A DNA stretch of 64,000 bases from an uncultured Pelagibacteraceae bacterium (GTDB lineage Bacteria; Pseudomonadota; Alphaproteobacteria; Pelagibacterales; Pelagibacteraceae). Position numbers and translations under genes: made by a program. Position 1 is the stretch's first letter. Each line of letters opens with the position of its first letter. The DNA lies in the NCBI GenBank assembly GCA_902582315.1, contig CACHRP010000001.1, positions 149,915 to 213,914 of the forward strand, in the 5' to 3' direction. The notes under the pieces were generated by a model. That model did not search any database. It was not told the origin of the DNA and saw only the letters and a program-made list of their open reading frames with translations. Below are positions 1 to 64,000 of this stretch, piece by piece.

Positions 1-492
1 AGGATTCCTGTGCATATGATTGAAACAATAAATAAAATAGTTAGAACTCAGAGGTTAATACTTAGTGAATTTGGCAGAGAAGCTACGCCGGAGGAACTTG
101 CAAAGAAACTGAGAATGCCTCTTGAGAAAGTTAGAAAAGTTTTAAAAATTTCAAAAGAACCAGTATCATTAGAAAAACCTGTTGGCGATGAAGAGGATAG
201 CAGTTTAGGAGATTTTATAGAAGATACAAAAGCTTTAGCGCCTTTAGAACAAGCAATTAAGTCAAATTTAAGTGAGGCAACAACAAAAATTTTGTCTACT
301 CTGACTCCAAGAGAGGAGAGAGTTTTAAGGATGAGATTTGGCGTTGGAATGAACACAGATCATACTCTTGAAGAAGTAGGATTGCAGTTTTCTGTAACTA
401 GAGAAAGAATAAGACAAATCGAAGCCAAAGCGCTTAGAAAATTAAAACATCCAAGCAGATCAAAACAATTAAAGAGTTTCCTAGAGAGTTAA
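1..492 (+). CDS. rpoD: RNA polymerase sigma-70 factor RpoD, C-terminal part (5' truncated by window)
   Basis: Primary (housekeeping) sigma factor; binds core RNA polymerase and reads -35 and -10 promoter elements. The frame is open from base 1, so the gene starts upstream and 163 residues are visible. The visible part begins in the [10 protein letters not shown] segment of region 3, typical of RpoD. It continues through region 3 and region 4.1 ([14 protein letters not shown]) and ends with the region 4.2 helix-turn-helix ([20 protein letters not shown]) that contacts the -35 box. The near-canonical region 4.2 supports a primary sigma factor rather than an alternative one. A GTG at base 10 falls inside the conserved domain and is not a plausible start. 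Confidence 0.97.
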
Positions 493-514
493 TATGGATT
501 AATGTTTTGCATTG

Positions 515-1207
515 ATGCAAAATTTTAAATTAAATAGAGAAATCGCACATTTAGCTGTTCTACAAAGAATTGAACTTTGTGGGCCTAATTTAAAGAGATT
601 AAGAAAATTATTTGGAAGATATTTTTTTTCAGTATTTTTATCTAAATATTTTATTAATCTCGATCTAATTTCTCAAAACTACTATAATTTAATGTATAAA
701 GAGTTCTTATTAATCAAAAACTATATTAATGAGAGTGATAAGGTTTTAAGTATCGGTTCTGGAATAGGAGGCTTAGAAGTTCTTATTAATCAAAAATTAA
801 ATAATCACATAACCTTTATTGAAAAGAACTATGTTTCTAAAAAAGTTAAGTACGGATGGGATAAAGAAAATAAAGAGGCTTATAATAATTTAAATCTATT
901 AAAAGAATTTTTGTTGTATAATGGTATTAAAAAGGAAAGTTTCAATTTATTTGATTTTGATAAAAAAAAATTTCCTCATACTAAATTTGATGTAATTATC
1001 TCATTGTATTCATTAGATTACCATTATGAGTTTAATTTGTATAAAGATTATCTTTTCAGGGTTATGAACCCTAAAAGTGTTTTAATTTTTGATACTATTA
1101 GGCCAGAATTTTTTAATAGTGTTTTTAAAAAAGTCGAGATAATTAAGCAAGATTTAGATACAATTCATAAATCCAAACGAATTGCCTGTAAAGATTTTAG
1201 AAATTAA
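515..1207 (+). CDS. Putative SAM-dependent methyltransferase (class I fold)
   Basis: About 230 residues, with ATG at 515; a TTG at 512 is the alternative start. The only clear motif is a glycine-rich SAM-binding loop (VLSIGSGIGG, about residues 77-86) after a beta strand. An acidic residue follows at the end of the next strand (TFIEKNY), and the motif IV-like FDVIISLYSLDYHY comes later, as in class I methyltransferases. The substrate cannot be read from the sequence. The gene begins 23 bases after rpoD and its stop overlaps the start of the O-antigen ligase-like gene, so the two are probably co-translated. That context suggests, as inference, modification of a surface glycan or its precursor. 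It could also be a non-catalytic relative. Confidence 0.6.
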   Translation: MQNFKLNREIAHLAVLQRIELCGPNLKRLRKLFGRYFFSVFLSKYFINLDLISQNYYNLMYKEFLLIKNYINESDKVLSIGSGIGGLEVLINQKLNNHITFIEKNYVSKKVKYGWDKENKEAYNNLNLLKEFLLYNGIKKESFNLFDFDKKKFPHTKFDVIISLYSLDYHYEFNLYKDYLFRVMNPKSVLIFDTIRPEFFNSVFKKVEIIKQDLDTIHKSKRIACKDFRN

Positions 1208-2454
1208 TGAAAAAAGAAGCTGAATATAAATTCATAATAGTTTTATTTTCTTTGATGCCAATTTCGATGATTGTAGGACAAGCCGTCTCCTTAATAAATA
1301 TCGTAATGATTTCAATTTTTATGATAGTCAAATTAGTAATATTGAAAAACTATGATTTTACAAAGAATTTATCTTTTAAATTGTTATTAATTCTTTATGT
1401 ATATCTTCTATTTAATACTTTAATTTCACTCGATGCTGGATTTAGCTTTATAAGAAATTTTGGATTTATCAGATTTATCTTTTTATTTGTAGCTATAAAT
1501 TATTTTTTTTTCATTTACAAAAATAAATATACATTTCTTAAATTCTGGTGTTTCACAATCCTAATAGTTATCACTGACTCTTATATAGAATATTTTTTTG
1601 GAAAAAATATTTTGGGATATGGCCAAGATATTTATTCAGATAGAATAGTTAGTTTTTTCAAAGACGAGCCTATCGTTGCTGGATATTTAAACGGGTTTTT
1701 CTTCCTAATTCTTGGTTACCTATTCAATAAAATAAATAATCAAAACAAAAATTTATTAAATTTATTAATAATTTTGAGTTTATTGTACTTAGTATGCGTT
1801 ATTCTTACAGGTGAAAGGTCTAACACCATCAAAGCAATAATCGGATTAAGTATATTTTATTTTCTAAACAATAATTTTAGTTTAAAGAAAAGAATATTTG
1901 TCTTTTTAGTTTTAATAGTTGCAACAACAGTTTTAATATCAAATTCAAATTATCTTAAATATAGATACTTTGATAACATAATAAGTCCGATTTTAAATGC
2001 AGATAAACGAGAAAATTTTCTCAAGGAAAATATTTATATAAAACATTATAAATCCGGTTATGCAGTTTTCAAAAATAATCTTTTATTTGGAGTAGGCAAT
2101 AAAAACTACAGAATTGAAACAAGAGGTGAAAATCAATATGCAAAAGAAAACTATATTCCTGATACACATCCTCACCAAATCTATTTTGAGTTGTTATCAG
2201 AACATGGTCTCATTGGAACAACAATTATATTATCATTAATTTTCTTTTTGATTTTCAGAAATATAAAAATTTGTATAGCTTCAAAAAATTCTTTACAACT
2301 TGGAGCATTAAGTTTTTTGATAATAAATTTTTTGCCGTTATTACCAAGCGGTTCTTTTTTTAGTGATTTGAATATGTCTCTTTTTATTATCAATCTTTCT
2401 ATCTACATAGCATCTAATCCATCATCAAACATATTCTGTAAAAAAATTAAATAG
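1207..2454 (+). CDS. O-antigen ligase / Wzy-type polymerase family membrane protein
   Basis: 415-residue, very hydrophobic protein with roughly ten predicted membrane segments. Its C-terminal half holds the hallmark of the O-antigen ligase/polymerase (Wzy_C) superfamily: a periplasmic loop ending in HPHQIYFELLSEHGLIG (about residues 319-335) before a final membrane segment. A GERSNT segment near residue 200 also fits. Such proteins ligate or polymerise undecaprenyl-linked glycans on the periplasmic side of the inner membrane. Whether this one is a ligase (WaaL) or a polymerase (Wzy) cannot be decided from sequence. It overlaps the preceding methyltransferase by one base, and no other glycan genes lie in the window. 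Confidence 0.75.
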   Translation: MKKEAEYKFIIVLFSLMPISMIVGQAVSLINIVMISIFMIVKLVILKNYDFTKNLSFKLLLILYVYLLFNTLISLDAGFSFIRNFGFIRFIFLFVAINYFFFIYKNKYTFLKFWCFTILIVITDSYIEYFFGKNILGYGQDIYSDRIVSFFKDEPIVAGYLNGFFFLILGYLFNKINNQNKNLLNLLIILSLLYLVCVILTGERSNTIKAIIGLSIFYFLNNNFSLKKRIFVFLVLIVATTVLISNSNYLKYRYFDNIISPILNADKRENFLKENIYIKHYKSGYAVFKNNLLFGVGNKNYRIETRGENQYAKENYIPDTHPHQIYFELLSEHGLIGTTIILSLIFFLIFRNIKICIASKNSLQLGALSFLIINFLPLLPSGSFFSDLNMSLFIINLSIYIASNPSSNIFCKKIK

Positions 2455-2473
2455 AATGAATTTTTTAATTAAA

Positions 2474-2484
2474 GTTGATATAAT
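2474..2484 (+). promoter_or_regulatory. Extended -10 promoter for the tRNA gene
   Basis: A perfect extended -10 element (TG at 2476-2477, one base, TATAAT at 2479-2484) lies 31 bases before the mature tRNA 5' end. There is no good -35 hexamer 17 bases upstream, which an extended -10 promoter can tolerate. It would give the tRNA a start near 2491 independent of the upstream glycan genes. The call rests on sequence match only. Confidence 0.6.
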
Positions 2485-2515
2485 CCTGAAAAAACAGTAA
2501 AACAAAATACAAAAC

Positions 2516-2592
2516 GGGCCTGTAGCTCAGTTGGTTAGAGCAGTACACTCATAATGTATTGGTCCCAGGTTCGAGTCCTGGCGGGCCCACCA
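2516..2592 (+). tRNA. tRNA with CAT anticodon, probably tRNA-Ile2 (lysidine-modified)
   Basis: 77 bases including an encoded CCA. The seven acceptor pairs close (with T6-G67), the D arm reads AGCTCAGTTGGTTAGAGC, the anticodon loop is CTCATAA and the T loop is TTCGAGT. CAT anticodons serve initiator Met, elongator Met or minor Ile. The first pair is G-C, so it is not the initiator. The anticodon-arm flanks (GAGCAG and TTGGTC) resemble E. coli ileX more than metT, and C4-G69 with C5-G68 are the pairs reported to favour TilS. The likely product is therefore tRNA-Ile that reads AUA after lysidine modification; elongator Met is the alternative. tilS is in this window at 35678-36706. Confidence 0.85.
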
Positions 2593-2600
2593 TTACTATA

Positions 2601-3197
2601 CTATTCTTTAACAAATTTCTCTAAACTATCGAACAAAGCCTCAATGTTATTATCATTACTTTTTATAATCGAGGCAAATTCTTCTTTTTGTGTTCTAGCT
2701 AAACTTAAACCCTCAATTATCAAATCTCTAATTAAAGGTTTCTCAGGATTTTTGGTGTAAATTCTCCATTCGATCTTAACTTCAGGTCTATCTTTTGTGG
2801 CAACAAGAACACTAGATACAATAGTGTATTTATCATTTTTTTTATCTTTTGAAATTACATTTATTTTAGGATTTGAATATTCAGATAAACGACTTGAGAA
2901 ACTTTTAAGGAAGTAATCTTCGAACAATTTCGCATATTTTTTCTTTTGTTCTTCTGAAATTTCTTTCCTGTGTTTACCCAAAGTATACAAACCGATCCCC
3001 TTTATATCTACTGTATCTTTTGCTAACTCTTGAAGCTCAATCATTTTTTCTTTTTTTGAAATTTCTTTGCTTAATGTTTCCGATGCTCTATTAACGGTAG
3101 ATTGCACAAAAACATCTGGTTCAATTGCTATTGAAAAGTTTGAAAATTGAAAACAAAATATAAAAAAAAATAAAAAATTTAAACTTTTATTTATCAT
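2601..3197 (-). CDS. mlaC: MlaC/Ttg2D-like periplasmic phospholipid-binding protein
   Basis: 198 residues with an N-terminal signal peptide (hydrophobic stretch to about residue 24). The mature protein has the MlaC (Tol_Tol_Ttg2) pattern: a helical N-terminal part, the LFEDYFLKSFSSRLSEYS segment around residues 90-107, then strands with IYTKNPEKPLIRDLIIEG. MlaC carries phospholipid across the periplasm between the outer-membrane MlaA complex and the inner-membrane MlaFEDB transporter. It follows mlaA on the same strand after 15 bases, which supports the call. The mlaFED genes are not in the window. It converges on the tRNA with only 8 bases between them. Confidence 0.88.
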   Translation of the reverse strand: MINKSLNFLFFFIFCFQFSNFSIAIEPDVFVQSTVNRASETLSKEISKKEKMIELQELAKDTVDIKGIGLYTLGKHRKEISEEQKKKYAKLFEDYFLKSFSSRLSEYSNPKINVISKDKKNDKYTIVSSVLVATKDRPEVKIEWRIYTKNPEKPLIRDLIIEGLSLARTQKEEFASIIKSNDNNIEALFDSLEKFVKE

Positions 3198-3212
3198 ACA
3201 AGTTAGTGCAAA

Positions 3213-3971
3213 TTAATTTGATTGAAGATCGTCCCAATCGCTGTCATCTTGTGTATCTATGATTTTATTTGAATTAAGTATTTTTTGTTTTCTGTCTTGC
3301 AGGTATAAGCTTCTAACGGATGCATAGAAATCCATCGAATTGGTTTCTAAATTATCAAATGCCTCAAGATTTTTTGATCTAAAATTAATACCATCAGTTC
3401 CTTTAGAAAAATAAAAATCTGAGTCTTTAAAATATTGCGTGTCATTTTTAACGGTAATATTGTACCAAGGATCCCCACCTAAAATACTTGCGATTGTACC
3501 GACGCTATCTCTAATAGTTGATGGACCAAGTATTGGAAGTACCAAATAACATCCTTCATCAACACCCCAAGCACCTAGTGTTTGTCCATAATCTTCTTTT
3601 CGATAATCTTTTGCCAAGCCCATTTGTTGTGCTACATCAAAAATTCCAAAAATACCTATCGTTGTGTTAACCGTAAGTCTTGCAGTATTTAATCCTGCAG
3701 CTCTTAGATCTCCCTGCAGCAAATTATTTGGAATCGTCACAAGATTAGACAGGTTACTTAAAACATTGCTTGTTCCTGTCCGCACTGGCAATGGTAATTT
3801 TCTATATCCTTTTGCAACTGGTTTAAAAATTATTTTATCCAAGCCCTGATTAAAAGCAAATGTAGCCCTGTTTAAGCCTTCAAAACAATCTTTTACTTCT
3901 TCAGCATTCGACCTGTTCGTAAAGGTTGATATTACAATTGTTGCGATCACAATACTTAATAATTTTTTCAT
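3213..3971 (-). CDS. mlaA: MlaA/VacJ family outer-membrane lipid asymmetry protein
   Basis: MlaA removes mislocalised phospholipid from the outer leaflet of the outer membrane and passes it to MlaC. The family core is clear: EGLNRATFAFNQGLD, PVAKGYRKLPLPVRTG, IPNNLLQGDLRAAG, EDYGQTLGAWGV and YLVLPILGPSTIRD. I start it at the ATG at 3971 (252 residues), which places a signal peptide directly at the N terminus; an upstream in-frame ATG at 4010 would bury it. Unlike E. coli MlaA, no lipobox cysteine ends the hydrophobic stretch. The sequence instead suggests a signal peptidase I site after NRSNA. mlaC follows 15 bases later. Confidence 0.9.
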   Translation of the reverse strand: MKKLLSIVIATIVISTFTNRSNAEEVKDCFEGLNRATFAFNQGLDKIIFKPVAKGYRKLPLPVRTGTSNVLSNLSNLVTIPNNLLQGDLRAAGLNTARLTVNTTIGIFGIFDVAQQMGLAKDYRKEDYGQTLGAWGVDEGCYLVLPILGPSTIRDSVGTIASILGGDPWYNITVKNDTQYFKDSDFYFSKGTDGINFRSKNLEAFDNLETNSMDFYASVRSLYLQDRKQKILNSNKIIDTQDDSDWDDLQSN

Positions 3972-4037
3972 ATAAAGGCTTTTATAAAGATTATATATAA
4001 TCTTAAACATATAATATAGTTAAAAAAAAGGTCAAAT

Positions 4038-4757
4038 ATGCTTAGAAATTTGAGGAAAATTTATTCTCCAAACTTTGAAATCAAAAAAAGAAAAAAAAGC
4101 GAAATTAGATCAATTATACTCCATTATACTGGAATGAAAAATGAAAAAGCCGCTCTGAATAAATTAACAAATTTTGATTCTAGAGTAAGTTGTCATTATT
4201 TTATAACTTATTCAGGTGAAATAATAAATTTAGTGCCAGATTTATATATTTCATGGCACGCAGGAAAATCTAAATGGAGAAAAATTAAATCACTTAATAA
4301 TAACTCAATCGGAATTGAAATCGCTAATCAAGGACATAATATTAAATACGAAAATTTTAAAAAAAAACAAATTAAGTCTATTTTATTTTTAGTTTCAAAT
4401 CTAAAAAAAAAGTATAGTATTAAAAAAAGTAATATATTGGGTCACTCAGATATATCTCCAGACAGAAAAAAAGATCCAGGAGAAAAATTTCCATGGAAAT
4501 TAATGTATGAGAAAAAACTTGGTATTTGGCACAACATCAAAAATTCGACTTTAAGGAAATTACGGAATAAAAAATGTACCGAAAACGAAAAGAAAAATTT
4601 TTTCAAAAATTTGAGAGAAATTGGTTATAATTCAAAAAATAAAATACTGTTAATAGAAGCTTTTCAAAGAAGATTCAGACAAGGCTTAATAAATGGAAAA
4701 ATAGATAAAGAGTGTTTATTTATAAGCATTTCCATTAAAAAAATAAATAAAGATTGA
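4038..4757 (+). CDS. N-acetylmuramoyl-L-alanine amidase (Amidase_2 family, AmiD-like)
   Basis: 239-residue zinc amidase that cleaves the bond between N-acetylmuramic acid and L-alanine in peptidoglycan or its fragments. Visible signatures: ILHYTGM with the first zinc histidine (about residue 29), HYFITYSGEI, HAGKSKW, NNNSIGIEIANQGH, and GHSDISPDRKKDPGEKFPW carrying the second histidine and the aspartate. The C-terminal 60 residues form a short helical tail where peptidoglycan-binding modules often sit in relatives. No signal peptide or lipobox is visible at the ATG at 4038, so it may be cytoplasmic (AmpD-like recycling) despite its AmiD-like sequence. It is divergent from mlaA and is followed by rnpB. 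Confidence 0.88.
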   Translation: MLRNLRKIYSPNFEIKKRKKSEIRSIILHYTGMKNEKAALNKLTNFDSRVSCHYFITYSGEIINLVPDLYISWHAGKSKWRKIKSLNNNSIGIEIANQGHNIKYENFKKKQIKSILFLVSNLKKKYSIKKSNILGHSDISPDRKKDPGEKFPWKLMYEKKLGIWHNIKNSTLRKLRNKKCTENEKKNFFKNLREIGYNSKNKILLIEAFQRRFRQGLINGKIDKECLFISISIKKINKD

Positions 4758-4780
4758 AAATCTTTTTAATTGCATTAAAT
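4754..4780 (+). promoter_or_regulatory. Possible rnpB promoter
   Basis: TTGAAA at 4754-4759 and TTAAAT at 4775-4780 are separated by 15 bases, just before the RNase P RNA. The -35 overlaps the stop codon of the amidase. Spacing is short and the region is AT-rich, so this is weak evidence. Confidence 0.3.
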
Positions 4781-4781
4781 A

Positions 4782-5142
4782 GGAACTGCCAGATAAACGA
4801 CTTGTCACTTTATTAATTTAAAGAGGAAAGTCCGGGCTCTGCAAAGACACGGTGCCAGGTAATACCTGGCGGGGGAAACCCTAGGGATAGTGCCACAGAA
4901 AATAAACCGCCTTAACGAGGCAAGGGTGAAAAGGTGTGGTAAGAGCACACCGGCTGAACTGGTAACAGTTAGCGCATGGAAAACCCCACCGAGAGCAAGA
5001 CCAAGTAGAGATGACATTGTTTTAACAAAAAACAGTCTTTGGTTAGTCATCGGGGTTGGTTGCTTGAGCTTAAAAGTGATTTTAAGCCTAGATAAATGAT
5101 AAGTTTAAATGACAAAACCCGGCTTATAGTTTATCTGGCAAT
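4782..5142 (+). ncRNA. rnpB: RNase P RNA (bacterial class A)
   Basis: Catalytic RNA that trims tRNA 5' leaders. Helix P1 is formed by TGCCAGATAAAC near the 5' end (4787-4798) and its complement GTTTATCTGGCA at 5129-5140. The conserved core is plain: GAGGAAAGTCCGGGCT (4822-4837), the GCCAGGTAATACCTGGC hairpin, GGGGGAAACCC with the following TAGTGCCACAGAAA, and near the end ACAAAACCCGGCTTATAG. Ends are set from P1 and may be off by a few bases. I see no clear intrinsic terminator downstream. Short open frames on both strands here are artefacts of the RNA gene. Confidence 0.97.
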
Positions 5143-5232
5143 CTAGAAAAAAATTCATTTATCTGACTAAAACTACCAAATAAAAAAAATTCACCTGATA
5201 ATATTAAGCATATTCTAGCATAAAATTATATA

Positions 5233-5261
5233 TTGACGTGTAGGTTGAAAACCCATATTAT
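5233..5261 (+). promoter_or_regulatory. Sigma-70 promoter of the mraZ/dcw cluster
   Basis: TTGACG at 5233-5238 and TATTAT at 5256-5261 are separated by exactly 17 bases, a near-consensus housekeeping promoter. Transcription would start near 5268, leaving a leader of about 45 bases before mraZ. The -10 element overlaps the first two MraZ-type boxes. Confidence 0.75.
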
Positions 5262-5276
5262 CCCATAAATTCCCAA
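5252..5276 (+). promoter_or_regulatory. MraZ operator: three boxes with a 10-base period
   Basis: CCCAT (5252-5256), CCCAT (5262-5266) and CCCAA (5272-5276) occur as direct repeats, each separated by 5 bases. On the other strand they read TGGG-type boxes, the arrangement described for MraZ binding upstream of E. coli mraZ (TGGG repeats with 5-base spacers). They overlap the -10 element and the start region, as expected for autorepression. A further GTGGGA follows at 5279-5284 in the opposite orientation. Confidence 0.8.
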
Positions 5277-5312
5277 ATGTGGGATTTTTAAGGGAAAAAA
5301 GGTTTATGAATT

Positions 5313-5768
5313 ATGTTTTTATCAACCTACGAAAACAGAATAGACAAAAAAGGGAGGGTGTCAGTGCCTGCATCTTTTAGATCTTACCTTTCAAATTTAG
5401 GTTATAATGGCGTTGTATGTTTTCCTTCATTCAACAACCAATCAATTGAAGCCTGGCCTCAAAATAGAATTGAAAAAATTTCAAATAGTATAGACGCACT
5501 TAATCCCTTCGAAGAAAAAAAAGATTTTTTTGCAACATCAATACTTTCTGAAAGTATAAATTTACAGTTTGATAGTGAAGGAAGAATTTCATTACCATTA
5601 AAATTACTGAAACATGCTAAAATTAGAAATAGTATGTCATTTGTTGGTCAAGGAAAGACTTTCCAAATTTGGGAGCCAACAGCATTCGAAAAATTTAAGG
5701 CCCAAGCAAGAAAAAAATCTAATATAAATCGAGCAAGCCTTAAATGGGAAGAGATAGGTAAAAAATAA
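5313..5768 (+). CDS. mraZ: Transcriptional regulator MraZ
   Basis: 151-residue DNA-binding protein of the SpoVT/AbrB-like fold that represses its own promoter at the head of the division and cell wall cluster. It contains the two MraZ repeats, each with a D-x-x-G-R motif: DKKGRVSVPASFR near residues 12-24 and DSEGRISLPLKLL near residues 90-102. FNNQSIEAWP and WEPTAFEKF also match the family. The ATG at 5313 follows an AGGGAAAAAAGG purine stretch; an ATG at 5306 is out of frame. The matching operator lies 37 bases upstream. Its stop overlaps the start of the next small ORF (TAATG), so translation is probably coupled. Confidence 0.95.
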   Translation: MFLSTYENRIDKKGRVSVPASFRSYLSNLGYNGVVCFPSFNNQSIEAWPQNRIEKISNSIDALNPFEEKKDFFATSILSESINLQFDSEGRISLPLKLLKHAKIRNSMSFVGQGKTFQIWEPTAFEKFKAQARKKSNINRASLKWEEIGKK

Positions 5769-5956
5769 TGAGAAAGATGGAAGAAATTATTTTAATGCAA
5801 AAGATAGAAAATCTTCAAAATAATTGTTTAACTGCAATGGAAAAAACTATTAAAGGTACTTGGGCATATAATTTTTGGACTGATACTTTCGACAAATTAG
5901 AGAAAAACTACAAATTAATAAAAAATGGAGAGGGGAAAAATGACTATAAATTTTAA
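5768..5956 (+). CDS. Uncharacterised 62-residue protein between mraZ and ftsZ
   Basis: I do not recognise this gene. It encodes 62 residues and starts with an ATG that overlaps the mraZ stop (TAATG); its last 17 bases overlap the ftsZ start. This tight coupling at both ends argues for real translation. The protein has no signal peptide or membrane segment. Residues 5-30 look helical and heptad-like ([20 protein letters not shown]), followed by the aromatic patch [11 protein letters not shown] and a basic tail. A second ATG at 5777 is possible. Its position suggests a role in, or regulation of, division, but that is only inference. It might alternatively serve to couple mraZ and ftsZ translation. 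Confidence 0.6.
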
Positions 5957-7376
5957 GGCACCAGATATAAAAGAGCTTAAACCAAGAATTTTAGTATTAG
6001 GTGTAGGTGGCGCAGGCGGTAACGCAATAAATGAAATGATAGAAAGTGGAGTAGAAGGAGTAGAGTTTATTGCAGTAAACACTGATGCTCAAGATCTTAA
6101 AGCTAGTAAGGCTAAGCAGAAAATTCAAATTGGGTTAAACTTAACAAAAGGATTAGGAGCTGGCGCTAAATTAGAAATTGGACAAGCTGCAGCGGACGAG
6201 TCTTTAAATGAAATAATTGATTTGTTAAAAGGTGCAAACATGGTTTTTATCACTGCAGGTATGGGTGGTGGAACTGGAACTGGTGCTGCTCATGTTATAG
6301 CTAGAGCTGCTAAGGAGTTAAATATATTAACAGTTGGCGTTGTTACTTTGCCTTTTTTATATGAAGCGCCTTCAAGAATGAGAAGAGGTCAACAAGGGCT
6401 GGAAGAATTACGAAAACATGTTGATACTATCATAGTAATTCCTAACCAAAACCTATTTAAAATTGCAAATGAAAAAACAACCTTTAAAGAGTCATTTAAA
6501 TTATCAAATAATGTTTTAAGATATGGTGTTCAAAGTATTACTGACTTAATGGTCAAAGAAGGTCTAGTAAATTTAGATTTTGCTGATGTAGAAACAGTTA
6601 TGAGCTCAATGGGTAAAGCTATGATGGGAACAGGTGAGGCTGAAGGAGAAGGCAGAGCCAACAAGGCAACCGAAATGGCATTAAATAATCCTTTAATTGA
6701 CGATTACTCACTCAAGGGCGCAAAAGGTCTTCTAATAAATATTACTGGTGGAGAGGATTTAACATTATTTGAGGTAGATGAAATAGTTAATAGGATAAGA
6801 TCAGAGGTTGATCATGTTGCAGAAATTATTATTGGATCAATAACCGACTCCTCTTTAGACGGAAAAGTAAGAGTTTCTATAGTTGCAACAGCTTTAGATG
6901 GACAACAACCAGAGTCAAAATCAGTGATAAATATGGTTCATAGAATACAAAATAGAAATCCAGGTTACTCAGATTTTTCTGCAATGGGTCAATCCCAATC
7001 TTTTAATTTTCAGGATAATCATTCAAATCATCTTACGGAGGGGGCAACAGCTCTTAAATCTGAAGCTGATACACTAAGCGAAAATATTATTAAAGAACAA
7101 GAAATTGATCAAAGTATAAACATAAATTCTGATGTTGGAGCAGCGGAAACACTTCTAAATGATGAAGAACACAGTCTTGTTTTAAAGAATGAGGTCAAAG
7201 ATTCCAAAACTGAGACTAATGGACTAGAAAATTTTGGTCTAGATGAAGATATTCCAGATTTATTCGAAAACAATTCTTCCGAAGAGACTCATAAACAAGC
7301 GCTAGACATAGAGAATGAAAATTCTGAGGAAGAAGAATTTGAAATACCTGCATTTTTAAGAAGACAAAAAAATTAA
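5940..7376 (+). CDS. ftsZ: Cell division protein FtsZ
   Basis: Tubulin-like GTPase that polymerises into the Z-ring. I choose the ATG at 5940 (478 residues), which follows a GGAGAGGGG ribosome-binding site at 5927-5935; the upstream ATG at 5925 lies before that site. The GTP-binding signature [10 protein letters not shown] is at residues 109-118, with the N-terminal [12 protein letters not shown] and the T7-loop segment [11 protein letters not shown] also present. A variable acidic linker of about 140 residues leads to the conserved tail EIPAFLRRQ, which in other bacteria binds FtsA and similar anchors. Unusually, ftsZ lies between mraZ and rsmH rather than at the end of the cluster after ftsQ-ftsA. 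Confidence 0.98.
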
Positions 7377-7394
7377 TGGTCTTCGTAAAAATAG

Positions 7395-8402
7395 ATGAAT
7401 GCCACCATTTTATCGAATAGTGAAAAACACTATCCGGTATTGCTAAAAGAAATTCTTAGCATTATTTCCCCTCAAAATGGTGGCACATTTATCGATTGCA
7501 CTTTTGGTCAAGGTGGCTATTCAAAAGAATTTTTGAAATTTAATAAAACTAAAGTTATAGCAATTGATAGAGATCATGAAAGTTCAATTATTGCAAATCA
7601 AATTAAACAGCAGCACAAAGATCAATTTTCATTTTTTAACAAAAAATTTAGTGAAATTGACAAAATTAAAATTGAAAATTGTAAAATCAAAGCTGTAATA
7701 TTTGATCTTGGTTATTCTTATACCCAAATTAAAGATCCAAAAAAGGGGCTAAGCTTTGAGAGTACAGGTGCATTAAATATGAGATTAGGTTTAAATAATT
7801 TTTCAGCAGATGATGTTGTCAATAAATTAGACCAAAAAGATTTAGAACTTATATTTAAATATTTTGGAGAAGAAAAAGATAGCAAAATAATATCAAAAAA
7901 AATCATCAAACAAAGAATTAAATCTAAATTAAATACACAAAAACTTGTTAGTATTATTAATTCGGTAAAGAAGAAAAGTGGCAGAACACATAATGCAACA
8001 AAAATTTTTCAGGCTATTAGAATATTTGTTAATAAGGAAATAAGCGAATTGATTTATGGTCTTATCAAATCAGCAAAAATTTTAGATATAGATGGCAAGA
8101 TTTGTGTTGTTTCATTTCATTCCATTGAAGATAAAATTGTAAAATATTTTTTTAAAAGTTTGTCTGAAGATAAAAAAATTTCAAGATATATTCCTGAGGA
8201 AAAAAATCAAAATAAATTATTTCAGTTAGATTTAAAAAAGCCCATATATCCTGGATCCAAAGAGATAAATACTAACAGACCTTCTCGATCTGCAAAATTA
8301 AGGTATGCAATAAAAAAAAATAATCTTGTTGATTTTGAGAAAGATTTTCTAAAAAAATTCTCAAAACTTTTGGAAATTGAAAACTTATCAAAAAAATTAT
8401 GA
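7395..8402 (+). CDS. rsmH: 16S rRNA (cytosine-1402-N4)-methyltransferase RsmH (MraW)
   Basis: 335 residues. Methylates N4 of C1402 in the decoding centre of 16S rRNA, using S-adenosylmethionine. The family start is plain ([10 protein letters not shown]), followed by the SAM motif [14 protein letters not shown] near residues 34-47, [29 protein letters not shown], and the C-terminal [10 protein letters not shown] and [10 protein letters not shown] motifs. The start is 18 bases after the ftsZ stop. Its stop overlaps the start of ftsL by four bases. In most dcw clusters it directly follows mraZ; here the 62-residue ORF and ftsZ intervene. Confidence 0.96.
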
Positions 8403-8674
8403 AAAATTTTTTAACTTCATTTAGTCTGATTATTTTAATTTCATTTACAGCAATTATTAAAACCTCATCAAAAAAAATTGAAGAACAGACATTCGTTTTA
8501 AATGAGAATCTTATTTTATTAACAGAAAAATATGAATTAAGTTTGCTTGAGCACACTTATTTAAGCAATCCATCTAGATTAATAAGTATTATTAAAGAAA
8601 ATAAAAGTGAGGAGTATATTCACTTAGATTCAATAGATTTTAAAACTGAAAATAAAAAGAATGAGAGAAAATAA
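8399..8674 (+). CDS. ftsL: FtsL-like cell division protein
   Basis: 91-residue bitopic protein: a short cytoplasmic end, a single membrane segment (about residues 5-20, rich in Leu, Ile and Phe), then a periplasmic coiled coil ([32 protein letters not shown]). The [12 protein letters not shown] stretch resembles the alphaproteobacterial FtsL ending in which a coiled coil runs into a conserved leucine-proline-arginine region. FtsL forms a complex with FtsB and FtsQ that activates FtsWI. Sequence similarity between FtsL proteins is low, so position between rsmH and ftsI is a large part of the evidence. It overlaps rsmH by 4 bases and ftsI by 14. Confidence 0.82.
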
Positions 8675-10346
8675 AGGAAAAAAAATTTACCTTAGAGATT
8701 TCTCCGATGAATTTTCTTTCTCTAAAAAAATTCATAAAAAAAATATTTCTTTCAATAGAATAGCTTTTATTTTTTTCTTTTTTTTATTTATTTCAAGCAT
8801 ATTTTCTGTAAAGATATTTTATTATGGATCTATCTCTAAAAATAAATTATCTCAAAAAAAATATAGTCAAAAAAATGATATAAGATCAGATATCATTGAT
8901 GCAGATGGTAATATTTTAGCAAAAACAGTATTTACTAAAAACGTAGGCATCAACCCCAAACTTGAGAATGATAAAAAAAAACTATTTATAAAATTAAAGT
9001 TGCTTTTTCCTGAATTGGATATTGAAAATTTTAATAAAAAATTTGATAAAAAAAATTTTTTTTACATAAAAAAGAAATTGTCTCCTGAACAATACTATCA
9101 AGTAAGAATGCTTGGAGAAAAGTCAGTAATTACTGAACAAAAAATTAGTAGAATATATCCACATGAAAATCTATTTAGTCACGTACTAGGACAAATAGAT
9201 GATAATAATAATGGAATTTCTGGCATAGAAAAATCTTTAGATGAAGACCTTAAAAAATCTAATAAAAAATTAGAATTGACATTAGATACAAATATTCAGT
9301 TTTTAGTAAGAAATGAATTAATCAATTTTGAAAAAATATTTAAATCCAAAGGTAGTGCGGCTGTATTGATGAATATCAACAGTGGAGAAATTCTTTCATT
9401 AGTATCATTGCCAGACTATAATATAAATAGAAGAGAGGATATTACTGATACAAAATTTATTAACAGGATAACAAAAGGCGTTTATGAGTTAGGGTCAATT
9501 TTTAAAACATTTACATTAGCTGGAGCTTTAAATGAGGGAATAATTAATACTGAGACAAACTTTAAAAATTTACCGAAATCTATTTATTGCGCTGGACGAA
9601 AAATCTCAGAATATGATATGGATATTCCTTCAACATTAACAGCAGAGCAAATTTTAATAAGATCTGGAAATATTGGGTCAGTAAGAATAGCCCAAAAATT
9701 GGGAATTGAAAAAACTAAAAATTTCCTAGATTCTTTGAATCTTTTAACTCCTATTGAATTTGACCTAGGTGAAATTGGTAAACCATTATTATTAAAATGG
9801 GGTAAATGTAAATTGGCAACAGTTTCATTTGGTCATGGAATATCAACGACTCCTTTACAGGTTGCCACTGCTTACGCAATTATTTCAAATGGAGGTTATA
9901 AAATAAAACCAACCTTATTAAAAAAAGAAAAAAATCTTAAAACAAAAAAAATCCTAAATGAGGGTGTTTCAATTAACATAAATTCAATTTTGAGGAAAGT
10001 TGTTTCCACAAAAGAAGGTACAGCAAATTTAGCAAATGTCGAAGGTTACGATGTCGGTGGAAAAACTGGAACAGCACAAAAAATTGAGAATGGAATATAC
10101 ACTAAAAAAAAAATAAATACTTTTGTATCAATTTTTCCAATTCATAAACCTAAATATGTACTTTTAGTTTTACTAGATGAACCAAAGACAAATAGCGATT
10201 ATGTTTATAATTACAGGGATGGCAGTGGTATAAGGTATAAAGGAACTCCATTTAACACTGCAGGTTGGACTACTGTAGAGGTAACAGGCAAAATAATAGA
10301 AAAAATTGGGCCTATTTTAGCCACAAAATACTACGATTTTTATTAA
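8661..10346 (+). CDS. ftsI: Peptidoglycan transpeptidase FtsI (penicillin-binding protein 3)
   Basis: 561-residue class B penicillin-binding protein that crosslinks septal peptidoglycan in complex with FtsW. One membrane segment lies near residues 30-52, followed by the dimerisation/pedestal domain (RSDIIDADGNILAKT) and the transpeptidase domain. All three catalytic motifs are present: S-x-x-K with Ser279 (GSIFKTFTLAG), SGN at 335-337 and KTG at 468-470 (GGKTGTAQK). The gene overlaps ftsL at its start, and its stop lies 5 bases before the preferred start of the fused murE-murF. Length is typical of alphaproteobacterial FtsI. Confidence 0.97.
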   Translation: MRENKGKKIYLRDFSDEFSFSKKIHKKNISFNRIAFIFFFFLFISSIFSVKIFYYGSISKNKLSQKKYSQKNDIRSDIIDADGNILAKTVFTKNVGINPKLENDKKKLFIKLKLLFPELDIENFNKKFDKKNFFYIKKKLSPEQYYQVRMLGEKSVITEQKISRIYPHENLFSHVLGQIDDNNNGISGIEKSLDEDLKKSNKKLELTLDTNIQFLVRNELINFEKIFKSKGSAAVLMNINSGEILSLVSLPDYNINRREDITDTKFINRITKGVYELGSIFKTFTLAGALNEGIINTETNFKNLPKSIYCAGRKISEYDMDIPSTLTAEQILIRSGNIGSVRIAQKLGIEKTKNFLDSLNLLTPIEFDLGEIGKPLLLKWGKCKLATVSFGHGISTTPLQVATAYAIISNGGYKIKPTLLKKEKNLKTKKILNEGVSININSILRKVVSTKEGTANLANVEGYDVGGKTGTAQKIENGIYTKKKINTFVSIFPIHKPKYVLLVLLDEPKTNSDYVYNYRDGSGIRYKGTPFNTAGWTTVEVTGKIIEKIGPILATKYYDFY

Positions 10347-10351
10347 TTGAA

Positions 10352-13195
10352 ATGATAATTGGTAAATTTTTTAAAAAAATTAACCCGGAATTTAAAAACC
10401 ATTTTTTTTCAGGTATTTGTTTTGATAGTCGATCATGTAAAAAAAACAATATTTTTTTTGCAATAAAAGGTAATGAAATCAATGGAAATAATTACATTAA
10501 ACATGCCATATCAAAAGGTGCAAAAACAATTGTATATAACAAAAAATTTCAAGGTTTTAAAAATGGAATACTTTATTTAAGTTTTAATAATGTTAGAAAA
10601 ATATTAGCCGAAACATCTTATAAAATTTTTTGCCCAAAAATAAAAAATTTAATCGCCGTAACTGGAACAAATGGAAAATCTTCAATTTGTAACTTTTATT
10701 ATCAAATATTAAATTTAAATAAAAAAAAGGTCGCGTCATTAGGAACACTTGGCTTAAAAACTGTGTTTGGAAATTTACCAATGTTAAATACAACAGTAGA
10801 CCCATTACAATTATCAAAGCATTTGATGAATATTTCAAAAAAAAAAATTGATAATGTAATACTCGAGGCTTCAAGCCATGGTTTAAAACAACATAGATTA
10901 GATGGCCTTAGATTTAAAAAAGGAATTTTTACAAATTTATCACATGACCATCTAGATTATCATAAAAGTTTTGATGATTATTTAAAATCAAAATTATATT
11001 TATTTGATAAATTATTGTCAAAAAAAGGTATTGTTATTACAGATAAAGATATTCCGGAATATCAAAAATTATTAAGTATATCTAAAAAAAAAAATTTTAA
11101 ATTAAAAAAGATAGCAAATCACACTGGAGACATTGAAATTTTGAATCATAAATATATTGGCGAAAAACAGTTTTTAAAAATTAAATACAAAAATGTAAAA
11201 TTTTCTTTTTACTTAAATTTAATTGGTAAGATACAAATTAAGAATCTTTTTATGGCGATCTTAGCTGCTGAAGATAAAAATCTTAAATTTAAACAGATTG
11301 TAAAAGTACTAAATAAAATTCAGCCCGTAAGTGGAAGATTAGAAAAAATTGGAAGGCTTAAAAATAATGCACTCTGTTTATTGGATTATGCACATTCTCC
11401 TGATGCGTTAAAAGTATGTTTCGAGAGTCTTAAACATCAATTTAATGGAAAAAAAATATTTTTAGTTATTGGTTGTGGTGGAAATAGAGATAAATCTAAG
11501 CGACAAATAATTGGAAAAATAGCGAATAAATATTGTAGTAAAATTTATTTAACAGATGATAATCCTCGTAACGAAAACCCTAAAAATATAAGAAAGGAAA
11601 TAAAAAAAAAAATAGATAAAAATAAACTTTTCGAGATACCAAATAGAAAAAAGGCAATAGAATTTGCTATAAATAATCTGAGCTCAAATGATATTTTAAT
11701 TGTATCAGGAAAAGGTCATGAAAATATACAAGATCTTGGAAAAAAAAAGATTTTCTTTTCAGATAAACAAGTAATAACAAATTCGATTAAAATCAGAAAT
11801 AAATCTCTCTCAAATAATTTAAAAGTTAATATTTTGAAAGAATGCGTTGATACTCGAAAAATCCCAAGATTAACGAAATTGAACCGGGCATCTATAAATT
11901 CAAAGGATATAAAACAAAATGATATATTTTTCGCAATCAGAGGTAAAAAAAACGATGGAAATAATTTTATATCAGAATCGATTAGAAGTGGAGCATCAAT
12001 AATTGTAACTGATAGACCTAGAATAGTAACAAATAACAAAAAAAATATAATAAAAGTTAAAAACACATTGGATTTTTTGACAAACATATCTTTAAAGATT
12101 CGAGATAATTTCCAAGGTAAAACAATCGGGATTACAGGAAGCTGCGGAAAAACTTCTGTAAAAGAATTAGTATCAAGTAGTTTAAATAAAATTGGAAAAG
12201 TAAGTTCATCCCCAAAATCATTTAATAATAAATATGGTGTTCCACTGAGCTTATTCAACTTAAAATTAAATAATAACTACGGAGTATTTGAGATTGGAAT
12301 GGACAAGAAAGGAGAGATTGATTTTTTATCAAGTTTAGTAAAACCTGATATTGGAATAATTACAAATGTATCCTATGCACATGCTAAAAACTTTAAAAAT
12401 ATTTTTCAGATTGCTAAAGCAAAATCTGAGATTATCAATAATATTAAAAGTGATGGTTATATAGTATTAAATGCAGACGATCGTTTTTTCTCGTTTCACA
12501 AAAAAATAGCTACTAAACGAAAATTGAACATAGTTACATTTGGTATTTCTAGTGGATCAAATATAAAATTTTTAAAAATAGAGAAGTTTGGAAATTATTT
12601 TAAAATCAAAGTCAAAATTTTTAGCGAAAGCAAAGTCTTTAAAATAAGATATAAATACATGAATTATATAAAAAACATACTTTCTACTTTAGCGGTTTTA
12701 TCAATTTTAAGAAAAACTTGTAGCTTAAATATAAACTTTTTTGAAGATTTCAGTATCCCAGTTGGAAGAGGGAATATATCAAAAATTAAATACAAAAATA
12801 AAAAATTTTTTCTTATCGATGAAAGTTACAATTCAAATCCTTTATCTCTTTCAAGCGCAATTTCAAATTTCAGTGACTCTTCAATAGAACCTAAAAAAAA
12901 ACACTTTCTAATGGGTGATATGTTAGAACTTGGTAGACATTCAAGAAAACTGCATAGAGATATTTCATCATCATTAAATAGTTCAAAAATAAATAAAATT
13001 CATATTTATGGAAAAGATGTTATTGAAACTTTCAAAGCTATTAAAAATAATAGGAAAGGAAGAATTTTACAAAATACATCTGATATTTTTGATTTGATTG
13101 TTAGAGATTTAAATAATAATGATTATCTAATGATTAAAGGATCAAATTCTACTGGTCTTAATAAGATTGTGGAAACTTTAAGAGGTAAAATTTAG
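10352..13195 (+). CDS. murEF: Fused MurE-MurF: UDP-MurNAc-tripeptide synthetase and tripeptide-D-Ala-D-Ala ligase
   Basis: One open frame of 947 residues carries two complete Mur ligases. The MurE half (about 1-470) has the P-loop TGTNGKS at 104-110, SHDHLDYHKSFDDY, SGRLEKIG and GKGHENIQ near 453. Its D403-N404-P405-R406 motif is the signature of meso-diaminopimelate-adding enzymes. The MurF half (about 490-947) has NDIFFAIRGKKNDGN, the P-loop GSCGKTS at 596-602, SPKSFNNKYGVPLSLF, EIGMDKKGEID and DESYNSNPLS. I prefer the ATG at 10352 to the long open extension back to 10265 inside ftsI. A continuous frame through the junction with no stop or internal SD-ATG supports a true fusion. Confidence 0.95.
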   Translation: MIIGKFFKKINPEFKNHFFSGICFDSRSCKKNNIFFAIKGNEINGNNYIKHAISKGAKTIVYNKKFQGFKNGILYLSFNNVRKILAETSYKIFCPKIKNLIAVTGTNGKSSICNFYYQILNLNKKKVASLGTLGLKTVFGNLPMLNTTVDPLQLSKHLMNISKKKIDNVILEASSHGLKQHRLDGLRFKKGIFTNLSHDHLDYHKSFDDYLKSKLYLFDKLLSKKGIVITDKDIPEYQKLLSISKKKNFKLKKIANHTGDIEILNHKYIGEKQFLKIKYKNVKFSFYLNLIGKIQIKNLFMAILAAEDKNLKFKQIVKVLNKIQPVSGRLEKIGRLKNNALCLLDYAHSPDALKVCFESLKHQFNGKKIFLVIGCGGNRDKSKRQIIGKIANKYCSKIYLTDDNPRNENPKNIRKEIKKKIDKNKLFEIPNRKKAIEFAINNLSSNDILIVSGKGHENIQDLGKKKIFFSDKQVITNSIKIRNKSLSNNLKVNILKECVDTRKIPRLTKLNRASINSKDIKQNDIFFAIRGKKNDGNNFISESIRSGASIIVTDRPRIVTNNKKNIIKVKNTLDFLTNISLKIRDNFQGKTIGITGSCGKTSVKELVSSSLNKIGKVSSSPKSFNNKYGVPLSLFNLKLNNNYGVFEIGMDKKGEIDFLSSLVKPDIGIITNVSYAHAKNFKNIFQIAKAKSEIINNIKSDGYIVLNADDRFFSFHKKIATKRKLNIVTFGISSGSNIKFLKIEKFGNYFKIKVKIFSESKVFKIRYKYMNYIKNILSTLAVLSILRKTCSLNINFFEDFSIPVGRGNISKIKYKNKKFFLIDESYNSNPLSLSSAISNFSDSSIEPKKKHFLMGDMLELGRHSRKLHRDISSSLNSSKINKIHIYGKDVIETFKAIKNNRKGRILQNTSDIFDLIVRDLNNNDYLMIKGSNSTGLNKIVETLRGKI

Positions 13196-14280
13196 TGTTA
13201 TATTTATTAATTTTAGATCTTATAGATAGTTATTCCTTTTTAAATGTTTTCAAATATTTAACAGTAAGAACTGGATTAGCTGTATTTACTTCATTACTAG
13301 TAGTTTTTTTAATCGGTAATCCTTTCATAAATTTTTTTTCTATGAGGCAAATTTTAGATCCAATTAGAGAGGATGGTCCAGATCAACACATAGTTAAAAA
13401 AATTGGAACCCCAACAATGGGAGGTGTATTAATATTAATAGGATTATTCGCTGGAATATTACTTTGGGGAGATCTTAAAAATATTTATATATTGTTCCTA
13501 ATTTATATTGTTGGTAGTTATGGACTATTAGGTGCTTTTGATGATTATAAAAAAGTAAAATATAAAAATTCATCAGGTATCTCTTTTAAATTTAAATTAA
13601 TTTCTCAAATACTTATTGCTTTAATAGGGATATTATTTTTAACTTATTTTTCGGAGAACCAAGATATAAAAAATTTATATTTCCCTTTTTTTAAAAATTT
13701 AATTATTAATTTAGGTTGGTTTTTCATTCCGTTTGCAATATTTATAATAGTTGGTTCTTCAAATGCAGTTAATTTAACTGACGGGCTTGACGGTCTTGCC
13801 ACCGTCCCAGTTATATTAGTTGCGGGCTGTTTTGCGTTTATTAGTTATGTTACTGGAAATATAGTCTTTTCAGAGTATTTACAAATTCCATATATAAAAG
13901 ATGTTGGAGAGGTTTCAGTTTTTCTAGGTGCTATAATCGGATCTTGCCTGGGTTTTTTATGGTTTAATGCACCTCCAGCTAAGATATTTATGGGAGATAC
14001 CGGATCTTTATCACTTGGCGGATCATTAGGTGCGGTAGGTATAATTACTAAGCATGAGATAGTTTTAGCTATTACTGGAGGTCTATTTGTTTTAGAAGCA
14101 GTATCAGTAATTGTACAAGTTATTTCCTTTAAGATGACTGGAAAAAGAATTTTTAAAATGGCTCCTATTCATCATCATTACGAAAAAAAAGGATGGCCTG
14201 AGTCAACAGTTGTTATTAGATTTTGGATAGTAGCAATAATCTTAGCAATGATTGGTTTAGCAACTCTTAAATTCAGATAA
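13195..14280 (+). CDS. mraY: Phospho-N-acetylmuramoyl-pentapeptide transferase MraY
   Basis: 361-residue integral membrane enzyme that moves phospho-MurNAc-pentapeptide onto undecaprenyl phosphate to make lipid I. It starts with GTG at 13195, overlapping the murEF stop (TAGTG). About ten membrane segments are visible. Family motifs: GTPTMGGVLI, FDDYKKVKYKNSSG with the aspartate pair, SNAVNLTDGLDGLA, FNAPPAKIFMGDTGSL, and the APIHHHYEKKGWPE cytoplasmic loop near the C terminus. The stop overlaps murD's ATG (TAATG). Confidence 0.97.
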   Translation: MLYLLILDLIDSYSFLNVFKYLTVRTGLAVFTSLLVVFLIGNPFINFFSMRQILDPIREDGPDQHIVKKIGTPTMGGVLILIGLFAGILLWGDLKNIYILFLIYIVGSYGLLGAFDDYKKVKYKNSSGISFKFKLISQILIALIGILFLTYFSENQDIKNLYFPFFKNLIINLGWFFIPFAIFIIVGSSNAVNLTDGLDGLATVPVILVAGCFAFISYVTGNIVFSEYLQIPYIKDVGEVSVFLGAIIGSCLGFLWFNAPPAKIFMGDTGSLSLGGSLGAVGIITKHEIVLAITGGLFVLEAVSVIVQVISFKMTGKRIFKMAPIHHHYEKKGWPESTVVIRFWIVAIILAMIGLATLKFR

Positions 14281-15590
14281 TGATATTAAAAAAGGATCTA
14301 TACTTTAAAAAAAAGATCTTGATATATGGTCTAGGGATTTCTGGAATTTCATGTTTAAATCATTTAAAAGTTAAAAACACTGTCAGATGTTTCGATGATA
14401 ACTTAAAAAAATTAAAATTTAATAATTTAAAAAAATATTTAATTTCAAAAAAAGAAATCTATAAAATTAAATTTGATCATATAATTATAAGCCCAGGTAT
14501 TGATATTTTAAAATGTTCTTTAAAAAATTATCTTAAACAAAATAAATCAAAAATTTGTACAGATTTAGATGTTTTTTACTCAGAATATCCAAAAAATTTA
14601 AAAATAGCAATTACTGGAACGAATGGAAAATCTACGACCGCTAAATTATTAAATGATATACTAAGCAAAAGCAAAATAGACTCAAGATTGATTGGAAATA
14701 TTGGTAACGCAGCTTTAAAAGAAAAAAAAATTTCCAAAAAAACAGTCTTTATTATAGAAATTTCTTCATATCAAATTTCATATAGTAAAATTTTTAAACC
14801 AAATTTTGGGATTTTACTTAATATTTCTCCTGACCATTTGGAAAGGCATAAAACTTTTTACAATTATCTTAAAACTAAATTTAAACTGATTTTCTCATTA
14901 AACAGCACCGATATAGCCTTCATTAACAAAAAAGAGCCCGCTTTCAAAAAGTTTATTAAAAGTAAAAAAATGAGATGTAAAATTATTGATGTTAAACATA
15001 AATTATCAAAACATGAGGATAATTTAATAAAAAATATTTATTTCAAAAATTTAAATAATCAACAAAACTTATCGTTTGTATTAAAAATATGCTCAAAACT
15101 TGGTATTAAAAAAAATATTATTTTTAAAGTCGTAAATAATTTTAAACCTTTAAGCTTTAGGCAACAAATAATTTATAACTCTGATAAATTAAGAATAATA
15201 AATGACTCTAAATCTACAAGCTTTTCTTCGTCAATTAATTTATTAGAAAATCTTGATAAAATATTTTGGGTATTAGGTGGATTACCAAAAAAAGGAGACA
15301 AATTTAAATTTAAAAATAAATCTAATATAAGTAAAATTTATATTTATGGAAAATATAAACCCTTTTTTATAAAATTTTTTAAGAATAAGTTTAAATTTTC
15401 GAAATTTAAAGACTTAAATCAAGCAATCAAACAAGTATCAATTGATATAAATGATGAGGATAAAGATAAAAAAATTAATTTAATATTTAGTCCATGCGCA
15501 GCATCTTTTGATAAGTATAAAAATTTTGAGGAAAGAGGCAGACATTTTAATTATTTGATAAATAGTTATAAGATTAAAAATGCTAGATAA
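14280..15590 (+). CDS. murD: UDP-N-acetylmuramoylalanine--D-glutamate ligase MurD
   Basis: 436-residue cytoplasmic ATP-dependent ligase that adds D-glutamate to UDP-MurNAc-L-alanine. It has an N-terminal Rossmann-like UDP-binding domain (LIYGLGISGISCLNHL), the ATP P-loop GTNGKST at about 113-119, the LLNISPDHLERHKTFYNY segment that binds metal and substrate, and the C-terminal domain with NDSKSTSFSSSINLLENL and LGGLPKKGD. The protein is very lysine- and asparagine-rich, in line with the base composition. It overlaps mraY by one base and ftsW by 11 bases. Confidence 0.95.
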   Translation: MILKKDLYFKKKILIYGLGISGISCLNHLKVKNTVRCFDDNLKKLKFNNLKKYLISKKEIYKIKFDHIIISPGIDILKCSLKNYLKQNKSKICTDLDVFYSEYPKNLKIAITGTNGKSTTAKLLNDILSKSKIDSRLIGNIGNAALKEKKISKKTVFIIEISSYQISYSKIFKPNFGILLNISPDHLERHKTFYNYLKTKFKLIFSLNSTDIAFINKKEPAFKKFIKSKKMRCKIIDVKHKLSKHEDNLIKNIYFKNLNNQQNLSFVLKICSKLGIKKNIIFKVVNNFKPLSFRQQIIYNSDKLRIINDSKSTSFSSSINLLENLDKIFWVLGGLPKKGDKFKFKNKSNISKIYIYGKYKPFFIKFFKNKFKFSKFKDLNQAIKQVSIDINDEDKDKKINLIFSPCAASFDKYKNFEERGRHFNYLINSYKIKNAR

Positions 15591-16701
15591 TAAATTATAT
15601 AATAATCTTTATTTTAATTGGTGGAGAAATTTAGACAAAACAATTTTAATGATTATTATATTACTTTTTACCTTAGGGTTATTGTTTTCTTTATTATCAA
15701 CCTCGCTCGTAGCATCTGATAGATTAAATACCAATAATTATTTTTTTTTTCTTAAACATTGTTTATTTATTTTGATTGGCATATCAACAATGTTTTTTTT
15801 CTCAATTTTAGGCAAAAATAAATTATTCTTTTTATCATATATTCTTTTTTTAATATTTTTTGTTACATTAATATTAGTTCCTTTTATCGGAACAGAGGTA
15901 AAGGGATCTAAAAGATGGTTAGATATTTTTTTTCTTCCTAGGTTTCAACCAATCGAAATATTAAAACCTTTTATTATAATATTAATTTCAACAGCCCTAA
16001 CTTTTGAAAATAAAAACTACCAATATATAAAATATTTTGTAAGTTTTTTGTTAATTTTACCAATTATATCACTTTTAGCTTCTCAACCAGATATAGGTCA
16101 AACAATATTAATTTTTTTTACTTGGTTAGCTCTAATTTTTATTTCTGGAATAAATCTTTATTTATTTTTTTCATTTTTCAGCGTTATATTATTTTCTGTG
16201 GCATCATTAATTTTATTTTTTCCAAAATTTCAGTACATTCTAATAAGAATTACCTCATTTTTTGACCCATCATCCGGTAATAATTATCAAGCTGAAAAAG
16301 CATCAGAGGCGATAATAAGTGGAGGATTTTTTGGAAAAGGTATTGGCGAAGGGGTTTTAAAAAATAAAGTTCCCGAGGCTCATACTGATTATATTGTTTC
16401 TGTAATTTCAGAGGAGTTTGGAGCAATTATGATTTTTTTTATATTATTGATATTTTTAATATTTTTATTCAAAATATTTAAGAAAATTTCATATTTAAAA
16501 AATGATAAAATTAGACTTATAATTTTTGGATGCAGCATAATTATTTTTTTCCAGTTTCTAGTACATTTAGGAGTAAATATTAGAATCCTTCCTACTACGG
16601 GTATGACACTACCTTTTTTAAGCTACGGCGGTTCATCAATTATTGGAAGCTCGATCCTTGCTGGAATTATATTAAACCTTACAAAAAAAAATATATCATG
16701 A
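15580..16701 (+). CDS. ftsW: Peptidoglycan glycosyltransferase FtsW
   Basis: 373-residue SEDS-family membrane protein that polymerises lipid II at the septum together with FtsI. About ten membrane helices are visible. Conserved SEDS segments are present: GSKRWLDIFFLPRFQPIEILKP, SQPDIGQTI, the extracellular loop with YQAEKASEAIISGGFFGKG and PEAHTDYIVSVISEEFG, and the end motif TTGMTLPFLSYGGSS. Position in the dcw cluster between murD and murG distinguishes it from RodA. It overlaps its neighbours by 11 and 4 bases. Confidence 0.96.
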   Translation: MLDNKLYNNLYFNWWRNLDKTILMIIILLFTLGLLFSLLSTSLVASDRLNTNNYFFFLKHCLFILIGISTMFFFSILGKNKLFFLSYILFLIFFVTLILVPFIGTEVKGSKRWLDIFFLPRFQPIEILKPFIIILISTALTFENKNYQYIKYFVSFLLILPIISLLASQPDIGQTILIFFTWLALIFISGINLYLFFSFFSVILFSVASLILFFPKFQYILIRITSFFDPSSGNNYQAEKASEAIISGGFFGKGIGEGVLKNKVPEAHTDYIVSVISEEFGAIMIFFILLIFLIFLFKIFKKISYLKNDKIRLIIFGCSIIIFFQFLVHLGVNIRILPTTGMTLPFLSYGGSSIIGSSILAGIILNLTKKNIS

Positions 16702-17771
16702 AAGAAAAAATTTTAATAACCACAGGTGGTTCAGGAGGTCATGTACTTCCAGCTTTAAACTTTTATGAGCATTTAAAAGAAAATTATCAAGTTTTTTTAA
16801 TATCAGATTTGAGAGGGTCTAGATTTATTAATTCTGAAGTTTATAAATATAAGATAATTGATATTCCAGATATAAAGAAAAATTTTCTCAAAATTCCAAT
16901 TAATTTAGCTATTTTATTAATTTCTATAATTAAATCATTTATTTTTTTAAAAAAAAATAAAATTGATAAAGTTATTTCTACAGGAGGCTACATGAGTTTT
17001 CCTGTTTGCTTAGCTTCAAGATTTACAAAATCTAATCTTTTTTTATTTGAACCGAATATGGTTCTTGGAAGATCAAATTTATTTTTTATAAAACAATGTA
17101 AAAAAATATTTTGTTATTCAAAAAGATTAGAAAAGTTCCCAAAATTACACACTAAAAAAATAAAGACTATTTATCCAATAATCAATAAAAAATTTTACTT
17201 ATCAAAAAATGAAGGAATAAATAATAAAGATGAAAATATTCTTTTAGTTGTGGGTGGAAGTCAAGGGGCAAACTTTTTTCAAAGTGAGCTGAAAGAGACT
17301 TTGTGTAAATTGTCAAAAAAATTTAACTTATCTGTATATCATCAAGCCAGCAAAGATAATTTCCAAAGTCTTGAGCAATTTTATCAGAAAAATAAAATTT
17401 CTTTTAAACTTTTTGATTTTGAATATTCTTTGAATAATATTTTAAAAAAAGTAACTTTTTGTATTACTCGCGCAGGAGCATCCACTATGGCTGAATTAGT
17501 TTTTTTTAAGGTTCCTTTCTTAGCAATACCATTTCCACATTCAAAAGATAATCATCAATTATCAAATGCACAATTTTATAAAGAACATAATTGTTGTTGG
17601 ATAATTGAACAAAAAGATGTAATTAAAATAAATTTTTTTGAAACAATTTCTCATATAATTGCTGATAAAAAAGAAATAGAAATAAAAAAAAAGGCAATGA
17701 GTGAATTTAGTGAAAAAAATACCTGGGAAAATAATAACAAATTAATTATCAAAACAATTTATGAAAATTAA
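16698..17771 (+). CDS. murG: UDP-GlcNAc:lipid I N-acetylglucosaminyltransferase MurG
   Basis: 357-residue peripheral membrane glycosyltransferase (GT28/GT-B fold) that converts lipid I to lipid II on the cytoplasmic face. The N-terminal domain has the glycine loop TTGGSGGHVLPAL, STGGYMSFP and EPNMVLGRSN; the C-terminal UDP-GlcNAc-binding domain has VVGGSQGANFF, FCITRAGASTMAEL and PFPHSKDNHQLSNA. It overlaps ftsW by 4 bases and murC by 11. Confidence 0.97.
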   Translation: MKEKILITTGGSGGHVLPALNFYEHLKENYQVFLISDLRGSRFINSEVYKYKIIDIPDIKKNFLKIPINLAILLISIIKSFIFLKKNKIDKVISTGGYMSFPVCLASRFTKSNLFLFEPNMVLGRSNLFFIKQCKKIFCYSKRLEKFPKLHTKKIKTIYPIINKKFYLSKNEGINNKDENILLVVGGSQGANFFQSELKETLCKLSKKFNLSVYHQASKDNFQSLEQFYQKNKISFKLFDFEYSLNNILKKVTFCITRAGASTMAELVFFKVPFLAIPFPHSKDNHQLSNAQFYKEHNCCWIIEQKDVIKINFFETISHIIADKKEIEIKKKAMSEFSEKNTWENNNKLIIKTIYEN

Positions 17772-19155
17772 ATTAGCAAAATCTGAGGTTATACATTTTG
17801 TTGGTATCGGAGGTATTGGAATGAGTGGACTCGCTCTAGTAATGAGTAGAATGGGATTTGAGGTTCAAGGTAGTGATATTAGTATTAATAAAAATATTGA
17901 AAGACTAAAAAATAATAAAATTAAAATTTTTATTGGCCATGAAAAAATAAATATCTCTCGTGCAACTATAATTGTAATCTCATCTGCGATAAAAAAAAAT
18001 AATATCGAAGTTATTTCTGCTAAAGCTAGGAGCCTACCAGTCTATAAAAGAGGAGATATGCTAGGACACATAACTTCATTAACGAAAAATATAGTAGTAG
18101 TGGGATCTCATGGAAAGACAACAACAACGTCTCTTGTGGCAAGTATTTTATCTTTGAGTAATCTTGATCCTACAATTATTAACGGTGGAGTTCTTAAATC
18201 GTCAAATAATTCTGCAAGACTTGGAAAAAGTAATTGGAGCATAGTGGAACTTGACGAATCAGATGGTAGTTTTCTAAAAGTTCAACCAACTTATTCAATA
18301 ATAACTAATATTGATAGAGAACATATGGATTACTATAAATCTATGAATAAATTATTAAATTTATTTGTTGAATATGTTAATAGAGTACCTCCGTTTGGAA
18401 AGTCCTTTATCTGTATAGATGATATCAATAATCTTAAATTAATAAAATTAATTAGAGTAAAAAACTTTCTTACTTACGGTACTAATAAAAAATCAAATTT
18501 CTATATAAGTAAATTGAAACAATTAAGAGACAGCTCTTTATTTAACCTTAGGGTAAAACTGCCAGGAAAAAAAACTTTTTCTATTAAAAAAATAAAAATC
18601 CCGATAATTGGATTACACAATATAAGAAATGCAACAGCATCGATTGCGGTTTCGTTAAGTCTTGGAATACCAATAGACAAAATAAAAAAAGGATTAATAA
18701 AATTTAAAGGTGTTCAAAGAAGATTTAATAAAATATTTGAATATAAGGGAGCTAGTTTCTTTGATGACTATGCTCATCACCCAACTGAGATCAAGGAAGT
18801 GCTAAATGGAGTTAAAAGTGCTTATTCATCAGAAAAAATTGTTTGTATATTTCAACCTCATAGAATTTCAAGACTAAATGACCTAAAGTTAGAATTTGCA
18901 AAATGCTTTAGTAAAGCAGATGAAGTAATTTTATGTCCAATTTTTACAGCAGGTGAAACTATAAAATTAAACTTTAGCTACGAGAGTTTTGCTAGACAAA
19001 TGGCTGACCAGTCTCAAGTAAGACTTTATCATATTAAAGATAAATATAATTTAGCTAAATTTATAAAACAAAATATTTATGGAAATAAAATTGTAATTGG
19101 AATGGGCGCTGGATCTATTTCAAGTTGGATGAAAGAATTACCAAAAATAATTTAA
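17761..19155 (+). CDS. murC: UDP-N-acetylmuramate--L-alanine ligase MurC
   Basis: 464-residue ligase that adds L-alanine to UDP-MurNAc, the first peptide-building step. Motifs in order: HFVGIGGIGMSGLA in the UDP-binding domain, the P-loop GSHGKTTTTS near residue 115, ELDESDGSF, TNIDREHMDYY, and in the C-terminal domain GVQRRFNKI, DDYAHHPTEIKE and FQPHRISRL. It is the last gene of the cluster here. murB, ddl, ftsQ and ftsA, which commonly follow murC, are absent. The stop is one base from the 3' end of the initiator tRNA on the other strand, leaving no room for a terminator between them. Confidence 0.97.
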   Translation: MKIKLAKSEVIHFVGIGGIGMSGLALVMSRMGFEVQGSDISINKNIERLKNNKIKIFIGHEKINISRATIIVISSAIKKNNIEVISAKARSLPVYKRGDMLGHITSLTKNIVVVGSHGKTTTTSLVASILSLSNLDPTIINGGVLKSSNNSARLGKSNWSIVELDESDGSFLKVQPTYSIITNIDREHMDYYKSMNKLLNLFVEYVNRVPPFGKSFICIDDINNLKLIKLIRVKNFLTYGTNKKSNFYISKLKQLRDSSLFNLRVKLPGKKTFSIKKIKIPIIGLHNIRNATASIAVSLSLGIPIDKIKKGLIKFKGVQRRFNKIFEYKGASFFDDYAHHPTEIKEVLNGVKSAYSSEKIVCIFQPHRISRLNDLKLEFAKCFSKADEVILCPIFTAGETIKLNFSYESFARQMADQSQVRLYHIKDKYNLAKFIKQNIYGNKIVIGMGAGSISSWMKELPKII

Positions 19156-19156
19156 T

Positions 19157-19233
<77 letters not shown>

Positions 19234-19236
19234 ATA

Positions 19237-19431
19237 TTAAAATCTGTTTTTGAGTTTATTTAACTTTTTTACTCTTTTAATGTTTTCTTGTAAAATTCTT
19301 TTCTTTTTTTCTGAAGGTTTCTCATAGGTGTCTTTTAGCTTGATGATCTTAAAGAAACCATCTCTTTGAAGCTTTCTCTTTAAAACTCTTAAAGCTTGTT
19401 CAACATTATTATCTTTGACTTCTATTTTAAT
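19237..19431 (-). CDS. rpsU: 30S ribosomal protein bS21, apparently started at ATT
   Basis: 64-residue basic protein of the small subunit that sits near the 3' end of 16S rRNA. The sequence KIEVKDNNVEQALRVLKRK, then KDTYEKPSEKKKR, is typical of bS21. No ATG, GTG or TTG exists in this frame anywhere in the gene, and a stop lies just upstream. A perfect GGAGG ribosome-binding site (19437-19441) is followed after five bases by ATT (19429-19431), which I take as the start. CTG at 19443-19441 overlaps that site and is unlikely. AUU is the known start of E. coli infC. The gene is followed by tRNA-fMet after three bases. Gene finders that require ATG/GTG/TTG will miss it. Confidence 0.9.
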   Translation of the reverse strand: MKIEVKDNNVEQALRVLKRKLQRDGFFKIIKLKDTYEKPSEKKKRILQENIKRVKKLNKLKNRF

Positions 19432-19452
19432 AACTACCTCCAGAAAGGCGAT

Positions 19453-19481
19453 TTAATAGCACTTTAATTTTTTTTTGTCTA
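19453..19481 (-). promoter_or_regulatory. Promoter of rpsU and tRNA-fMet
   Basis: On the minus strand TAGACA (19481-19476) and TATTAA (19458-19453) are separated by exactly 17 bases, including a run of A. The start would be near 19446, only a few bases before the GGAGG site of rpsU. This would allow rpsU and the initiator tRNA to be transcribed independently of the upstream DUF1013 gene. Confidence 0.55.
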
Positions 19482-19485
19482 CACA

Positions 19486-20067
19486 TTATGATCCTTGTGT
19501 TGCAGAGGGTTTTTGCTTTTCTTTTTCTTTTTTTTCTCTTTTAATTCTTCTTTCAGCTTTTTCTATCGCTAAAATTAAATCCTTTTGCGTAAATAAATTC
19601 ATAGCCACAGGATCTTTTGAGTTCAAATTATTATAGTTCCAGTAGCTCTTGTTTCTGATTGATGTTACAGAATTTTTTGTTACCCCTACTAATTTTGCAA
19701 TTTGCGAGTCTTTGAGTTGGGGATGGTGCTTAATTAACCACAAAGCAGAGTCAGGTTTATCCTGTCTTTTAGATAATGGAACATACTTTTTTATTTTTTT
19801 ATCCTCTGACTTAATTTCAATATCCGTACCTTTTATTTGAAGCGCTCTACTTTCGTCTCTCGAAGATAAGTCAATTTCTTCTCTGGTTAATTGACCAGAT
19901 ATTATTGGATTGTATGGTTTAATCCCTTTTGCAACTTCACCATCAGCAATTCCCTGGACCTCAACTTCATGTAGATTGCAAAAATTTGCAATTTGTTTGA
20001 AAGTAAGTGTAGTATTTTCCACTAACCAAACAGCAGTTGCTATTGGCATTAAAAGTCCATTTGTCAT
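19486..20067 (-). CDS. DUF1013 family protein (TrcR-like cell-cycle regulator)
   Basis: 193-residue protein matching the alphaproteobacterial DUF1013 family, which is named TrcR, a cell-cycle transcriptional regulator, in current annotation. The family start is clear: MPIATAVWLVENTTLTFKQI, then FCNLHEVEVQGIADGEVAKGI, YNPIISGQLTREEI, and a second helix-turn-helix-like segment with DSALWLIKHHPQLKDSQIAKLVGVTKNSV. A lysine- and glutamate-rich tail ends the protein. The two segments look like repeated DNA-binding motifs. The ATG overlaps the rpmE stop (TAATG), so the two are coupled. The exact target is unknown in this organism. Confidence 0.85.
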   Translation of the reverse strand: MTNGLLMPIATAVWLVENTTLTFKQIANFCNLHEVEVQGIADGEVAKGIKPYNPIISGQLTREEIDLSSRDESRALQIKGTDIEIKSEDKKIKKYVPLSKRQDKPDSALWLIKHHPQLKDSQIAKLVGVTKNSVTSIRNKSYWNYNNLNSKDPVAMNLFTQKDLILAIEKAERRIKREKKEKEKQKPSATQGS

Positions 20068-20294
20068 TATTTTTTATCTGATCTAAAATTTTGAAATTTT
20101 TTATTAAATTTACTTACTCTTCCTTTATCCAACAACTTTTGTTTACCACCAGTCCATGCTGAATGAGATTTTGGATCAATTTCCAGCTTGAGAACTTCAC
20201 CTTCTTTACCCCAAGTTGATCTTGTCTCAAATTGTGTCCCATCAGTCATTTCAACTTTAATTTTATGGTAGTTTGGATGTATGTCTTTTTTCAT
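20067..20294 (-). CDS. rpmE: 50S ribosomal protein bL31
   Basis: 75 residues. The start [19 protein letters not shown] and the later [18 protein letters not shown] with the FNKKFQNF end are typical of alphaproteobacterial bL31. The zinc-binding cysteines found in the CxxC form are absent, so this is the zinc-independent form. bL31 helps bridge the two ribosomal subunits. The stop overlaps the start of the DUF1013 gene. Confidence 0.95.
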
Positions 20295-20329
20295 AACGAG
20301 ACTTATAGCAAATGAAAATGATAAAACAA

Positions 20330-21070
20330 TTAAAACTTATTCAGTTTTTCAAGGATTTTTTCACTTATGCTTGAGCTTGCAGCTCTAATATCTAAATTTT
20401 CTTTTTTTGATAATTCGATTGAATTTAAGACTCCCCCCGCTTCTTTAACAAGCACAATACCTGCAGCAATATCCCATAAATTTAAATTTTCTTGAAAATA
20501 TCCATCAAATCTTCCAGCTGCAACATAAGCCATATCTAATGCTGCACACCCTGTTTTTCTAGTTGGAACATCAATGTTTTTATATTTTACTCCATTTGTC
20601 GCAAATAAACACGAATTAAGATCTTTTTTTTTTGAAACTCTTATTCTTTTGTTGTTAAGAAAAGAACCATTATTTTTTTCAGCATAAAACATTTCATTTT
20701 TAATTGGGTCAAAAATCAAACCACAAATAATCTCTTCATGAGACTGTAGGGCTATTGAAATAGCAAAATGTGGTATTCCATGTAAAAAATTAGAAGTCCC
20801 ATCTATAGGATCTATTATCCAAATATTTTTTTCATCTTTGTTTTTAACAAAACCAGTCTCTTCACTTAAAATAGAGTAGTTTTTTTTTAGTTTTGACAAT
20901 TCTTCAATTATAATTCTTTCTGCATTGATATCTGCGTTACTAACAAAATCTGTGGGTCCTTTTATAGAAACTTGTAAATTTTCTACTTCACCAAAGTCTC
21001 TAATTAATCTTTTTGAAGCTTTTTCTCCAGCTTTAATCATTAAATTTAAGTTGGATGACAACACATTCAT
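20330..21070 (-). CDS. suhB: Inositol monophosphatase family phosphatase (SuhB-like)
   Basis: 246-residue Mg-dependent sugar phosphatase. The family's metal site is visible: EET near residue 68, [25 protein letters not shown] near residues 80-104, and the C-terminal [16 protein letters not shown]. Substrates of this family include inositol-1-phosphate, and some members act on other sugar phosphates or PAP, so the exact reaction is not certain. It follows efp after 4 bases and precedes rpmE. In E. coli SuhB also assists rRNA transcription; whether that holds here cannot be seen. Confidence 0.88.
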
Positions 21071-21074
21071 AAAA

Positions 21075-21635
21075 TTATACTTTTTTTACGTATTCAATAT
21101 TTCTAGTATCAACTATGATTTCATCTCCATTTTCAATAAAAGGAGGTACTTGAATTTTTATTCCATTACTTAATGTTGCAGGTTTATAAGATGATGATAC
21201 AGTTTGACCTTTTAATGCTACATCAGTTGTTTCAACTTTACATGTTATCTGATTAGGTAGTCCTACAGAGATTGGTTTTTCATTATAAATACTTATCATT
21301 ACTTCTAAATTTTCTGTAAGCATTGAACCTTTTTGTCCAACTAAATCTTTTTCAATTTCTATTTGTTCAAATGTTTTTGGGTCTATAAAATAATATTTGT
21401 TTTCATCACTAAATGAATAATTAAATTTTATCTCATCTACAGATGCTTTTTCCAGGTATTCACTGGATCTAAATCTTTCATTTAGTTTTGTATTTTTATT
21501 CAAGCTTTTCATTTCAACTTGTGCAAATGCACCACCTTTTCCAGGTTTTACATGTTGTGTTTTTAGTACTTCCCACAAATCATTTTTATACTCTAGCAAC
21601 ATACCAACTCTTATTTCATTAGCTGAGATTTTCAT
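21075..21635 (-). CDS. efp: Translation elongation factor P
   Basis: 186-residue tRNA-mimicking factor that rescues ribosomes stalled at polyproline stretches. Domain I carries the modification site in HVKPGKGGAFAQ, with Lys33 at the loop tip; domains II and III follow with YFIDPKTFEQIEI and the end motif GIKIQVPPFIENGDEIIVDTR. The Lys at the tip fits beta-lysylation by EpmA/EpmB, but neither gene is in the window. The start overlaps the thiE stop by four bases. Confidence 0.97.
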   Translation of the reverse strand: MKISANEIRVGMLLEYKNDLWEVLKTQHVKPGKGGAFAQVEMKSLNKNTKLNERFRSSEYLEKASVDEIKFNYSFSDENKYYFIDPKTFEQIEIEKDLVGQKGSMLTENLEVMISIYNEKPISVGLPNQITCKVETTDVALKGQTVSSSYKPATLSNGIKIQVPPFIENGDEIIVDTRNIEYVKKV

Positions 21636-22258
21636 TTTAATTTTTCTATTGCTTCTTGTGGTTTATATTTTTTATTATTCCAAATGTAGCCTGAAATAGC
21701 TAAAAAGTTTGCATTATTCAATAATAGTTTTTTATAATTTTTATCATTTATTCCACCGATTGTTACAACGGGTATTTTTGTTAGCCTTTTTACGTATTTT
21801 AGTAGATCTATATTAGCTTTATATTTAACTTCTTTTGTTCTACTCTTAAAAAATGCACCAATTGCTATATATGCTGGTCTTAAATTTATTGCTTTTTTAA
21901 TTAGTTTACGTGAATTATGACATGTAACTCCAAAAATTTTGTTTTTGGGTATATTTTTAGTTTTATGTAATTTCATATCTTTTTGGCCTAAATGACATCC
22001 ATCTGCATTTAATTTTTTTGCAATAAATGGATTATCATTAATAATAAATTTGGTTTTATATTTTTTACAAATTAATCTAACTTTTTTACCGACTTCTATA
22101 ATTTGATTTTCATTGTAATTTTTTAACCTCAACTGAAAAAAATAAATTTTTTTTGTTTTTAGAAGATTTTCAAGCTCAGAATAAAAAGAATTTTTATTAT
22201 GAATTTTATTTGGAGAAATTAAATAAATAAATTTTTTCGTATTAATGTTTATTTTCAA
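21632..22258 (-). CDS. thiE: Thiamine phosphate synthase ThiE
   Basis: 208-residue TIM-barrel enzyme joining HMP-pyrophosphate and thiazole phosphate to give thiamine phosphate. Diagnostic segments: FFQLRLKN near the N terminus, FIINDNPFIAKKLNADGCHLGQKDM (split at the loop), GVTCHNSRK, AIGAFFKSRTKE and VVTIGGINDKN. The ending is divergent. The gene overlaps fba by 17 bases and efp by 4, so there is no space for a TPP riboswitch directly upstream. thiD (41057-41869) is also in the window; no thiC was seen, consistent with SAR11 needing an external HMP source. Confidence 0.88.
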   Translation of the reverse strand: MKININTKKFIYLISPNKIHNKNSFYSELENLLKTKKIYFFQLRLKNYNENQIIEVGKKVRLICKKYKTKFIINDNPFIAKKLNADGCHLGQKDMKLHKTKNIPKNKIFGVTCHNSRKLIKKAINLRPAYIAIGAFFKSRTKEVKYKANIDLLKYVKRLTKIPVVTIGGINDKNYKKLLLNNANFLAISGYIWNNKKYKPQEAIEKLK

Positions 22259-23255
22259 TTTCCTCTGTCCATTTTCCCCGAGCAGCTAAAGAGCACATTT
22301 TTGCTCTATGATTAAAAGTATTCTGTGTGCCAGAAACATTCTTAATATTTTTCGACCAAAATTTTAAAGCACTTTGTTGTAAAGCTCTGCCATAAGAATA
22401 TGTAATAATAAAACTCGATTTATTTAATATATTTATTTCATTCAAATTCTCAACTGCCTCTTTTTCAGTTTGTCCCCCTGAAAGAAATGCAACACCTGGA
22501 ACCTCAGATGGCACAGACTCTTCCAAACATTTCAATGTTAACTCTGCAACTTTTTTACATTCGATTTTCTCTTTACAATCAACTCCAGGTAAAATCATGT
22601 TGGGTTTTAGTATTGTTCCTTTTAAGTCAACCTTATTTAAAATTAATTCTTCGTAACATTTTTTTAAAACCTCAGAAGTTTTCTTAAAGCAATCTTCTGA
22701 ATTATGATCTCCATCCATTAATACCTCGGGTTCGACGATCGGCACCATTCCACTCTCCTGGACTAAAGCAGCATAACGAGCAAGAGCATGTGCGTTTGAA
22801 TGAACTGCAAGTTTACTTGGGTATTTATTAGAAATAATATAAACACCTCGCCATTTTGTAAATCTAGCTCCTAGTTTGTAATAAATTTTTAATCTATCTC
22901 TTAAACCATCAAGGCCTTCAGTAATTTTTTCATTTTTTGAATTAGCTAATACTTTTGCTCCAGTATCGACTTTAATTCCTGGTACTGCTCCAGAGCTTGA
23001 AATAAGTTCAGGTATTGTTTTTTTGTTCGACGCTATTTGTTTTATAGTTTCGTCGTATAAAATCACTCCTCCTATACAATCATTCATACTTTCAGAAGAA
23101 AAAAGTGTTTCTCTAAATAAAAGTCTATTTTCTGGTGTTGATGGTACATTAACAGCATCTAGTCTTTTAGTCATTGTGCCTGTGCTTTCATCAGCAGCTA
23201 GAATACCTTTGCCATTAGAAATTATTTTTTCAGTAATAGAGTATAGTTCTGACAT
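22242..23255 (-). CDS. fba: Fructose-bisphosphate aldolase, class I
   Basis: 337-residue Schiff-base aldolase that interconverts fructose 1,6-bisphosphate and the two triose phosphates. It shows the eukaryote-like class I signature: GKGILAADESTGTMTKRLD, FTKWRGVY, MVPIVEPEVLMDGDH, GTILKPNMILPG with the catalytic lysine, and VPGVAFLSGGQTE. The carboxy end (FNHRAKMCSLAARGKW) is also conserved. It follows pgk in a tkt-gap-pgk-fba run, so it belongs to lower glycolysis or gluconeogenesis. No phosphofructokinase is in the window. Confidence 0.96.
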   Translation of the reverse strand: MSELYSITEKIISNGKGILAADESTGTMTKRLDAVNVPSTPENRLLFRETLFSSESMNDCIGGVILYDETIKQIASNKKTIPELISSSGAVPGIKVDTGAKVLANSKNEKITEGLDGLRDRLKIYYKLGARFTKWRGVYIISNKYPSKLAVHSNAHALARYAALVQESGMVPIVEPEVLMDGDHNSEDCFKKTSEVLKKCYEELILNKVDLKGTILKPNMILPGVDCKEKIECKKVAELTLKCLEESVPSEVPGVAFLSGGQTEKEAVENLNEINILNKSSFIITYSYGRALQQSALKFWSKNIKNVSGTQNTFNHRAKMCSLAARGKWTEEIENKH

Positions 23256-23259
23256 TTAT

Positions 23260-24441
23260 TTAGTTTAAAGCCTTTATACCAGGTAAATCCTTACCTTCAA
23301 GAAATTCTAAAAATGCTCCACCCGCAGTTGAAACAAAATTAAAATGTTTTGTTAAATTAAAACTATTTAAAGCTGCAACAGTATCACCACCTCCAGCAAC
23401 TGAATAAATTTCATTTTTTTTATTTTTTTCGACAATTTTTCTTGCTATTTCTAAGCTACCTTTTTTAAAATTTTCATTTTCAAAATAACCAGCTGGACCA
23501 TTCCATAAAACTGTTCTGCTTTCCTCTATAGTTTTATTAAGTATTCTTAATGTTTCTGGTCCAATATCAAGAATTAAATCATCTTTCTGAACTTCGTTTA
23601 TCTTTTTTATATCTCCTTTACCATCTATTTTTTTACTTACGGAAACATCAACAGGAAAAATTATTTTACAATTTTGTTTTTTTGATAAATCAAAAATATC
23701 TTCAACTATATGATCACAATTTTCCTCAAATATTGATTTTCCAATTTGAAATTTTTTATTTTTTAAAATATTATTAGCCATTCCCCCAACAAATATTAAA
23801 TTATCAAATTTAGATATGAGGTTTTTTATTACATTTATCTTTGTAGATATTTTAGAACCACCAATAATACATGTAATTGGCCTTGTTATATCTTTTGTTA
23901 TCTTGCTTAATGCTGTTATTTCTGACATTAATTGAATTCCAGCATAAGACGGCACAAATTTAGTAATGTTGAAAACGGAAGCATGTTTTCTGTGAGAACA
24001 AGAAAACGCGTCGTTAACATATAAGTCGCCAAAGCCAGCTAAAATTTTAGCAAATTCTTCATTATTTTCTTCTTCCTCATTATAAAATCTTAAATTCTCA
24101 AGCATCAAAATACTCTCATTTTTATTATTAAATAAATCTTCATCTTTGAAATTATAAATATTTGATTTAATTAAATGAATATTTTGACCTAATTTATTTT
24201 TAAGGTACTCACAAATAGGCTCCATAGAGAGTTCTTTTATAACTTTGCCCTTAGGTCTTCCCACGTGTGATAGAATTAAAATTTTAGCTTTATTTTTTAT
24301 TAAAAAATTTAATGTTGGAATTATTTTGTCTATTCTATTTGAATCAGTTATTTTTTGTCTATTAAGAGGTACATTGAGATCTAATCTTAATATTATTTTT
24401 TTTCCATTAAGACTTTTTGCAATACTTTCAACTGTTTTCAT
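23260..24441 (-). CDS. pgk: Phosphoglycerate kinase
   Basis: 393 residues. Transfers phosphate between 1,3-bisphosphoglycerate and ADP. Family motifs: KIILRLDLNVPLN, SHVGRPKGK near the N terminus, MLENLRFYNEEE, YVNDAFSCSHRKHASV, ITCIIGGSKISTKI, WNGPAGYFE, and VAGGGDTVAALN with TAGGAFLEFLEG at the end. Length is typical. It overlaps gap by four bases on the upstream side and lies four bases before fba. Confidence 0.97.
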   Translation of the reverse strand: MKTVESIAKSLNGKKIILRLDLNVPLNRQKITDSNRIDKIIPTLNFLIKNKAKILILSHVGRPKGKVIKELSMEPICEYLKNKLGQNIHLIKSNIYNFKDEDLFNNKNESILMLENLRFYNEEEENNEEFAKILAGFGDLYVNDAFSCSHRKHASVFNITKFVPSYAGIQLMSEITALSKITKDITRPITCIIGGSKISTKINVIKNLISKFDNLIFVGGMANNILKNKKFQIGKSIFEENCDHIVEDIFDLSKKQNCKIIFPVDVSVSKKIDGKGDIKKINEVQKDDLILDIGPETLRILNKTIEESRTVLWNGPAGYFENENFKKGSLEIARKIVEKNKKNEIYSVAGGGDTVAALNSFNLTKHFNFVSTAGGAFLEFLEGKDLPGIKALN

Positions 24442-25448
24442 TTAGAGATTTTATGTAAATATTGCGCAATATCGCACATCCTATTTGAAAATCCCCATTC
24501 GTTATCATACCAAGCTGAAATTTTACCCATATTTTTTCCTATAGTGTTGGTTAAAGATGCATCAACAATTGCTGAATGCGAATTATGGTTAAAATCAACT
24601 GATACTAATTTTTCATTAGTAACACACAACACATTTTTTAAATAATTTTTTGAAGCTTTTTCAAAACTAATATTTATTGCATTAGTCGTGAGATTTTTTT
24701 TTGTACAAAAAACTAATTCTACTAAAGAAACATTTGGTGTAGGTACCCTCATTGCAACACCTTCCAGTTTTCCTTTTAGCGATGGAATAATTTCTCCAAT
24801 CGCTTTTGATGCTCCAGTTGAAGTTGGAACTATAGATTGAGATGCTGATCTTGCTCTTCTGGGGTCTTTGTGGGAGTTGTCTAATATTCTTTGATCTGTT
24901 GTGAATGCGTGAATTGTAGTCATAAAACCTTTTTCAATTAAAAAATTCCTGTTCAATATATCCAATACTGGAGCTAAACAATTTGTTGTGCATGAGGCTG
25001 CAGATATTATTTTATCTTTCTTTGTAATCGATTTTTCATTTACTCCAAAAACAATAGTTTTATCTGCATTTTTGCATGGAGCTGAGACAATTACTTTTTT
25101 TGCACCATTATTTAAGTGTTTGTAAAGTTTATCTTTAGAATTAAACTTACCAGAACATTCTAAAACATAATCAACATCGTATTTTGACCAATTAATATCT
25201 TCTATGTTTGTTTCTTGAGAAAAAGATATTTTGTGTTTTCCTATTTTTATAAATTTGTCATCAAACTGAATATTTTCGTTAAATTTTCCATGAACAGAAT
25301 CATATTTAAGTAAATTTGAGCTTACTAAAGTATTTGATCTATTATTTATGTGTTTAATTTTTATATCTTTAAGGTTATTTTCAAATACAGTACGAATGAT
25401 CATTCTTCCAATTCTTCCAAGTCCATTAATTCCAACTTTAATAGTCAT
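24438..25448 (-). CDS. gap: Glyceraldehyde-3-phosphate dehydrogenase (type I)
   Basis: 336 residues. Oxidises glyceraldehyde 3-phosphate with NAD(P). The N-terminal Rossmann motif VGINGLGRIGRM, the catalytic ISAASCTTNCLAPVL (Cys near residue 152), TTIHAFTTDQRILD, RRARSASQSIVPTSTGASK, and the end WYDNEWGFSNR are all present. The residue context at the nucleotide pocket does not allow a firm call of NAD over NADP. It lies 5 bases after tkt. Confidence 0.97.
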   Translation of the reverse strand: MTIKVGINGLGRIGRMIIRTVFENNLKDIKIKHINNRSNTLVSSNLLKYDSVHGKFNENIQFDDKFIKIGKHKISFSQETNIEDINWSKYDVDYVLECSGKFNSKDKLYKHLNNGAKKVIVSAPCKNADKTIVFGVNEKSITKKDKIISAASCTTNCLAPVLDILNRNFLIEKGFMTTIHAFTTDQRILDNSHKDPRRARSASQSIVPTSTGASKAIGEIIPSLKGKLEGVAMRVPTPNVSLVELVFCTKKNLTTNAINISFEKASKNYLKNVLCVTNEKLVSVDFNHNSHSAIVDASLTNTIGKNMGKISAWYDNEWGFSNRMCDIAQYLHKISK

Positions 25449-25453
25449 AAATT

Positions 25454-27415
25454 TTAATTTTTTTTAATAATATTTTTCGTTTTATTTGATATTTCAATAG
25501 CTGTTAATTTAAAATCCTTAAAAATATCTTTGTAAGGAGCGCTTTTCCCAAAATTTTCTACACCAAAAGACATTCCATTGTCTCCAATAAATTTTGACCA
25601 GGTATCTGATCTACCTGCTTCAATAGATATTTTATAATTGGTTTCTCTCAATATTTTATTTTTATAGTTCTCTTTTTGTTTAAAAAATATTTCTTGGCAC
25701 GGTACCGAAATAACTTTGGAATAGATGTTTTGTGTGGCTAATTTATGACTTACTTCTATTGCTAGATTTACCTCTGAACCACTTGCAAATATGGTCAAAT
25801 CAATTTTTTCATTTGATCTGTAAACCTCATAAGCTCCTCGAGAACATTTATTTTCATTTTCATAAGATTTTCTTACTTGAGATAAATTTTGCCTACTTAG
25901 AGCTAAAATACTAGGAGTATCTGAATTCTTCAATGCTAATTCCCAGCACTCAATGGTTTCTGTAGTATCTGCAGGGCGAAAAACATTCAGATTTGGTATC
26001 GATCTTAATCCAGATAATTGTTCCACAGGCTGATGCGTTGGACCATCTTCTCCAAGTCCAATCGAATCATGGGTCATTACATAAACCACATTCAGTTTCA
26101 TGAGTGCTGAAAGTCTTATTGCTGGTTTACAATAATCACTAAAAATTAAAAAAGTTCCTCCATAGGGAATAAATTTACTGTGTAAGGATAAGCCATTCAT
26201 AATACCACACATGGCATGCTCTCTTACTCCATAATGAATATAATTTCCCTTAAAATTATTTTTATTAATTATTTTATGATTTTTTGTTTTGGTATTATTT
26301 GACCCTGCAAGATCAGCAGATCCACCAATTATCATATTTTTCTTCTCATTTAATGCGGTAAGAATTTTTTCTGAAGATTTTCTTGTTGCTAATGTTTCTA
26401 TATTTTTAATTGCTTTTTGTTTTTCTTTTTTAAAAATATCAGAAAAATTTGTTGAAAAAGATTTCTCTATCCCACTCTTTTTTTTACTATAAATTTTTTT
26501 CCATTTTTCCTCTTTTGTTTGGCCTTTTTTTCCAATTTTTCTCCATTCTTCAATGATATTTTTAGGAATTACGAAAGGCTCATGAGTCCATTTTAATTTT
26601 TTTCTGACCAACTTAACCTCATTTTCGCCAAGTGGGCTACCATGTGCTTTTTCACTGCCAGATTTATTAGGTGAACCAAATCCAATTTTTGTTTTACAAG
26701 ATATTACAGTTGGTTTTTTCGCTGTTTGAACTTTTTTTAATGCATTAAATATTTTTTTTTCATTATGACCATCAATTTCAATGAAATCCCATCCATATGA
26801 ATTGAATCTTTTTTTATAATTGTCAGAGACAGTTAAACTTGTTGGTCCATCGATTGAAATGGAATTATTGTCAAATAACATTATTAAGTTTTTTAGACGC
26901 AGATGACCTGCAAGACTTAATGCTTCATGACTAATTCCTTCCATAAGGCATCCATCACCAGCCAATACATAAGTTTTATGATTAAATATTTTTTTTCCAA
27001 ATCTTCCTCTTAATATTTCCTCTCCAACAGCAAATCCAACTGCGTTGGCAATTCCTTGACCCAAAGGTCCTGTAGTTGTTTCAATTCCAGTCCCAGGATG
27101 AAACTCCGGATGACCAGCACAAATAGAGTCCAGCTGTCTAAAATTTTTAATATCTTTAAGATTTATACTCGAATATCCAGTCAGATATAAAAGAGAATAA
27201 AGCAACATTGATCCATGTCCAGCTGACAAAACGAATCTGTCTCTGTTTATCCATTCTGGATTTCTTGGATTAAAATTTAGAAAATTTTTAAAAAGCACAG
27301 TTGCAACATCTGCCATACCCATTGGCATTCCAGGGTGGCCAGAATTTGCTTTTTCTACTGCGTCAATAGATAAAAATCTGACAGCATTAGATAAATCTTT
27401 ATGTAGTTTACTCAA
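25454..27415 (-). CDS. tkt: Transketolase
   Basis: 653-residue thiamine-diphosphate enzyme of the pentose phosphate and Calvin-type carbon rearrangements. Motifs: DAVEKANSGHPGMPMGMAD, SAGHGSMLLYSLLYLTGY, GPLGQGIANAVG, AGDGCLMEGISHEALSLAGH followed by DNNSISIDG (the ThDP fold), YGVREHAMCGIMNG, and MTHDSIGLGEDGPTHQP. It is the first gene of the minus-strand carbon metabolism run and is divergent from the zauP-zapA pair; the 54-base gap between them must hold both promoters. Confidence 0.97.
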   Translation of the reverse strand: MSKLHKDLSNAVRFLSIDAVEKANSGHPGMPMGMADVATVLFKNFLNFNPRNPEWINRDRFVLSAGHGSMLLYSLLYLTGYSSINLKDIKNFRQLDSICAGHPEFHPGTGIETTTGPLGQGIANAVGFAVGEEILRGRFGKKIFNHKTYVLAGDGCLMEGISHEALSLAGHLRLKNLIMLFDNNSISIDGPTSLTVSDNYKKRFNSYGWDFIEIDGHNEKKIFNALKKVQTAKKPTVISCKTKIGFGSPNKSGSEKAHGSPLGENEVKLVRKKLKWTHEPFVIPKNIIEEWRKIGKKGQTKEEKWKKIYSKKKSGIEKSFSTNFSDIFKKEKQKAIKNIETLATRKSSEKILTALNEKKNMIIGGSADLAGSNNTKTKNHKIINKNNFKGNYIHYGVREHAMCGIMNGLSLHSKFIPYGGTFLIFSDYCKPAIRLSALMKLNVVYVMTHDSIGLGEDGPTHQPVEQLSGLRSIPNLNVFRPADTTETIECWELALKNSDTPSILALSRQNLSQVRKSYENENKCSRGAYEVYRSNEKIDLTIFASGSEVNLAIEVSHKLATQNIYSKVISVPCQEIFFKQKENYKNKILRETNYKISIEAGRSDTWSKFIGDNGMSFGVENFGKSAPYKDIFKDFKLTAIEISNKTKNIIKKN

Positions 27416-27469
27416 TTATTATCCTATCTAGACTAAGAAGATTCAATTTAATATTATATTAATATATAT

Positions 27470-27784
27470 ATGAAAACTTTCAGTGAAAAAGAAAAAAAAT
27501 TAAACACATCACTTCAAAAGTTAAAAGATTTAAATTTAATAAATCCTTCTCAAAACAAACAAACTGAGTATTTGAAAGAGCAAAAAAATCAATTAGAAAT
27601 TGAAAAGAACCAACTTGAAACTAAGTATAAATCGTTAATGGAAAACTATCAGAAATTGAAAGATCGACTTAAAAGACAAGATTTAGAACAAAAAAATAAG
27701 GAAATTATGTTCAATGAAAAAATAGATGAATTAAATCAAGAAACAGATATTTTAATGGAAGAAATAGATAAATGGCAAACGTAA
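27470..27784 (+). CDS. Coiled-coil protein upstream of zapA (ZauP/DUF4164-like)
   Basis: 104 residues, almost all predicted coiled coil (LKEQKNQLEIEKNQLETKYK and onward), with no membrane segment. It overlaps zapA by 13 bases, as the small coiled-coil gene upstream of zapA does in other alphaproteobacteria. In Caulobacter that partner is ZauP, which works with ZapA to focus the Z-ring. Its identity is inferred from position, size and coiled-coil character, since such sequences align poorly. A generic coiled-coil protein remains possible. Confidence 0.65.
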   Translation: MKTFSEKEKKLNTSLQKLKDLNLINPSQNKQTEYLKEQKNQLEIEKNQLETKYKSLMENYQKLKDRLKRQDLEQKNKEIMFNEKIDELNQETDILMEEIDKWQT

Positions 27785-28218
27785 ATATAAAATTTAACGG
27801 CAAAGAATTTTTGTTATCTTGTGACGATGGACAAGAAGATCATTTAGAAGAACTTTCCATTCATTTAAATAAAAAGTTCGAAAGTTTGAAAAGTGACCTC
27901 GGGAATATTGGTGAGAACAAACTTCTACTAATTACATCAATAAAGATTATGGATGAGTATTTTGAAACAAAAAAAAAAATTGATGAAAAAAAAAATGAAC
28001 TTAAAAAGTTAAAAGAAAAATTTTTAGAAATTAAAAAGCTTGTGTATGCCTACAAAGATGACAAAGAGGAAGAAATAAAAAGTCTATTAAATAATCATCA
28101 AGACCTTAAATCTGAAATAGATAAAACAAAATTGGATTATGAAAAAATTTTAGACGAAGCAACTTCAGAAATTGATAGGTTTATAGAAAAAGTTAATCAA
28201 GATAATTCAGTTCAATAA
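27772..28218 (+). CDS. zapA: Cell division protein ZapA
   Basis: 148 residues. ZapA crosslinks FtsZ filaments. The globular head is visible in the first 70 residues: VNIKFNGKEFLLSCDDGQEDHLEELSIHLNKK and NKLLLITSIKIMDEYFE; a long coiled coil follows (about residues 60-145) that forms the tetramer. The coiled coil is longer than in E. coli ZapA (about 109 residues). It is coupled to the upstream coiled-coil gene and followed after 3 bases by the 5-formyl-THF cyclo-ligase gene. Confidence 0.88.
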   Translation: MANVNIKFNGKEFLLSCDDGQEDHLEELSIHLNKKFESLKSDLGNIGENKLLLITSIKIMDEYFETKKKIDEKKNELKKLKEKFLEIKKLVYAYKDDKEEEIKSLLNNHQDLKSEIDKTKLDYEKILDEATSEIDRFIEKVNQDNSVQ

Positions 28219-28221
28219 TCT

Positions 28222-28764
28222 GTGTTGAAAAATCATATTAGAAAAAAAATAATAAAAATAAGGGAGATACAAAATAAAAATAATTTACAAGTCAAAACAA
28301 ATTTTTTTAAAGAAATTTTAAAAAAAAAAAAATTACAAAATAAAATAGTTGGCAGTTATTTTCCTATAAATTTTGAAGCAGATACACTTCAAGCTATGAA
28401 AATTTTTAAGCAAAAAGGTTTTAAAATAAGTTTGCCTGTAATTGGTTCAAAATTTGATATGAATTTTTACTTTTGGAATTTAAATGATCCTCTCCATGTG
28501 AATAGATATGGTATACCAGAGCCAAAATCTAAAATAAAAGTAATTCCAAGTATTTTACTAATTCCAATGGTAGCCTTCGATAAAAAATTAAATCGATTAG
28601 GATATGGAGGAGGCTATTATGATAGATTTTTAAAGAAATATGAAAAAAAAAATATCATTAAAATTGGTTTAGCAATTTCTTGCCAAGAAGTAAAAAAACT
28701 TCCATTAAATAGTTTCGATAAAAAGATGGACTTTGTATTAACAGAAAAAAAACTTTATAAATGA
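28222..28764 (+). CDS. 5-formyltetrahydrofolate cyclo-ligase
   Basis: 180 residues. Converts 5-formyl-THF with ATP to 5,10-methenyl-THF. The GTG start at 28222 is followed by the basic N terminus LKNHIRKKI. Conserved segments: GSYFPINFEADT, ISLPVIG, YGIPEPK, and the substrate site MVAFDKKLNRLGYGGGYYDRFL. The pairing with zapA is conserved widely. In many bacteria 6S RNA sits between the two, but here only 3 bases separate them. The stop overlaps the next start by four bases. Confidence 0.93.
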   Translation: MLKNHIRKKIIKIREIQNKNNLQVKTNFFKEILKKKKLQNKIVGSYFPINFEADTLQAMKIFKQKGFKISLPVIGSKFDMNFYFWNLNDPLHVNRYGIPEPKSKIKVIPSILLIPMVAFDKKLNRLGYGGGYYDRFLKKYEKKNIIKIGLAISCQEVKKLPLNSFDKKMDFVLTEKKLYK

Positions 28765-29567
28765 GAGTATTGTTTTTAGGTGATATAGTCGGTAACCCAG
28801 GCAGATATGCTATAGAGCAAAATTTAAAAGATCAAATTGTAAAAAATGATATAGCATTTGTTATCGCGAATGGTGAAAATGCCGCTTTTGAAGGCGTTGG
28901 CATCACGAAAAGTATTTCAGAAAAGCTGTTTAATTCTGGTATTGATGTGATTACCACTGGTAATCATGTTTGGGACCAAAAAGAAACAGCGGACTACATC
29001 AATACAGAGAATAGATTATTAAGACCATTAAACTTAATTAAACCCTCTCCTGGAAATGGTTTTGAAGTTTACAACTCTAAAAATGGTTTTAAAGTTGGGG
29101 TGTTAAACCTTATGGGAAACGTTTTTATGAAAAAATGTGACGATGTATTTAATGTTGCAAAAGATTTTTTGTTAAAAAAAAAATTGAAAAGAGATTACGA
29201 TTTTTTATTTGTTGATTTTCATGGGGAGATCACAAGTGAAAAAACAGCAATGGGCCACTTCTTTGATGGCAAAGCAACATTGGTAGTTGGAACGCATACA
29301 CATATACCAACAAACGACGCTAGAATACTAAATTCCGGTACAGCCTACCAAACAGATGCGGGAATGTGTGGTGACTATAATTCTGTAATTGGAATGAACA
29401 AAGAAAATTCTCTTAAAAGATTTTTTAAAGAAGATTCAAAAAAACATTTTCCAGCAGAAGGTATAGCCAGTTTGTCAGGTGTTATTGTTGATTGCGACAA
29501 AGAAACAGGTTTAGCTAAAAATGTTGAAAGTTTTATTCATGGAGGTGATTTAAAAAATACTCATTAA
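28761..29567 (+). CDS. YmdB-type metallophosphoesterase (TIGR00282)
   Basis: 268 residues of the calcineurin-like YmdB family: MRVLFLGDIVGNPGR, ANGENAAFEGVGITK, DVITTGNHVWDQKE, DFLFVDFHGEITSEKTAMGHFFDGKATLVVGTHTHIPT (read in pieces) and YQTDAGMCGDYNSVIGM. The histidines and aspartates of the dinuclear metal site are in place. In Bacillus YmdB acts on cyclic nucleotides and affects biofilm and RNA metabolism; the role here is unknown. It sits between the cyclo-ligase and yebC in what looks like one operon. Confidence 0.9.
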   Translation: MRVLFLGDIVGNPGRYAIEQNLKDQIVKNDIAFVIANGENAAFEGVGITKSISEKLFNSGIDVITTGNHVWDQKETADYINTENRLLRPLNLIKPSPGNGFEVYNSKNGFKVGVLNLMGNVFMKKCDDVFNVAKDFLLKKKLKRDYDFLFVDFHGEITSEKTAMGHFFDGKATLVVGTHTHIPTNDARILNSGTAYQTDAGMCGDYNSVIGMNKENSLKRFFKEDSKKHFPAEGIASLSGVIVDCDKETGLAKNVESFIHGGDLKNTH

Positions 29568-29572
29568 GTAAC

Positions 29573-30298
29573 ATGGCAGGACATTCACATTGGGCAGGAA
29601 TTAAACATAAAAAAGGAAGAGCAGACAAACAAAGATCAAAAATTTTTTCAAAACTCTCAAAAGAAATTACAGTAGCAGCAAAGTTAGGTGATAAAGATCC
29701 TGATATGAACCCTAGATTAAGGTCAGCAATTCAAGCAGCTAGAGCTGCTAACATGCCAAAAGACAATATAGAGAGAGCAATCGATAAATCTTCAGGAAAT
29801 TCGGGTTCAATATTAGAAAATATCCGATATGAGGGGTTTGGTCCTGAAAAAATAGCTGTTATCGTTGAAGCTCTTACTGATAATAAAAATAGAACTGCCT
29901 CTCAACTAAGAACCATTTTTAATAAGAATGGAGGTAATCTTGGATCGAGTGGTTCTGCATCACACAATTTTAATCAAGTAGGAGTAATTAGGATAGACAA
30001 AATCGAGATTGAGGATGATAGAATTTTAGAATTAGCAATAGAGGCTGGAGCAACAGAATGTTTTAGTTATGAAGATTTTCACGAAATACATTGTGACAAA
30101 AAGAGTATTTATAGTGTAAAAAAAAAAATAGAGGAAAGCATAGAAAATTTTATCTCAACTGAAATTGAATGGATACCAAATAATAAAGTTGTGATAAGTA
30201 AAGATAATTTAGAGTTAGCTAATAGTTTTTTGGAAGATCTAGATAATAACGATGATGTGCAAAATATTTATACAAACCTAAACTTGGAGAACAGATAA
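29573..30298 (+). CDS. YebC/PmpR/TACO1 family protein
   Basis: 241 residues, with the invariant start MAGHSHWAGIKHKKGRADKQRSKIFSKL. Further motifs: NPRLRSAIQAARAANMPKDNI, IRYEGFGPEKIAVIVEALTDN, and FNKNGGNLGSSGSASHNF. Members were first described as transcriptional regulators and more recently as ribosome-associated factors helping translation of proline-rich stretches. It precedes the ruvC-like gene, a conserved pairing. Its stop overlaps the next start (TAATG). Confidence 0.95.
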   Translation: MAGHSHWAGIKHKKGRADKQRSKIFSKLSKEITVAAKLGDKDPDMNPRLRSAIQAARAANMPKDNIERAIDKSSGNSGSILENIRYEGFGPEKIAVIVEALTDNKNRTASQLRTIFNKNGGNLGSSGSASHNFNQVGVIRIDKIEIEDDRILELAIEAGATECFSYEDFHEIHCDKKSIYSVKKKIEESIENFISTEIEWIPNNKVVISKDNLELANSFLEDLDNNDDVQNIYTNLNLENR

Positions 30299-30789
30299 TG
30301 TTGATAATAGGAATTGACCCAGGAATTTCAGGAGCTCTTTGCTTTATGGAACAAGGTAGAATTATAGATGTTATTGATATGCCGAGCATGGCCGACGGAA
30401 AAAAAAATAAGAAACAAGTTAATGGGTCTCAAGTTTTTAACGAAATTTCTAGATATTTAAAAGATAACAAACCCGAGAATGTCAAAGTTATTATAGAACA
30501 TGTTACGGCAATGCCAGGCCAAGGTGTTACCAGTATGTTTAATTTTGGTCAATCATTTGGTATTCTAAAAGGGGTATGTTCAGCAATGAATTTATCTATG
30601 CATTTTGTTAGACCAGCAAAGTGGAAAAAACACTTTAATTTGATAAATGCATCAAAAGACGCAAGCAGAACAAAGGCAATTGAAATTTTTCCTTATTTTT
30701 CAATAAATTTATCAAAAAAAAAAGATGCAAACAAAGCTGACGCAATACTAATTGCAAGCTATTTTGACGAAACTTTTATTAAAAATTAA
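30298..30789 (+). CDS. ruvC: Divergent RuvC-family Holliday junction resolvase
   Basis: 163-residue RNase H-like nuclease of the RuvC family. The catalytic pattern is present in outline: D in GIDPGISGAL (residue 7), E in IIEHVTAMPGQGVTSMFNFGQSFG near residue 68, and the last aspartate in NKADAILIASYF. The MPGQGVTSMFNFG stretch resembles phage-type RuvC-like proteins rather than the canonical enzyme. In canonical RuvC an aspartate sits three residues before the last one; here that position is Asn, with another Asp two residues earlier. It follows yebC with one base overlap, but ruvA and ruvB are missing from this place, and tolQ starts 54 bases later. Resolvase activity is inferred. Confidence 0.75.
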   Translation: MLIIGIDPGISGALCFMEQGRIIDVIDMPSMADGKKNKKQVNGSQVFNEISRYLKDNKPENVKVIIEHVTAMPGQGVTSMFNFGQSFGILKGVCSAMNLSMHFVRPAKWKKHFNLINASKDASRTKAIEIFPYFSINLSKKKDANKADAILIASYFDETFIKN

Positions 30790-30843
30790 GCGTTTTTTAG
30801 TATTAGACAAATTGATGACACAATTAAGTGTGAAAGATTTTTA

Positions 30844-31518
30844 ATGGAAGCTGATATATCTTCACAAGCAGTTGGATTGGCAACTAACACAGACTTTTCA
30901 CTGGTGCAGTTGTTTTTAAGAGCTGATATTATTGTAAAATCTGTAATGATACTGTTGATTGCATGCTCTATTTATTCATGGGCAGTAATTATAGAGAAAA
31001 TAAGATTATTTAAAAAAATAAATATCTCTACTGAGGAATTCCAAGATAAATTTTGGAAATCAAAATCAGCTGAAACATTTTATAACAACATTCCAAAAAA
31101 TATAGATGATCCTTTAGCGCAAATATTCAGGGCATCAATGGAGTCCGCATTAAAAACAAGATCCAAATCACAACTTAATGAAAGACTTTCAAATATGCTT
31201 CAAATAAATATTGAAAAGCAAATGGAGAAAATTGAAAAAAGTTATACTTTTCTTGCTACAGTAGGTTCTACAGCTCCATTCATTGGATTATTTGGTACAG
31301 TCTGGGGTATTATGAATTCTTTTCAATCCATTGCTATTTCAAGAAATACAAGTCTAGCAATTGTTGCACCAGGTATCGCTGAGGCGTTATTCGCAACTGC
31401 GTTAGGTCTTTTAGCTGCAATACCTGCTGTAGTTGCTTACAATAAATTTAGCAATGACTCTAAGAAATATCTACAAAAATTAGAGAACTTTTCAAAAAGA
31501 TTTTTATCAATAATTTAA
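30844..31518 (+). CDS. tolQ: Tol-Pal system protein TolQ
   Basis: 224-residue inner-membrane protein, the proton-channel subunit of the Tol-Pal machine (MotA/TolQ/ExbB family). Three membrane segments are visible: ILLIACSIYSWAVIIEKI near residues 38-55 and the pair around residues 135-195. The conserved segments are FLATVGSTAPFIGLFGTVWGIM and IAPGIAEALFATALGLLAAIPAVVAYN (shown in part). It starts the tolQ-tolR-tolA-tolB-pal-cpoB run. Confidence 0.96.
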   Translation: MEADISSQAVGLATNTDFSLVQLFLRADIIVKSVMILLIACSIYSWAVIIEKIRLFKKINISTEEFQDKFWKSKSAETFYNNIPKNIDDPLAQIFRASMESALKTRSKSQLNERLSNMLQINIEKQMEKIEKSYTFLATVGSTAPFIGLFGTVWGIMNSFQSIAISRNTSLAIVAPGIAEALFATALGLLAAIPAVVAYNKFSNDSKKYLQKLENFSKRFLSII

Positions 31519-31519
31519 A

Positions 31520-31936
31520 ATGGCTTTTAAATTCAAAAGGTCTTCAAGAGAACCAATGAGTGAAATCAATGTAACACCTTTTGTTGACGTAATGTTAGTG
31601 CTTTTGATCATATTTATGGTAACTGCACCTTTATTAACAGTGGGTGTGCAAGTTGATTTACCTGAAAGTTCAGCAGACTCTCTTCCAGAGGAACAAGAAC
31701 CATTGACCCTGACGATAAATTCTAAAGGCGAGATATTTATTCAAGAGTCAAAAGTTGAATTTGATAAGATCATAGCAAAAATTTTAGCAGTTTCAAAAAA
31801 TAGAACTGATACTAGAATTTATGTAAGAGGCGATCAATCTATTAACTATGGTAGAGTTTTAGAAGTAATGGGCATGTTATCTGGCTCAGGATTTACTAAG
31901 GTAGCTTTAATATCTGAGCCTTATAAGGAAAGGTAG
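31520..31936 (+). CDS. tolR: Tol-Pal system protein TolR
   Basis: 138 residues: a cytoplasmic N terminus, one membrane segment with the proton-carrying aspartate (INVTPFVDVMLVLLIIFMV, Asp near residue 24), and a periplasmic domain ending in YGRVLEVMGMLSGSGFTKVALI. It pairs with TolQ to use the proton gradient. It lies one base after tolQ and three bases before tolA. Confidence 0.95.
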   Translation: MAFKFKRSSREPMSEINVTPFVDVMLVLLIIFMVTAPLLTVGVQVDLPESSADSLPEEQEPLTLTINSKGEIFIQESKVEFDKIIAKILAVSKNRTDTRIYVRGDQSINYGRVLEVMGMLSGSGFTKVALISEPYKER

Positions 31937-31939
31937 CAA

Positions 31940-32749
31940 TTGAGTAAAAATATTCTAATTTCATCTTTGCTGCATTTTTTTTTAATTTTCATAACCGCAG
32001 TAAGTCTTCCGTTTTTAGCAAAGAAACCGATAGATTTACCTCCTATTATCTCTGTTGAATTAATCCAAATAGCAGAAAAAACCAATATTCCATTTGCTCC
32101 AAAGGCAAAAAAAATAATAGACGAGGTTAAGAAAAAAGAAGAAAAGATTACATCTGAGCAAGCTCCACCCAAGAAGGTGAAAAAAGAAAAACCAGACGCG
32201 GTTCCTTTACCGAATGATAATTTAGAAAAAGTAAAAAAAATAGAGGAAAAAAAGCAAAATCCAGAAAAAATTGAGGACGAGATCAAGCAGGTCTCTGAAT
32301 TTGAAAAAGATGAATTATTTGATCCAGATAGTATTGCAGCGTTGATTGATAAATCAAAAGAGGAAACTGCAGAAACACAAAAAAAAAATAATAAAATTAC
32401 CCAGTCTCAAGACAAAAATGTGGATAGTATTAGCCTCACTTTGAGTGAAGAAGATGCTCTAAAAGCCCAAATATTTAGTTGCTGGAGCATTCCTTTAGGA
32501 CTACCATATAATGAAAATTTATTAGTAAAAATTAAACTTGAATTAAAACCTGATGGCACTGTTGTAAAGTCTGAAATTTTAGATCACGCAAGAATGAATA
32601 AACCAGGTCAGGGATTTTATAAAGTTTTGGCAGAAAGTGCTTTAAGAGCTGTTAAATTATGCCAGCCTTTGCGGGTGCCCGCAAAAGGTTATGAAAGATG
32701 GAAAAACTTACAATTAAATTTTGATGCGAGGGAAATGTTAGAGGGATGA
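31940..32749 (+). CDS. tolA: TolA-like envelope-spanning protein
   Basis: 269 residues starting at TTG (31940), preceded by an AAGGAAAGG ribosome-binding site. The layout is TolA: an N-terminal membrane helix (about residues 5-25), a lysine-, glutamate- and proline-rich charged stretch (about 45-160) that crosses the periplasm, and a C-terminal domain starting near [20 protein letters not shown] and holding [15 protein letters not shown]. TolA links TolQR to Pal and TolB. The charged stretch is shorter and less alanine-rich than in E. coli, so identity depends in part on position. Its stop overlaps tolB. Confidence 0.87.
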
Positions 32750-34092
32750 TTAAAAAAATTAAATTGTCAATTATTTTGCTAATCATAGCAACTGTTCAAT
32801 CAAATGCATTAATTGAAGTTGATATAACTAGAGGAAACCTTGATCCTCTTCCAATTGCAGTTTCACCATTATCTTCTGATAAGGATACTAATTCGAAATT
32901 AATTAAGGAATTAAAAATTGATAAAGTTGGGCATAAAATATCTAATGTAGTTGAAAATAATTTAAAAAATTCTGGGTTATTCAACCCATTAAATAATGAT
33001 GCGTTTTTGCAAAAACCAGATATCGCACATTTAAAACCAAGGTTTGAGGATTGGTCTTTAATAAAGGCACAAGCTTTGATTACCGGTAAAGTAACTTTAA
33101 ATGATGAAAAACTAAGAGTTGAATTTAGATTATGGGATGTACTTGCAGGAAAAGAAATGATGGCTTTAGCATTTACAACAGTACCTTCAAATTGGCGAAG
33201 AGTTGGACATATAATTACAGATAAAGTTTATGAGAGGTTAACTGGAGAAAAAGGATATTTTGACACAAGGATAATTTATGTAGCTGAAGATGGTCCAAAA
33301 ACAAAAAGAATAAAAAAATTGGCAATCATGGATCAAGATGGTTCAAATACAAAATATTTAACATTAGGAAATGAATTGGTTTTAACACCAAGATTTAATC
33401 CAACTAATCAGATGGTAACCTATCTTTCTTATTTTAAAAATTTACCTAGAGTCTATTTATTAGATATCGAGACAGGCGTACAAGAAGTAGTAGGAGATTT
33501 TCCTGGGATGACATTTGCACCAAGATTTTCGCCAGATGGCAAAAAAATTATAATGAGTTTTGCAATGGATGGAAATTCAGATATTTACACTATGGATTTA
33601 GAAAATAGAATCGTAGATAGAATTACTAATCATCCATCAATTGATACATCTCCCTCTTATTCTCCAGATGGAAAATTTATCTGTTTTAATTCAGATAGAA
33701 GTGGCTATCAACAAATTTATGTTATGAAAAAAGATGGAACAGGTGTTAAAAGAATTTCTTTTGGAAAGGGATTATACGGAACTCCAGTATGGTCACCTAG
33801 AGGAGACTTAATTGCTTTCACTAAATTACATAAGGGAAAATTTTATATAGGTGTGATGAGAACGGACGGCAGTGGTGAAAGACTACTCACAGAGAATTAT
33901 TATCAGGAAGCTCCATCTTGGTCACCGAATGGAAGAGTTTTGATTTTTTACAGAGAAACAAAGACTGACAGTGAAGGAAAGGGGTTTTCAGCAAAACTAT
34001 GGTCAATTGATTTAACAGGCTATAATGAACGTATGGTAAAGACAGAATCCGACGCTTCTGACCCATCTTGGTCGTCTTTATTAAGTAATTAG
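32746..34092 (+). CDS. tolB: Tol-Pal system beta-propeller protein TolB
   Basis: 448-residue periplasmic protein with a signal peptide (hydrophobic to about residue 22, ending SNA). It has the N-terminal alpha/beta domain (PLPIAVSPL onward) and a C-terminal six-bladed propeller of WD-like TolB repeats: [61 protein letters not shown] and [14 protein letters not shown]. TolB binds Pal and the TolA system. The pal gene follows after 87 bases. Confidence 0.96.
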
Positions 34093-34179
34093 ATATAAAT
34101 GTTATAAAATAGTTGATTTTTTGACTTGAAAGATTTATTCAGTTGTGGAAAACTTAAAATAATCAATTAAGGAGCAGTG

Positions 34180-34656
34180 ATGAATTTAAGCAAGTTTTTT
34201 AAAAATGCATTTTTAGTAATGCTAGCATGTTTGGTACTTTCAGCTTGTGCGACTAAGAAAGTTCAAAATCAAATGCAAGGTGATGTTTATACAGGAACAG
34301 ATACTGTAGAATATTTAGCATCAGGAGTTCCAGACAGAGTTTTCTTTGCAACTAACGAGTCAGTTTTAACAACTGCTTCAAGAGACACTTTAAGAAAACA
34401 AGCAGAATGGTTAAGAAAGAATTCAAAAGTAAATGTAGTATTAGAAGGTCATGCAGATGAGAGAGGTACAAGAGAGTACAACTTAGCTTTAGGAGAAAGA
34501 AGAGCTAATGCTGCTAAAGACTATTTAATGACATATGGAATTTCAGCTAATAGAATTTCAGTAATAAGCTACGGTAAAGAAAGACCAGTTGACTCAGGTT
34601 CAAATCCTTTGGCATGGTCAAAAAATAGAAGATCTGTAACTGTTAAAGCAAATTAA
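34180..34656 (+). CDS. pal: Peptidoglycan-associated lipoprotein Pal
   Basis: 158-residue outer-membrane lipoprotein with an OmpA-like peptidoglycan-binding domain. I take the ATG at 34180, five bases after GGAG (34171-34174), over the GTG at 34177. The lipobox LVLSAC gives cleavage before the cysteine near residue 23. The OmpA-like domain holds VFFATNESVLT, LEGHADERGTREYNLALGERRA and ISVISYGKERP, with the diaminopimelate-binding aspartate and arginine. A strong intrinsic terminator follows the gene. Confidence 0.97.
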   Translation: MNLSKFFKNAFLVMLACLVLSACATKKVQNQMQGDVYTGTDTVEYLASGVPDRVFFATNESVLTTASRDTLRKQAEWLRKNSKVNVVLEGHADERGTREYNLALGERRANAAKDYLMTYGISANRISVISYGKERPVDSGSNPLAWSKNRRSVTVKAN

Positions 34657-34669
34657 TCTAAATTTTAGA

Positions 34670-34707
34670 AGACCCCAAAGAGTATAATCTTTTGGGGTCT
34701 TTTTTTT
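34670..34707 (+). terminator. Intrinsic terminator after pal
   Basis: A perfect 10-base-pair stem (AGACCCCAAA at 34670-34679 with TTTGGGGTCT at 34691-34700) is followed by seven T. This is the clearest intrinsic terminator in the window. It ends the pal transcript before cpoB, which must either be reached by read-through or have its own promoter in the following 30 bases. Confidence 0.93.
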
Positions 34708-34737
34708 GCCATCATTATAAATACAAATTAAACAAGA

Positions 34738-35718
34738 ATGATCAAAAAATTTAAACACTATTTGTTTATTAATATTTTCAGTTTACTTATTTTAATTACA
34801 CCAGTTTATACTGATAATCATAACGTTTCTGAACTACTAGAAACGATTCAAAAAGATCTTAAAACTTTAGAAAAAGCAGTATATTCAAATTCTTCGGGTA
34901 ATGACTTAAATATATCCTCTTCCATGGATCAAAATTCTGAGGAGGTACTTACCAGGCATTTGCTAAAACTTTCAGAAATTGAAAATCAATTTCAAGAACT
35001 GACAAACAAATTTGAAGAAATCAATTTTAAGTTAGATAAACTTTCAAATAGGCTATCTAAATCACAAGCTGATAATCAATTAAGATTTCAAGAATTAGAA
35101 AATAAAACCGTAGTTTCAGAAACTAAAGAAAATAACACTGCTCAATTAAATAATGAAGAAGATAAAGTTTTACCAGGTTCTTCCCAACCTCAAGATTTGG
35201 GATCAATTTCATATAAAGATAATGAAACAGGAGATGAAAATCAGAAAATACAATCGATAGAAACAACGAACACAGTAGTCACAGAAACTTTTGTTTCTGA
35301 GGAAAAAATTTTACCAAAGGGCACTCCAAATGAACAATACGAATTTGCAACAAGTTTTTTAAAGGTTGGAGATTATAATATGGCAGAAAGAGCATTTAGA
35401 GAATTTGTTGATAATAATCCAGATCATGACCTTGCTGGTAACGCACAATATTGGTATGCAGAGACTTTTCGTATTAGGCAATTATTTACGGATGCAGCAT
35501 CAGCTTATTTAGAAGGTTATCAAAAATATCCAAGAAGTCAGAAGGCTCCTATAAATTTATTAAAACTTGGTGTATCATTAGTTCAAATCGGAGAAAAAGA
35601 TCAGGGTTGTTTAATGATTTCTGGCGTCGAAAAAGAATATCCAAAAGCTAATCAGTCTGTTCTTCAAAAAGCAAAATATGAGGAAAAAAAGTTTGAGTGT
35701 AAAAAAGAGGAATCTTAA
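34738..35718 (+). CDS. cpoB: CpoB/YbgF-like periplasmic TPR protein
   Basis: 326 residues. A signal peptide (to about residue 25, PVYTDN) leads to an N-terminal coiled coil (residues 60-125, EIENQFQELTNKFEEINFKL) that trimerises in homologues. A low-complexity acidic linker follows, then a C-terminal TPR domain: NEQYEFATSFLKVGDYNMAERAFREF, AGNAQYWYAETF, and YQKYPRSQKAPINLLKLGVSL. CpoB coordinates peptidoglycan synthesis with Tol-Pal constriction in E. coli. It overlaps the preferred tilS start by about 41 bases. Confidence 0.92.
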   Translation: MIKKFKHYLFINIFSLLILITPVYTDNHNVSELLETIQKDLKTLEKAVYSNSSGNDLNISSSMDQNSEEVLTRHLLKLSEIENQFQELTNKFEEINFKLDKLSNRLSKSQADNQLRFQELENKTVVSETKENNTAQLNNEEDKVLPGSSQPQDLGSISYKDNETGDENQKIQSIETTNTVVTETFVSEEKILPKGTPNEQYEFATSFLKVGDYNMAERAFREFVDNNPDHDLAGNAQYWYAETFRIRQLFTDAASAYLEGYQKYPRSQKAPINLLKLGVSLVQIGEKDQGCLMISGVEKEYPKANQSVLQKAKYEEKKFECKKEES

Positions 35719-36706
35719 AAAAGCAACTTTTTTTTTAAATCAAAAATTTATTAAAAAAATTTTCAATATATTTGAAAAAAATATTAGAGGTGTAGATAGA
35801 TCTCTTGTTGCTATATCAGGCGGTCCAGATAGCTTGTCATTAGCATTTCTTGCTAAATGTTACTCTTTAATTTATCCAGTAAAATTCAATTATGCGTTGG
35901 TAGATCATAGGCTAAGAAAAGGTTCCAATGCAGAGGCCAAAAAAGTTGTGAAAATGTTAAAAAAGATAGGTATTAATTGTAAGATTTTAGTTTGGAGAGG
36001 AAAAAAACCAAAATCAAATATACAGAAAATTGCAAGGGACAATAGATACAGTCTATTAATTAAAGAGTGCGAGAAATTTAATGGAAAATCAATTTTATTA
36101 GGTCACCAAATGAACGATTTGCATGAAAACTTTTTTTTAAGAATGAGTAGGGGCAGCGGCTTAAAAGGATTGACATCTCTCGGTAAAAATTCTGAATTTT
36201 CTAATAAAAAATTATTGAGACCACTATTTAATATTTCAAAAAAAGATCTTGAAAAGCTTGCTTTAGCAGTTTTTAAGACATTCATAAAAGATCCCTCAAA
36301 TATTAACGATAACTTTGCAAGAGTAAGAATAAGAAGAATTCTTGAATTGTTTAGCAAGGAGGGTTTAGAGACGAAAAAAATAAACCTAACAATTAGCAAT
36401 TTAAAATCTGCAAGCGAAGCTTTAGATTTTTATGCAAAAAAAAATATTAGAGATAATACAACTTACTTCAAAAAAACTAATTTATACTTTGTAAATAAAA
36501 ATTTTTTTCTTAATCCTGAGGAAGTTTTATTAAGATCTTTAGCTGTGATTCTTAATAATCTTAGTGGCAGGCATTATGCGCCAAGAGGCAAGAAAATCAG
36601 TAGGCTAATTCTTTTAATGTCATCTCAAAATAAGCTTGAAAAAACCACTTTAGGTGGATGTGTTTTTGAAAAAATACACAAAACTGTTAGAATTAGTAAA
36701 GAATAA
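35678..36706 (+). CDS. tilS: tRNA(Ile)-lysidine synthetase TilS
   Basis: 342 residues. Uses ATP to convert C34 of the CAU anticodon of tRNA-Ile2 to lysidine, so it reads AUA as isoleucine. The PP-loop SGGPDSLSLAFLAK lies near residues 47-60, and VDHRLRKGSNAEAKKV, LLGHQMNDLHENFFLRMSRGSGLKGL and PLFNISKKDLEKLA are typical. It is shorter than the 432-residue E. coli enzyme and lacks much of the C-terminal tRNA-binding region. The exact start is uncertain because the ATG at 35678 lies inside cpoB; TTG at 35693 is another option. A likely substrate tRNA is at 2516-2592. Confidence 0.9.
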   Translation: MRKKSLSVKKRNLKKATFFLNQKFIKKIFNIFEKNIRGVDRSLVAISGGPDSLSLAFLAKCYSLIYPVKFNYALVDHRLRKGSNAEAKKVVKMLKKIGINCKILVWRGKKPKSNIQKIARDNRYSLLIKECEKFNGKSILLGHQMNDLHENFFLRMSRGSGLKGLTSLGKNSEFSNKKLLRPLFNISKKDLEKLALAVFKTFIKDPSNINDNFARVRIRRILELFSKEGLETKKINLTISNLKSASEALDFYAKKNIRDNTTYFKKTNLYFVNKNFFLNPEEVLLRSLAVILNNLSGRHYAPRGKKISRLILLMSSQNKLEKTTLGGCVFEKIHKTVRISKE

Positions 36707-36739
36707 ACGGATAAGGTCAAATTACCGCAAAAATAGGTA

Positions 36740-36767
36740 CTTGTTAAATTTAAAATAACTCTTATTT
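36740..36767 (+). promoter_or_regulatory. Possible heat-shock (RpoH) promoter of ftsH
   Basis: CTTG (36740-36743) and CTTATTT (36761-36767) are separated by 17 bases. This fits the heat-shock promoter pattern reported for alphaproteobacteria (CTTG, 17-18 bases, CYTATNT). Transcription would start about at the ftsH ATG, with no room for a leader. In an AT-rich genome such matches can be chance: CTTG-N18-CTTATTC also precedes tRNA-Leu. Confidence 0.4.
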
Positions 36768-36774
36768 TATACGT

Positions 36775-38667
36775 ATGAATTTCAAAAATTTAGCTATGTG
36801 GGCCATAATTGTATTTCTAACAATAGGTCTTTATAATATGTTTAAAAATCCACAAGCCAATATTTCAAAAAAAAATCAAATTAACTTTTCAGAATTTCTT
36901 ACTGAAGTCGATAATGGTAGAGTTGTGAAAGTGGAGATAAAAGGCAACAACATCAATGGTGTTTTATCAGACGGAAATAATTTTTCCACTTATTCACCCA
37001 ATGATCCAAATTTAATTGAAAAACTATCCTCAAAGGGAGTAGCAATATCTGCAGCTCCTTTAGATGAAAAAATGCCTTCTTTATTCGGTGTATTGTTATC
37101 ATGGTTTCCAATGCTTTTATTAATTGCTGTATGGATTTTCTTTATGAGACAAATGCAAGGTGGAAAAGGTGGTGCCATGGGCTTTGGAAGATCTAAGGCT
37201 AAAATGATGAATGAATTAAAAGGAAAAGTTACTTTTAACGATGTTGCTGGTGTTGAAGAAGCTAAAGAAGAAGTTGAAGAAGTTGTTGAATTTCTTAGAG
37301 ACCCAAAAAAATTTAGTAGATTAGGTGGGAAAATACCTCGTGGATGTTTATTGGTTGGCCCTCCTGGAACTGGAAAAACCTTGTTAGCCAGAGCAATAGC
37401 TGGAGAAGCAGGCGTTCCATTTTTCACAATTTCTGGATCAGACTTTGTTGAGATGTTTGTAGGAGTTGGAGCATCTAGAGTGAGAGATATGTTTGAGCAA
37501 GGAAAAAAACACTCACCGTGTATAATATTTATTGATGAGATTGATGCAGTAGGAAGAAGTAGAGGCGCTGGATTAGGTGGTGGTAATGATGAAAGAGAGC
37601 AAACATTAAACCAACTTCTTGTAGAGATGGATGGATTTGATACTAACGAAGGTGTTATAATTATAGCCGCAACAAATAGACCTGATGTCTTAGATCCGGC
37701 TTTATTGAGGCCAGGAAGATTTGATAGACAAGTTGTAGTATCATTACCTGATATAATTGGAAGAGAGAAAATTTTGAAAGTTCATTCTAAAAAAATATCT
37801 ATGGCACCAGATATAAACTTAAGAACTGTAGCTAGGGGAACTCCAGGATTTTCAGGTGCTGATCTAGCAAATTTAGTGAATGAATCTGCTTTATTGGCAG
37901 CAAGAAAAAACAAAAGAATCGTAACAAATCAAGAATTTGAGGAAGCAAAAGACAAAGTTATGATGGGTGCTGAAAGAAGATCAATGGTTATGACTGAGGA
38001 AGAGAAGAAGCTTACGGCATATCATGAGGCAGGGCATGCTATAGTAACTATAAACGAAAAAGCGGCTTATCCAATCCATAAAGCTACAATTATACCTAGA
38101 GGGAGAGCTTTAGGAATGGTTATGCAATTACCAGAAAAAGATGAAGTATCTCAAACCAGAGAGCAGTTGCACGCTCAAATGGCAATCGCGATGGGAGGAA
38201 GAGTTGCGGAAGAATTAATTTTTGGCGATGATAAGGTAACAACAGGTGCAGTAAGCGACATAGAACAGGCTACTAAAAGAGCAAGGGCAATGGTTATGAG
38301 AGCTGGATTAAGTAAAGAATTAGGTCCAGTTGCATACGGTGAAAACGAAGAGGAGGTATTCTTAGGAAGATCCGTAGCTCGTCAACAAAACATGTCTGAA
38401 GAAACTGCGAAAAAAGTTGATGCTGAAATAAGAAAATTTGTTGAAAAAGGTTACGAAAGAGCAAGAAAAGTTTTAACAGAGAAAATTGATGACCTACACA
38501 AACTTGCAAAAGCATTATTAACTTATGAAACTCTAACAGGTAAAGAAATTGAGGATTTAGTTAACAAAAATATCTACCCTGCTGGAAAACAAGATGTAAA
38601 AGATGAGAGTGACGATCAATCTTCAGCCCTTGGTTCAATTGGTCTTAAACCAAAAATAGTCCACTAA
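36775..38667 (+). CDS. ftsH: ATP-dependent zinc metalloprotease FtsH
   Basis: 630-residue membrane-anchored AAA protease that degrades misfolded membrane proteins and some regulators, in other bacteria including RpoH. Two membrane segments flank a periplasmic domain (near residues 5-22 and 103-121). The AAA domain has Walker A GPPGTGKT at 195-202, Walker [12 protein letters not shown], and the second region of homology with [20 protein letters not shown]. The zinc site HEAGH is at 417-421. No ribosome-binding site precedes the ATG. ftsH followed by folP and glmM is a common alphaproteobacterial order. Confidence 0.98.
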
Positions 38668-38673
38668 TCCTTA

Positions 38674-39723
38674 ATGGATAAATATTACACTAAACCGTGT
38701 AATTTTTATTTTGGAAGAAAATCTAAAAAAAAAGTCCAAAACAAAGAAGCTTTACCACTTAACGGAAACAAATCAATATCATTTGATAAAATCGAAATAA
38801 TATCAAGGAAAGAAAAGAAATTAGTAAGCGTAAAAAAAATAAATAATTTGGGGTTAAGTTTAAGGAAAAAAATTAATTCTGATATTTCAAATATTGTTAA
38901 AAAAAAAAATTTCAAAGGATTAAATTTTACAAATTTTCCAATTTTAATGGCAGTCATAAATATGACTCCAGACAGTTTTTCCGATGGGGGTGAATATATT
39001 CAAATTAATTCTGCTATAGCACGTGCTAATTATTTTATTAAAAAGGGTTGTGAAATAATTGATGTTGGGGGTGAGTCTACAAGGCCAGGTGCAAAAGATA
39101 TCAGTGTGAAAAAAGAATGGAGAAGAATAGAAGGTTTTTTTAAAAAATCAAAAAAACTAAATTGTTTAATTTCTATTGACACTAGAAAGAGTAAAATTAT
39201 GGAGCTTGCTAATAAGTACAAACTTGATTTAGTAAATGATATTTCAGGTTTAAGTTATGACAAATTTACAATCGATTTTTTGAGAAAAACAAAAAAATCG
39301 TTTGTGATTCATCATAGCAAAGGTTTACCTAAAAATATGCAAAAGAAACCAAATTATAAAAACGTTCTATTAGATATTTATGATTTTTTTGAAAATAAGT
39401 TAAAAACAATTAATAGAAGTGGAATAAAACATAAAAATATCATTTTAGATCCAGGTATTGGTTTTGGTAAAAACTTGAAACATAATATTACTCTTTTGAA
39501 ACACATTTCTATTTTTCACTCCCTTGGTTATCCTGTAATGTTAGGCGTATCGAGAAAAAGATTTATAAAAGATTTAGTAGATATAAATGATAGCAAAGAA
39601 AGAATTGGAGGAACAATTTCCTCAAGTATATGGTTAATGATGCAAGGTGTGCAAATATTAAGAGTTCATGATTTTAATGAAATTAATCAAGCTATAAAAG
39701 TTTTTAGATCTTTAAGATTTTAA
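38674..39723 (+). CDS. folP: Dihydropteroate synthase
   Basis: 349 residues. Condenses p-aminobenzoate with hydroxymethyl-dihydropterin pyrophosphate in folate synthesis; the target of sulfonamides. The TIM barrel starts near residue 88 with PILMAVINMTPDSFSDGGEY and has IDVGGESTRPGA, ISIDTRKSKI, NDISGL, IILDPGIGFGKN and YPVMLGVSRKRF. About 85 lysine-rich residues precede the barrel. Such an extension is known in other alphaproteobacterial enzymes but its role is unclear. It lies 6 bases after ftsH and 2 bases before glmM. Confidence 0.94.
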   Translation: MDKYYTKPCNFYFGRKSKKKVQNKEALPLNGNKSISFDKIEIISRKEKKLVSVKKINNLGLSLRKKINSDISNIVKKKNFKGLNFTNFPILMAVINMTPDSFSDGGEYIQINSAIARANYFIKKGCEIIDVGGESTRPGAKDISVKKEWRRIEGFFKKSKKLNCLISIDTRKSKIMELANKYKLDLVNDISGLSYDKFTIDFLRKTKKSFVIHHSKGLPKNMQKKPNYKNVLLDIYDFFENKLKTINRSGIKHKNIILDPGIGFGKNLKHNITLLKHISIFHSLGYPVMLGVSRKRFIKDLVDINDSKERIGGTISSSIWLMMQGVQILRVHDFNEINQAIKVFRSLRF

Positions 39724-39725
39724 TA

Positions 39726-41060
39726 ATGTTTAAAAAATACTTTGGAACTGACGGTATAAGAGGGATGGTTAATAATGAAAAAATAAATGGTGAAATGTTT
39801 TTCAAATTTGGTTTAGCAGCTGGAACCTATTTTAAAAATTTAAAAAAAAGTAAACAAATTGCTGTTATAGCGAAAGATACTAGACTTTCAGGTTATACTT
39901 TAGAACCAGCTTTGGTATCTGGACTAGCTTCTGCAGGAATGCATGTTTTTACTTTGGGACCATTACCTACTAATGGTTTAGCAATGCTTACAAAAAAAAT
40001 GAAAGCAAATTTAGGAATTATGATAACCGCTTCACATAATCCTTATTATGATAATGGTTTAAAATTATTTGGTCCAGATGGGCTAAAATTATCAGATAAA
40101 ATAGAAAAAAAAATTGAGAAATTAATTGACTCTAAAATTACGAAAAATTTAACACAACCAAAAAATTTAGGTCGAGTAAAAAGATTAGAAGAAGCATCAA
40201 ATGAATATATAAAAATTTTAAAAAAAAACTTTCCAAATGATTTTAATCTAAAGGGAATAAGTATTGCAATTGATTGTGCAAACGGTGCTGGCTACAAAAC
40301 TGCACCAGTATTATTTAAATCTCTAGGTGCAAAAGTTTATGATGTTGGTGTTTCCCCAAATGGGCTAAATATCAATGATAAATGTGGTTCAACTTTTCCT
40401 AAAAAAATAAAGGCACTTGTATCAAAAAAAAAAGTTGATCTTGGTATATCTTTAGATGGTGATGCAGACAGAATAATAATTTGCGATGAAAATGCAAAAG
40501 TTATTGATGGTGATCAAATTATTGCAATGTTAGCTAGACGATGGAAAAGAAAAAAAATTTTAAAAGGTGGTGTAGTAGGTACTTTAATGTCGAATTTTGG
40601 TTTAGAGATTTTTTTTAAAAAAAATAATATAAAATTTTTAAGAGCAAATGTAGGAGATAGATTTGTAAAAGAGAAAATGCAAAAAAATAGATTTAATCTT
40701 GGTGGGGAGCAATCTGGGCATATTATATTAGGTAAATTTGCTACTACAGGCGACGGATTATTAGTTGCACTTGAAATTCTTTTTTCAATGAGGAAAGGCC
40801 AAAAAGCAAGTCATTTATTTAATAATTTTGTTCCAATTCCCCAAGTATTAGAAAACGTTAAAGTAAAAGATAAAAATATAATAAATTCACCAAAGTGTAA
40901 AAAAGCAATAAAGAAATCAATAAGATTATTGAAAAATACTGGAAGAATTTTAGTTAGAAAATCTGGAACTGAACCAATGATTAGAATTATGGCTGAAACA
41001 AATAATAAGGAACTTTTATTTAAATGTATTAAAATTATAAAAGGGTCTTTGATCAATTGA
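39726..41060 (+). CDS. glmM: Phosphoglucosamine mutase GlmM
   Basis: 444 residues. Converts glucosamine-6-phosphate to glucosamine-1-phosphate on the way to UDP-GlcNAc, which feeds MurG and lipid A. N-terminal YFGTDGIRGMVN, the phosphoserine loop TASHNPYYDNGLKLFG near residue 100, the metal loop DGDADRI, the sugar-binding GGEQSGHII and the C-terminal phosphate loop RKSGTEPMIRIM are all present. The stop overlaps the thiD start by four bases. Confidence 0.97.
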   Translation: MFKKYFGTDGIRGMVNNEKINGEMFFKFGLAAGTYFKNLKKSKQIAVIAKDTRLSGYTLEPALVSGLASAGMHVFTLGPLPTNGLAMLTKKMKANLGIMITASHNPYYDNGLKLFGPDGLKLSDKIEKKIEKLIDSKITKNLTQPKNLGRVKRLEEASNEYIKILKKNFPNDFNLKGISIAIDCANGAGYKTAPVLFKSLGAKVYDVGVSPNGLNINDKCGSTFPKKIKALVSKKKVDLGISLDGDADRIIICDENAKVIDGDQIIAMLARRWKRKKILKGGVVGTLMSNFGLEIFFKKNNIKFLRANVGDRFVKEKMQKNRFNLGGEQSGHIILGKFATTGDGLLVALEILFSMRKGQKASHLFNNFVPIPQVLENVKVKDKNIINSPKCKKAIKKSIRLLKNTGRILVRKSGTEPMIRIMAETNNKELLFKCIKIIKGSLIN

Positions 41061-41869
41061 AAATAAAATCAAAATTATTAATTATAGCTGGATCAGACTC
41101 ATCTGGTGGTGCGGGTATTCAAGCTGATATTAAAACTATGACTGCATTAGGATCTTATGCAATGACAGCTATAACTGCTTTGACAGCACAAAATACTACT
41201 GGAGTATCGTCTATAGTAAAAATTTCTAGTAAAGAAATTTCTAAACAAATTGAATATACTTCAAAAGATATAAAGCCAGATGCAATTAAAATCGGAATGC
41301 TTCATTCTGCAGAAGTGATAGATGCAGTAATAAAATCATTGAAAAAAATTAAAGCTAAAAAAATAATTCTTGATCCTGTAATGGTTACTACAAGTGGGGT
41401 TAAATTAATTAACAAAAAAGCTATTGATAAAATTAGAAATCTTTTAATTAAAAAAGTTGATTTAATAACGCCAAATATTCCAGAAGCAGAACTTCTTGTT
41501 AAAATAAAAATTGTATCAGTTGATGATATGATTTTTGCTGCAAAAAAGCTTATAGACATGGGTGCAAAAAATGTTCTATTAAAAGGTGGTCATTTAAAAG
41601 AAAAAACAATAACAGATATATTTGTAAATAAGACAGAGATTAAAATATTTAAAAACAAAAAGATTCGTACAAAAAACTTACACGGAACAGGTTGTTCATT
41701 ATCCAGCGCAATAACAACGTATTTCTCATGTGGAAAAACATTAAAGAAATCTTGTGAGCTAGCAATTAATTATGTTAACCATTCTATTAAAAGCGGTCCA
41801 AAATATGGAAAAGGAAATGGACCCATTAATCATTTAATAAGTTTTAAATTAAATAAAAAATATTTATGA
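41057..41869 (+). CDS. thiD: Hydroxymethylpyrimidine/phosphomethylpyrimidine kinase ThiD
   Basis: 270-residue ribokinase-like enzyme that phosphorylates HMP twice to give HMP-pyrophosphate, the ThiE substrate. It starts with TTG at 41057, inside the end of glmM. Motifs: [19 protein letters not shown] near residues 9-27, [29 protein letters not shown], and the ATP-site segment [13 protein letters not shown]. With thiE in the window and no thiC, salvage of exogenous HMP is the likely pathway. Confidence 0.94.
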
Positions 41870-43158
41870 ACAATGTTGCAGTAATTGGCTCACAGTGGGG
41901 AGACGAAGGAAAAGGAAAGATTGTAGATTGGCTTTCTAGTGAGGCAGATGTAGTTGTTAGATTTCAAGGGGGACATAATGCTGGACATACATTAGTAATT
42001 GATGGAGTGACATATAAATTAAGACTGCTCCCGTCTGGAATAGTAAGAAAAAATAAGATTTCAGTTATTGGAAACGGAGTTGTGATAGATCCTTGGGCAT
42101 TTCTTGATGAAATAAATGAGATAAGATCAAAAGGTGTAAAAGTTGGTGAAGATAATTTAATAATTTCCGAGTCTGCAAATTTAATTTTACCATTTCATAA
42201 AGAAATGGATGAAATTAGAGAGGATGCAGCAGGTAAAGCTAAAATAGGAACTACCAGAAGAGGAATAGGTCCTGCATATGAAGATAAAGTTGGAAGGAGA
42301 TCAATAAGAGTAATGGATCTTATTTCAGAAAAAAATCTTGATCAAAGGCTTGAAACAGTACTTTTGCATCATAATGCTATTAGAAAGGGCCTTGGTAAAA
42401 GTATTTTTAAAAAAGATAAACTTAAAGATGATTTATTAAAAATTGCGCCTGAGATTTTGAAATTTTCAAAACCAGTTTGGAATAAAATATATGAATTTAA
42501 GAAGCAAAATAAAAAAATATTATTTGAGGGAGCTCAGGGAATATTGTTAGATGTAGACCATGGAACCTACCCTTTTGTTACCTCTTCCAATACTGTTGCG
42601 TCGGCTGCTGCAACTGGCTCTGGCTGTGGACCAAATTCTATTAATTATGTTTTAGGAATAACGAAAGCGTATACTACCAGAGTTGGTGAAGGGCCATTTC
42701 CTACTGAATTAAAGGATGAGATAGGGGAAAAACTTGGAACAAGGGGAAAGGAATTTGGAACAGTAACAAGCAGAAAAAGAAGGTGCGGATGGTTTGATGG
42801 TGTTTTAGTAAGACAAACAATAAAAATCTCTGGGATTGATGGTATTGCCTTAACAAAACTTGATGTCTTAGATGAATTAGACGAAATAAAAATGTGTATA
42901 GCATACAAGATCGATGGAAAAGAAATTGACTATCTGCCTGCTGCAGTAGAAGATCAATTAAAAGTAAAACCTATTTATAAATCCTTTAAGGGTTGGAAAA
43001 CTAAAACAAGAGGAATAAAAAAATTTGAAGATCTACCTAAAAATGCAAAAAATTATATAAAAGAATTAGAAAAATTTATAGAAACAAAAGTTTCGAGTAT
43101 ATCAACAAGTCCAGAGAGAAATGATACTATTTTAATTGTTGATCCTTTTAAAATTTAA
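41866..43158 (+). CDS. purA: Adenylosuccinate synthetase
   Basis: 430 residues. First committed step of AMP synthesis: IMP, aspartate and GTP to adenylosuccinate. The GTP-binding [18 protein letters not shown] starts at residue 6, with [46 protein letters not shown], and GVTTSRKRR-like [14 protein letters not shown]. It overlaps thiD at its start by four bases, and its stop overlaps the convergent rpoH stop by four bases. Confidence 0.98.
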
Positions 43159-44045
43159 TGTGCTGGTAAAAGATTTTTTGATTTAGCGGAATTAAGCATA
43201 TGCTTTTGTAATTTTTCGAAAGCTTTGTTTTCAATTTGTCGAATTCTTTCTCTACTAATTTTAAATTTTTTACTTAAATCTTCTAAAGTTTCTGGTTCTT
43301 CATTAAGCCTTCTTGCATATAAAATTTGTCTTTCTCGGTCATTTAGGATTTTAATAGAATCTTGTAAAAGATCTTTTCTTTGTTTCATTTCTTCTTGTTG
43401 TGCAAATTTTAGTTCTTGATCCATTTCATTATCAATTAACCAATCTTGCCATTCATCTCCATCCTCACCTATGGGTGCATTCAGTGATTGTTCGCGTCCC
43501 GATAGTCTTCTATTCATTGATACAACTTCATCCTCAGTTACATTTAATTTTTGAGCGATGTTTTTAACATGCTCATCTCTCAAGTCACCTTCAGTTCGTG
43601 GTGCAATCTGGTTTTTTAATTTTTTTAAATTAAAAAATAATTTTTTTTGAGCTGTTGTGGTTCCAATCTTCACTAAGCTCCAAGATCTTAAAATATATTC
43701 TTGTATAGATGCTTTAATCCACCACATCGCGTATGTAGCCAATCTGAAACCTTTTTCTGGTTCAAACTTTTTTACAGCCTGCATAAGTCCAACGTTTCCC
43801 TCTGATATAATTTCATTAAGTGGTAAACCGTAACCTTTGTATCCCATCGCAATTTTTGCAACTAGTCTCAAATGACTCGTGACTAACTTTTCTGCCGATT
43901 TTACATTTCCAGTAGATTTCCAATTTTTTGCTAACATATATTCTTCTTCTGCATCCAACATTGGAAATTTTTTTATTTGATCTAAATAGGCAGCAAGACC
44001 ACCCTCATTAGATAGCACAGGAAACTTTGTAGACGATAAACTCAT
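43155..44045 (-). CDS. rpoH: Heat-shock sigma factor RpoH (sigma-32)
   Basis: 296-residue alternative sigma factor for heat-shock genes. It has the short region 1 typical of RpoH, region 2.4 ([19 protein letters not shown]), the RpoH box [10 protein letters not shown] in region 2.4-3 that tells it apart from RpoD, and region 4.2 ending [16 protein letters not shown]. In alphaproteobacteria it commonly follows rluD, as it does here after 42 bases. FtsH, its usual degrader in E. coli, is at 36775-38667. Confidence 0.96.
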
Positions 44046-44087
44046 AGTGGTATTTATTTAATAAAATTTTTCAATTTTACAATGGTT

Positions 44088-45065
44088 TTATTTGCTGGTA
44101 TTTTTCAGCTTTTTAAGCACTAATTCCAAATCTTTTGGTAATTTAGATGTAAACTCTAATTCTTGACCAGTTCTTGGGTGAACAAAGCCAATACTTTTTG
44201 CATGCAAAAATTGTCTATCCAAGTCAATGAGGGTTTTTTCAAGTTGTGAGTCTATATTTTTAATTTTTTTAAACTTTTTTTTGTATTTTTTATCTCCCAA
44301 AATATTATTTCCTTTAAAAGCCATATGTACTCTTATTTGATGTGTGCGACCTGTTTCAAGTTTGCATTCAACTAAGCTAAATGTCGGTATTTTTTTATTT
44401 TCAAAAACATTTAAAGTTTTGTAATTCGTTATTGCTTTTTTTCCTTTTGATATACTCACTTCCATTAATTGTCTGTTCTTAGAACTTCTTTTGATATAAG
44501 TTTCGATTTTACCTTTTTGAGGCCTTAGTTTTCCCCATATTAAAGCCTGGTAAATTCTTTTGATAGTGTGGTTATTAAATTGGTTTGATAAATTTTCGTG
44601 GGATATATTATTTTTTGCTATTAATATTAAACCAGAGGTATCTTTATCTAATCTATGCACAATACCAGGTCTTAGCTCATCACCAATATTTGAGAGTTTT
44701 TTATTATAATTTATTAGCGCATTTACAATTGTATTATCATAATTACCTGGGCCTGGATGAATTGATATTCCTGCGTTTTTATTGATGATCAATAAATCCT
44801 CGTCCTCAAAAATGATATCTAATTCATATTTATAAGGTTTTAAGGATAATTGTTTAGGTTCAGGTATTTCTAATATGATTGAGTCACTAATAGAAATTTT
44901 TTTCGATGGATCTTTAATTACCTTTTGATTTATTTTTAATTTAGAATTAATAATTAAATTTTTTATTCTTGTTCTACTTAATGTAGGCTCTTTGTCAGCA
45001 ATAAATTGATCTACTCTCCGATTATCCTCAACTTTATCTACAATTAAGTTAATGATATTTTTCAT
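44088..45065 (-). CDS. rluD: 23S rRNA pseudouridine synthase RluD
   Basis: 325 residues. Makes pseudouridines in helix 69 of 23S rRNA (positions 1911, 1915, 1917 in E. coli). An N-terminal S4 RNA-binding domain (RRVDQFIADKEPTLSRTRIKNLI) is followed by the catalytic domain with GIVHRLDKDTSGLILIAKN (catalytic aspartate), and LETGRTHQIRVHMA. RluD is preferred over RluA or RluC because of the S4 domain, length and neighbour rpoH. Confidence 0.93.
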   Translation of the reverse strand: MKNIINLIVDKVEDNRRVDQFIADKEPTLSRTRIKNLIINSKLKINQKVIKDPSKKISISDSIILEIPEPKQLSLKPYKYELDIIFEDEDLLIINKNAGISIHPGPGNYDNTIVNALINYNKKLSNIGDELRPGIVHRLDKDTSGLILIAKNNISHENLSNQFNNHTIKRIYQALIWGKLRPQKGKIETYIKRSSKNRQLMEVSISKGKKAITNYKTLNVFENKKIPTFSLVECKLETGRTHQIRVHMAFKGNNILGDKKYKKKFKKIKNIDSQLEKTLIDLDRQFLHAKSIGFVHPRTGQELEFTSKLPKDLELVLKKLKNTSK

Positions 45066-45088
45066 AGATTATAATATTAATACTATAT

Positions 45089-45165
45089 GCGCTTGTAGCT
45101 CAACTGGATAGAGCGCCAGATTTCGGCTCTGGAGGTTCAGGGTTCGACTCCTTGCAGGCGCACCA
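45089..45165 (+). tRNA. tRNA-Arg (TCG)
   Basis: 77 bases including CCA. Acceptor stem GCGCTTG pairs with CAGGCGC. The D arm is AGCTCAACTGGATAGAGC. The anticodon stem CCAGA-TCTGG closes a loop TTTCGGC, giving the anticodon TCG with G37, as in other Arg tRNAs for CGN codons. A TATAAT at 45070-45075 may be its -10 element. The gene lies on the opposite strand from the rluD-rpoH pair and the ABC exporter genes. Confidence 0.95.
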
Positions 45166-45167
45166 AA

Positions 45168-45959
45168 CTATTCACCTATATTTATTAAAGACCCCTTTTT
45201 TCTTGCTTGACTGAAAGAGTAATAAAATAAAGATATACCCACAAATAAATAAATTGCATTTAATAGAAACGCATTTTTGATATTGGAATAATTTACTACC
45301 TGATTTACAAGTATCGACCTAGCTTCCTCAAAAATATAAACCAACGGTAATCCTCTCGCTACATTTTGAAAAAAATCAGGTAAAATCTCAATTGGGTAAT
45401 AAATGCATCCAAGAGGCGCAAGTAGAAATAAAGATGACCATGCAATATTTTCAAAAGCTGGTCCATATCTCAACAGTCCAGATGAAACGAAAAGACCTAA
45501 AGTGATTCCAAAAATGTATAAACTTAAAAATAAAAAAAATAATGGAATTCCCAGGTTCAAAATCGATATTCCAAATAAAGGACTTGTTATTAATATTGCG
45601 GGAACCAAACCAATTAATGTTCTAATTAATGCAGTACCAACCAAAGCAGTGATGATTTCACTAATACGCATTGGAGCAATAAACAAATTTGTAAAGTTTC
45701 TACTCCATATCTCTTCTAAAAATAACATGTTAAAACTGATACTTGATCTAAATAAAAAATCGTAAAGAATAGCGCAAGTTAAAATAACCCCTACAGTGTT
45801 GTTGTAATAATCACTATATGCTGTAAAAAATTTTGAAATAAATCCCCATAAAATAATTTGTATTGTTGGCCAGTATATTAAATCGAGGATTCTGGGAAGT
45901 GAACTTTTAATTAAAAAAAAATGCCTTAAAAATAATCCAATTATTCTATTTAAGCTCAT
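45168..45959 (-). CDS. ABC-2 type transporter permease
   Basis: 263 residues with about six membrane segments, matching the ABC-2 permease family (relatives of NodJ and drug or polysaccharide exporters). LRHFFLIKSSLPRILDLIYWPTIQIILWGF is typical of the N-terminal part (residues 11-40), and PLGCIYYPIEILPDFFQNVARGLPLVYIFE (about 184-213) is the conserved ABC-2 signature region. The substrate cannot be deduced. It overlaps the ATPase gene by 14 bases. Confidence 0.88.
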   Translation of the reverse strand: MSLNRIIGLFLRHFFLIKSSLPRILDLIYWPTIQIILWGFISKFFTAYSDYYNNTVGVILTCAILYDFLFRSSISFNMLFLEEIWSRNFTNLFIAPMRISEIITALVGTALIRTLIGLVPAILITSPLFGISILNLGIPLFFLFLSLYIFGITLGLFVSSGLLRYGPAFENIAWSSLFLLAPLGCIYYPIEILPDFFQNVARGLPLVYIFEEARSILVNQVVNYSNIKNAFLLNAIYLFVGISLFYYSFSQARKKGSLINIGE

Positions 45960-46683
45960 GATTATTCCTATTAAGTTTTAAAAATACTTCTTCTAGATTT
46001 CTTTTACCGTGTTTTTTAATAAGGTCATCAGGTGTACCTTTATCTATAATTACTCCATTATTCATCATCAAAACATTTTTACAAAGTCTTTTGACTTCAT
46101 CCATATTATGTGAAGCTAGCAAGATTGACATTTTTTTTTCTCTCGAAATTTTTTCAATAAAGGATCTTACAAAGTCTCCTGTCTCAGGATCTAAAGATGC
46201 AGTAGGTTCATCTAAAAATAATATGGATGGTTCATTAATCAATGCTTTAGCTAAGCTTACTCTATTTTTTTGTCCAGATGAAAGTTCTCCAGTTTTTTTA
46301 TTTATAAATTCTTCTAATCTTAGTTTTTCAGATAAATATTCTATTCTTTCAGAAATAAATTTTACACCGTATAATTTTCCATAAACTATTAAATTTTCTT
46401 TAACCGAGAGTTTTTTGGGCAACTCAATGTATGGTGAGATAAAATTCATTTTATGAAGTAAAGATATTCTATTTTTTTCAATGTCTAGACCATGAATAAC
46501 AACTCTTCCATTTGAAGGTTTTAACAAACCCAACATCATAGCGATTGTGGTAGTCTTTCCACAGCCGTTTGGTCCAAGCAATCCTAAAATTTCATTCTCG
46601 TTTATTGTAAAACTAATTTCTTTAACAGCCTCTTTTTTAAAATAATTTTTTGATAAATTTTCTACAATTACTGATTTTTGCAT
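45946..46683 (-). CDS. ABC transporter ATP-binding protein (exporter type)
   Basis: 245-residue ATPase with Walker A GPNGCGKTT near residues 36-44, the signature LSSGQKNRVSLAKAL, Walker B ILFLDEPTASLDPETG and the H-loop histidine in LLASHNMDEV. The overall sequence is of the DrrA/NatA group that pairs with ABC-2 permeases. It forms one transporter with the following permease gene and lies three bases after the Sua5-type gene. Drug, glycan or lipid export are all possible. Confidence 0.9.
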   Translation of the reverse strand: MQKSVIVENLSKNYFKKEAVKEISFTINENEILGLLGPNGCGKTTTIAMMLGLLKPSNGRVVIHGLDIEKNRISLLHKMNFISPYIELPKKLSVKENLIVYGKLYGVKFISERIEYLSEKLRLEEFINKKTGELSSGQKNRVSLAKALINEPSILFLDEPTASLDPETGDFVRSFIEKISREKKMSILLASHNMDEVKRLCKNVLMMNNGVIIDKGTPDDLIKKHGKRNLEEVFLKLNRNNHELK

Positions 46684-46686
46684 GAT

Positions 46687-47616
46687 TTATCTTTTTGATG
46701 CTCTTTTCAATCTATCGTTAATAGTTTGACCTATTCCAATATTAGGAATTTTCTCAACTGCAATTTTTTGAAATTTAAGTTTTTTAATTTTTCTTAATGT
46801 TTTATACAAATTTTTACCAGCTTCCTTTAAATTTTTATTTTTTGATAAGTAAAAATGATTTCTATCAAATTTTTTCCTTTTTTGTATTAATACAAATGCC
46901 TCATCCTGATAGAATTTTTTTACATTTAATCTTATGGGTATTCCAGGTGAATAATGAAATTTTGATTGTCCTGGAACTTTAATGTATTTTTTTTTTGTAT
47001 AATTTAATTTTTTTTTTAAAACTTTGCTTACTTTTTTTATCTCTATACCGCCTAATCTTAAGACCTGAGGTTTATTTACTAAATTTATAATTGTAGATTC
47101 CAAACCAATTTTTGCATTACCGCCATCTAAAATAAATTTTATTTTATTTCCAAATTCCTCTTTAACATCCTTTTTTGATACAGGGCTTAGTTGTGTATAA
47201 ATATTCGCACTAGGTGCCGCTAAGGGATATTTTAAACGTGAAAGTAAATTTGTGGTAACTGAATTTTTTGGGAATCTTACCGCCAAGGTTTTTTTTCCAT
47301 TCGTCACATTTTTCGATATTTTACTATCTCTTTTTAATTTTAAAACAAAGGTTATAGGTCCAGGACAAAACCTATTGTATAATTTTTGAAAATTATCATT
47401 AATTTCACAATCCTTTTTTAAATCTTGAATGCTGGAATAATGAACTATTAAAGGATTAGACTTTGGTCTTTTTTTTAGTTTGAAAATTTTTGACGTAGCT
47501 TGATTGGAATATGCATTAGCCGCAAGTCCATATACAGTTTCTGTGGGTATTGCTACGCAATGATTTCTGTCTAATAAATATTTGGCTTTTTTAATATTTG
47601 AAAGATCTTTTTTCAT
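46687..47616 (-). CDS. tsaC: Threonylcarbamoyl-AMP synthase (Sua5/TsaC2 type)
   Basis: 309 residues. Makes threonylcarbamoyl-AMP for the t6A37 modification of ANN-reading tRNAs. The YrdC/TsaC domain fills residues 1-200: CVAIPTETVYGLAANAY, KRPKSNPLIVHY, PGPITFVLK, VRFPKN, PLAAPSAN and LDGGNAKIGLESTII. It is followed by the linker PGQSKFHYSPGIPI and a small C-terminal Sua5 domain, so it is the long form. The t6A modification is needed on tRNA-Ile and other tRNAs. Confidence 0.92.
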   Translation of the reverse strand: MKKDLSNIKKAKYLLDRNHCVAIPTETVYGLAANAYSNQATSKIFKLKKRPKSNPLIVHYSSIQDLKKDCEINDNFQKLYNRFCPGPITFVLKLKRDSKISKNVTNGKKTLAVRFPKNSVTTNLLSRLKYPLAAPSANIYTQLSPVSKKDVKEEFGNKIKFILDGGNAKIGLESTIINLVNKPQVLRLGGIEIKKVSKVLKKKLNYTKKKYIKVPGQSKFHYSPGIPIRLNVKKFYQDEAFVLIQKRKKFDRNHFYLSKNKNLKEAGKNLYKTLRKIKKLKFQKIAVEKIPNIGIGQTINDRLKRASKR

Positions 47617-47636
47617 GTAATATTAACAACTTTTAT

Positions 47637-47888
47637 ATGAAAGTTAAAAATTTGCCAGATGATATTAAAAATAAATCTCTTAATGAGTTAACGGATTTAG
47701 CAAATAATATTATCGAAAAACTAGAGGATAAAAACACCCTTGAAGGGTCAGTAGAAGAGTATCAAAAATTAATTAAATTAAATTTATTAATTGAAAAGGA
47801 ATTTCAGAAAGCCTCCAAAGAATTATCTAAATCAACTAGGGAGAAAATACAAAAAGTGCTAAAGAAAAATGAAAAAAAAACTAAATAA
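47637..47888 (+). CDS. xseB: Exodeoxyribonuclease VII small subunit XseB
   Basis: 83 residues from the ATG at 47637; an in-frame ATG at 47598 would lie inside the divergent tsaC. The family pattern is clear: LNELTDLANNIIEKLEDKNTLEGSVEEYQKLIKL with the helical hairpin EKEFQKASKEL. It assembles with the large subunit XseA, not in the window, to make the exonuclease. It overlaps ispA by 20 bases, and the xseB-ispA-dxs order is common in proteobacteria. Confidence 0.9.
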   Translation: MKVKNLPDDIKNKSLNELTDLANNIIEKLEDKNTLEGSVEEYQKLIKLNLLIEKEFQKASKELSKSTREKIQKVLKKNEKKTK

Positions 47889-48738
47889 AATCGCGAAAGA
47901 TACAAATTTATTCCTTAAAAAATTTATATTGAACCAAAAAAAAACAGATTTATTGAATCCAATAAAGTACGGGTTATTACCAGGTGGAAAAAAAATAAGA
48001 TCAAAACTAATTGTTGATGTTGGAAAAATTTTTAATATTGAATATAAAAAATTAATTCAAATTGGTGCAGCGGTCGAATGCATTCATGCTTACTCCTTAA
48101 TTCATGATGATCTTCCGTGTATGGATAATGATAGGTTGAGAAGAGGAAAATTATCTACTCATGCAAAGTTTGGAGAGTCCACTGCTATTCTAGCTGGTAA
48201 CTCATTACTAACTATAGCGTTTGAAATTCTGAGCCAACCGTCTTTAAAAATAGACTATAAATCAAAAATAAACTTAATTAGTCTCTTATCTAAGAGCGCA
48301 GGACATACAGGAATAGCTGGTGGTCAGTACTCTGACTTAAAGTATGAAAAAAAGAGGAAATCATTTAAAAAAATCGTTGATATGCAAATTAATAAGACAG
48401 GAAAGCTGTTTAGCTTTTGTTGCATGGCACCTGTTCTATTGTCAAAAAAAAAAAAATATTTAAAATTATTCAATTCTATAGGTTCAAAAATAGGATTGCT
48501 ATTTCAAATTGCAGATGACTTAATAGACTATTCTGGATCTACAAAAAAAGCTGGTAAAAAAACAAGAAAAGATTCGAAAAAAGGTAAGGCCACCTTAATT
48601 GGTTTACTAGGATATAAAAATACTGTTAAATATGGAGATAAATTAAAATTAGAAATACAAAATAAAATTAAAAAATTTGGAAATAAAAATAAAGATTTAT
48701 CAAATACTATAAATTATATTTTGATTAGAACTAAATGA
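47869..48738 (+). CDS. ispA: Short-chain polyprenyl (farnesyl) diphosphate synthase IspA
   Basis: 289 residues. Condenses isopentenyl diphosphate with allylic diphosphates to farnesyl diphosphate. The first aspartate-rich motif is in [19 protein letters not shown] near residues 77-95, the second is in [13 protein letters not shown] near residue 210, and GGKKIRSKL and GGQYSDL are also present. It lies between xseB and dxs, overlapping each. A second, longer polyprenyl synthase is at 52387-53400. Confidence 0.95.
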
Positions 48739-50648
48739 AAAAAAATTATAAATTTTTAAATAATATTAATTTTCCTAGTGATGTTAAAAAATTGTCTCAC
48801 AATGAATTAAAAATTCTTGCTCAAGAGGTAAGAGAGGAAATGATAGATGCTGTTTCTGAAACTGGCGGTCATCTTGGTGCAGGTTTAGGTGTAGTAGAAT
48901 TGACAGTAGTTCTTCATTATATTTTTAATACCCCTAATGACAAATTAATTTGGGATGTTGGACACCAATCTTACCCACACAAAATTCTAACAGGACGTAA
49001 AGATAAAATCAGAACTTTGAGAAAAGGAAATGGTTTGTCTGGTTTTACTAAAAGGGCTGAAAGTGAATACGATCCATTTGGTGCAGCTCATAGTTCAACA
49101 TCCATATCATCCGCTTTAGGCATAGCTATGGCAAATAAATTATCAAATAAATCTGACAATGTAATTGCTGTAATAGGCGATGGAGCAATCAGCGCTGGTA
49201 TGGCTTATGAGGCAATGAATAATGCAGGATCAAGTAAGACTAAACTAATTGTAATTTTAAACGATAACGATATGTCAATTGCAAAACCTGTTGGAGCGAT
49301 GAGAGCATATTTGGCTAAAATTTTTACTGGTAAAATTTATTTTAGCTTTAGAGAAACTGTTAAACTTATAATTTCAGCTTTCTCAAAAAGATTTAGTAAA
49401 AAAGCTGGAAAGGCAGAGGATTTTTTACGTTCAGCTGTAACCGGAGGAACTTTATTTAGTTCAATGGGTTTTTATTACGTAGGGCCTATAGATGGTCATG
49501 ACATAGACGCTCTTGTTTCGGTTTTAAAAAATGCGAGAGAAATAAATTATGAGGGTCCTATTATGATCCATATAAAAACTAAAAAGGGTAAAGGTTATAG
49601 TTTTGCAGAAAAATCAGAAGATAAATACCACGGTGTTACAAAGTTTAATGTTAACACAGGTGTTCAAGAAAAATCTAAATCTAATGCACTTTCTTACACT
49701 AAAGTCTTCGCAAATACATTAGTTAAGCACGCAGAAAAAGACAGTAAAATAATTGGAATTACTGCTGCAATGCCATCAGGGACTGGGATGGATATTTTTG
49801 GTAAGAAATTTCCATCAAGAATGTTTGATGTAGGTATTGCAGAGCAGCACGCAGTTACATTTGCTGCTGGATTAGCAACAGAGGGATTTAAGCCCTATGC
49901 TGCAATTTATTCTACATTTCTTCAAAGAGCGTATGATCAAGTTGTCCATGATGTAGCAATTCAAAGTTTACCGGTTAGATTCGCAATAGATCGAGCTGGA
50001 CTTGTTGGTGCTGATGGACCAACACATGCTGGATCATTTGATATTACTTATTTATCGACACTTCCAAATTTTGTTGTAATGGCTGCAAGTGATGAGTCTG
50101 AGTTAGTAAAAATGATTAATACTTCAATTGATATCAATGATAGGCCATCAGCTTTTAGATACCCAAGAGGAAATGGAAACGGTATAGAACTTCCAAATTT
50201 AAATGAGAAACTTGAAATAGGAAAAGGAAGAATTATTAAAGAAGGTAAAAATGTAGCTTTGATTAATTTTGGTGCAAGATTAAATGAATGTTTAATTGCT
50301 AGAGAAAATTTAATAAAAAAAGGTATAAATTTAACATTAGTTGATGCTAGATTTGTAAAACCTTTAGATGAAAATTTAATTTGGCAAATAGCCACTGATC
50401 ATGAAGCATTGATAACTATTGAAGAGGGATCTATAGGAGGTTTTGGTTCACATGTTGCACAATTTTTGAATGAAAAAAATTTGCTTGATAGTAAATTAAA
50501 GTTTAGATCAATGTTTTTGCCCGACAGATTTATAGATCATGATAAACCTGATTTAATGTATAAATATGCAGGGTTAGACGCTACTAATATAGAAAATAAG
50601 ATATTAGATACTATAAATTCTAAAGTTGTTGTAAAAAAAAGTAATTAA
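48735..50648 (+). CDS. dxs: 1-deoxy-D-xylulose-5-phosphate synthase
   Basis: 637-residue ThDP enzyme, the entry step of the MEP isoprenoid pathway (pyruvate plus glyceraldehyde 3-phosphate). Motifs: [90 protein letters not shown]. Its stop overlaps the convergent aroC stop by four bases. Confidence 0.98.
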
Positions 50649-51730
50649 CTATTGCATTGAGCATTATGCATTAAGTAATGATCCAGTAACACACAATGCA
50701 TCATGGCTTCTCCAATTGGAACTGCCCTAATTCCTACACAAGGATCATGCCTACCTTTTACTGAGATAGACGTATTTTTGCCAAACCGATCTATTGTTTT
50801 TCTACTTGTTAAAATTGATGAAGTTGGTTTAACAGCAAAAGATACGGTAATTTCTTGACCAGAAGAAATTCCCCCAAGTATTCCTCCAGCATTGTTAGAG
50901 TCAAACTTAGTTTTATTACCTTTCTGAGATATCTCATCTGAATTTTGTTCTCCAGTTAATTGCGCTGAATTCATTCCAGATCCAATATTAACTCCCTTAA
51001 CTGCATTTATACTCATCATTGCTGATGCAAGATCCATATCTAATTTTGAGTAAATAGGAGCTCCCAAACCCACTGGAACACCTCTTGCTCTAATTTCAAT
51101 GATTGCCCCACAAGAGGACCCAGCTTTTCTAATACTTAATAAGTATTTTTCCCACAATTTTAAAATTGATTTATCTGGGCAGAAAAAAGGGTTTTTTGAA
51201 ATAAACTTATCATCCCATTTTTTTATATCACAACCAAGAATGCCTAATTGAGTAACAGCTCCTTTGACATTATATTTTTTTCCAATTTTTTTTTCTAAAA
51301 CTTTTTTTGCTATAGCTCCTGCTGCTACTCTAGAAGCGGTTTCTCTAGCTGATTGTCTACCACCACCCCTATAATCTCTAATTCCATATTTTTTGAAATA
51401 TGTGAAATCAGCATGACCAGGACGAAATTTATTTTTTATTGTTTCATAATCCCTAGATCTCATATCCTTATTATAAATAATCATCGATATTGGAGTGCCC
51501 GTTGTTTTACCTTCAAAAACTCCAGACAAAATATTTACTTTATCGTCTTCTTTTCTTTGGGTTGTAAACTTAGACTGCCCAGGTTTTCTTTTATTTAATT
51601 CTTTTTGGATATCAGCCTCATTTATACTTACGTTAGGAGGACAACCATCCACTACACAGCCTATGGCTGGACCATGAGACTCTCCCCATGTAGTGAATCG
51701 AAATATCTTTCCAAATGTGTTAAATGACAT
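50645..51730 (-). CDS. aroC: Chorismate synthase
   Basis: 361 residues from the ATG at 51730, where the family start [18 protein letters not shown] begins; the in-frame ATG at 51772 adds 14 unmatched residues and overlaps pdxH. Converts EPSP to chorismate using reduced FMN. The motifs [41 protein letters not shown] (in parts), [15 protein letters not shown], and the C-terminal [18 protein letters not shown] are present. It converges on dxs and is divergent from pdxH, with 33 bases between the starts. Confidence 0.97.
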
Positions 51731-51763
51731 AAAATATAATATATAGATTATTTTGTTTAAATT

Positions 51764-52390
51764 ATGAATCAAAAAAACTCTTTAGGTCTTGATAAATGTT
51801 TTGGTGAATTAGATGATCCATTTCATTTATTTCAGGAATGGTTTAATGAAGCAAAAAAGTCGGAAATAAATGACCCAAATGCCTTAGCGCTTGGCACAGC
51901 AGATAAAAACGGAGTTCCAAATGTCAGAATGGTTCTTCTTAAAGGTTTTAGTGATAAAGGATTTGTTTTTTACACAAATCTTAATAGTAAGAAAAGTGGT
52001 GATTTAAAAAATAACCCGAATGCCTCAATGTGTTTCCACTGGAAAAGTTTATTAAGACAAATAAGAATAGTTGGAACTATATCTAACGTTTCAGACCAAG
52101 AGGCTGATGATTACTATAATAGCAGAGCATATGGTAGTCGTATTGGTGCCTGGGCTTCTAATCAAAGTACAGTTTTAAAAAACAGAGAAGAATTATATGA
52201 GTCGATTGAAAATTTTAAAAAAAAGTTTCCTGACGATAAAAAAGTTCCAAGACCCGACTATTGGTCTGGGTGGTCTCTTTCGCCAAAAGAAATTGAATTT
52301 TGGCTAGATGGAGATAATAGAATTCATCAAAGACTAAAGTATTTAAAATCAGATAATAAAAGTTGGAAAAAAGTTTTACTAAGTCCCTAA
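51764..52390 (+). CDS. pdxH: Pyridoxine/pyridoxamine 5'-phosphate oxidase
   Basis: 208-residue FMN enzyme that makes pyridoxal 5'-phosphate. Motifs: [25 protein letters not shown] near residue 36, [42 protein letters not shown], and the end [27 protein letters not shown]. Length is typical. The stop overlaps the stop of the convergent polyprenyl synthase by four bases. Confidence 0.96.
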
Positions 52391-53400
52391 AAATTTCTTT
52401 CTAAACTAAATGATGTTAATTTTTTAAGAATTTCTTTTTCTTTATTATCTGGAAATATACTGAGCGAATTAGATGATAAACCTATAAAGTACTCTGCTTT
52501 TAAATAACAATCATTAATAATATCATATTTTTTTATCAATCCTAAAATACTTTTGAAATCGCTTTCAGATCTTTCAGGGTTTAAAAAAGAATTTTTAATA
52601 TCTTTTTTTTCATCTGCATTTGCTTTTTGATTTAACAAAATGATGGGTAATGTAACTTTACCTTCAAAAAAGTCGTTTCCAATTTCTTTCCCAAATAATT
52701 TCAGTTCTGAGTTGTAATCTAAAGTATCATCTGCAATTTGAAAAGTTAGTCCCAAGTTCTTCCCATAAAACTCCAAAGCATCTTTTACTTTATTTTCTTG
52801 ATTTGATAAAATCGCACCAACTTTTGTTGCTGCAGCAAATAGAGATGCTGTCTTCGAGGATATTATTTTTAAATAAGTTTCTTCTAGCATATCAATTTCT
52901 CTATTATGTTGTAGCTGTAAAACTTCTCCCTGTGAAATTTCTGCTGATGTCGAGGATAAAAGTTTTAAAACTTCTTGATCACCATCTTCAACCATCATTT
53001 CAAAACACCTGCTCAATAAATAGTCTCCAACTAATATAGATGATTGGTTGCCCCATATGTTATTTAATGTTTTTTTTCCTCTTCTTAAATCGCCATTATC
53101 AATTACATCGTCATGCATAAGTGTAGCTGCATGGATAAGTTCAACACAGGCAGCAAGGTTTACATCTCTGGTGCCTTTTTCATAGCCGCATAGTTTAGAT
53201 GATCCTAATGTTAATAACGCTCTTAGTCTTTTGCCTCCAGTGTCTAAATGATATTTGGTCATTTTCTCCACCAGATCTACTTTACTTATAAGCTTTGTTT
53301 TAATTCTCTCCTCAACTAAAACTAATTTATCCTCAACAGAACTTTTAAGGTCTAAATAAGAATTATTTATCTTGTTTTTAAGTTGGACGACTGTTCCCAT
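52387..53400 (-). CDS. Long-chain polyprenyl diphosphate synthase (IspB-like)
   Basis: 337 residues of the trans-prenyltransferase family. First aspartate motif in ATLMHDDVIDNGDLRRGKKT near residue 92, second in FQIADDTLDYNSEL near residue 218, with GGKRLRALLTL and GNQSSILVGDYLL. The small-residue pattern before the first motif suggests a long product, probably octa- to decaprenyl diphosphate for ubiquinone, but chain length is not certain. It has its own strand position between pdxH and the S49 peptidase. Confidence 0.92.
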   Translation of the reverse strand: MGTVVQLKNKINNSYLDLKSSVEDKLVLVEERIKTKLISKVDLVEKMTKYHLDTGGKRLRALLTLGSSKLCGYEKGTRDVNLAACVELIHAATLMHDDVIDNGDLRRGKKTLNNIWGNQSSILVGDYLLSRCFEMMVEDGDQEVLKLLSSTSAEISQGEVLQLQHNREIDMLEETYLKIISSKTASLFAAATKVGAILSNQENKVKDALEFYGKNLGLTFQIADDTLDYNSELKLFGKEIGNDFFEGKVTLPIILLNQKANADEKKDIKNSFLNPERSESDFKSILGLIKKYDIINDCYLKAEYFIGLSSNSLSIFPDNKEKEILKKLTSFSLERNF

Positions 53401-53509
53401 AAATTTAAAGTATTATATATATTACTTTATTATACTTAACAATTGACGCACCTCAATCTTCAACTATAAGGAGACTTTATATTTAATCATAAATTTTATA
53501 AGCATACAT

Positions 53510-54316
53510 ATGTTTTCAATTTTCAAAAAAAAAAAAATTATACCTCACATAAAACTAAATGGTGTAATAGGCAATGTTGGAAAATTTAAGCAAGGAATAG
53601 ATTTTGCAGGTCAAGAGGAAATTATTAAAAAAGCATTCTCTTTAAAAAAATCTCCAGCTGTTGCAATATCAATTAATTCTCCAGGAGGTTCGCCAGTTCA
53701 GTCTCATCTCATTCATGATTACGTGAAACAACAAGCAAAGAAGCACAAAAAAAAGGTAATAATATTTGCTGAGGATGTTGCTGCATCTGGGGGATATTTA
53801 ATTGCTTGTTGTGGGGATGAAATTTATGCAAACCAAAGCTCTATAATAGGCTCCATTGGAGTTATATACTCATCTTTTGGATTTACTGAGTTAATAAGTA
53901 AAATAGGCGTTCAAAGACGAGTTTACACTGCTGGTAAAAATAAAAGTACACTTGATCCTTTCATGAAAGAGAAAGATGAAGATATCGAAAGGCTTAAAAA
54001 TATTCAATTAGATCTTCATAAAGATTTTATTGAAGTTGTTGAAAAAAGTAGAGGAACAAAACTTAAAAAAGATATGGGCATAGAACTCTTTTCCGGCGAG
54101 TTTTGGTCAGGAAGAAAAGCCAAAGAGTTAGGCCTTGTAGATGGAATTGGAAATGCAGATCAGATATTAAAAGAAAAATTTGGTGATGATGTCGTAATTA
54201 AAAAATTCGAGAAAGCAAAAGGCTGGTTAGCTAGAAAACTATCTTCAGAAAGTAGCACAGAACAAGTTATAAATATTTTAGAAGAAAGATCTATCTGGCA
54301 AAGATATGGTTTCTAA
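53510..54316 (+). CDS. S49 family peptidase (SppA/SohB-like)
   Basis: 268 residues with a single SppA-type catalytic domain. Conserved strands [18 protein letters not shown] near residues 57-74, the nucleophile region [18 protein letters not shown] (about 95-112), [16 protein letters not shown], and [18 protein letters not shown] clear signal peptide or membrane helix is lacking at the N terminus ([18 protein letters not shown]), so it may be cytoplasmic or membrane-peripheral. It precedes glyQ with an 11-base overlap, a conserved alphaproteobacterial neighbour. Confidence 0.9.
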
Positions 54317-55187
54317 AAAAAAAAAGAAACAACCAAAATTTCAAACTTTTCAAGATACTATTTTGAATCTTCAAAAATATTGGAGCAAGCAAGGCTGTAT
54401 AATTTTACAACCCTATGACATTGAGGTAGGAGCAGGCACATTTCATCCAGCAACAACACTTAGATCATTGGGACCAAAACCTTGGAAAGCAGCATATGTT
54501 CAACCTTCAAGAAGACCAACTGATGGAAGATATGGCAATAATCCAAATAGACTTCAACATTACTACCAATTTCAAGTTATTATAAAACCATCACCAAAAA
54601 ATATAAAAAAACTTTATTTAAATAGTTTAAATACTGTAGGCATTAATCACAAAGAACATGATATTCGTTTTGTAGAAGATGACTGGGAAAGTCCGACATT
54701 AGGTGCAGCAGGACTTGGCTGGGAGGTTTGGTGCGATGGGATGGAGATAACTCAATTTACGTATTTTCAACAAATGGCAGGTTTTGAATGTAAACCTGTA
54801 TCTGTGGAACTTACATATGGTTTAGAGAGATTGTGCATGTTCACTCAACAAAAAAAAAATGTTTATGATTTAATATGGAACAATGAAGATGTTAAATATA
54901 GAGATGTATTTCATCAAGCGGAGACGGAATTCTCCACTTATAATTTCGAATTAGCAAACACAGAAAATCTATTTAAAATTTTTGATATGATTGAAAAAGA
55001 AGCTAAGATGCTTACTGAAAATGATGTTTCGTTGCCAGCTTATGACCAGTGTCTAAAGGCAAGTCATATCTTTAATATTTTAGATGCAAGAGGTGTAATT
55101 AGTGTTGCTCAAAGAGCTGAATATATATCAAGGATAAGAGAAATAACAAAAGGTGCAGCTGAAATTTGGTTAAAAAGCCAAACTTAA
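54306..55187 (+). CDS. glyQ: Glycyl-tRNA synthetase alpha subunit
   Basis: 293 residues. Together with GlyS charges tRNA-Gly. Class II motif 1 and family segments: [37 protein letters not shown] (read in parts), [60 protein letters not shown] and YGLERL. The stop is two bases before the glyS ATG. There is no intergenic space for a T-box or glycine riboswitch directly upstream. Confidence 0.98.
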
Positions 55188-55189
55188 AA

Positions 55190-57256
55190 ATGTCTGAATT
55201 TTTTTTAGAAGTTTTTACAGAAGAAATACCAGCAAAATTACAAAATGATGCGAGAAATTCTTTATCTAATAATTTTAAAAAATTATTTGAGGAAAAAAAA
55301 ATAAAATATAAAAGTAGCAAAGTCTTTTCGGTACCAAATAGATTGGTAGTATTATTTGATGGTTTAAGTAAACAAATTATTTTTGAAAAAGAAGAGAAGC
55401 GAGGTCCAAGCACAAAATCACCAAAAGAAGCACTAGATGGTTTTTTAAGATCAAATAAGATTACTGAAAAAGAAGTTTATAAAAAAGAAACAGAAAAAGG
55501 AGAATTTTACTTCTTTTTAAAACCTAAAGAAAAAATAAATACTAAAGATATACTTGAAAAAGAAATACCCATAATTTTAGATAAAATTGATTGGAAAAAT
55601 TCTATGAGGTGGTCAGATCACAATTTACAATGGGGCAGACCTCTAAAATCATTAATTGCTATTTTTGATAATAAGCTTATTGATTTTGCTTACCACCATT
55701 TAAAAAGTTGTAATTTTATAATACTAGATAAAGAATTTGAGGATAAAAAAAAAATAGTAAGCAATTATAAAGGTTATATTGATTGTTTAAAAAAATTAAA
55801 TATCACAATTGATCAAGATCTACGTAAATCAATAATTCAAAAAGAGCTTATTAGAAATTCTAAAAAGAATAACATTTATATTGAAATTAACGAAAAGCTT
55901 TTGAATGAAGTAACTGATTTAGTTGAACAACCTAATATTTTGTTATGCCAATTTGATAAACGCTTTTTATCTATCCCAAAAGAAATCCTTGTAATTACAA
56001 TGCAGCACCATCAAAAATATTTTCATACTTTAGATAGAAAAGGGAATATTACAAATCAGTTTTTTGTTGTTGCAAATAACAAAGATACCAAAGGTTATAT
56101 TAAAGCGGGTAATGAAAGAGTAGTAGAAGCGAGATTAAATGATGCTGAATTTTTTTGGAATAAAAACAAAAATCAAAATTTATTTAAACAAGTATCTAAA
56201 CTAAAAAGTATAAATTATTTTAAAGGATTAGGAACTTATTTTGATAAAATTCAAAGAATGAGAAAATTAGGTGGATTAATTTCAGATGAACTTTTAATCA
56301 GTAAAGATAAAATTGAAATTTCATGCTCTATATGCAAAACTGATTTACTTTCAGATATTGTAGGAGAATTTCCAGAACTTCAAGGTGTGATGGGGGGTTA
56401 CTTTGCTGAGACGCAAGGTTTTGATAAAGATGTTTCTCTCGCAATAAAAGAACATTATTTGCCTAATTCACTTGAAAGCAAAGTTCCAACAAGACCTTTT
56501 AGTCTTGGTCTTTCATTGACTGACAAATTAGATACATTAGTTGGTTTCTTTGGCGTAAACCAAAAACCTACAAGTTCAAAAGATCCATTTGCATTAAGAA
56601 GAGCAGCATTAGGTGTAATACGACTAATACTTGAAAATAAGAAAAATATTAGAATTAAAGATCTAATAAATCATTCTTTACTTTTGTACCAAGAACAAAA
56701 TTATAAATTTGATAATGCGTCTGTACAAAATGATTTATCTGAATTTCTGTTAGAAAGATTAAAATATTACATGAAAGATAAAACAATTAGACCTGACATA
56801 ATTAATGCCAGCTTAAATAATAAAAATATTAATAACATAAATGAAATTTTTAGAAAATCTTTTGCTTTAAACAAAATTATAAATAAAGAAAGCGGAATAG
56901 ATATTATTTCAAGTTATAAAAGAGCATCGAATATTATCGAGAATGAATTAAAAGACAATAAACTAGAACTAGCAGACACTGCTGATCCTGGAATATTTAA
57001 GAATGATTTTGAAAAAAATTTATTTAAGAAAATAAAAGAATTAAAAAAATATTTTACAAATATAGATAATGATGAGAATTATGAAACGACTCTTAATAAT
57101 CTTAAGACTGCAAAACCTATAATTTTTGCTTTTTTTGATAATATAATTGTTAATGACAATGATGAAATAATTAGAAAAAATCGATTGGAACTTCTTCAAA
57201 TGTTTTGTAGAACATTCGAAAATTATATTAATTTTTCTAAAATCGAAAGCACCTAA
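55190..57256 (+). CDS. glyS: Glycyl-tRNA synthetase beta subunit
   Basis: 688 residues from the ATG at 55190, where the family start EFFLEVFTEEIPAKLQ begins; an ATG at 55166 inside glyQ adds eight residues. Motifs: RWSDHNLQWGRPLKSLIA, LDKEFEDKKKIV, ITMQHHQKYFHTLDRKGN, VVEARLNDAEFFWN, ELQGVMGGYFAETQGFD, and RRAALGVIRLI. This subunit binds the tRNA. Its stop overlaps ppdK by one base. Confidence 0.97.
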   Translation: MSEFFLEVFTEEIPAKLQNDARNSLSNNFKKLFEEKKIKYKSSKVFSVPNRLVVLFDGLSKQIIFEKEEKRGPSTKSPKEALDGFLRSNKITEKEVYKKETEKGEFYFFLKPKEKINTKDILEKEIPIILDKIDWKNSMRWSDHNLQWGRPLKSLIAIFDNKLIDFAYHHLKSCNFIILDKEFEDKKKIVSNYKGYIDCLKKLNITIDQDLRKSIIQKELIRNSKKNNIYIEINEKLLNEVTDLVEQPNILLCQFDKRFLSIPKEILVITMQHHQKYFHTLDRKGNITNQFFVVANNKDTKGYIKAGNERVVEARLNDAEFFWNKNKNQNLFKQVSKLKSINYFKGLGTYFDKIQRMRKLGGLISDELLISKDKIEISCSICKTDLLSDIVGEFPELQGVMGGYFAETQGFDKDVSLAIKEHYLPNSLESKVPTRPFSLGLSLTDKLDTLVGFFGVNQKPTSSKDPFALRRAALGVIRLILENKKNIRIKDLINHSLLLYQEQNYKFDNASVQNDLSEFLLERLKYYMKDKTIRPDIINASLNNKNINNINEIFRKSFALNKIINKESGIDIISSYKRASNIIENELKDNKLELADTADPGIFKNDFEKNLFKKIKELKKYFTNIDNDENYETTLNNLKTAKPIIFAFFDNIIVNDNDEIIRKNRLELLQMFCRTFENYINFSKIEST

Positions 57257-59913
57257 TGAAAGACTTAATTTTAAACTTTAATTCTAAGTTTTCAAATAAA
57301 ATTAAAAACCCAAAGAATTTTCTGGGTGGAAAAGGTGCTAATTTATCTCAAATGGGAAGAATGGGATTGCCAGTTCCTCCTGGATTTACAATTACTACTA
57401 AAGTTTGTGATTTATTTTATAAAAATAACAAGCGACTTAACAAGCAAATATCAAAAAAAATCAGAAGCCAGCTATCTCAAATCGAGAGAGAAACAAATAA
57501 AAAGTTTGGGGATTTAAAAAATCCTTTATTGGTCTCTGTAAGATCAGGTGCAAGAGTATCAATGCCAGGAATGATGGATACGATACTAAATCTAGGTCTA
57601 AATGATAAAACGGTTATTGCTTTAGCTGAAAAAACTTCAAACAAAAGGTTTGCAAAAGATAGTTACAGAAGATTTATTCAAATGTATTCGAGTGTTGTAC
57701 TTGGAGTAGATAGTTACAATTTTGAGGAGTTAATTGAGAATTATAAATTAACAAAAGGAGTTTTGTTAGATACTGAATTAGATGAGAGAGACTGGGATGC
57801 ATTAATTGGTGACTTTAAAAATGTAGTAAAAGAAAAGACCAAGAAAGAATTCCCACAAGATGTTTACAAACAACTTGATGGAGCAATATCTGCAGTTTTT
57901 TTATCTTGGCAAAGCCATCGCGCCAAAGTGTACAGAAAAATAAATCATATACCAGATGATTGGGGTACTGCAGTAAATGTTCAATCAATGGTTTTTGGTA
58001 ACATGGGTGATGACTGTGCCACTGGAGTAGTTTTTACGAGAGATCCATCGAGTGGAAAAAATGAAATATACGGGGAGTATTTAATCAATGCACAAGGCGA
58101 GGACGTTGTTGCAGGAACAAGAACACCTCAACATATCACAAAAAAAGCAAGGATTAATTCTGACGCAAAAGAATTCTCTATGGAAGAAACTATGCCAAAA
58201 GTATTTAAACAACTCAAAAAAATATTATCTACTTTAGAAAAGCACTACAAAGATATGCAAGATGTTGAGTTTACCGTAGAAAATAAAAAACTTTGGATGC
58301 TTCAAACTAGATCTGGAAAAAGGACCGCAAAGTCAGCAGTTAAAATTGCAGTAGATATGGTAAAAGAAAAATTAATTTCTAGAAAAGAAGCTATTTTGAG
58401 AATTGATCCAAATTCTTTGGATACACTTCTTCATCCAACTTTAGATGAAAAAAGTGAAATAAAAGTAATAGCTAAAGGATTGCCTGCATCTCCAGGTGCG
58501 GTTAGTGGAAAGGTAGTTTTCTCATCAGAAGAGGCAGAAAGACTTAATGGAATGATGCAAAATACTATTTTAGTTAGAGTCGAAACATCACCAGAAGATA
58601 TACATGGGATGCATGCAGCTAAAGGTATTTTAACTTCTAGAGGAGGAATGACTAGTCATGCCGCAGTTGTTGCCAGAGGTATGGGAAGACCATGTGTTTC
58701 AGGATCAAGCGAAATTAATATAGATTACGAAAATAAATTATTTAAAACTGATCAAATTCAAGTCACAGAAGGTGAAATAATAACAATTGATGGTTCCAGC
58801 GGAAGAATAATATTGGGAGAAGTTCAAACAATCAAACCAGAAATATCAGGTGATTTTTCAAAATTAATGAGTTGGGCTGATAATTATAGAAAACTGAAAG
58901 TAAGAACTAATTCAGAAACTCCAACTGACACTCAAACAGCAAGAGACTTTGGAGCAGAAGGTATTGGACTATGTAGAACGGAGCACATGTTTTTTGATGA
59001 AGATAGAATTATGTCTGTTAGAGAAATGATATTGTCTAAAACAAAAAATGATAGAAATAAAGCTCTTGCAAAACTACTTCCTCATCAAAAAAAAGATTTT
59101 ATAGAAATATTTAAAATAATGAATGGTCTACCAGTTACAGTTAGACTTTTGGACCCTCCATTACATGAGTTTTTACCAAAAAATGAAAAAGAAATAAACG
59201 ATGTTTCTGATGCACTTGGATTAACGGTAACAGAGATTGAGTCACGAATAGGTGAGTTACATGAACATAATCCAATGTTGGGACATAGAGGATGTAGATT
59301 GGCTATTTCTTTTCCTGAGATTTATGAAATGCAATGCAGGGCAATTTTTGAGGCTTTAATCGAATGTAAGAATAAGAAAATTAAATCAATTATTCCAGAA
59401 ATTATGATCCCTTTAGTTTCAACTGAAGCTGAAATAGAAATAATGAAAAATTTGGTTGACAAAGTTGCAGATCAAGTAAGAGCGGAAAATAAAACAAAAA
59501 TAGATTACTTAGTAGGTACAATGATCGAATTACCAAGAGCTGCGATAAAAGCCGAAGATATAGCTAGACATGCTGACTTTTTTAGTTTTGGAACGAATGA
59601 TCTAACACAAACTACATTTGGTATTAGCAGGGATGATAGTGGTAAATTCTTAAATGATTATATTGAAAATAAAATATTTGATGTCGATCCATTTATATCG
59701 ATAGATGATGGTGTAGGTGATTTAATTGAAATTGCTACATTAAAAGGAAGAAAGCAAAATAAAAAACTTAAATTAGGAATTTGTGGAGAGCATGGCGGAG
59801 ATCCAAAAAGCATCAATTTTTGTTCAAGCACAGGTCTTAATTACGTTTCCTGTTCACCTTACAGAGTGCCTGTTGCAAGACTTGCAGCTGCACAAGCGCA
59901 ATTAAAAAAATAA
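57256..59913 (+). CDS. ppdK: Pyruvate, phosphate dikinase
   Basis: 885 residues. Interconverts pyruvate, ATP and phosphate with PEP, AMP and PPi, and can serve both glycolysis and gluconeogenesis. The N-terminal ATP-grasp part has LGGKGANLSQMGRMGLPVPPGFT (in pieces), SVRSGARVSMPGMMDTILNLG and FTRDPSSGK; the phosphohistidine domain has GILTSRGGMTSHAAVVARG; the C-terminal PEP domain has GLCRTEHMFF, MLGHRGCRLA, FSFGTNDLTQTTFG and the end LGICGEHGGDP. It fits the carbon genes elsewhere in the window. Confidence 0.98.
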   Translation: MKDLILNFNSKFSNKIKNPKNFLGGKGANLSQMGRMGLPVPPGFTITTKVCDLFYKNNKRLNKQISKKIRSQLSQIERETNKKFGDLKNPLLVSVRSGARVSMPGMMDTILNLGLNDKTVIALAEKTSNKRFAKDSYRRFIQMYSSVVLGVDSYNFEELIENYKLTKGVLLDTELDERDWDALIGDFKNVVKEKTKKEFPQDVYKQLDGAISAVFLSWQSHRAKVYRKINHIPDDWGTAVNVQSMVFGNMGDDCATGVVFTRDPSSGKNEIYGEYLINAQGEDVVAGTRTPQHITKKARINSDAKEFSMEETMPKVFKQLKKILSTLEKHYKDMQDVEFTVENKKLWMLQTRSGKRTAKSAVKIAVDMVKEKLISRKEAILRIDPNSLDTLLHPTLDEKSEIKVIAKGLPASPGAVSGKVVFSSEEAERLNGMMQNTILVRVETSPEDIHGMHAAKGILTSRGGMTSHAAVVARGMGRPCVSGSSEINIDYENKLFKTDQIQVTEGEIITIDGSSGRIILGEVQTIKPEISGDFSKLMSWADNYRKLKVRTNSETPTDTQTARDFGAEGIGLCRTEHMFFDEDRIMSVREMILSKTKNDRNKALAKLLPHQKKDFIEIFKIMNGLPVTVRLLDPPLHEFLPKNEKEINDVSDALGLTVTEIESRIGELHEHNPMLGHRGCRLAISFPEIYEMQCRAIFEALIECKNKKIKSIIPEIMIPLVSTEAEIEIMKNLVDKVADQVRAENKTKIDYLVGTMIELPRAAIKAEDIARHADFFSFGTNDLTQTTFGISRDDSGKFLNDYIENKIFDVDPFISIDDGVGDLIEIATLKGRKQNKKLKLGICGEHGGDPKSINFCSSTGLNYVSCSPYRVPVARLAAAQAQLKK

Positions 59914-59914
59914 T

Positions 59915-60742
59915 TTAAATTTCTAATTTTAAATCAATTGCAGAAACACTATGTGTTAGACGTCCAATTGAAATTCTATTTATACCAGTTGATGCTATTT
60001 TTCTTATATTTTTTAAATTAACATTACCAGACGCCTCAGTTTCATATTTATTTTTAAGAAGCCGTAAACCTTTTTTTAGATTTTTGACATTCATGTTATC
60101 AAATAAAATAGTATCAAATTTTAAATCTAATATTTTTTTTAATTGATTTAAATTATCTACTTCAACGGTAATTTTTTTTCTATTTTTTTTTGCTTTAATT
60201 ATTAATTCTCTTATGTTTGTATTGGCAATGTGATTATCTTTAATTAAAAATTCGTCACTTAAATTAAAACGATGGTTATATCCTCCACCCAAGTTAACTG
60301 CATATTTTTGAATGGTTCTCAGACCTGGTATAGTTTTTCTTGTACAACAAATCTTCGTATTTTTCCCAACTTTATTGACAAATTTATTTGTTTGAGTTGC
60401 TATACCTGAAACATGAGATAAAAAATTTAAAGCTACTCTCTCACCAGTTAAAATATTTTTAACATTTCCTACAATTTCTGCAATTACTTGTTTATTTTTG
60501 ATTTTTGATCCTTCTTTTTTTTTAATTTTAAATAATATTTTTTTATCAACTATTTTGAATGTTTGTTTTGCTAAATCTAAGCCGCCAATTATGCCGCTAG
60601 AATTTGATACAATTTTTGCTTTTATTTTATTTGTGTTATTTAAAAGTTTTGAAGTTATGTCTCCATTGGGATAGAGATCTTCTTTTAAAGCCTCTTTACA
60701 AATTTTATAAATATATTTTTTTGATAATTTTATTTTAGACAC
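59915..60742 (-). CDS. nadC: Nicotinate-nucleotide pyrophosphorylase (quinolinate phosphoribosyltransferase)
   Basis: 275 residues. Converts quinolinate and PRPP to nicotinate mononucleotide. Motifs: EDLYPNGDITSKLL, LTGERVALNFLSHVSGIATQTNKFV, CCTRKTIPGLRTIQKYAVNLGGGYNHRFNLSD (in pieces), IKDNHI, EVDNLNQLK and DTILFDNMNV. It follows nadA after 5 bases; nadB, usually in this operon, is not present. Confidence 0.96.
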   Translation of the reverse strand: MSKIKLSKKYIYKICKEALKEDLYPNGDITSKLLNNTNKIKAKIVSNSSGIIGGLDLAKQTFKIVDKKILFKIKKKEGSKIKNKQVIAEIVGNVKNILTGERVALNFLSHVSGIATQTNKFVNKVGKNTKICCTRKTIPGLRTIQKYAVNLGGGYNHRFNLSDEFLIKDNHIANTNIRELIIKAKKNRKKITVEVDNLNQLKKILDLKFDTILFDNMNVKNLKKGLRLLKNKYETEASGNVNLKNIRKIASTGINRISIGRLTHSVSAIDLKLEI

Positions 60743-60747
60743 AGAAT

Positions 60748-61737
60748 TTATCTGCCAATCTCTGCCATTCTCTCTACTGATTTTCTAGCTTTTTCTATTG
60801 TTTCTTTGCTCATAACAATTTCGTTTGTCTCATTTTCAAGACAATCTAATATTTTCGGTAAAGTAATTCTCTTCATATGTGGGCATAAATTACATGGTCT
60901 TATGAATTGAACATTTGGATTATCAATTTGAACATTATCGCTCATTGAGCATTCAGTAACCATCATTACTTTCTCTGGCTGATTATCTTTTACGTACTTA
61001 ATCATTCCGCTGGTTGATCCTGCAAAATCACTTGCACTAATTACTTCTGGAGGACACTCAGGATGTGCAATAATTTTTATTCCTGGGTTATTTTTTCTAA
61101 TTTCATTAATTTCTTCATCATTAAATTGTTCGTGGACTTGACAAGTACCTTTCCATGAAATTATTTCAACATCAGTTTGTGATGCAACATATTTTGCAAG
61201 ATAATCATCTGGAAGAAAGATTACTTTTTTAACATTTAATGAATTTACTATTTTAACTGCATTTGCTGAGGTGCAACAAACATCTGTTTCTGCTTTTACA
61301 TCCGCAGAGGTATTTACATACGAAACCACTGGTACACCTGGATATTTTTTTTTTAGGTTTCTCACGTCTTCACCGGTAATGGATGACGATAAAGAACAAC
61401 CTGCTCTCATATCAGGTAAGAAAACTTTTTTCTCAGGACTCATCAGCTTTGCAGTCTCAGCCATAAAATGTACTCCACACATTATTATAATGTCAGCTTT
61501 TGTTTTTGCTGCCTCAACGGCTAAAGCAAGCGAGTCAGCTGAAAAATCTGATATACCATGGTAAATTTCTGGGGTTTGGTAATTATGTGCAAGGATTACC
61601 GCGTTCTTTTCTTTTTTTAGTTTATTGATTTTGTATATATATGGAGCGTGAATAGCCCATTCAATTTCAGGTATAGTTTTTGAAATTTTCTTATAAATAG
61701 GATCAGTTGCTTTTTTTATTTCAGAGTTGAGTTCCAT
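60748..61737 (-). CDS. nadA: Quinolinate synthase NadA
   Basis: 329 residues. A [4Fe-4S] enzyme that joins iminoaspartate with dihydroxyacetone phosphate. Motifs: AVILAHNYQTPEIYHGISDFSADSLALA (in parts), IIMCGVHFMAETAK, CSLSSSITGED, YVNTSADVKAETDVCCTSANA, WKGTCQVHEQF, AHPECPPEV and VTECSMSDN. Cysteines in the MCGVHF, DVCCTS and VTECSM segments are candidates for the cluster ligands. It is the first gene of the nadA-nadC pair and is divergent from tRNA-Leu, with 57 bases between them. Confidence 0.96.
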   Translation of the reverse strand: MELNSEIKKATDPIYKKISKTIPEIEWAIHAPYIYKINKLKKEKNAVILAHNYQTPEIYHGISDFSADSLALAVEAAKTKADIIIMCGVHFMAETAKLMSPEKKVFLPDMRAGCSLSSSITGEDVRNLKKKYPGVPVVSYVNTSADVKAETDVCCTSANAVKIVNSLNVKKVIFLPDDYLAKYVASQTDVEIISWKGTCQVHEQFNDEEINEIRKNNPGIKIIAHPECPPEVISASDFAGSTSGMIKYVKDNQPEKVMMVTECSMSDNVQIDNPNVQFIRPCNLCPHMKRITLPKILDCLENETNEIVMSKETIEKARKSVERMAEIGR

Positions 61738-61754
61738 ACTTTAAATCTATCAAC

Positions 61755-61783
61755 TTGAAAGATAATTGTCATTCACTTATTCT
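61755..61783 (+). promoter_or_regulatory. Promoter of tRNA-Leu
   Basis: TTGAAA (61755-61760) and TATTCT (61778-61783) with exactly 17 bases between, and the expected start near 61790, five bases before the mature tRNA. A 6-base inverted repeat (CCGCAT and ATGCGG) spans the tRNA 5' end, mostly upstream of the expected start. Confidence 0.65.
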
Positions 61784-61794
61784 GCCGCATAAAT

Positions 61795-61880
61795 GCGGTC
61801 ATGCTGAAATTGGTAGACAGGCACGGTTGAGGGCCGTGTGAGCCTAGCTCATGTGAGTTCAAGTCTCACTGACCGCACCA
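61795..61880 (+). tRNA. tRNA-Leu (GAG)
   Basis: 86 bases with encoded CCA. Acceptor stem GCGGTCA pairs with TGACCGC. The D loop ATTGGTAGACAGGC and long variable arm (TGAGCCTAGCTCATG) mark a class II tRNA. The anticodon loop TTGAGGG gives GAG, reading CUC and CUU codons. It is divergent from nadA and ends next to the convergent ygfZ stop. Confidence 0.96.
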
Positions 61881-62768
61881 TTATTCAAACCAATTTGGCT
61901 TTAAAAGCTTAATTTTTGCTGAACCACAAATAAAGTTTTCAAAAATTTTGATATCATTATCTTTGAACTTAATTAAACCGAAAGGATAACTTTGATCAAT
62001 CAATACTTTTCCAAATATTTTATTATTTTGTTTAATTTCATCGTCTATTTTTATTTTACCTTCTAAAACTTTTATCGGAAATAGTTTTTTAGATTGTTTG
62101 TCTTTTAGTTTTATTCTTGCAGTATTCTCCTGCCCAACATAGCACCCTTTTTTAAAATCAAGACCATTAAGTTCCTCAAAATTGCATTCAATACCGAATA
62201 ATTTATTTTGTAGTTTTTGAGTATCTATTTGAGGTATACCAATATCAAAACTATGGTCGTAATATTCTTTAATATTTGAAGACTTTAAATTTAATTTTTT
62301 TATAGACAGATAAAGCTTTTCTAAATTTATTATAATTCTTCCTCCCAAAGCTGAGTTTCTTGGATCTAAAATTATAGGATCAGATCGATATTTAATTGTG
62401 TTACCAACAATATCTTTTGCATTTTCAAAAGTTAAAAACTTTTCCTTACTTATTACAGCTACTACGAATTCATTGCTTAAATTTAAAATTTCAACTTTAG
62501 ATCTTAGTTTATATAAATTTAACTTATTAAATAGCTCATTAATAATTTTTTTTTCGCAATCAATAAAATACCCCTCTTTATGTTTAACTATAATAAAATC
62601 AAATAAATATTTTCCTTGCGGTGTCAATAAAGATGCAAAACAACTATTATTCTCCGAAACTTTGTTAAGATCGTTTGTAATTAAGTTTTGAAGAAACTCA
62701 GTGCAATCATCACCATTGATGTAAAGAACCCCTCTATCTTCTAAAATATAAACTTTATCCACATTCAT
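61881..62768 (-). CDS. ygfZ: YgfZ/GcvT-like folate-binding protein
   Basis: 295 residues. YgfZ supports iron-sulfur enzymes and MiaB, with tetrahydrofolate. The signature KGCYVGQENTARIKLKDK is near residues 203-220. N-terminal VLYINGDDCTEFLQNLITNDLN matches the GcvT-like fold. It lacks the C-terminal features of the glycine cleavage T protein. It is divergent from the dihydroorotase-like gene, as in other alphaproteobacteria. Confidence 0.92.
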   Translation of the reverse strand: MNVDKVYILEDRGVLYINGDDCTEFLQNLITNDLNKVSENNSCFASLLTPQGKYLFDFIIVKHKEGYFIDCEKKIINELFNKLNLYKLRSKVEILNLSNEFVVAVISKEKFLTFENAKDIVGNTIKYRSDPIILDPRNSALGGRIIINLEKLYLSIKKLNLKSSNIKEYYDHSFDIGIPQIDTQKLQNKLFGIECNFEELNGLDFKKGCYVGQENTARIKLKDKQSKKLFPIKVLEGKIKIDDEIKQNNKIFGKVLIDQSYPFGLIKFKDNDIKIFENFICGSAKIKLLKPNWFE

Positions 62769-62811
62769 AATTGATTATTAATTACTAATAATATAATTAC
62801 TATTTTCAAAA

Positions 62812-64000
62812 ATGTTAGATCTTATTATCAAAAATGGCCTATGTTTTATTGAAGGCAAACTTCACAAAAAGGACATTGGGGTAAAAAACGCCAGAATAAT
62901 AGAAATTTCAGATAAAATTTCAGATGAAACAAAAGAAACTTTTGATGCGCAAAATTTAATAGTTTTGCCGGGATGCATGGATACACAAGTACACTTTAGA
63001 GAACCAGGTTCAACAGATGCAGAAGATCTTCACACAGGTAGTAGAGCAGCAGTCGTGGGAGGTATTACAAGTGTATTTGAAATGCCCAATACAAATCCAC
63101 CTACAACTTCAGCAAAAGAATTTAAAAATAAATTACATTTAGCAAAAAAAAGAATGTTCTGTAATTATGCATTTTATTTCGGTGCTACACCTGATAATTC
63201 AGAAGAACTTGCAAACTTAAAAAGCCTTGAAGGATGTTGTGGAGTAAAATTATTTGCTGGTTCATCCACTGGTACTCTGCTTGTTCATAAAGAAGAAGAT
63301 ATAGAAAAAGTATTTAAACATACCTCTAAAGTTGTTGCAGTTCACTCAGAAGACGAAGATATATTAAATCAAAGAAAAAAACTTAGGGTTAAGGGAGATG
63401 TTAATAGCCATCCAGTTTGGAGAAATGAGGAATGTGCAATGTCTTCTACAAGAAGAATTGTAAAGATTGCAATCAGATTAAATAAAAAAGCACATATACT
63501 TCACATAACAACTAAAGAAGAAGTTGATTTTTTATCACAACATAAAGGAAACATTACTTTTGAAATTACCCCACAACATTTAACAATTTATGCACCAGAC
63601 TGTTATGACGAATTGGGATCATTTGCTCAAATGAATCCACCTATAAGAGATAAATCTCACTATGATCGTTTATGGTATGCTATTAGAAACAATTTCAATG
63701 ATACAATTGGGTCAGACCATGCACCTCATTTAGCAGAAAATAAAAAAAAGGAATATCCAGACTCTCCATCAGGAATGCCAGGTGTACAAACTTTGTTGCC
63801 TGTAATGTTGAACCATATTAATGACGGTAAATTAAAACTTGAGCAATTAATCAAGTTAGTATGTGAAAATCCCGTTAAAATATTTGGAATAAAAAATAAA
63901 GGTTATATTAAAAAAGATTTTGATGCTGATTTCACAATAGTTGACATGAATAAAGAAATTGAAATCAAAAATGAAAATATCGAAAGCAAGTGTAAATGGT
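62812..64000 (+). CDS. pyrC: Dihydroorotase family amidohydrolase (3' truncated by window)
   Basis: Open from ATG at 62812 to the window edge (396 codons). It resembles class I dihydroorotase, which cyclises carbamoyl-aspartate in pyrimidine synthesis: LPGCMDTQVHFREPGSTDAE at residues 52-71, GGITSVFEMPNTNPPTT, VHSEDEDI, HILHITT, and IGSDHAPHLAENKKKE with the C-terminal catalytic Asp. The usual metal-binding HxH pair reads QxH (Gln59, His61), a change seen in an alphaproteobacterial subgroup. Activity is therefore inferred. Its divergent neighbour is ygfZ. Confidence 0.88.
   Translation, partial: MLDLIIKNGLCFIEGKLHKKDIGVKNARIIEISDKISDETKETFDAQNLIVLPGCMDTQVHFREPGSTDAEDLHTGSRAAVVGGITSVFEMPNTNPPTTSAKEFKNKLHLAKKRMFCNYAFYFGATPDNSEELANLKSLEGCCGVKLFAGSSTGTLLVHKEEDIEKVFKHTSKVVAVHSEDEDILNQRKKLRVKGDVNSHPVWRNEECAMSSTRRIVKIAIRLNKKAHILHITTKEEVDFLSQHKGNITFEITPQHLTIYAPDCYDELGSFAQMNPPIRDKSHYDRLWYAIRNNFNDTIGSDHAPHLAENKKKEYPDSPSGMPGVQTLLPVMLNHINDGKLKLEQLIKLVCENPVKIFGIKNKGYIKKDFDADFTIVDMNKEIEIKNENIESKCKW

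Follow-up and report, generated by a model that had tools for sequence, protein, structure and literature searches.

rpsU of SAR11 bacteria very probably starts at AUU behind a strong Shine-Dalgarno site

The rpsU locus

The window (the whole stretch of DNA analysed, 64,000 nucleotides) contains on its reverse strand the gene rpsU (19237..19431), which has 64 codons counted from an ATT and ends in a TAA stop (19239-19237). Its product is the ribosomal protein bS21: it matches Pfam PF01165 with an E-value of 7.7e-16 (58 bits against a curated cut-off of 27) and NCBIfam TIGR00030 with an E-value of 1.6e-14 (53.5 bits against a curated cut-off of 28.95). An earlier note on this DNA had pointed out that the frame lacks ATG, GTG and TTG and has an in-frame stop upstream, and this is what the window contains: between the nearest upstream in-frame stop (TAA, 19455-19453, reverse strand) and the end of the gene, none of the three codons occurs. 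By way of comparison, we used a simple script to select gene-like frames no shorter than 70 aa in the window; of the resulting 64, rpsU included, all but rpsU have a canonical start within their first 35%. The codon that we take as the putative start, because it is kept across the loci of the family, is the ATT at 19429..19431 (reverse strand). It is directly preceded by TT (19432..19433, reverse strand); the T at position -1 is invariant in the family (165 of 165 loci), while positions -3 and -4 vary. The Shine-Dalgarno site GGAGG, which the same note had placed five bases before ATT, is indeed there (19441-19437, reverse strand), separated from it by the spacer TAGTT.

Upstream of this site we predict a promoter, also on the reverse strand. 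The predicted -10 element, TATTAA preceded by TGC (19453..19458), contains the in-frame stop TAA, and the predicted -35 element, TAGACA (19476..19481), lies 17 bp from it; a gap of 4 nt separates this -35 element from the end of the upstream gene on the same strand, a 193-aa frame (19486..20067). The element was first obtained from a best-fit scan and was then retested at a fixed place with shifted controls. Of 155 same-genus loci, 149 had TAGACA or TGGACA at the fixed place (a register of 21 or 22 nt before the start codon), and 0 of 155 had it at any one of five shifted control places. The common form is TAGACA or TGGACA, 17 bp, and TAnnn followed mostly by A. From the position of the -10 element, the rpsU leader is predicted to be about 13-17 nt long (19432..19448, reverse strand) and to consist of a pyrimidine stretch, GGAGG and the spacer. 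A structured leader of the kind held in Rfam was considered and rejected: a search of positions 19000-19700 against Rfam matched a tRNA alone and zero leader RNAs, and of 200 shuffled versions of the leader plus the first coding bases, 192 fold better than the real sequence.

On the other side of the gene, 3 nt after the rpsU stop, lies a tRNA gene on the same strand (19157..19233), which we take to be that of the initiator tRNA-fMet from its features C1 and its CAT anticodon. The two genes are likely to be on the same transcript. The locus is tightly packed: the 3' end of the tRNA gene is one base from the stop of a convergent gene (window 19153-19157), a 464-aa frame that is presumably murC-like. 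In 163 of 163 family tRNAs the initiator anticodon stem is A-U/G-C/G-C and not three G-C pairs, and the same stem is present in two sister-family genomes; work on mycoplasmas reportedly links initiator tRNAs with such anticodon stems to relaxed starts.

Conservation of the codon and of its Shine-Dalgarno site

Searches by genus found an rpsU match in 82 of 101 genomes, and searches with the Pfam model found one in 180 of 197 genomes of the order and 179 of 190 of the class, many of the genomes being incomplete in both cases. After two distant paralogs had been set aside and 16 duplicates merged, the 183 SAR11-family loci that we read came down to 165 distinct ones; named public records supplied 68 of these. 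(The two paralogs, L294 and L295, are distant bS21-like genes from one SAR11 assembly, G057, and are possibly phage-derived.) Codon 1 is ATT in 155 of the 165, ATG in five, ACG in four and ATC in one. Genera g4 and g5 supply 14 further loci, among which duplicates were left in, and every one reads ATT; L395 and L400, which are cut before the start, and L401, in which the frame is broken, are not among these 14. ATT is present at codon 1 in all six genera of the family. The four ACG loci (L283, L287, L289 and L290) combine GGAGG with an even rarer start.

The claim of the earlier note that rpsU starts at AUU gains from these counts in two ways: each ATT stands behind GGAGG or GGGGG, and the codons that replace it at the same place are themselves start-like. 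All 160 non-AUG loci have one of the two sites (GGAGG in 154, GGGGG in 6), with the five-base spacer between site and start in 152. Counted by the Fitch method, the third base of codon 1 changes 3 times, against a median of 26.5 in the other 62 codons, of which one is lower (1) and four lie between 6 and 9. Part of this conservation is shared descent, because codon 3 is likewise ATA in 154 of the 165 loci.

The site is strong as well as conserved. The 16S tail of the window's genome is GGATTACCTCCTTTCT; within the SAR11 tail, UACCUCC is complementary to the GGAGGTA upstream of rpsU. The pairing of the window's rpsU with its own genome's tail has a value of -11.4 kcal/mol; in the other 63 frames of the window, the median is -2.4 when the first start is used and -5.5 when the best of all candidate starts is taken, and the rpsU value is reached by 0 of 63 and 4 of 63 frames, respectively. 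Only 3 of these 63 frames have GGAGG near the chosen start. Across the family, the ATT loci range from -9.3 to -13.4 kcal/mol, with about 7 bp. The common 16S-tail pattern GGATCACC is absent from the window's genome and was matched in one of 11 other genomes; in its place, the tail of the family carries GGATTACC (5 genomes), although G251 and G102 gave zero matches to this second pattern. In the window's family, five genomes (L246-L250) have a tail reading GGATTACCTCC, and one sister-family genome (L242) has GGATCACCTCC; the T of the former, in place of the C of the latter, allows one more pair with GGAGGTA in the window's family.

The five ATG loci amount to a natural experiment. The earlier note had held that ATG at this position in close relatives would tell against an AUU start; ATG is in fact present in 5 of 165 loci, yet all five lack GGAGG and none has GGGGG, and so the reading of the codon as the start stands. 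Loss of the site alongside ATG is what is expected of a real start codon, and the swap thus marks the codon as the start. Median pairing with the 16S tail is -11.4 kcal/mol in the ATT loci (n=155) and in the ACG loci (n=4) versus -1.1 in the ATG loci (n=5). A point on the other side is local folding, in which GGAGG is only about 39% unpaired on average in the ATT loci, and the same positions are 75% unpaired in the AUG loci. A tree was made from the remainder of rpsU together with its flanking sequence; along its branches we count four changes at codon 1 and two in the Shine-Dalgarno state, both of the latter being losses of the site on branches where AUG arises. These are two separate gains of AUG: one from an ATT background (L270, L271) and one in L282, L286 and L309, which are nested among loci with ACG and GGAGG. 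With only two events, the swap makes a strong illustration but carries modest statistical weight. Taken as a reading of sequence, SAR11 rpsU appears to pair a weak start codon with a strong Shine-Dalgarno site, and we are highly confident that translation of the gene starts at AUU.

The main alternative position for the start lies four codons 5' of ATT, at a TTG or CTG (giving MEVVIKIEV...). TTG stands there in 132 of the 165 loci and CTG in 11; in the window it is CTG, and 7 of 18 database proteins begin at this codon. However, the codon overlaps the GGAGG site itself, and the predicted leader barely extends to it. Moreover, a stop occurs at or after it in 14 of the 165 loci and also in L396 and L399, and 30 of the 165 have no canonical in-frame start anywhere between the upstream stop and ATT. 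In L172, L173, L174, L175 and L180 the stop separates GGAGG from ATT, and a TAG follows GGAGG in L396 and L399; counted by genus, such stops after the site and before ATT occur in the two loci read from each of g2, g3 and g4, plus one g5 locus. An upstream TTG or CTG start is rejected on account of these stops, and we consider it very improbable. That the ATT is a base-call error or that rpsU is a pseudogene can be ruled out, since, although the window rests on one draft assembly, the frame is intact and the identical codon recurs in relatives, including loci from named public records.

The annotation of the gene in databases bears out the suggestion that ordinary gene calling mis-starts rpsU. 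We read 18 bS21 proteins from among 120 listed matches (2708 matches in all): seven start four codons upstream, ten have a longer extension and one starts at the ATT codon, so that 17 of the 18 begin upstream of ATT. Four of the database proteins (P0001, P0002, P0006 and P0013), all from short contigs, have a repeated C-terminal stretch, which is either a duplication or an assembly artefact.

Weak starts of rpsU extend beyond the family. In the sister family, codon 1 is ATA in 33 of 34 distinct loci and ATC in one, behind GGAGG (33 loci) or GGGGG (one locus) with an eight-base spacer, and zero canonical starts occur from eight codons upstream to three codons downstream. Among 49 distinct loci of other alphaproteobacterial families, we read ATG in 9, GTG or TTG in 34 and ATA or ATC in 6, and three further loci read GTG. 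This sample, which consists of the 30 best-scoring loci and 20 hand-picked ones, mostly from small genomes, is not random, and some of its readings are ambiguous: L142, L153 and L208, counted as GTG, have an ATA just before it, and L171 (ATC) and L209 (ATA) have a GTG four codons earlier that overlaps the site. Outside the class but within the phylum, rpsU reads ATG in 23 of 24 loci and TTG in one, again in a sample that is not random (the 30 best-scoring loci, 27 of them new). As a control gene we used rpsP, which has ATG in 29 of 30 genomes (the best 30 of 54 with a match); in the thirtieth, the window's own genome, ATG stands one codon later. We also considered a class-wide trade-off between a weak codon and a strong site. 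It is unsupported, because most AUG loci among the 49 pair as strongly as the ATA and ATC loci do.

For infC, the gene for IF3, 39 genomes gave a match, and we read the start in 30 of them. In the genus of the window it is GTG in 8 of 8 loci by our reading; elsewhere in the family, it is GTG in one g5 genome, ATG in two g2 genomes and ATT (or ATA) in one g3 genome. Judging by spacing, we read ATA in 17 of 18 sister-family genomes and ATC in one. By our reading, the start of this gene varies across the order (L230 and other loci), and one of its forms is a GTG that directly follows an in-frame stop. The bS21 genes of three SAR11 phages (L243, L244 and L245) start with ATG in two cases, TTG in one and AUU in none.

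A possible role for the AUU start

An AUU codon probably lowers the output of rpsU. Beyond this, we lean towards a mechanism in which IF3 holds back initiation at AUU, the Shine-Dalgarno site rescues it, and the output of bS21 tracks the state of the initiation machinery. In this scheme, the 30S subunit would be anchored by the strong GGAGG site on a very short leader, and the initiator tRNA would mispair with the third base of AUU. IF3 would tend to reject such a complex unless it were held long enough, and pairing of GGAGG with the 16S tail may provide that hold and so rescue initiation. Given a weak AUU and rejection by IF3, synthesis of bS21 would be highest when 30S subunits and initiator tRNA are abundant compared with IF3. 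The arrangement might thereby act as a homeostatic setting for bS21, which is adjacent to the anti-Shine-Dalgarno end of 16S rRNA. Whether IF3-dependent regulation of rpsU matters in the cell is a separate question, and here we put the chances a little below even. The strictness of SAR11 IF3 may differ from that of E. coli IF3, because several arginines of the C domain differ between the two (K at 112, 116, 131, 147 and 168).

The main rival is a dosage role without sensing: the promoter, shared with the initiator-tRNA gene, would be strong, and AUU would do no more than fix a low yield and prevent bS21 from being overmade. We regard this as possible, though clearly less likely than the mechanism above. 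The arrangement of the family genomes speaks for it. A tRNA-fMet gene lies within 400 nt downstream of rpsU in 163 of the 165 loci, at 3-8 nt in 153 and at 228-242 nt in six. Eleven of 12 family genomes searched have a single match to the initiator tRNA (the second match in G111, at 71% identity, is probably another tRNA), and the best match adjoins rpsU in 11 of the 12, the single match of G109 (genus g3) being far away. Furthermore, E. coli pcnB, a known AUU start, is translationally limited according to the title of a paper on it. On the other hand, the tRNA gene and the weak start do not always go together. A tRNA-fMet gene lies within 400 nt downstream in 0 of 38 loci of the sister family, where codon 1 is ATA or ATC, and in neither of the two g3 loci (L174, L175), which read ATT; it was likewise found in 0 of 50 other alphaproteobacterial loci, though most of these read weak starts, and all five AUG loci retain it. 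The sister family and the g3 pair, with non-AUG starts but no such tRNA beside them, thus weaken dosage in a tRNA operon as the only explanation.

Somewhat less likely again is a feedback loop by bS21 itself, as in Flavobacterium, in which ribosomes free of bS21 would favour the GGAGG site and AUU would make rpsU fully dependent on pairing. The analogy draws on a loop reported in F. johnsoniae (McNutt et al. 2023, PMC9976891, consulted in part), and it agrees with the strength of the rpsU site in a window where such sites are rare and with the disappearance of the site when AUG appears. Yet the pairing in SAR11, about 7 bp and -11.4 kcal/mol, falls short of what the same source gives for Bacteroidia, where it spans 9-13 bp at -14 to -21 kcal/mol, values that come from a different program.

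A broader version of the IF3 mechanism, which we think unlikely, brings in the tRNA gene. rpsU and the single initiator-tRNA gene would form one transcript whose only frame opens at AUU, and the operon would read initiation fidelity, with initiator tRNA and IF3 together setting bS21; the AUU feedback codon would then sit on rpsU instead of on infC, which has GTG in this genus.

Comparison with known systems

SAR11 bacteria are among the most abundant groups of ocean bacteria, and an AUU start is kept on a ribosomal protein gene throughout them; most of the other alphaproteobacterial loci that we read also have weak rpsU starts. Among the matches listed in the open-access PMC literature, none reports that rpsU starts at a non-AUG codon in SAR11 or in Alphaproteobacteria. 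The depth of conservation, the identity of the gene and the natural AUG swaps make this codon of general interest. AUG has returned twice in nature, each time with the site gone; these cases offer a ready test of a trade-off between codon, Shine-Dalgarno site and IF3, and the mis-started database entries matter for proteomics and for comparing the bS21 of the host with that of SAR11 phages. As for the swap, the parts of Belinky et al. (2017, PMC5622118) that we consulted state that GUG and UUG starts tend to have stronger Shine-Dalgarno sites in general, that alphaproteobacteria show no significant codon-linked difference in the site, and that the direction of start-codon switches is inconclusive.

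A close precedent is E. coli infC, which starts at AUU and through which IF3 limits its own synthesis; according to the portion of the source consulted, E. coli has only two AUU starts, and both infC and pcnB serve as precedents (PMC9410913). SAR11 rpsU shares with infC an AUU start on a gene of the initiation apparatus. However, infC encodes IF3, whereas the product of rpsU is a 30S platform protein of the ribosome, for which control by IF3 would be a matter of analogy, and infC in the window's own genus reads GTG in every locus read. Rare starts are also shared with E. coli pcnB and with S. aureus cvfC1 (AUU) and ccpN (AUA), the two S. aureus genes having an extended site; AUU and AUA starts behind extended sites lower output in S. 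aureus, as described in the part of that report seen (PMC13009471). None of these three genes encodes a ribosomal protein, and cvfC1 is reported to be conserved among staphylococci, whereas the rpsU start spans an order and comes with a natural AUG swap and loss of the site.

Streptomyces sigR has a GTC start behind a strong site and is repressed by IF3 (PMC5472188, consulted in part). It resembles SAR11 rpsU in its non-canonical start, its strong site and its mis-annotation upstream, and differs in having GTC and not AUU, and in that repression by IF3 was shown for sigR but would be an extrapolation for rpsU. As in the class of starts that IF3 discriminates against, the rpsU start lies outside AUG, GUG and UUG (160 of 165 loci) and a strong site accompanies every one of the 160 non-AUG starts.

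Finally, rpsU of Bacteroidota is autoregulated through an extended Shine-Dalgarno site; in Flavobacterium, ribosomes free of bS21 favour rpsU via such a site, as the consulted part of the study describes it (PMC9976891). The likeness lies in the same gene, an unusually strong site and a short predicted leader. Bacteroidota sites are defined by 9-13 bp of pairing and values below about -13 kcal/mol, and the SAR11 pairing, computed with a different program, is shorter and weaker than that; the non-AUG start is what is distinctive to SAR11.
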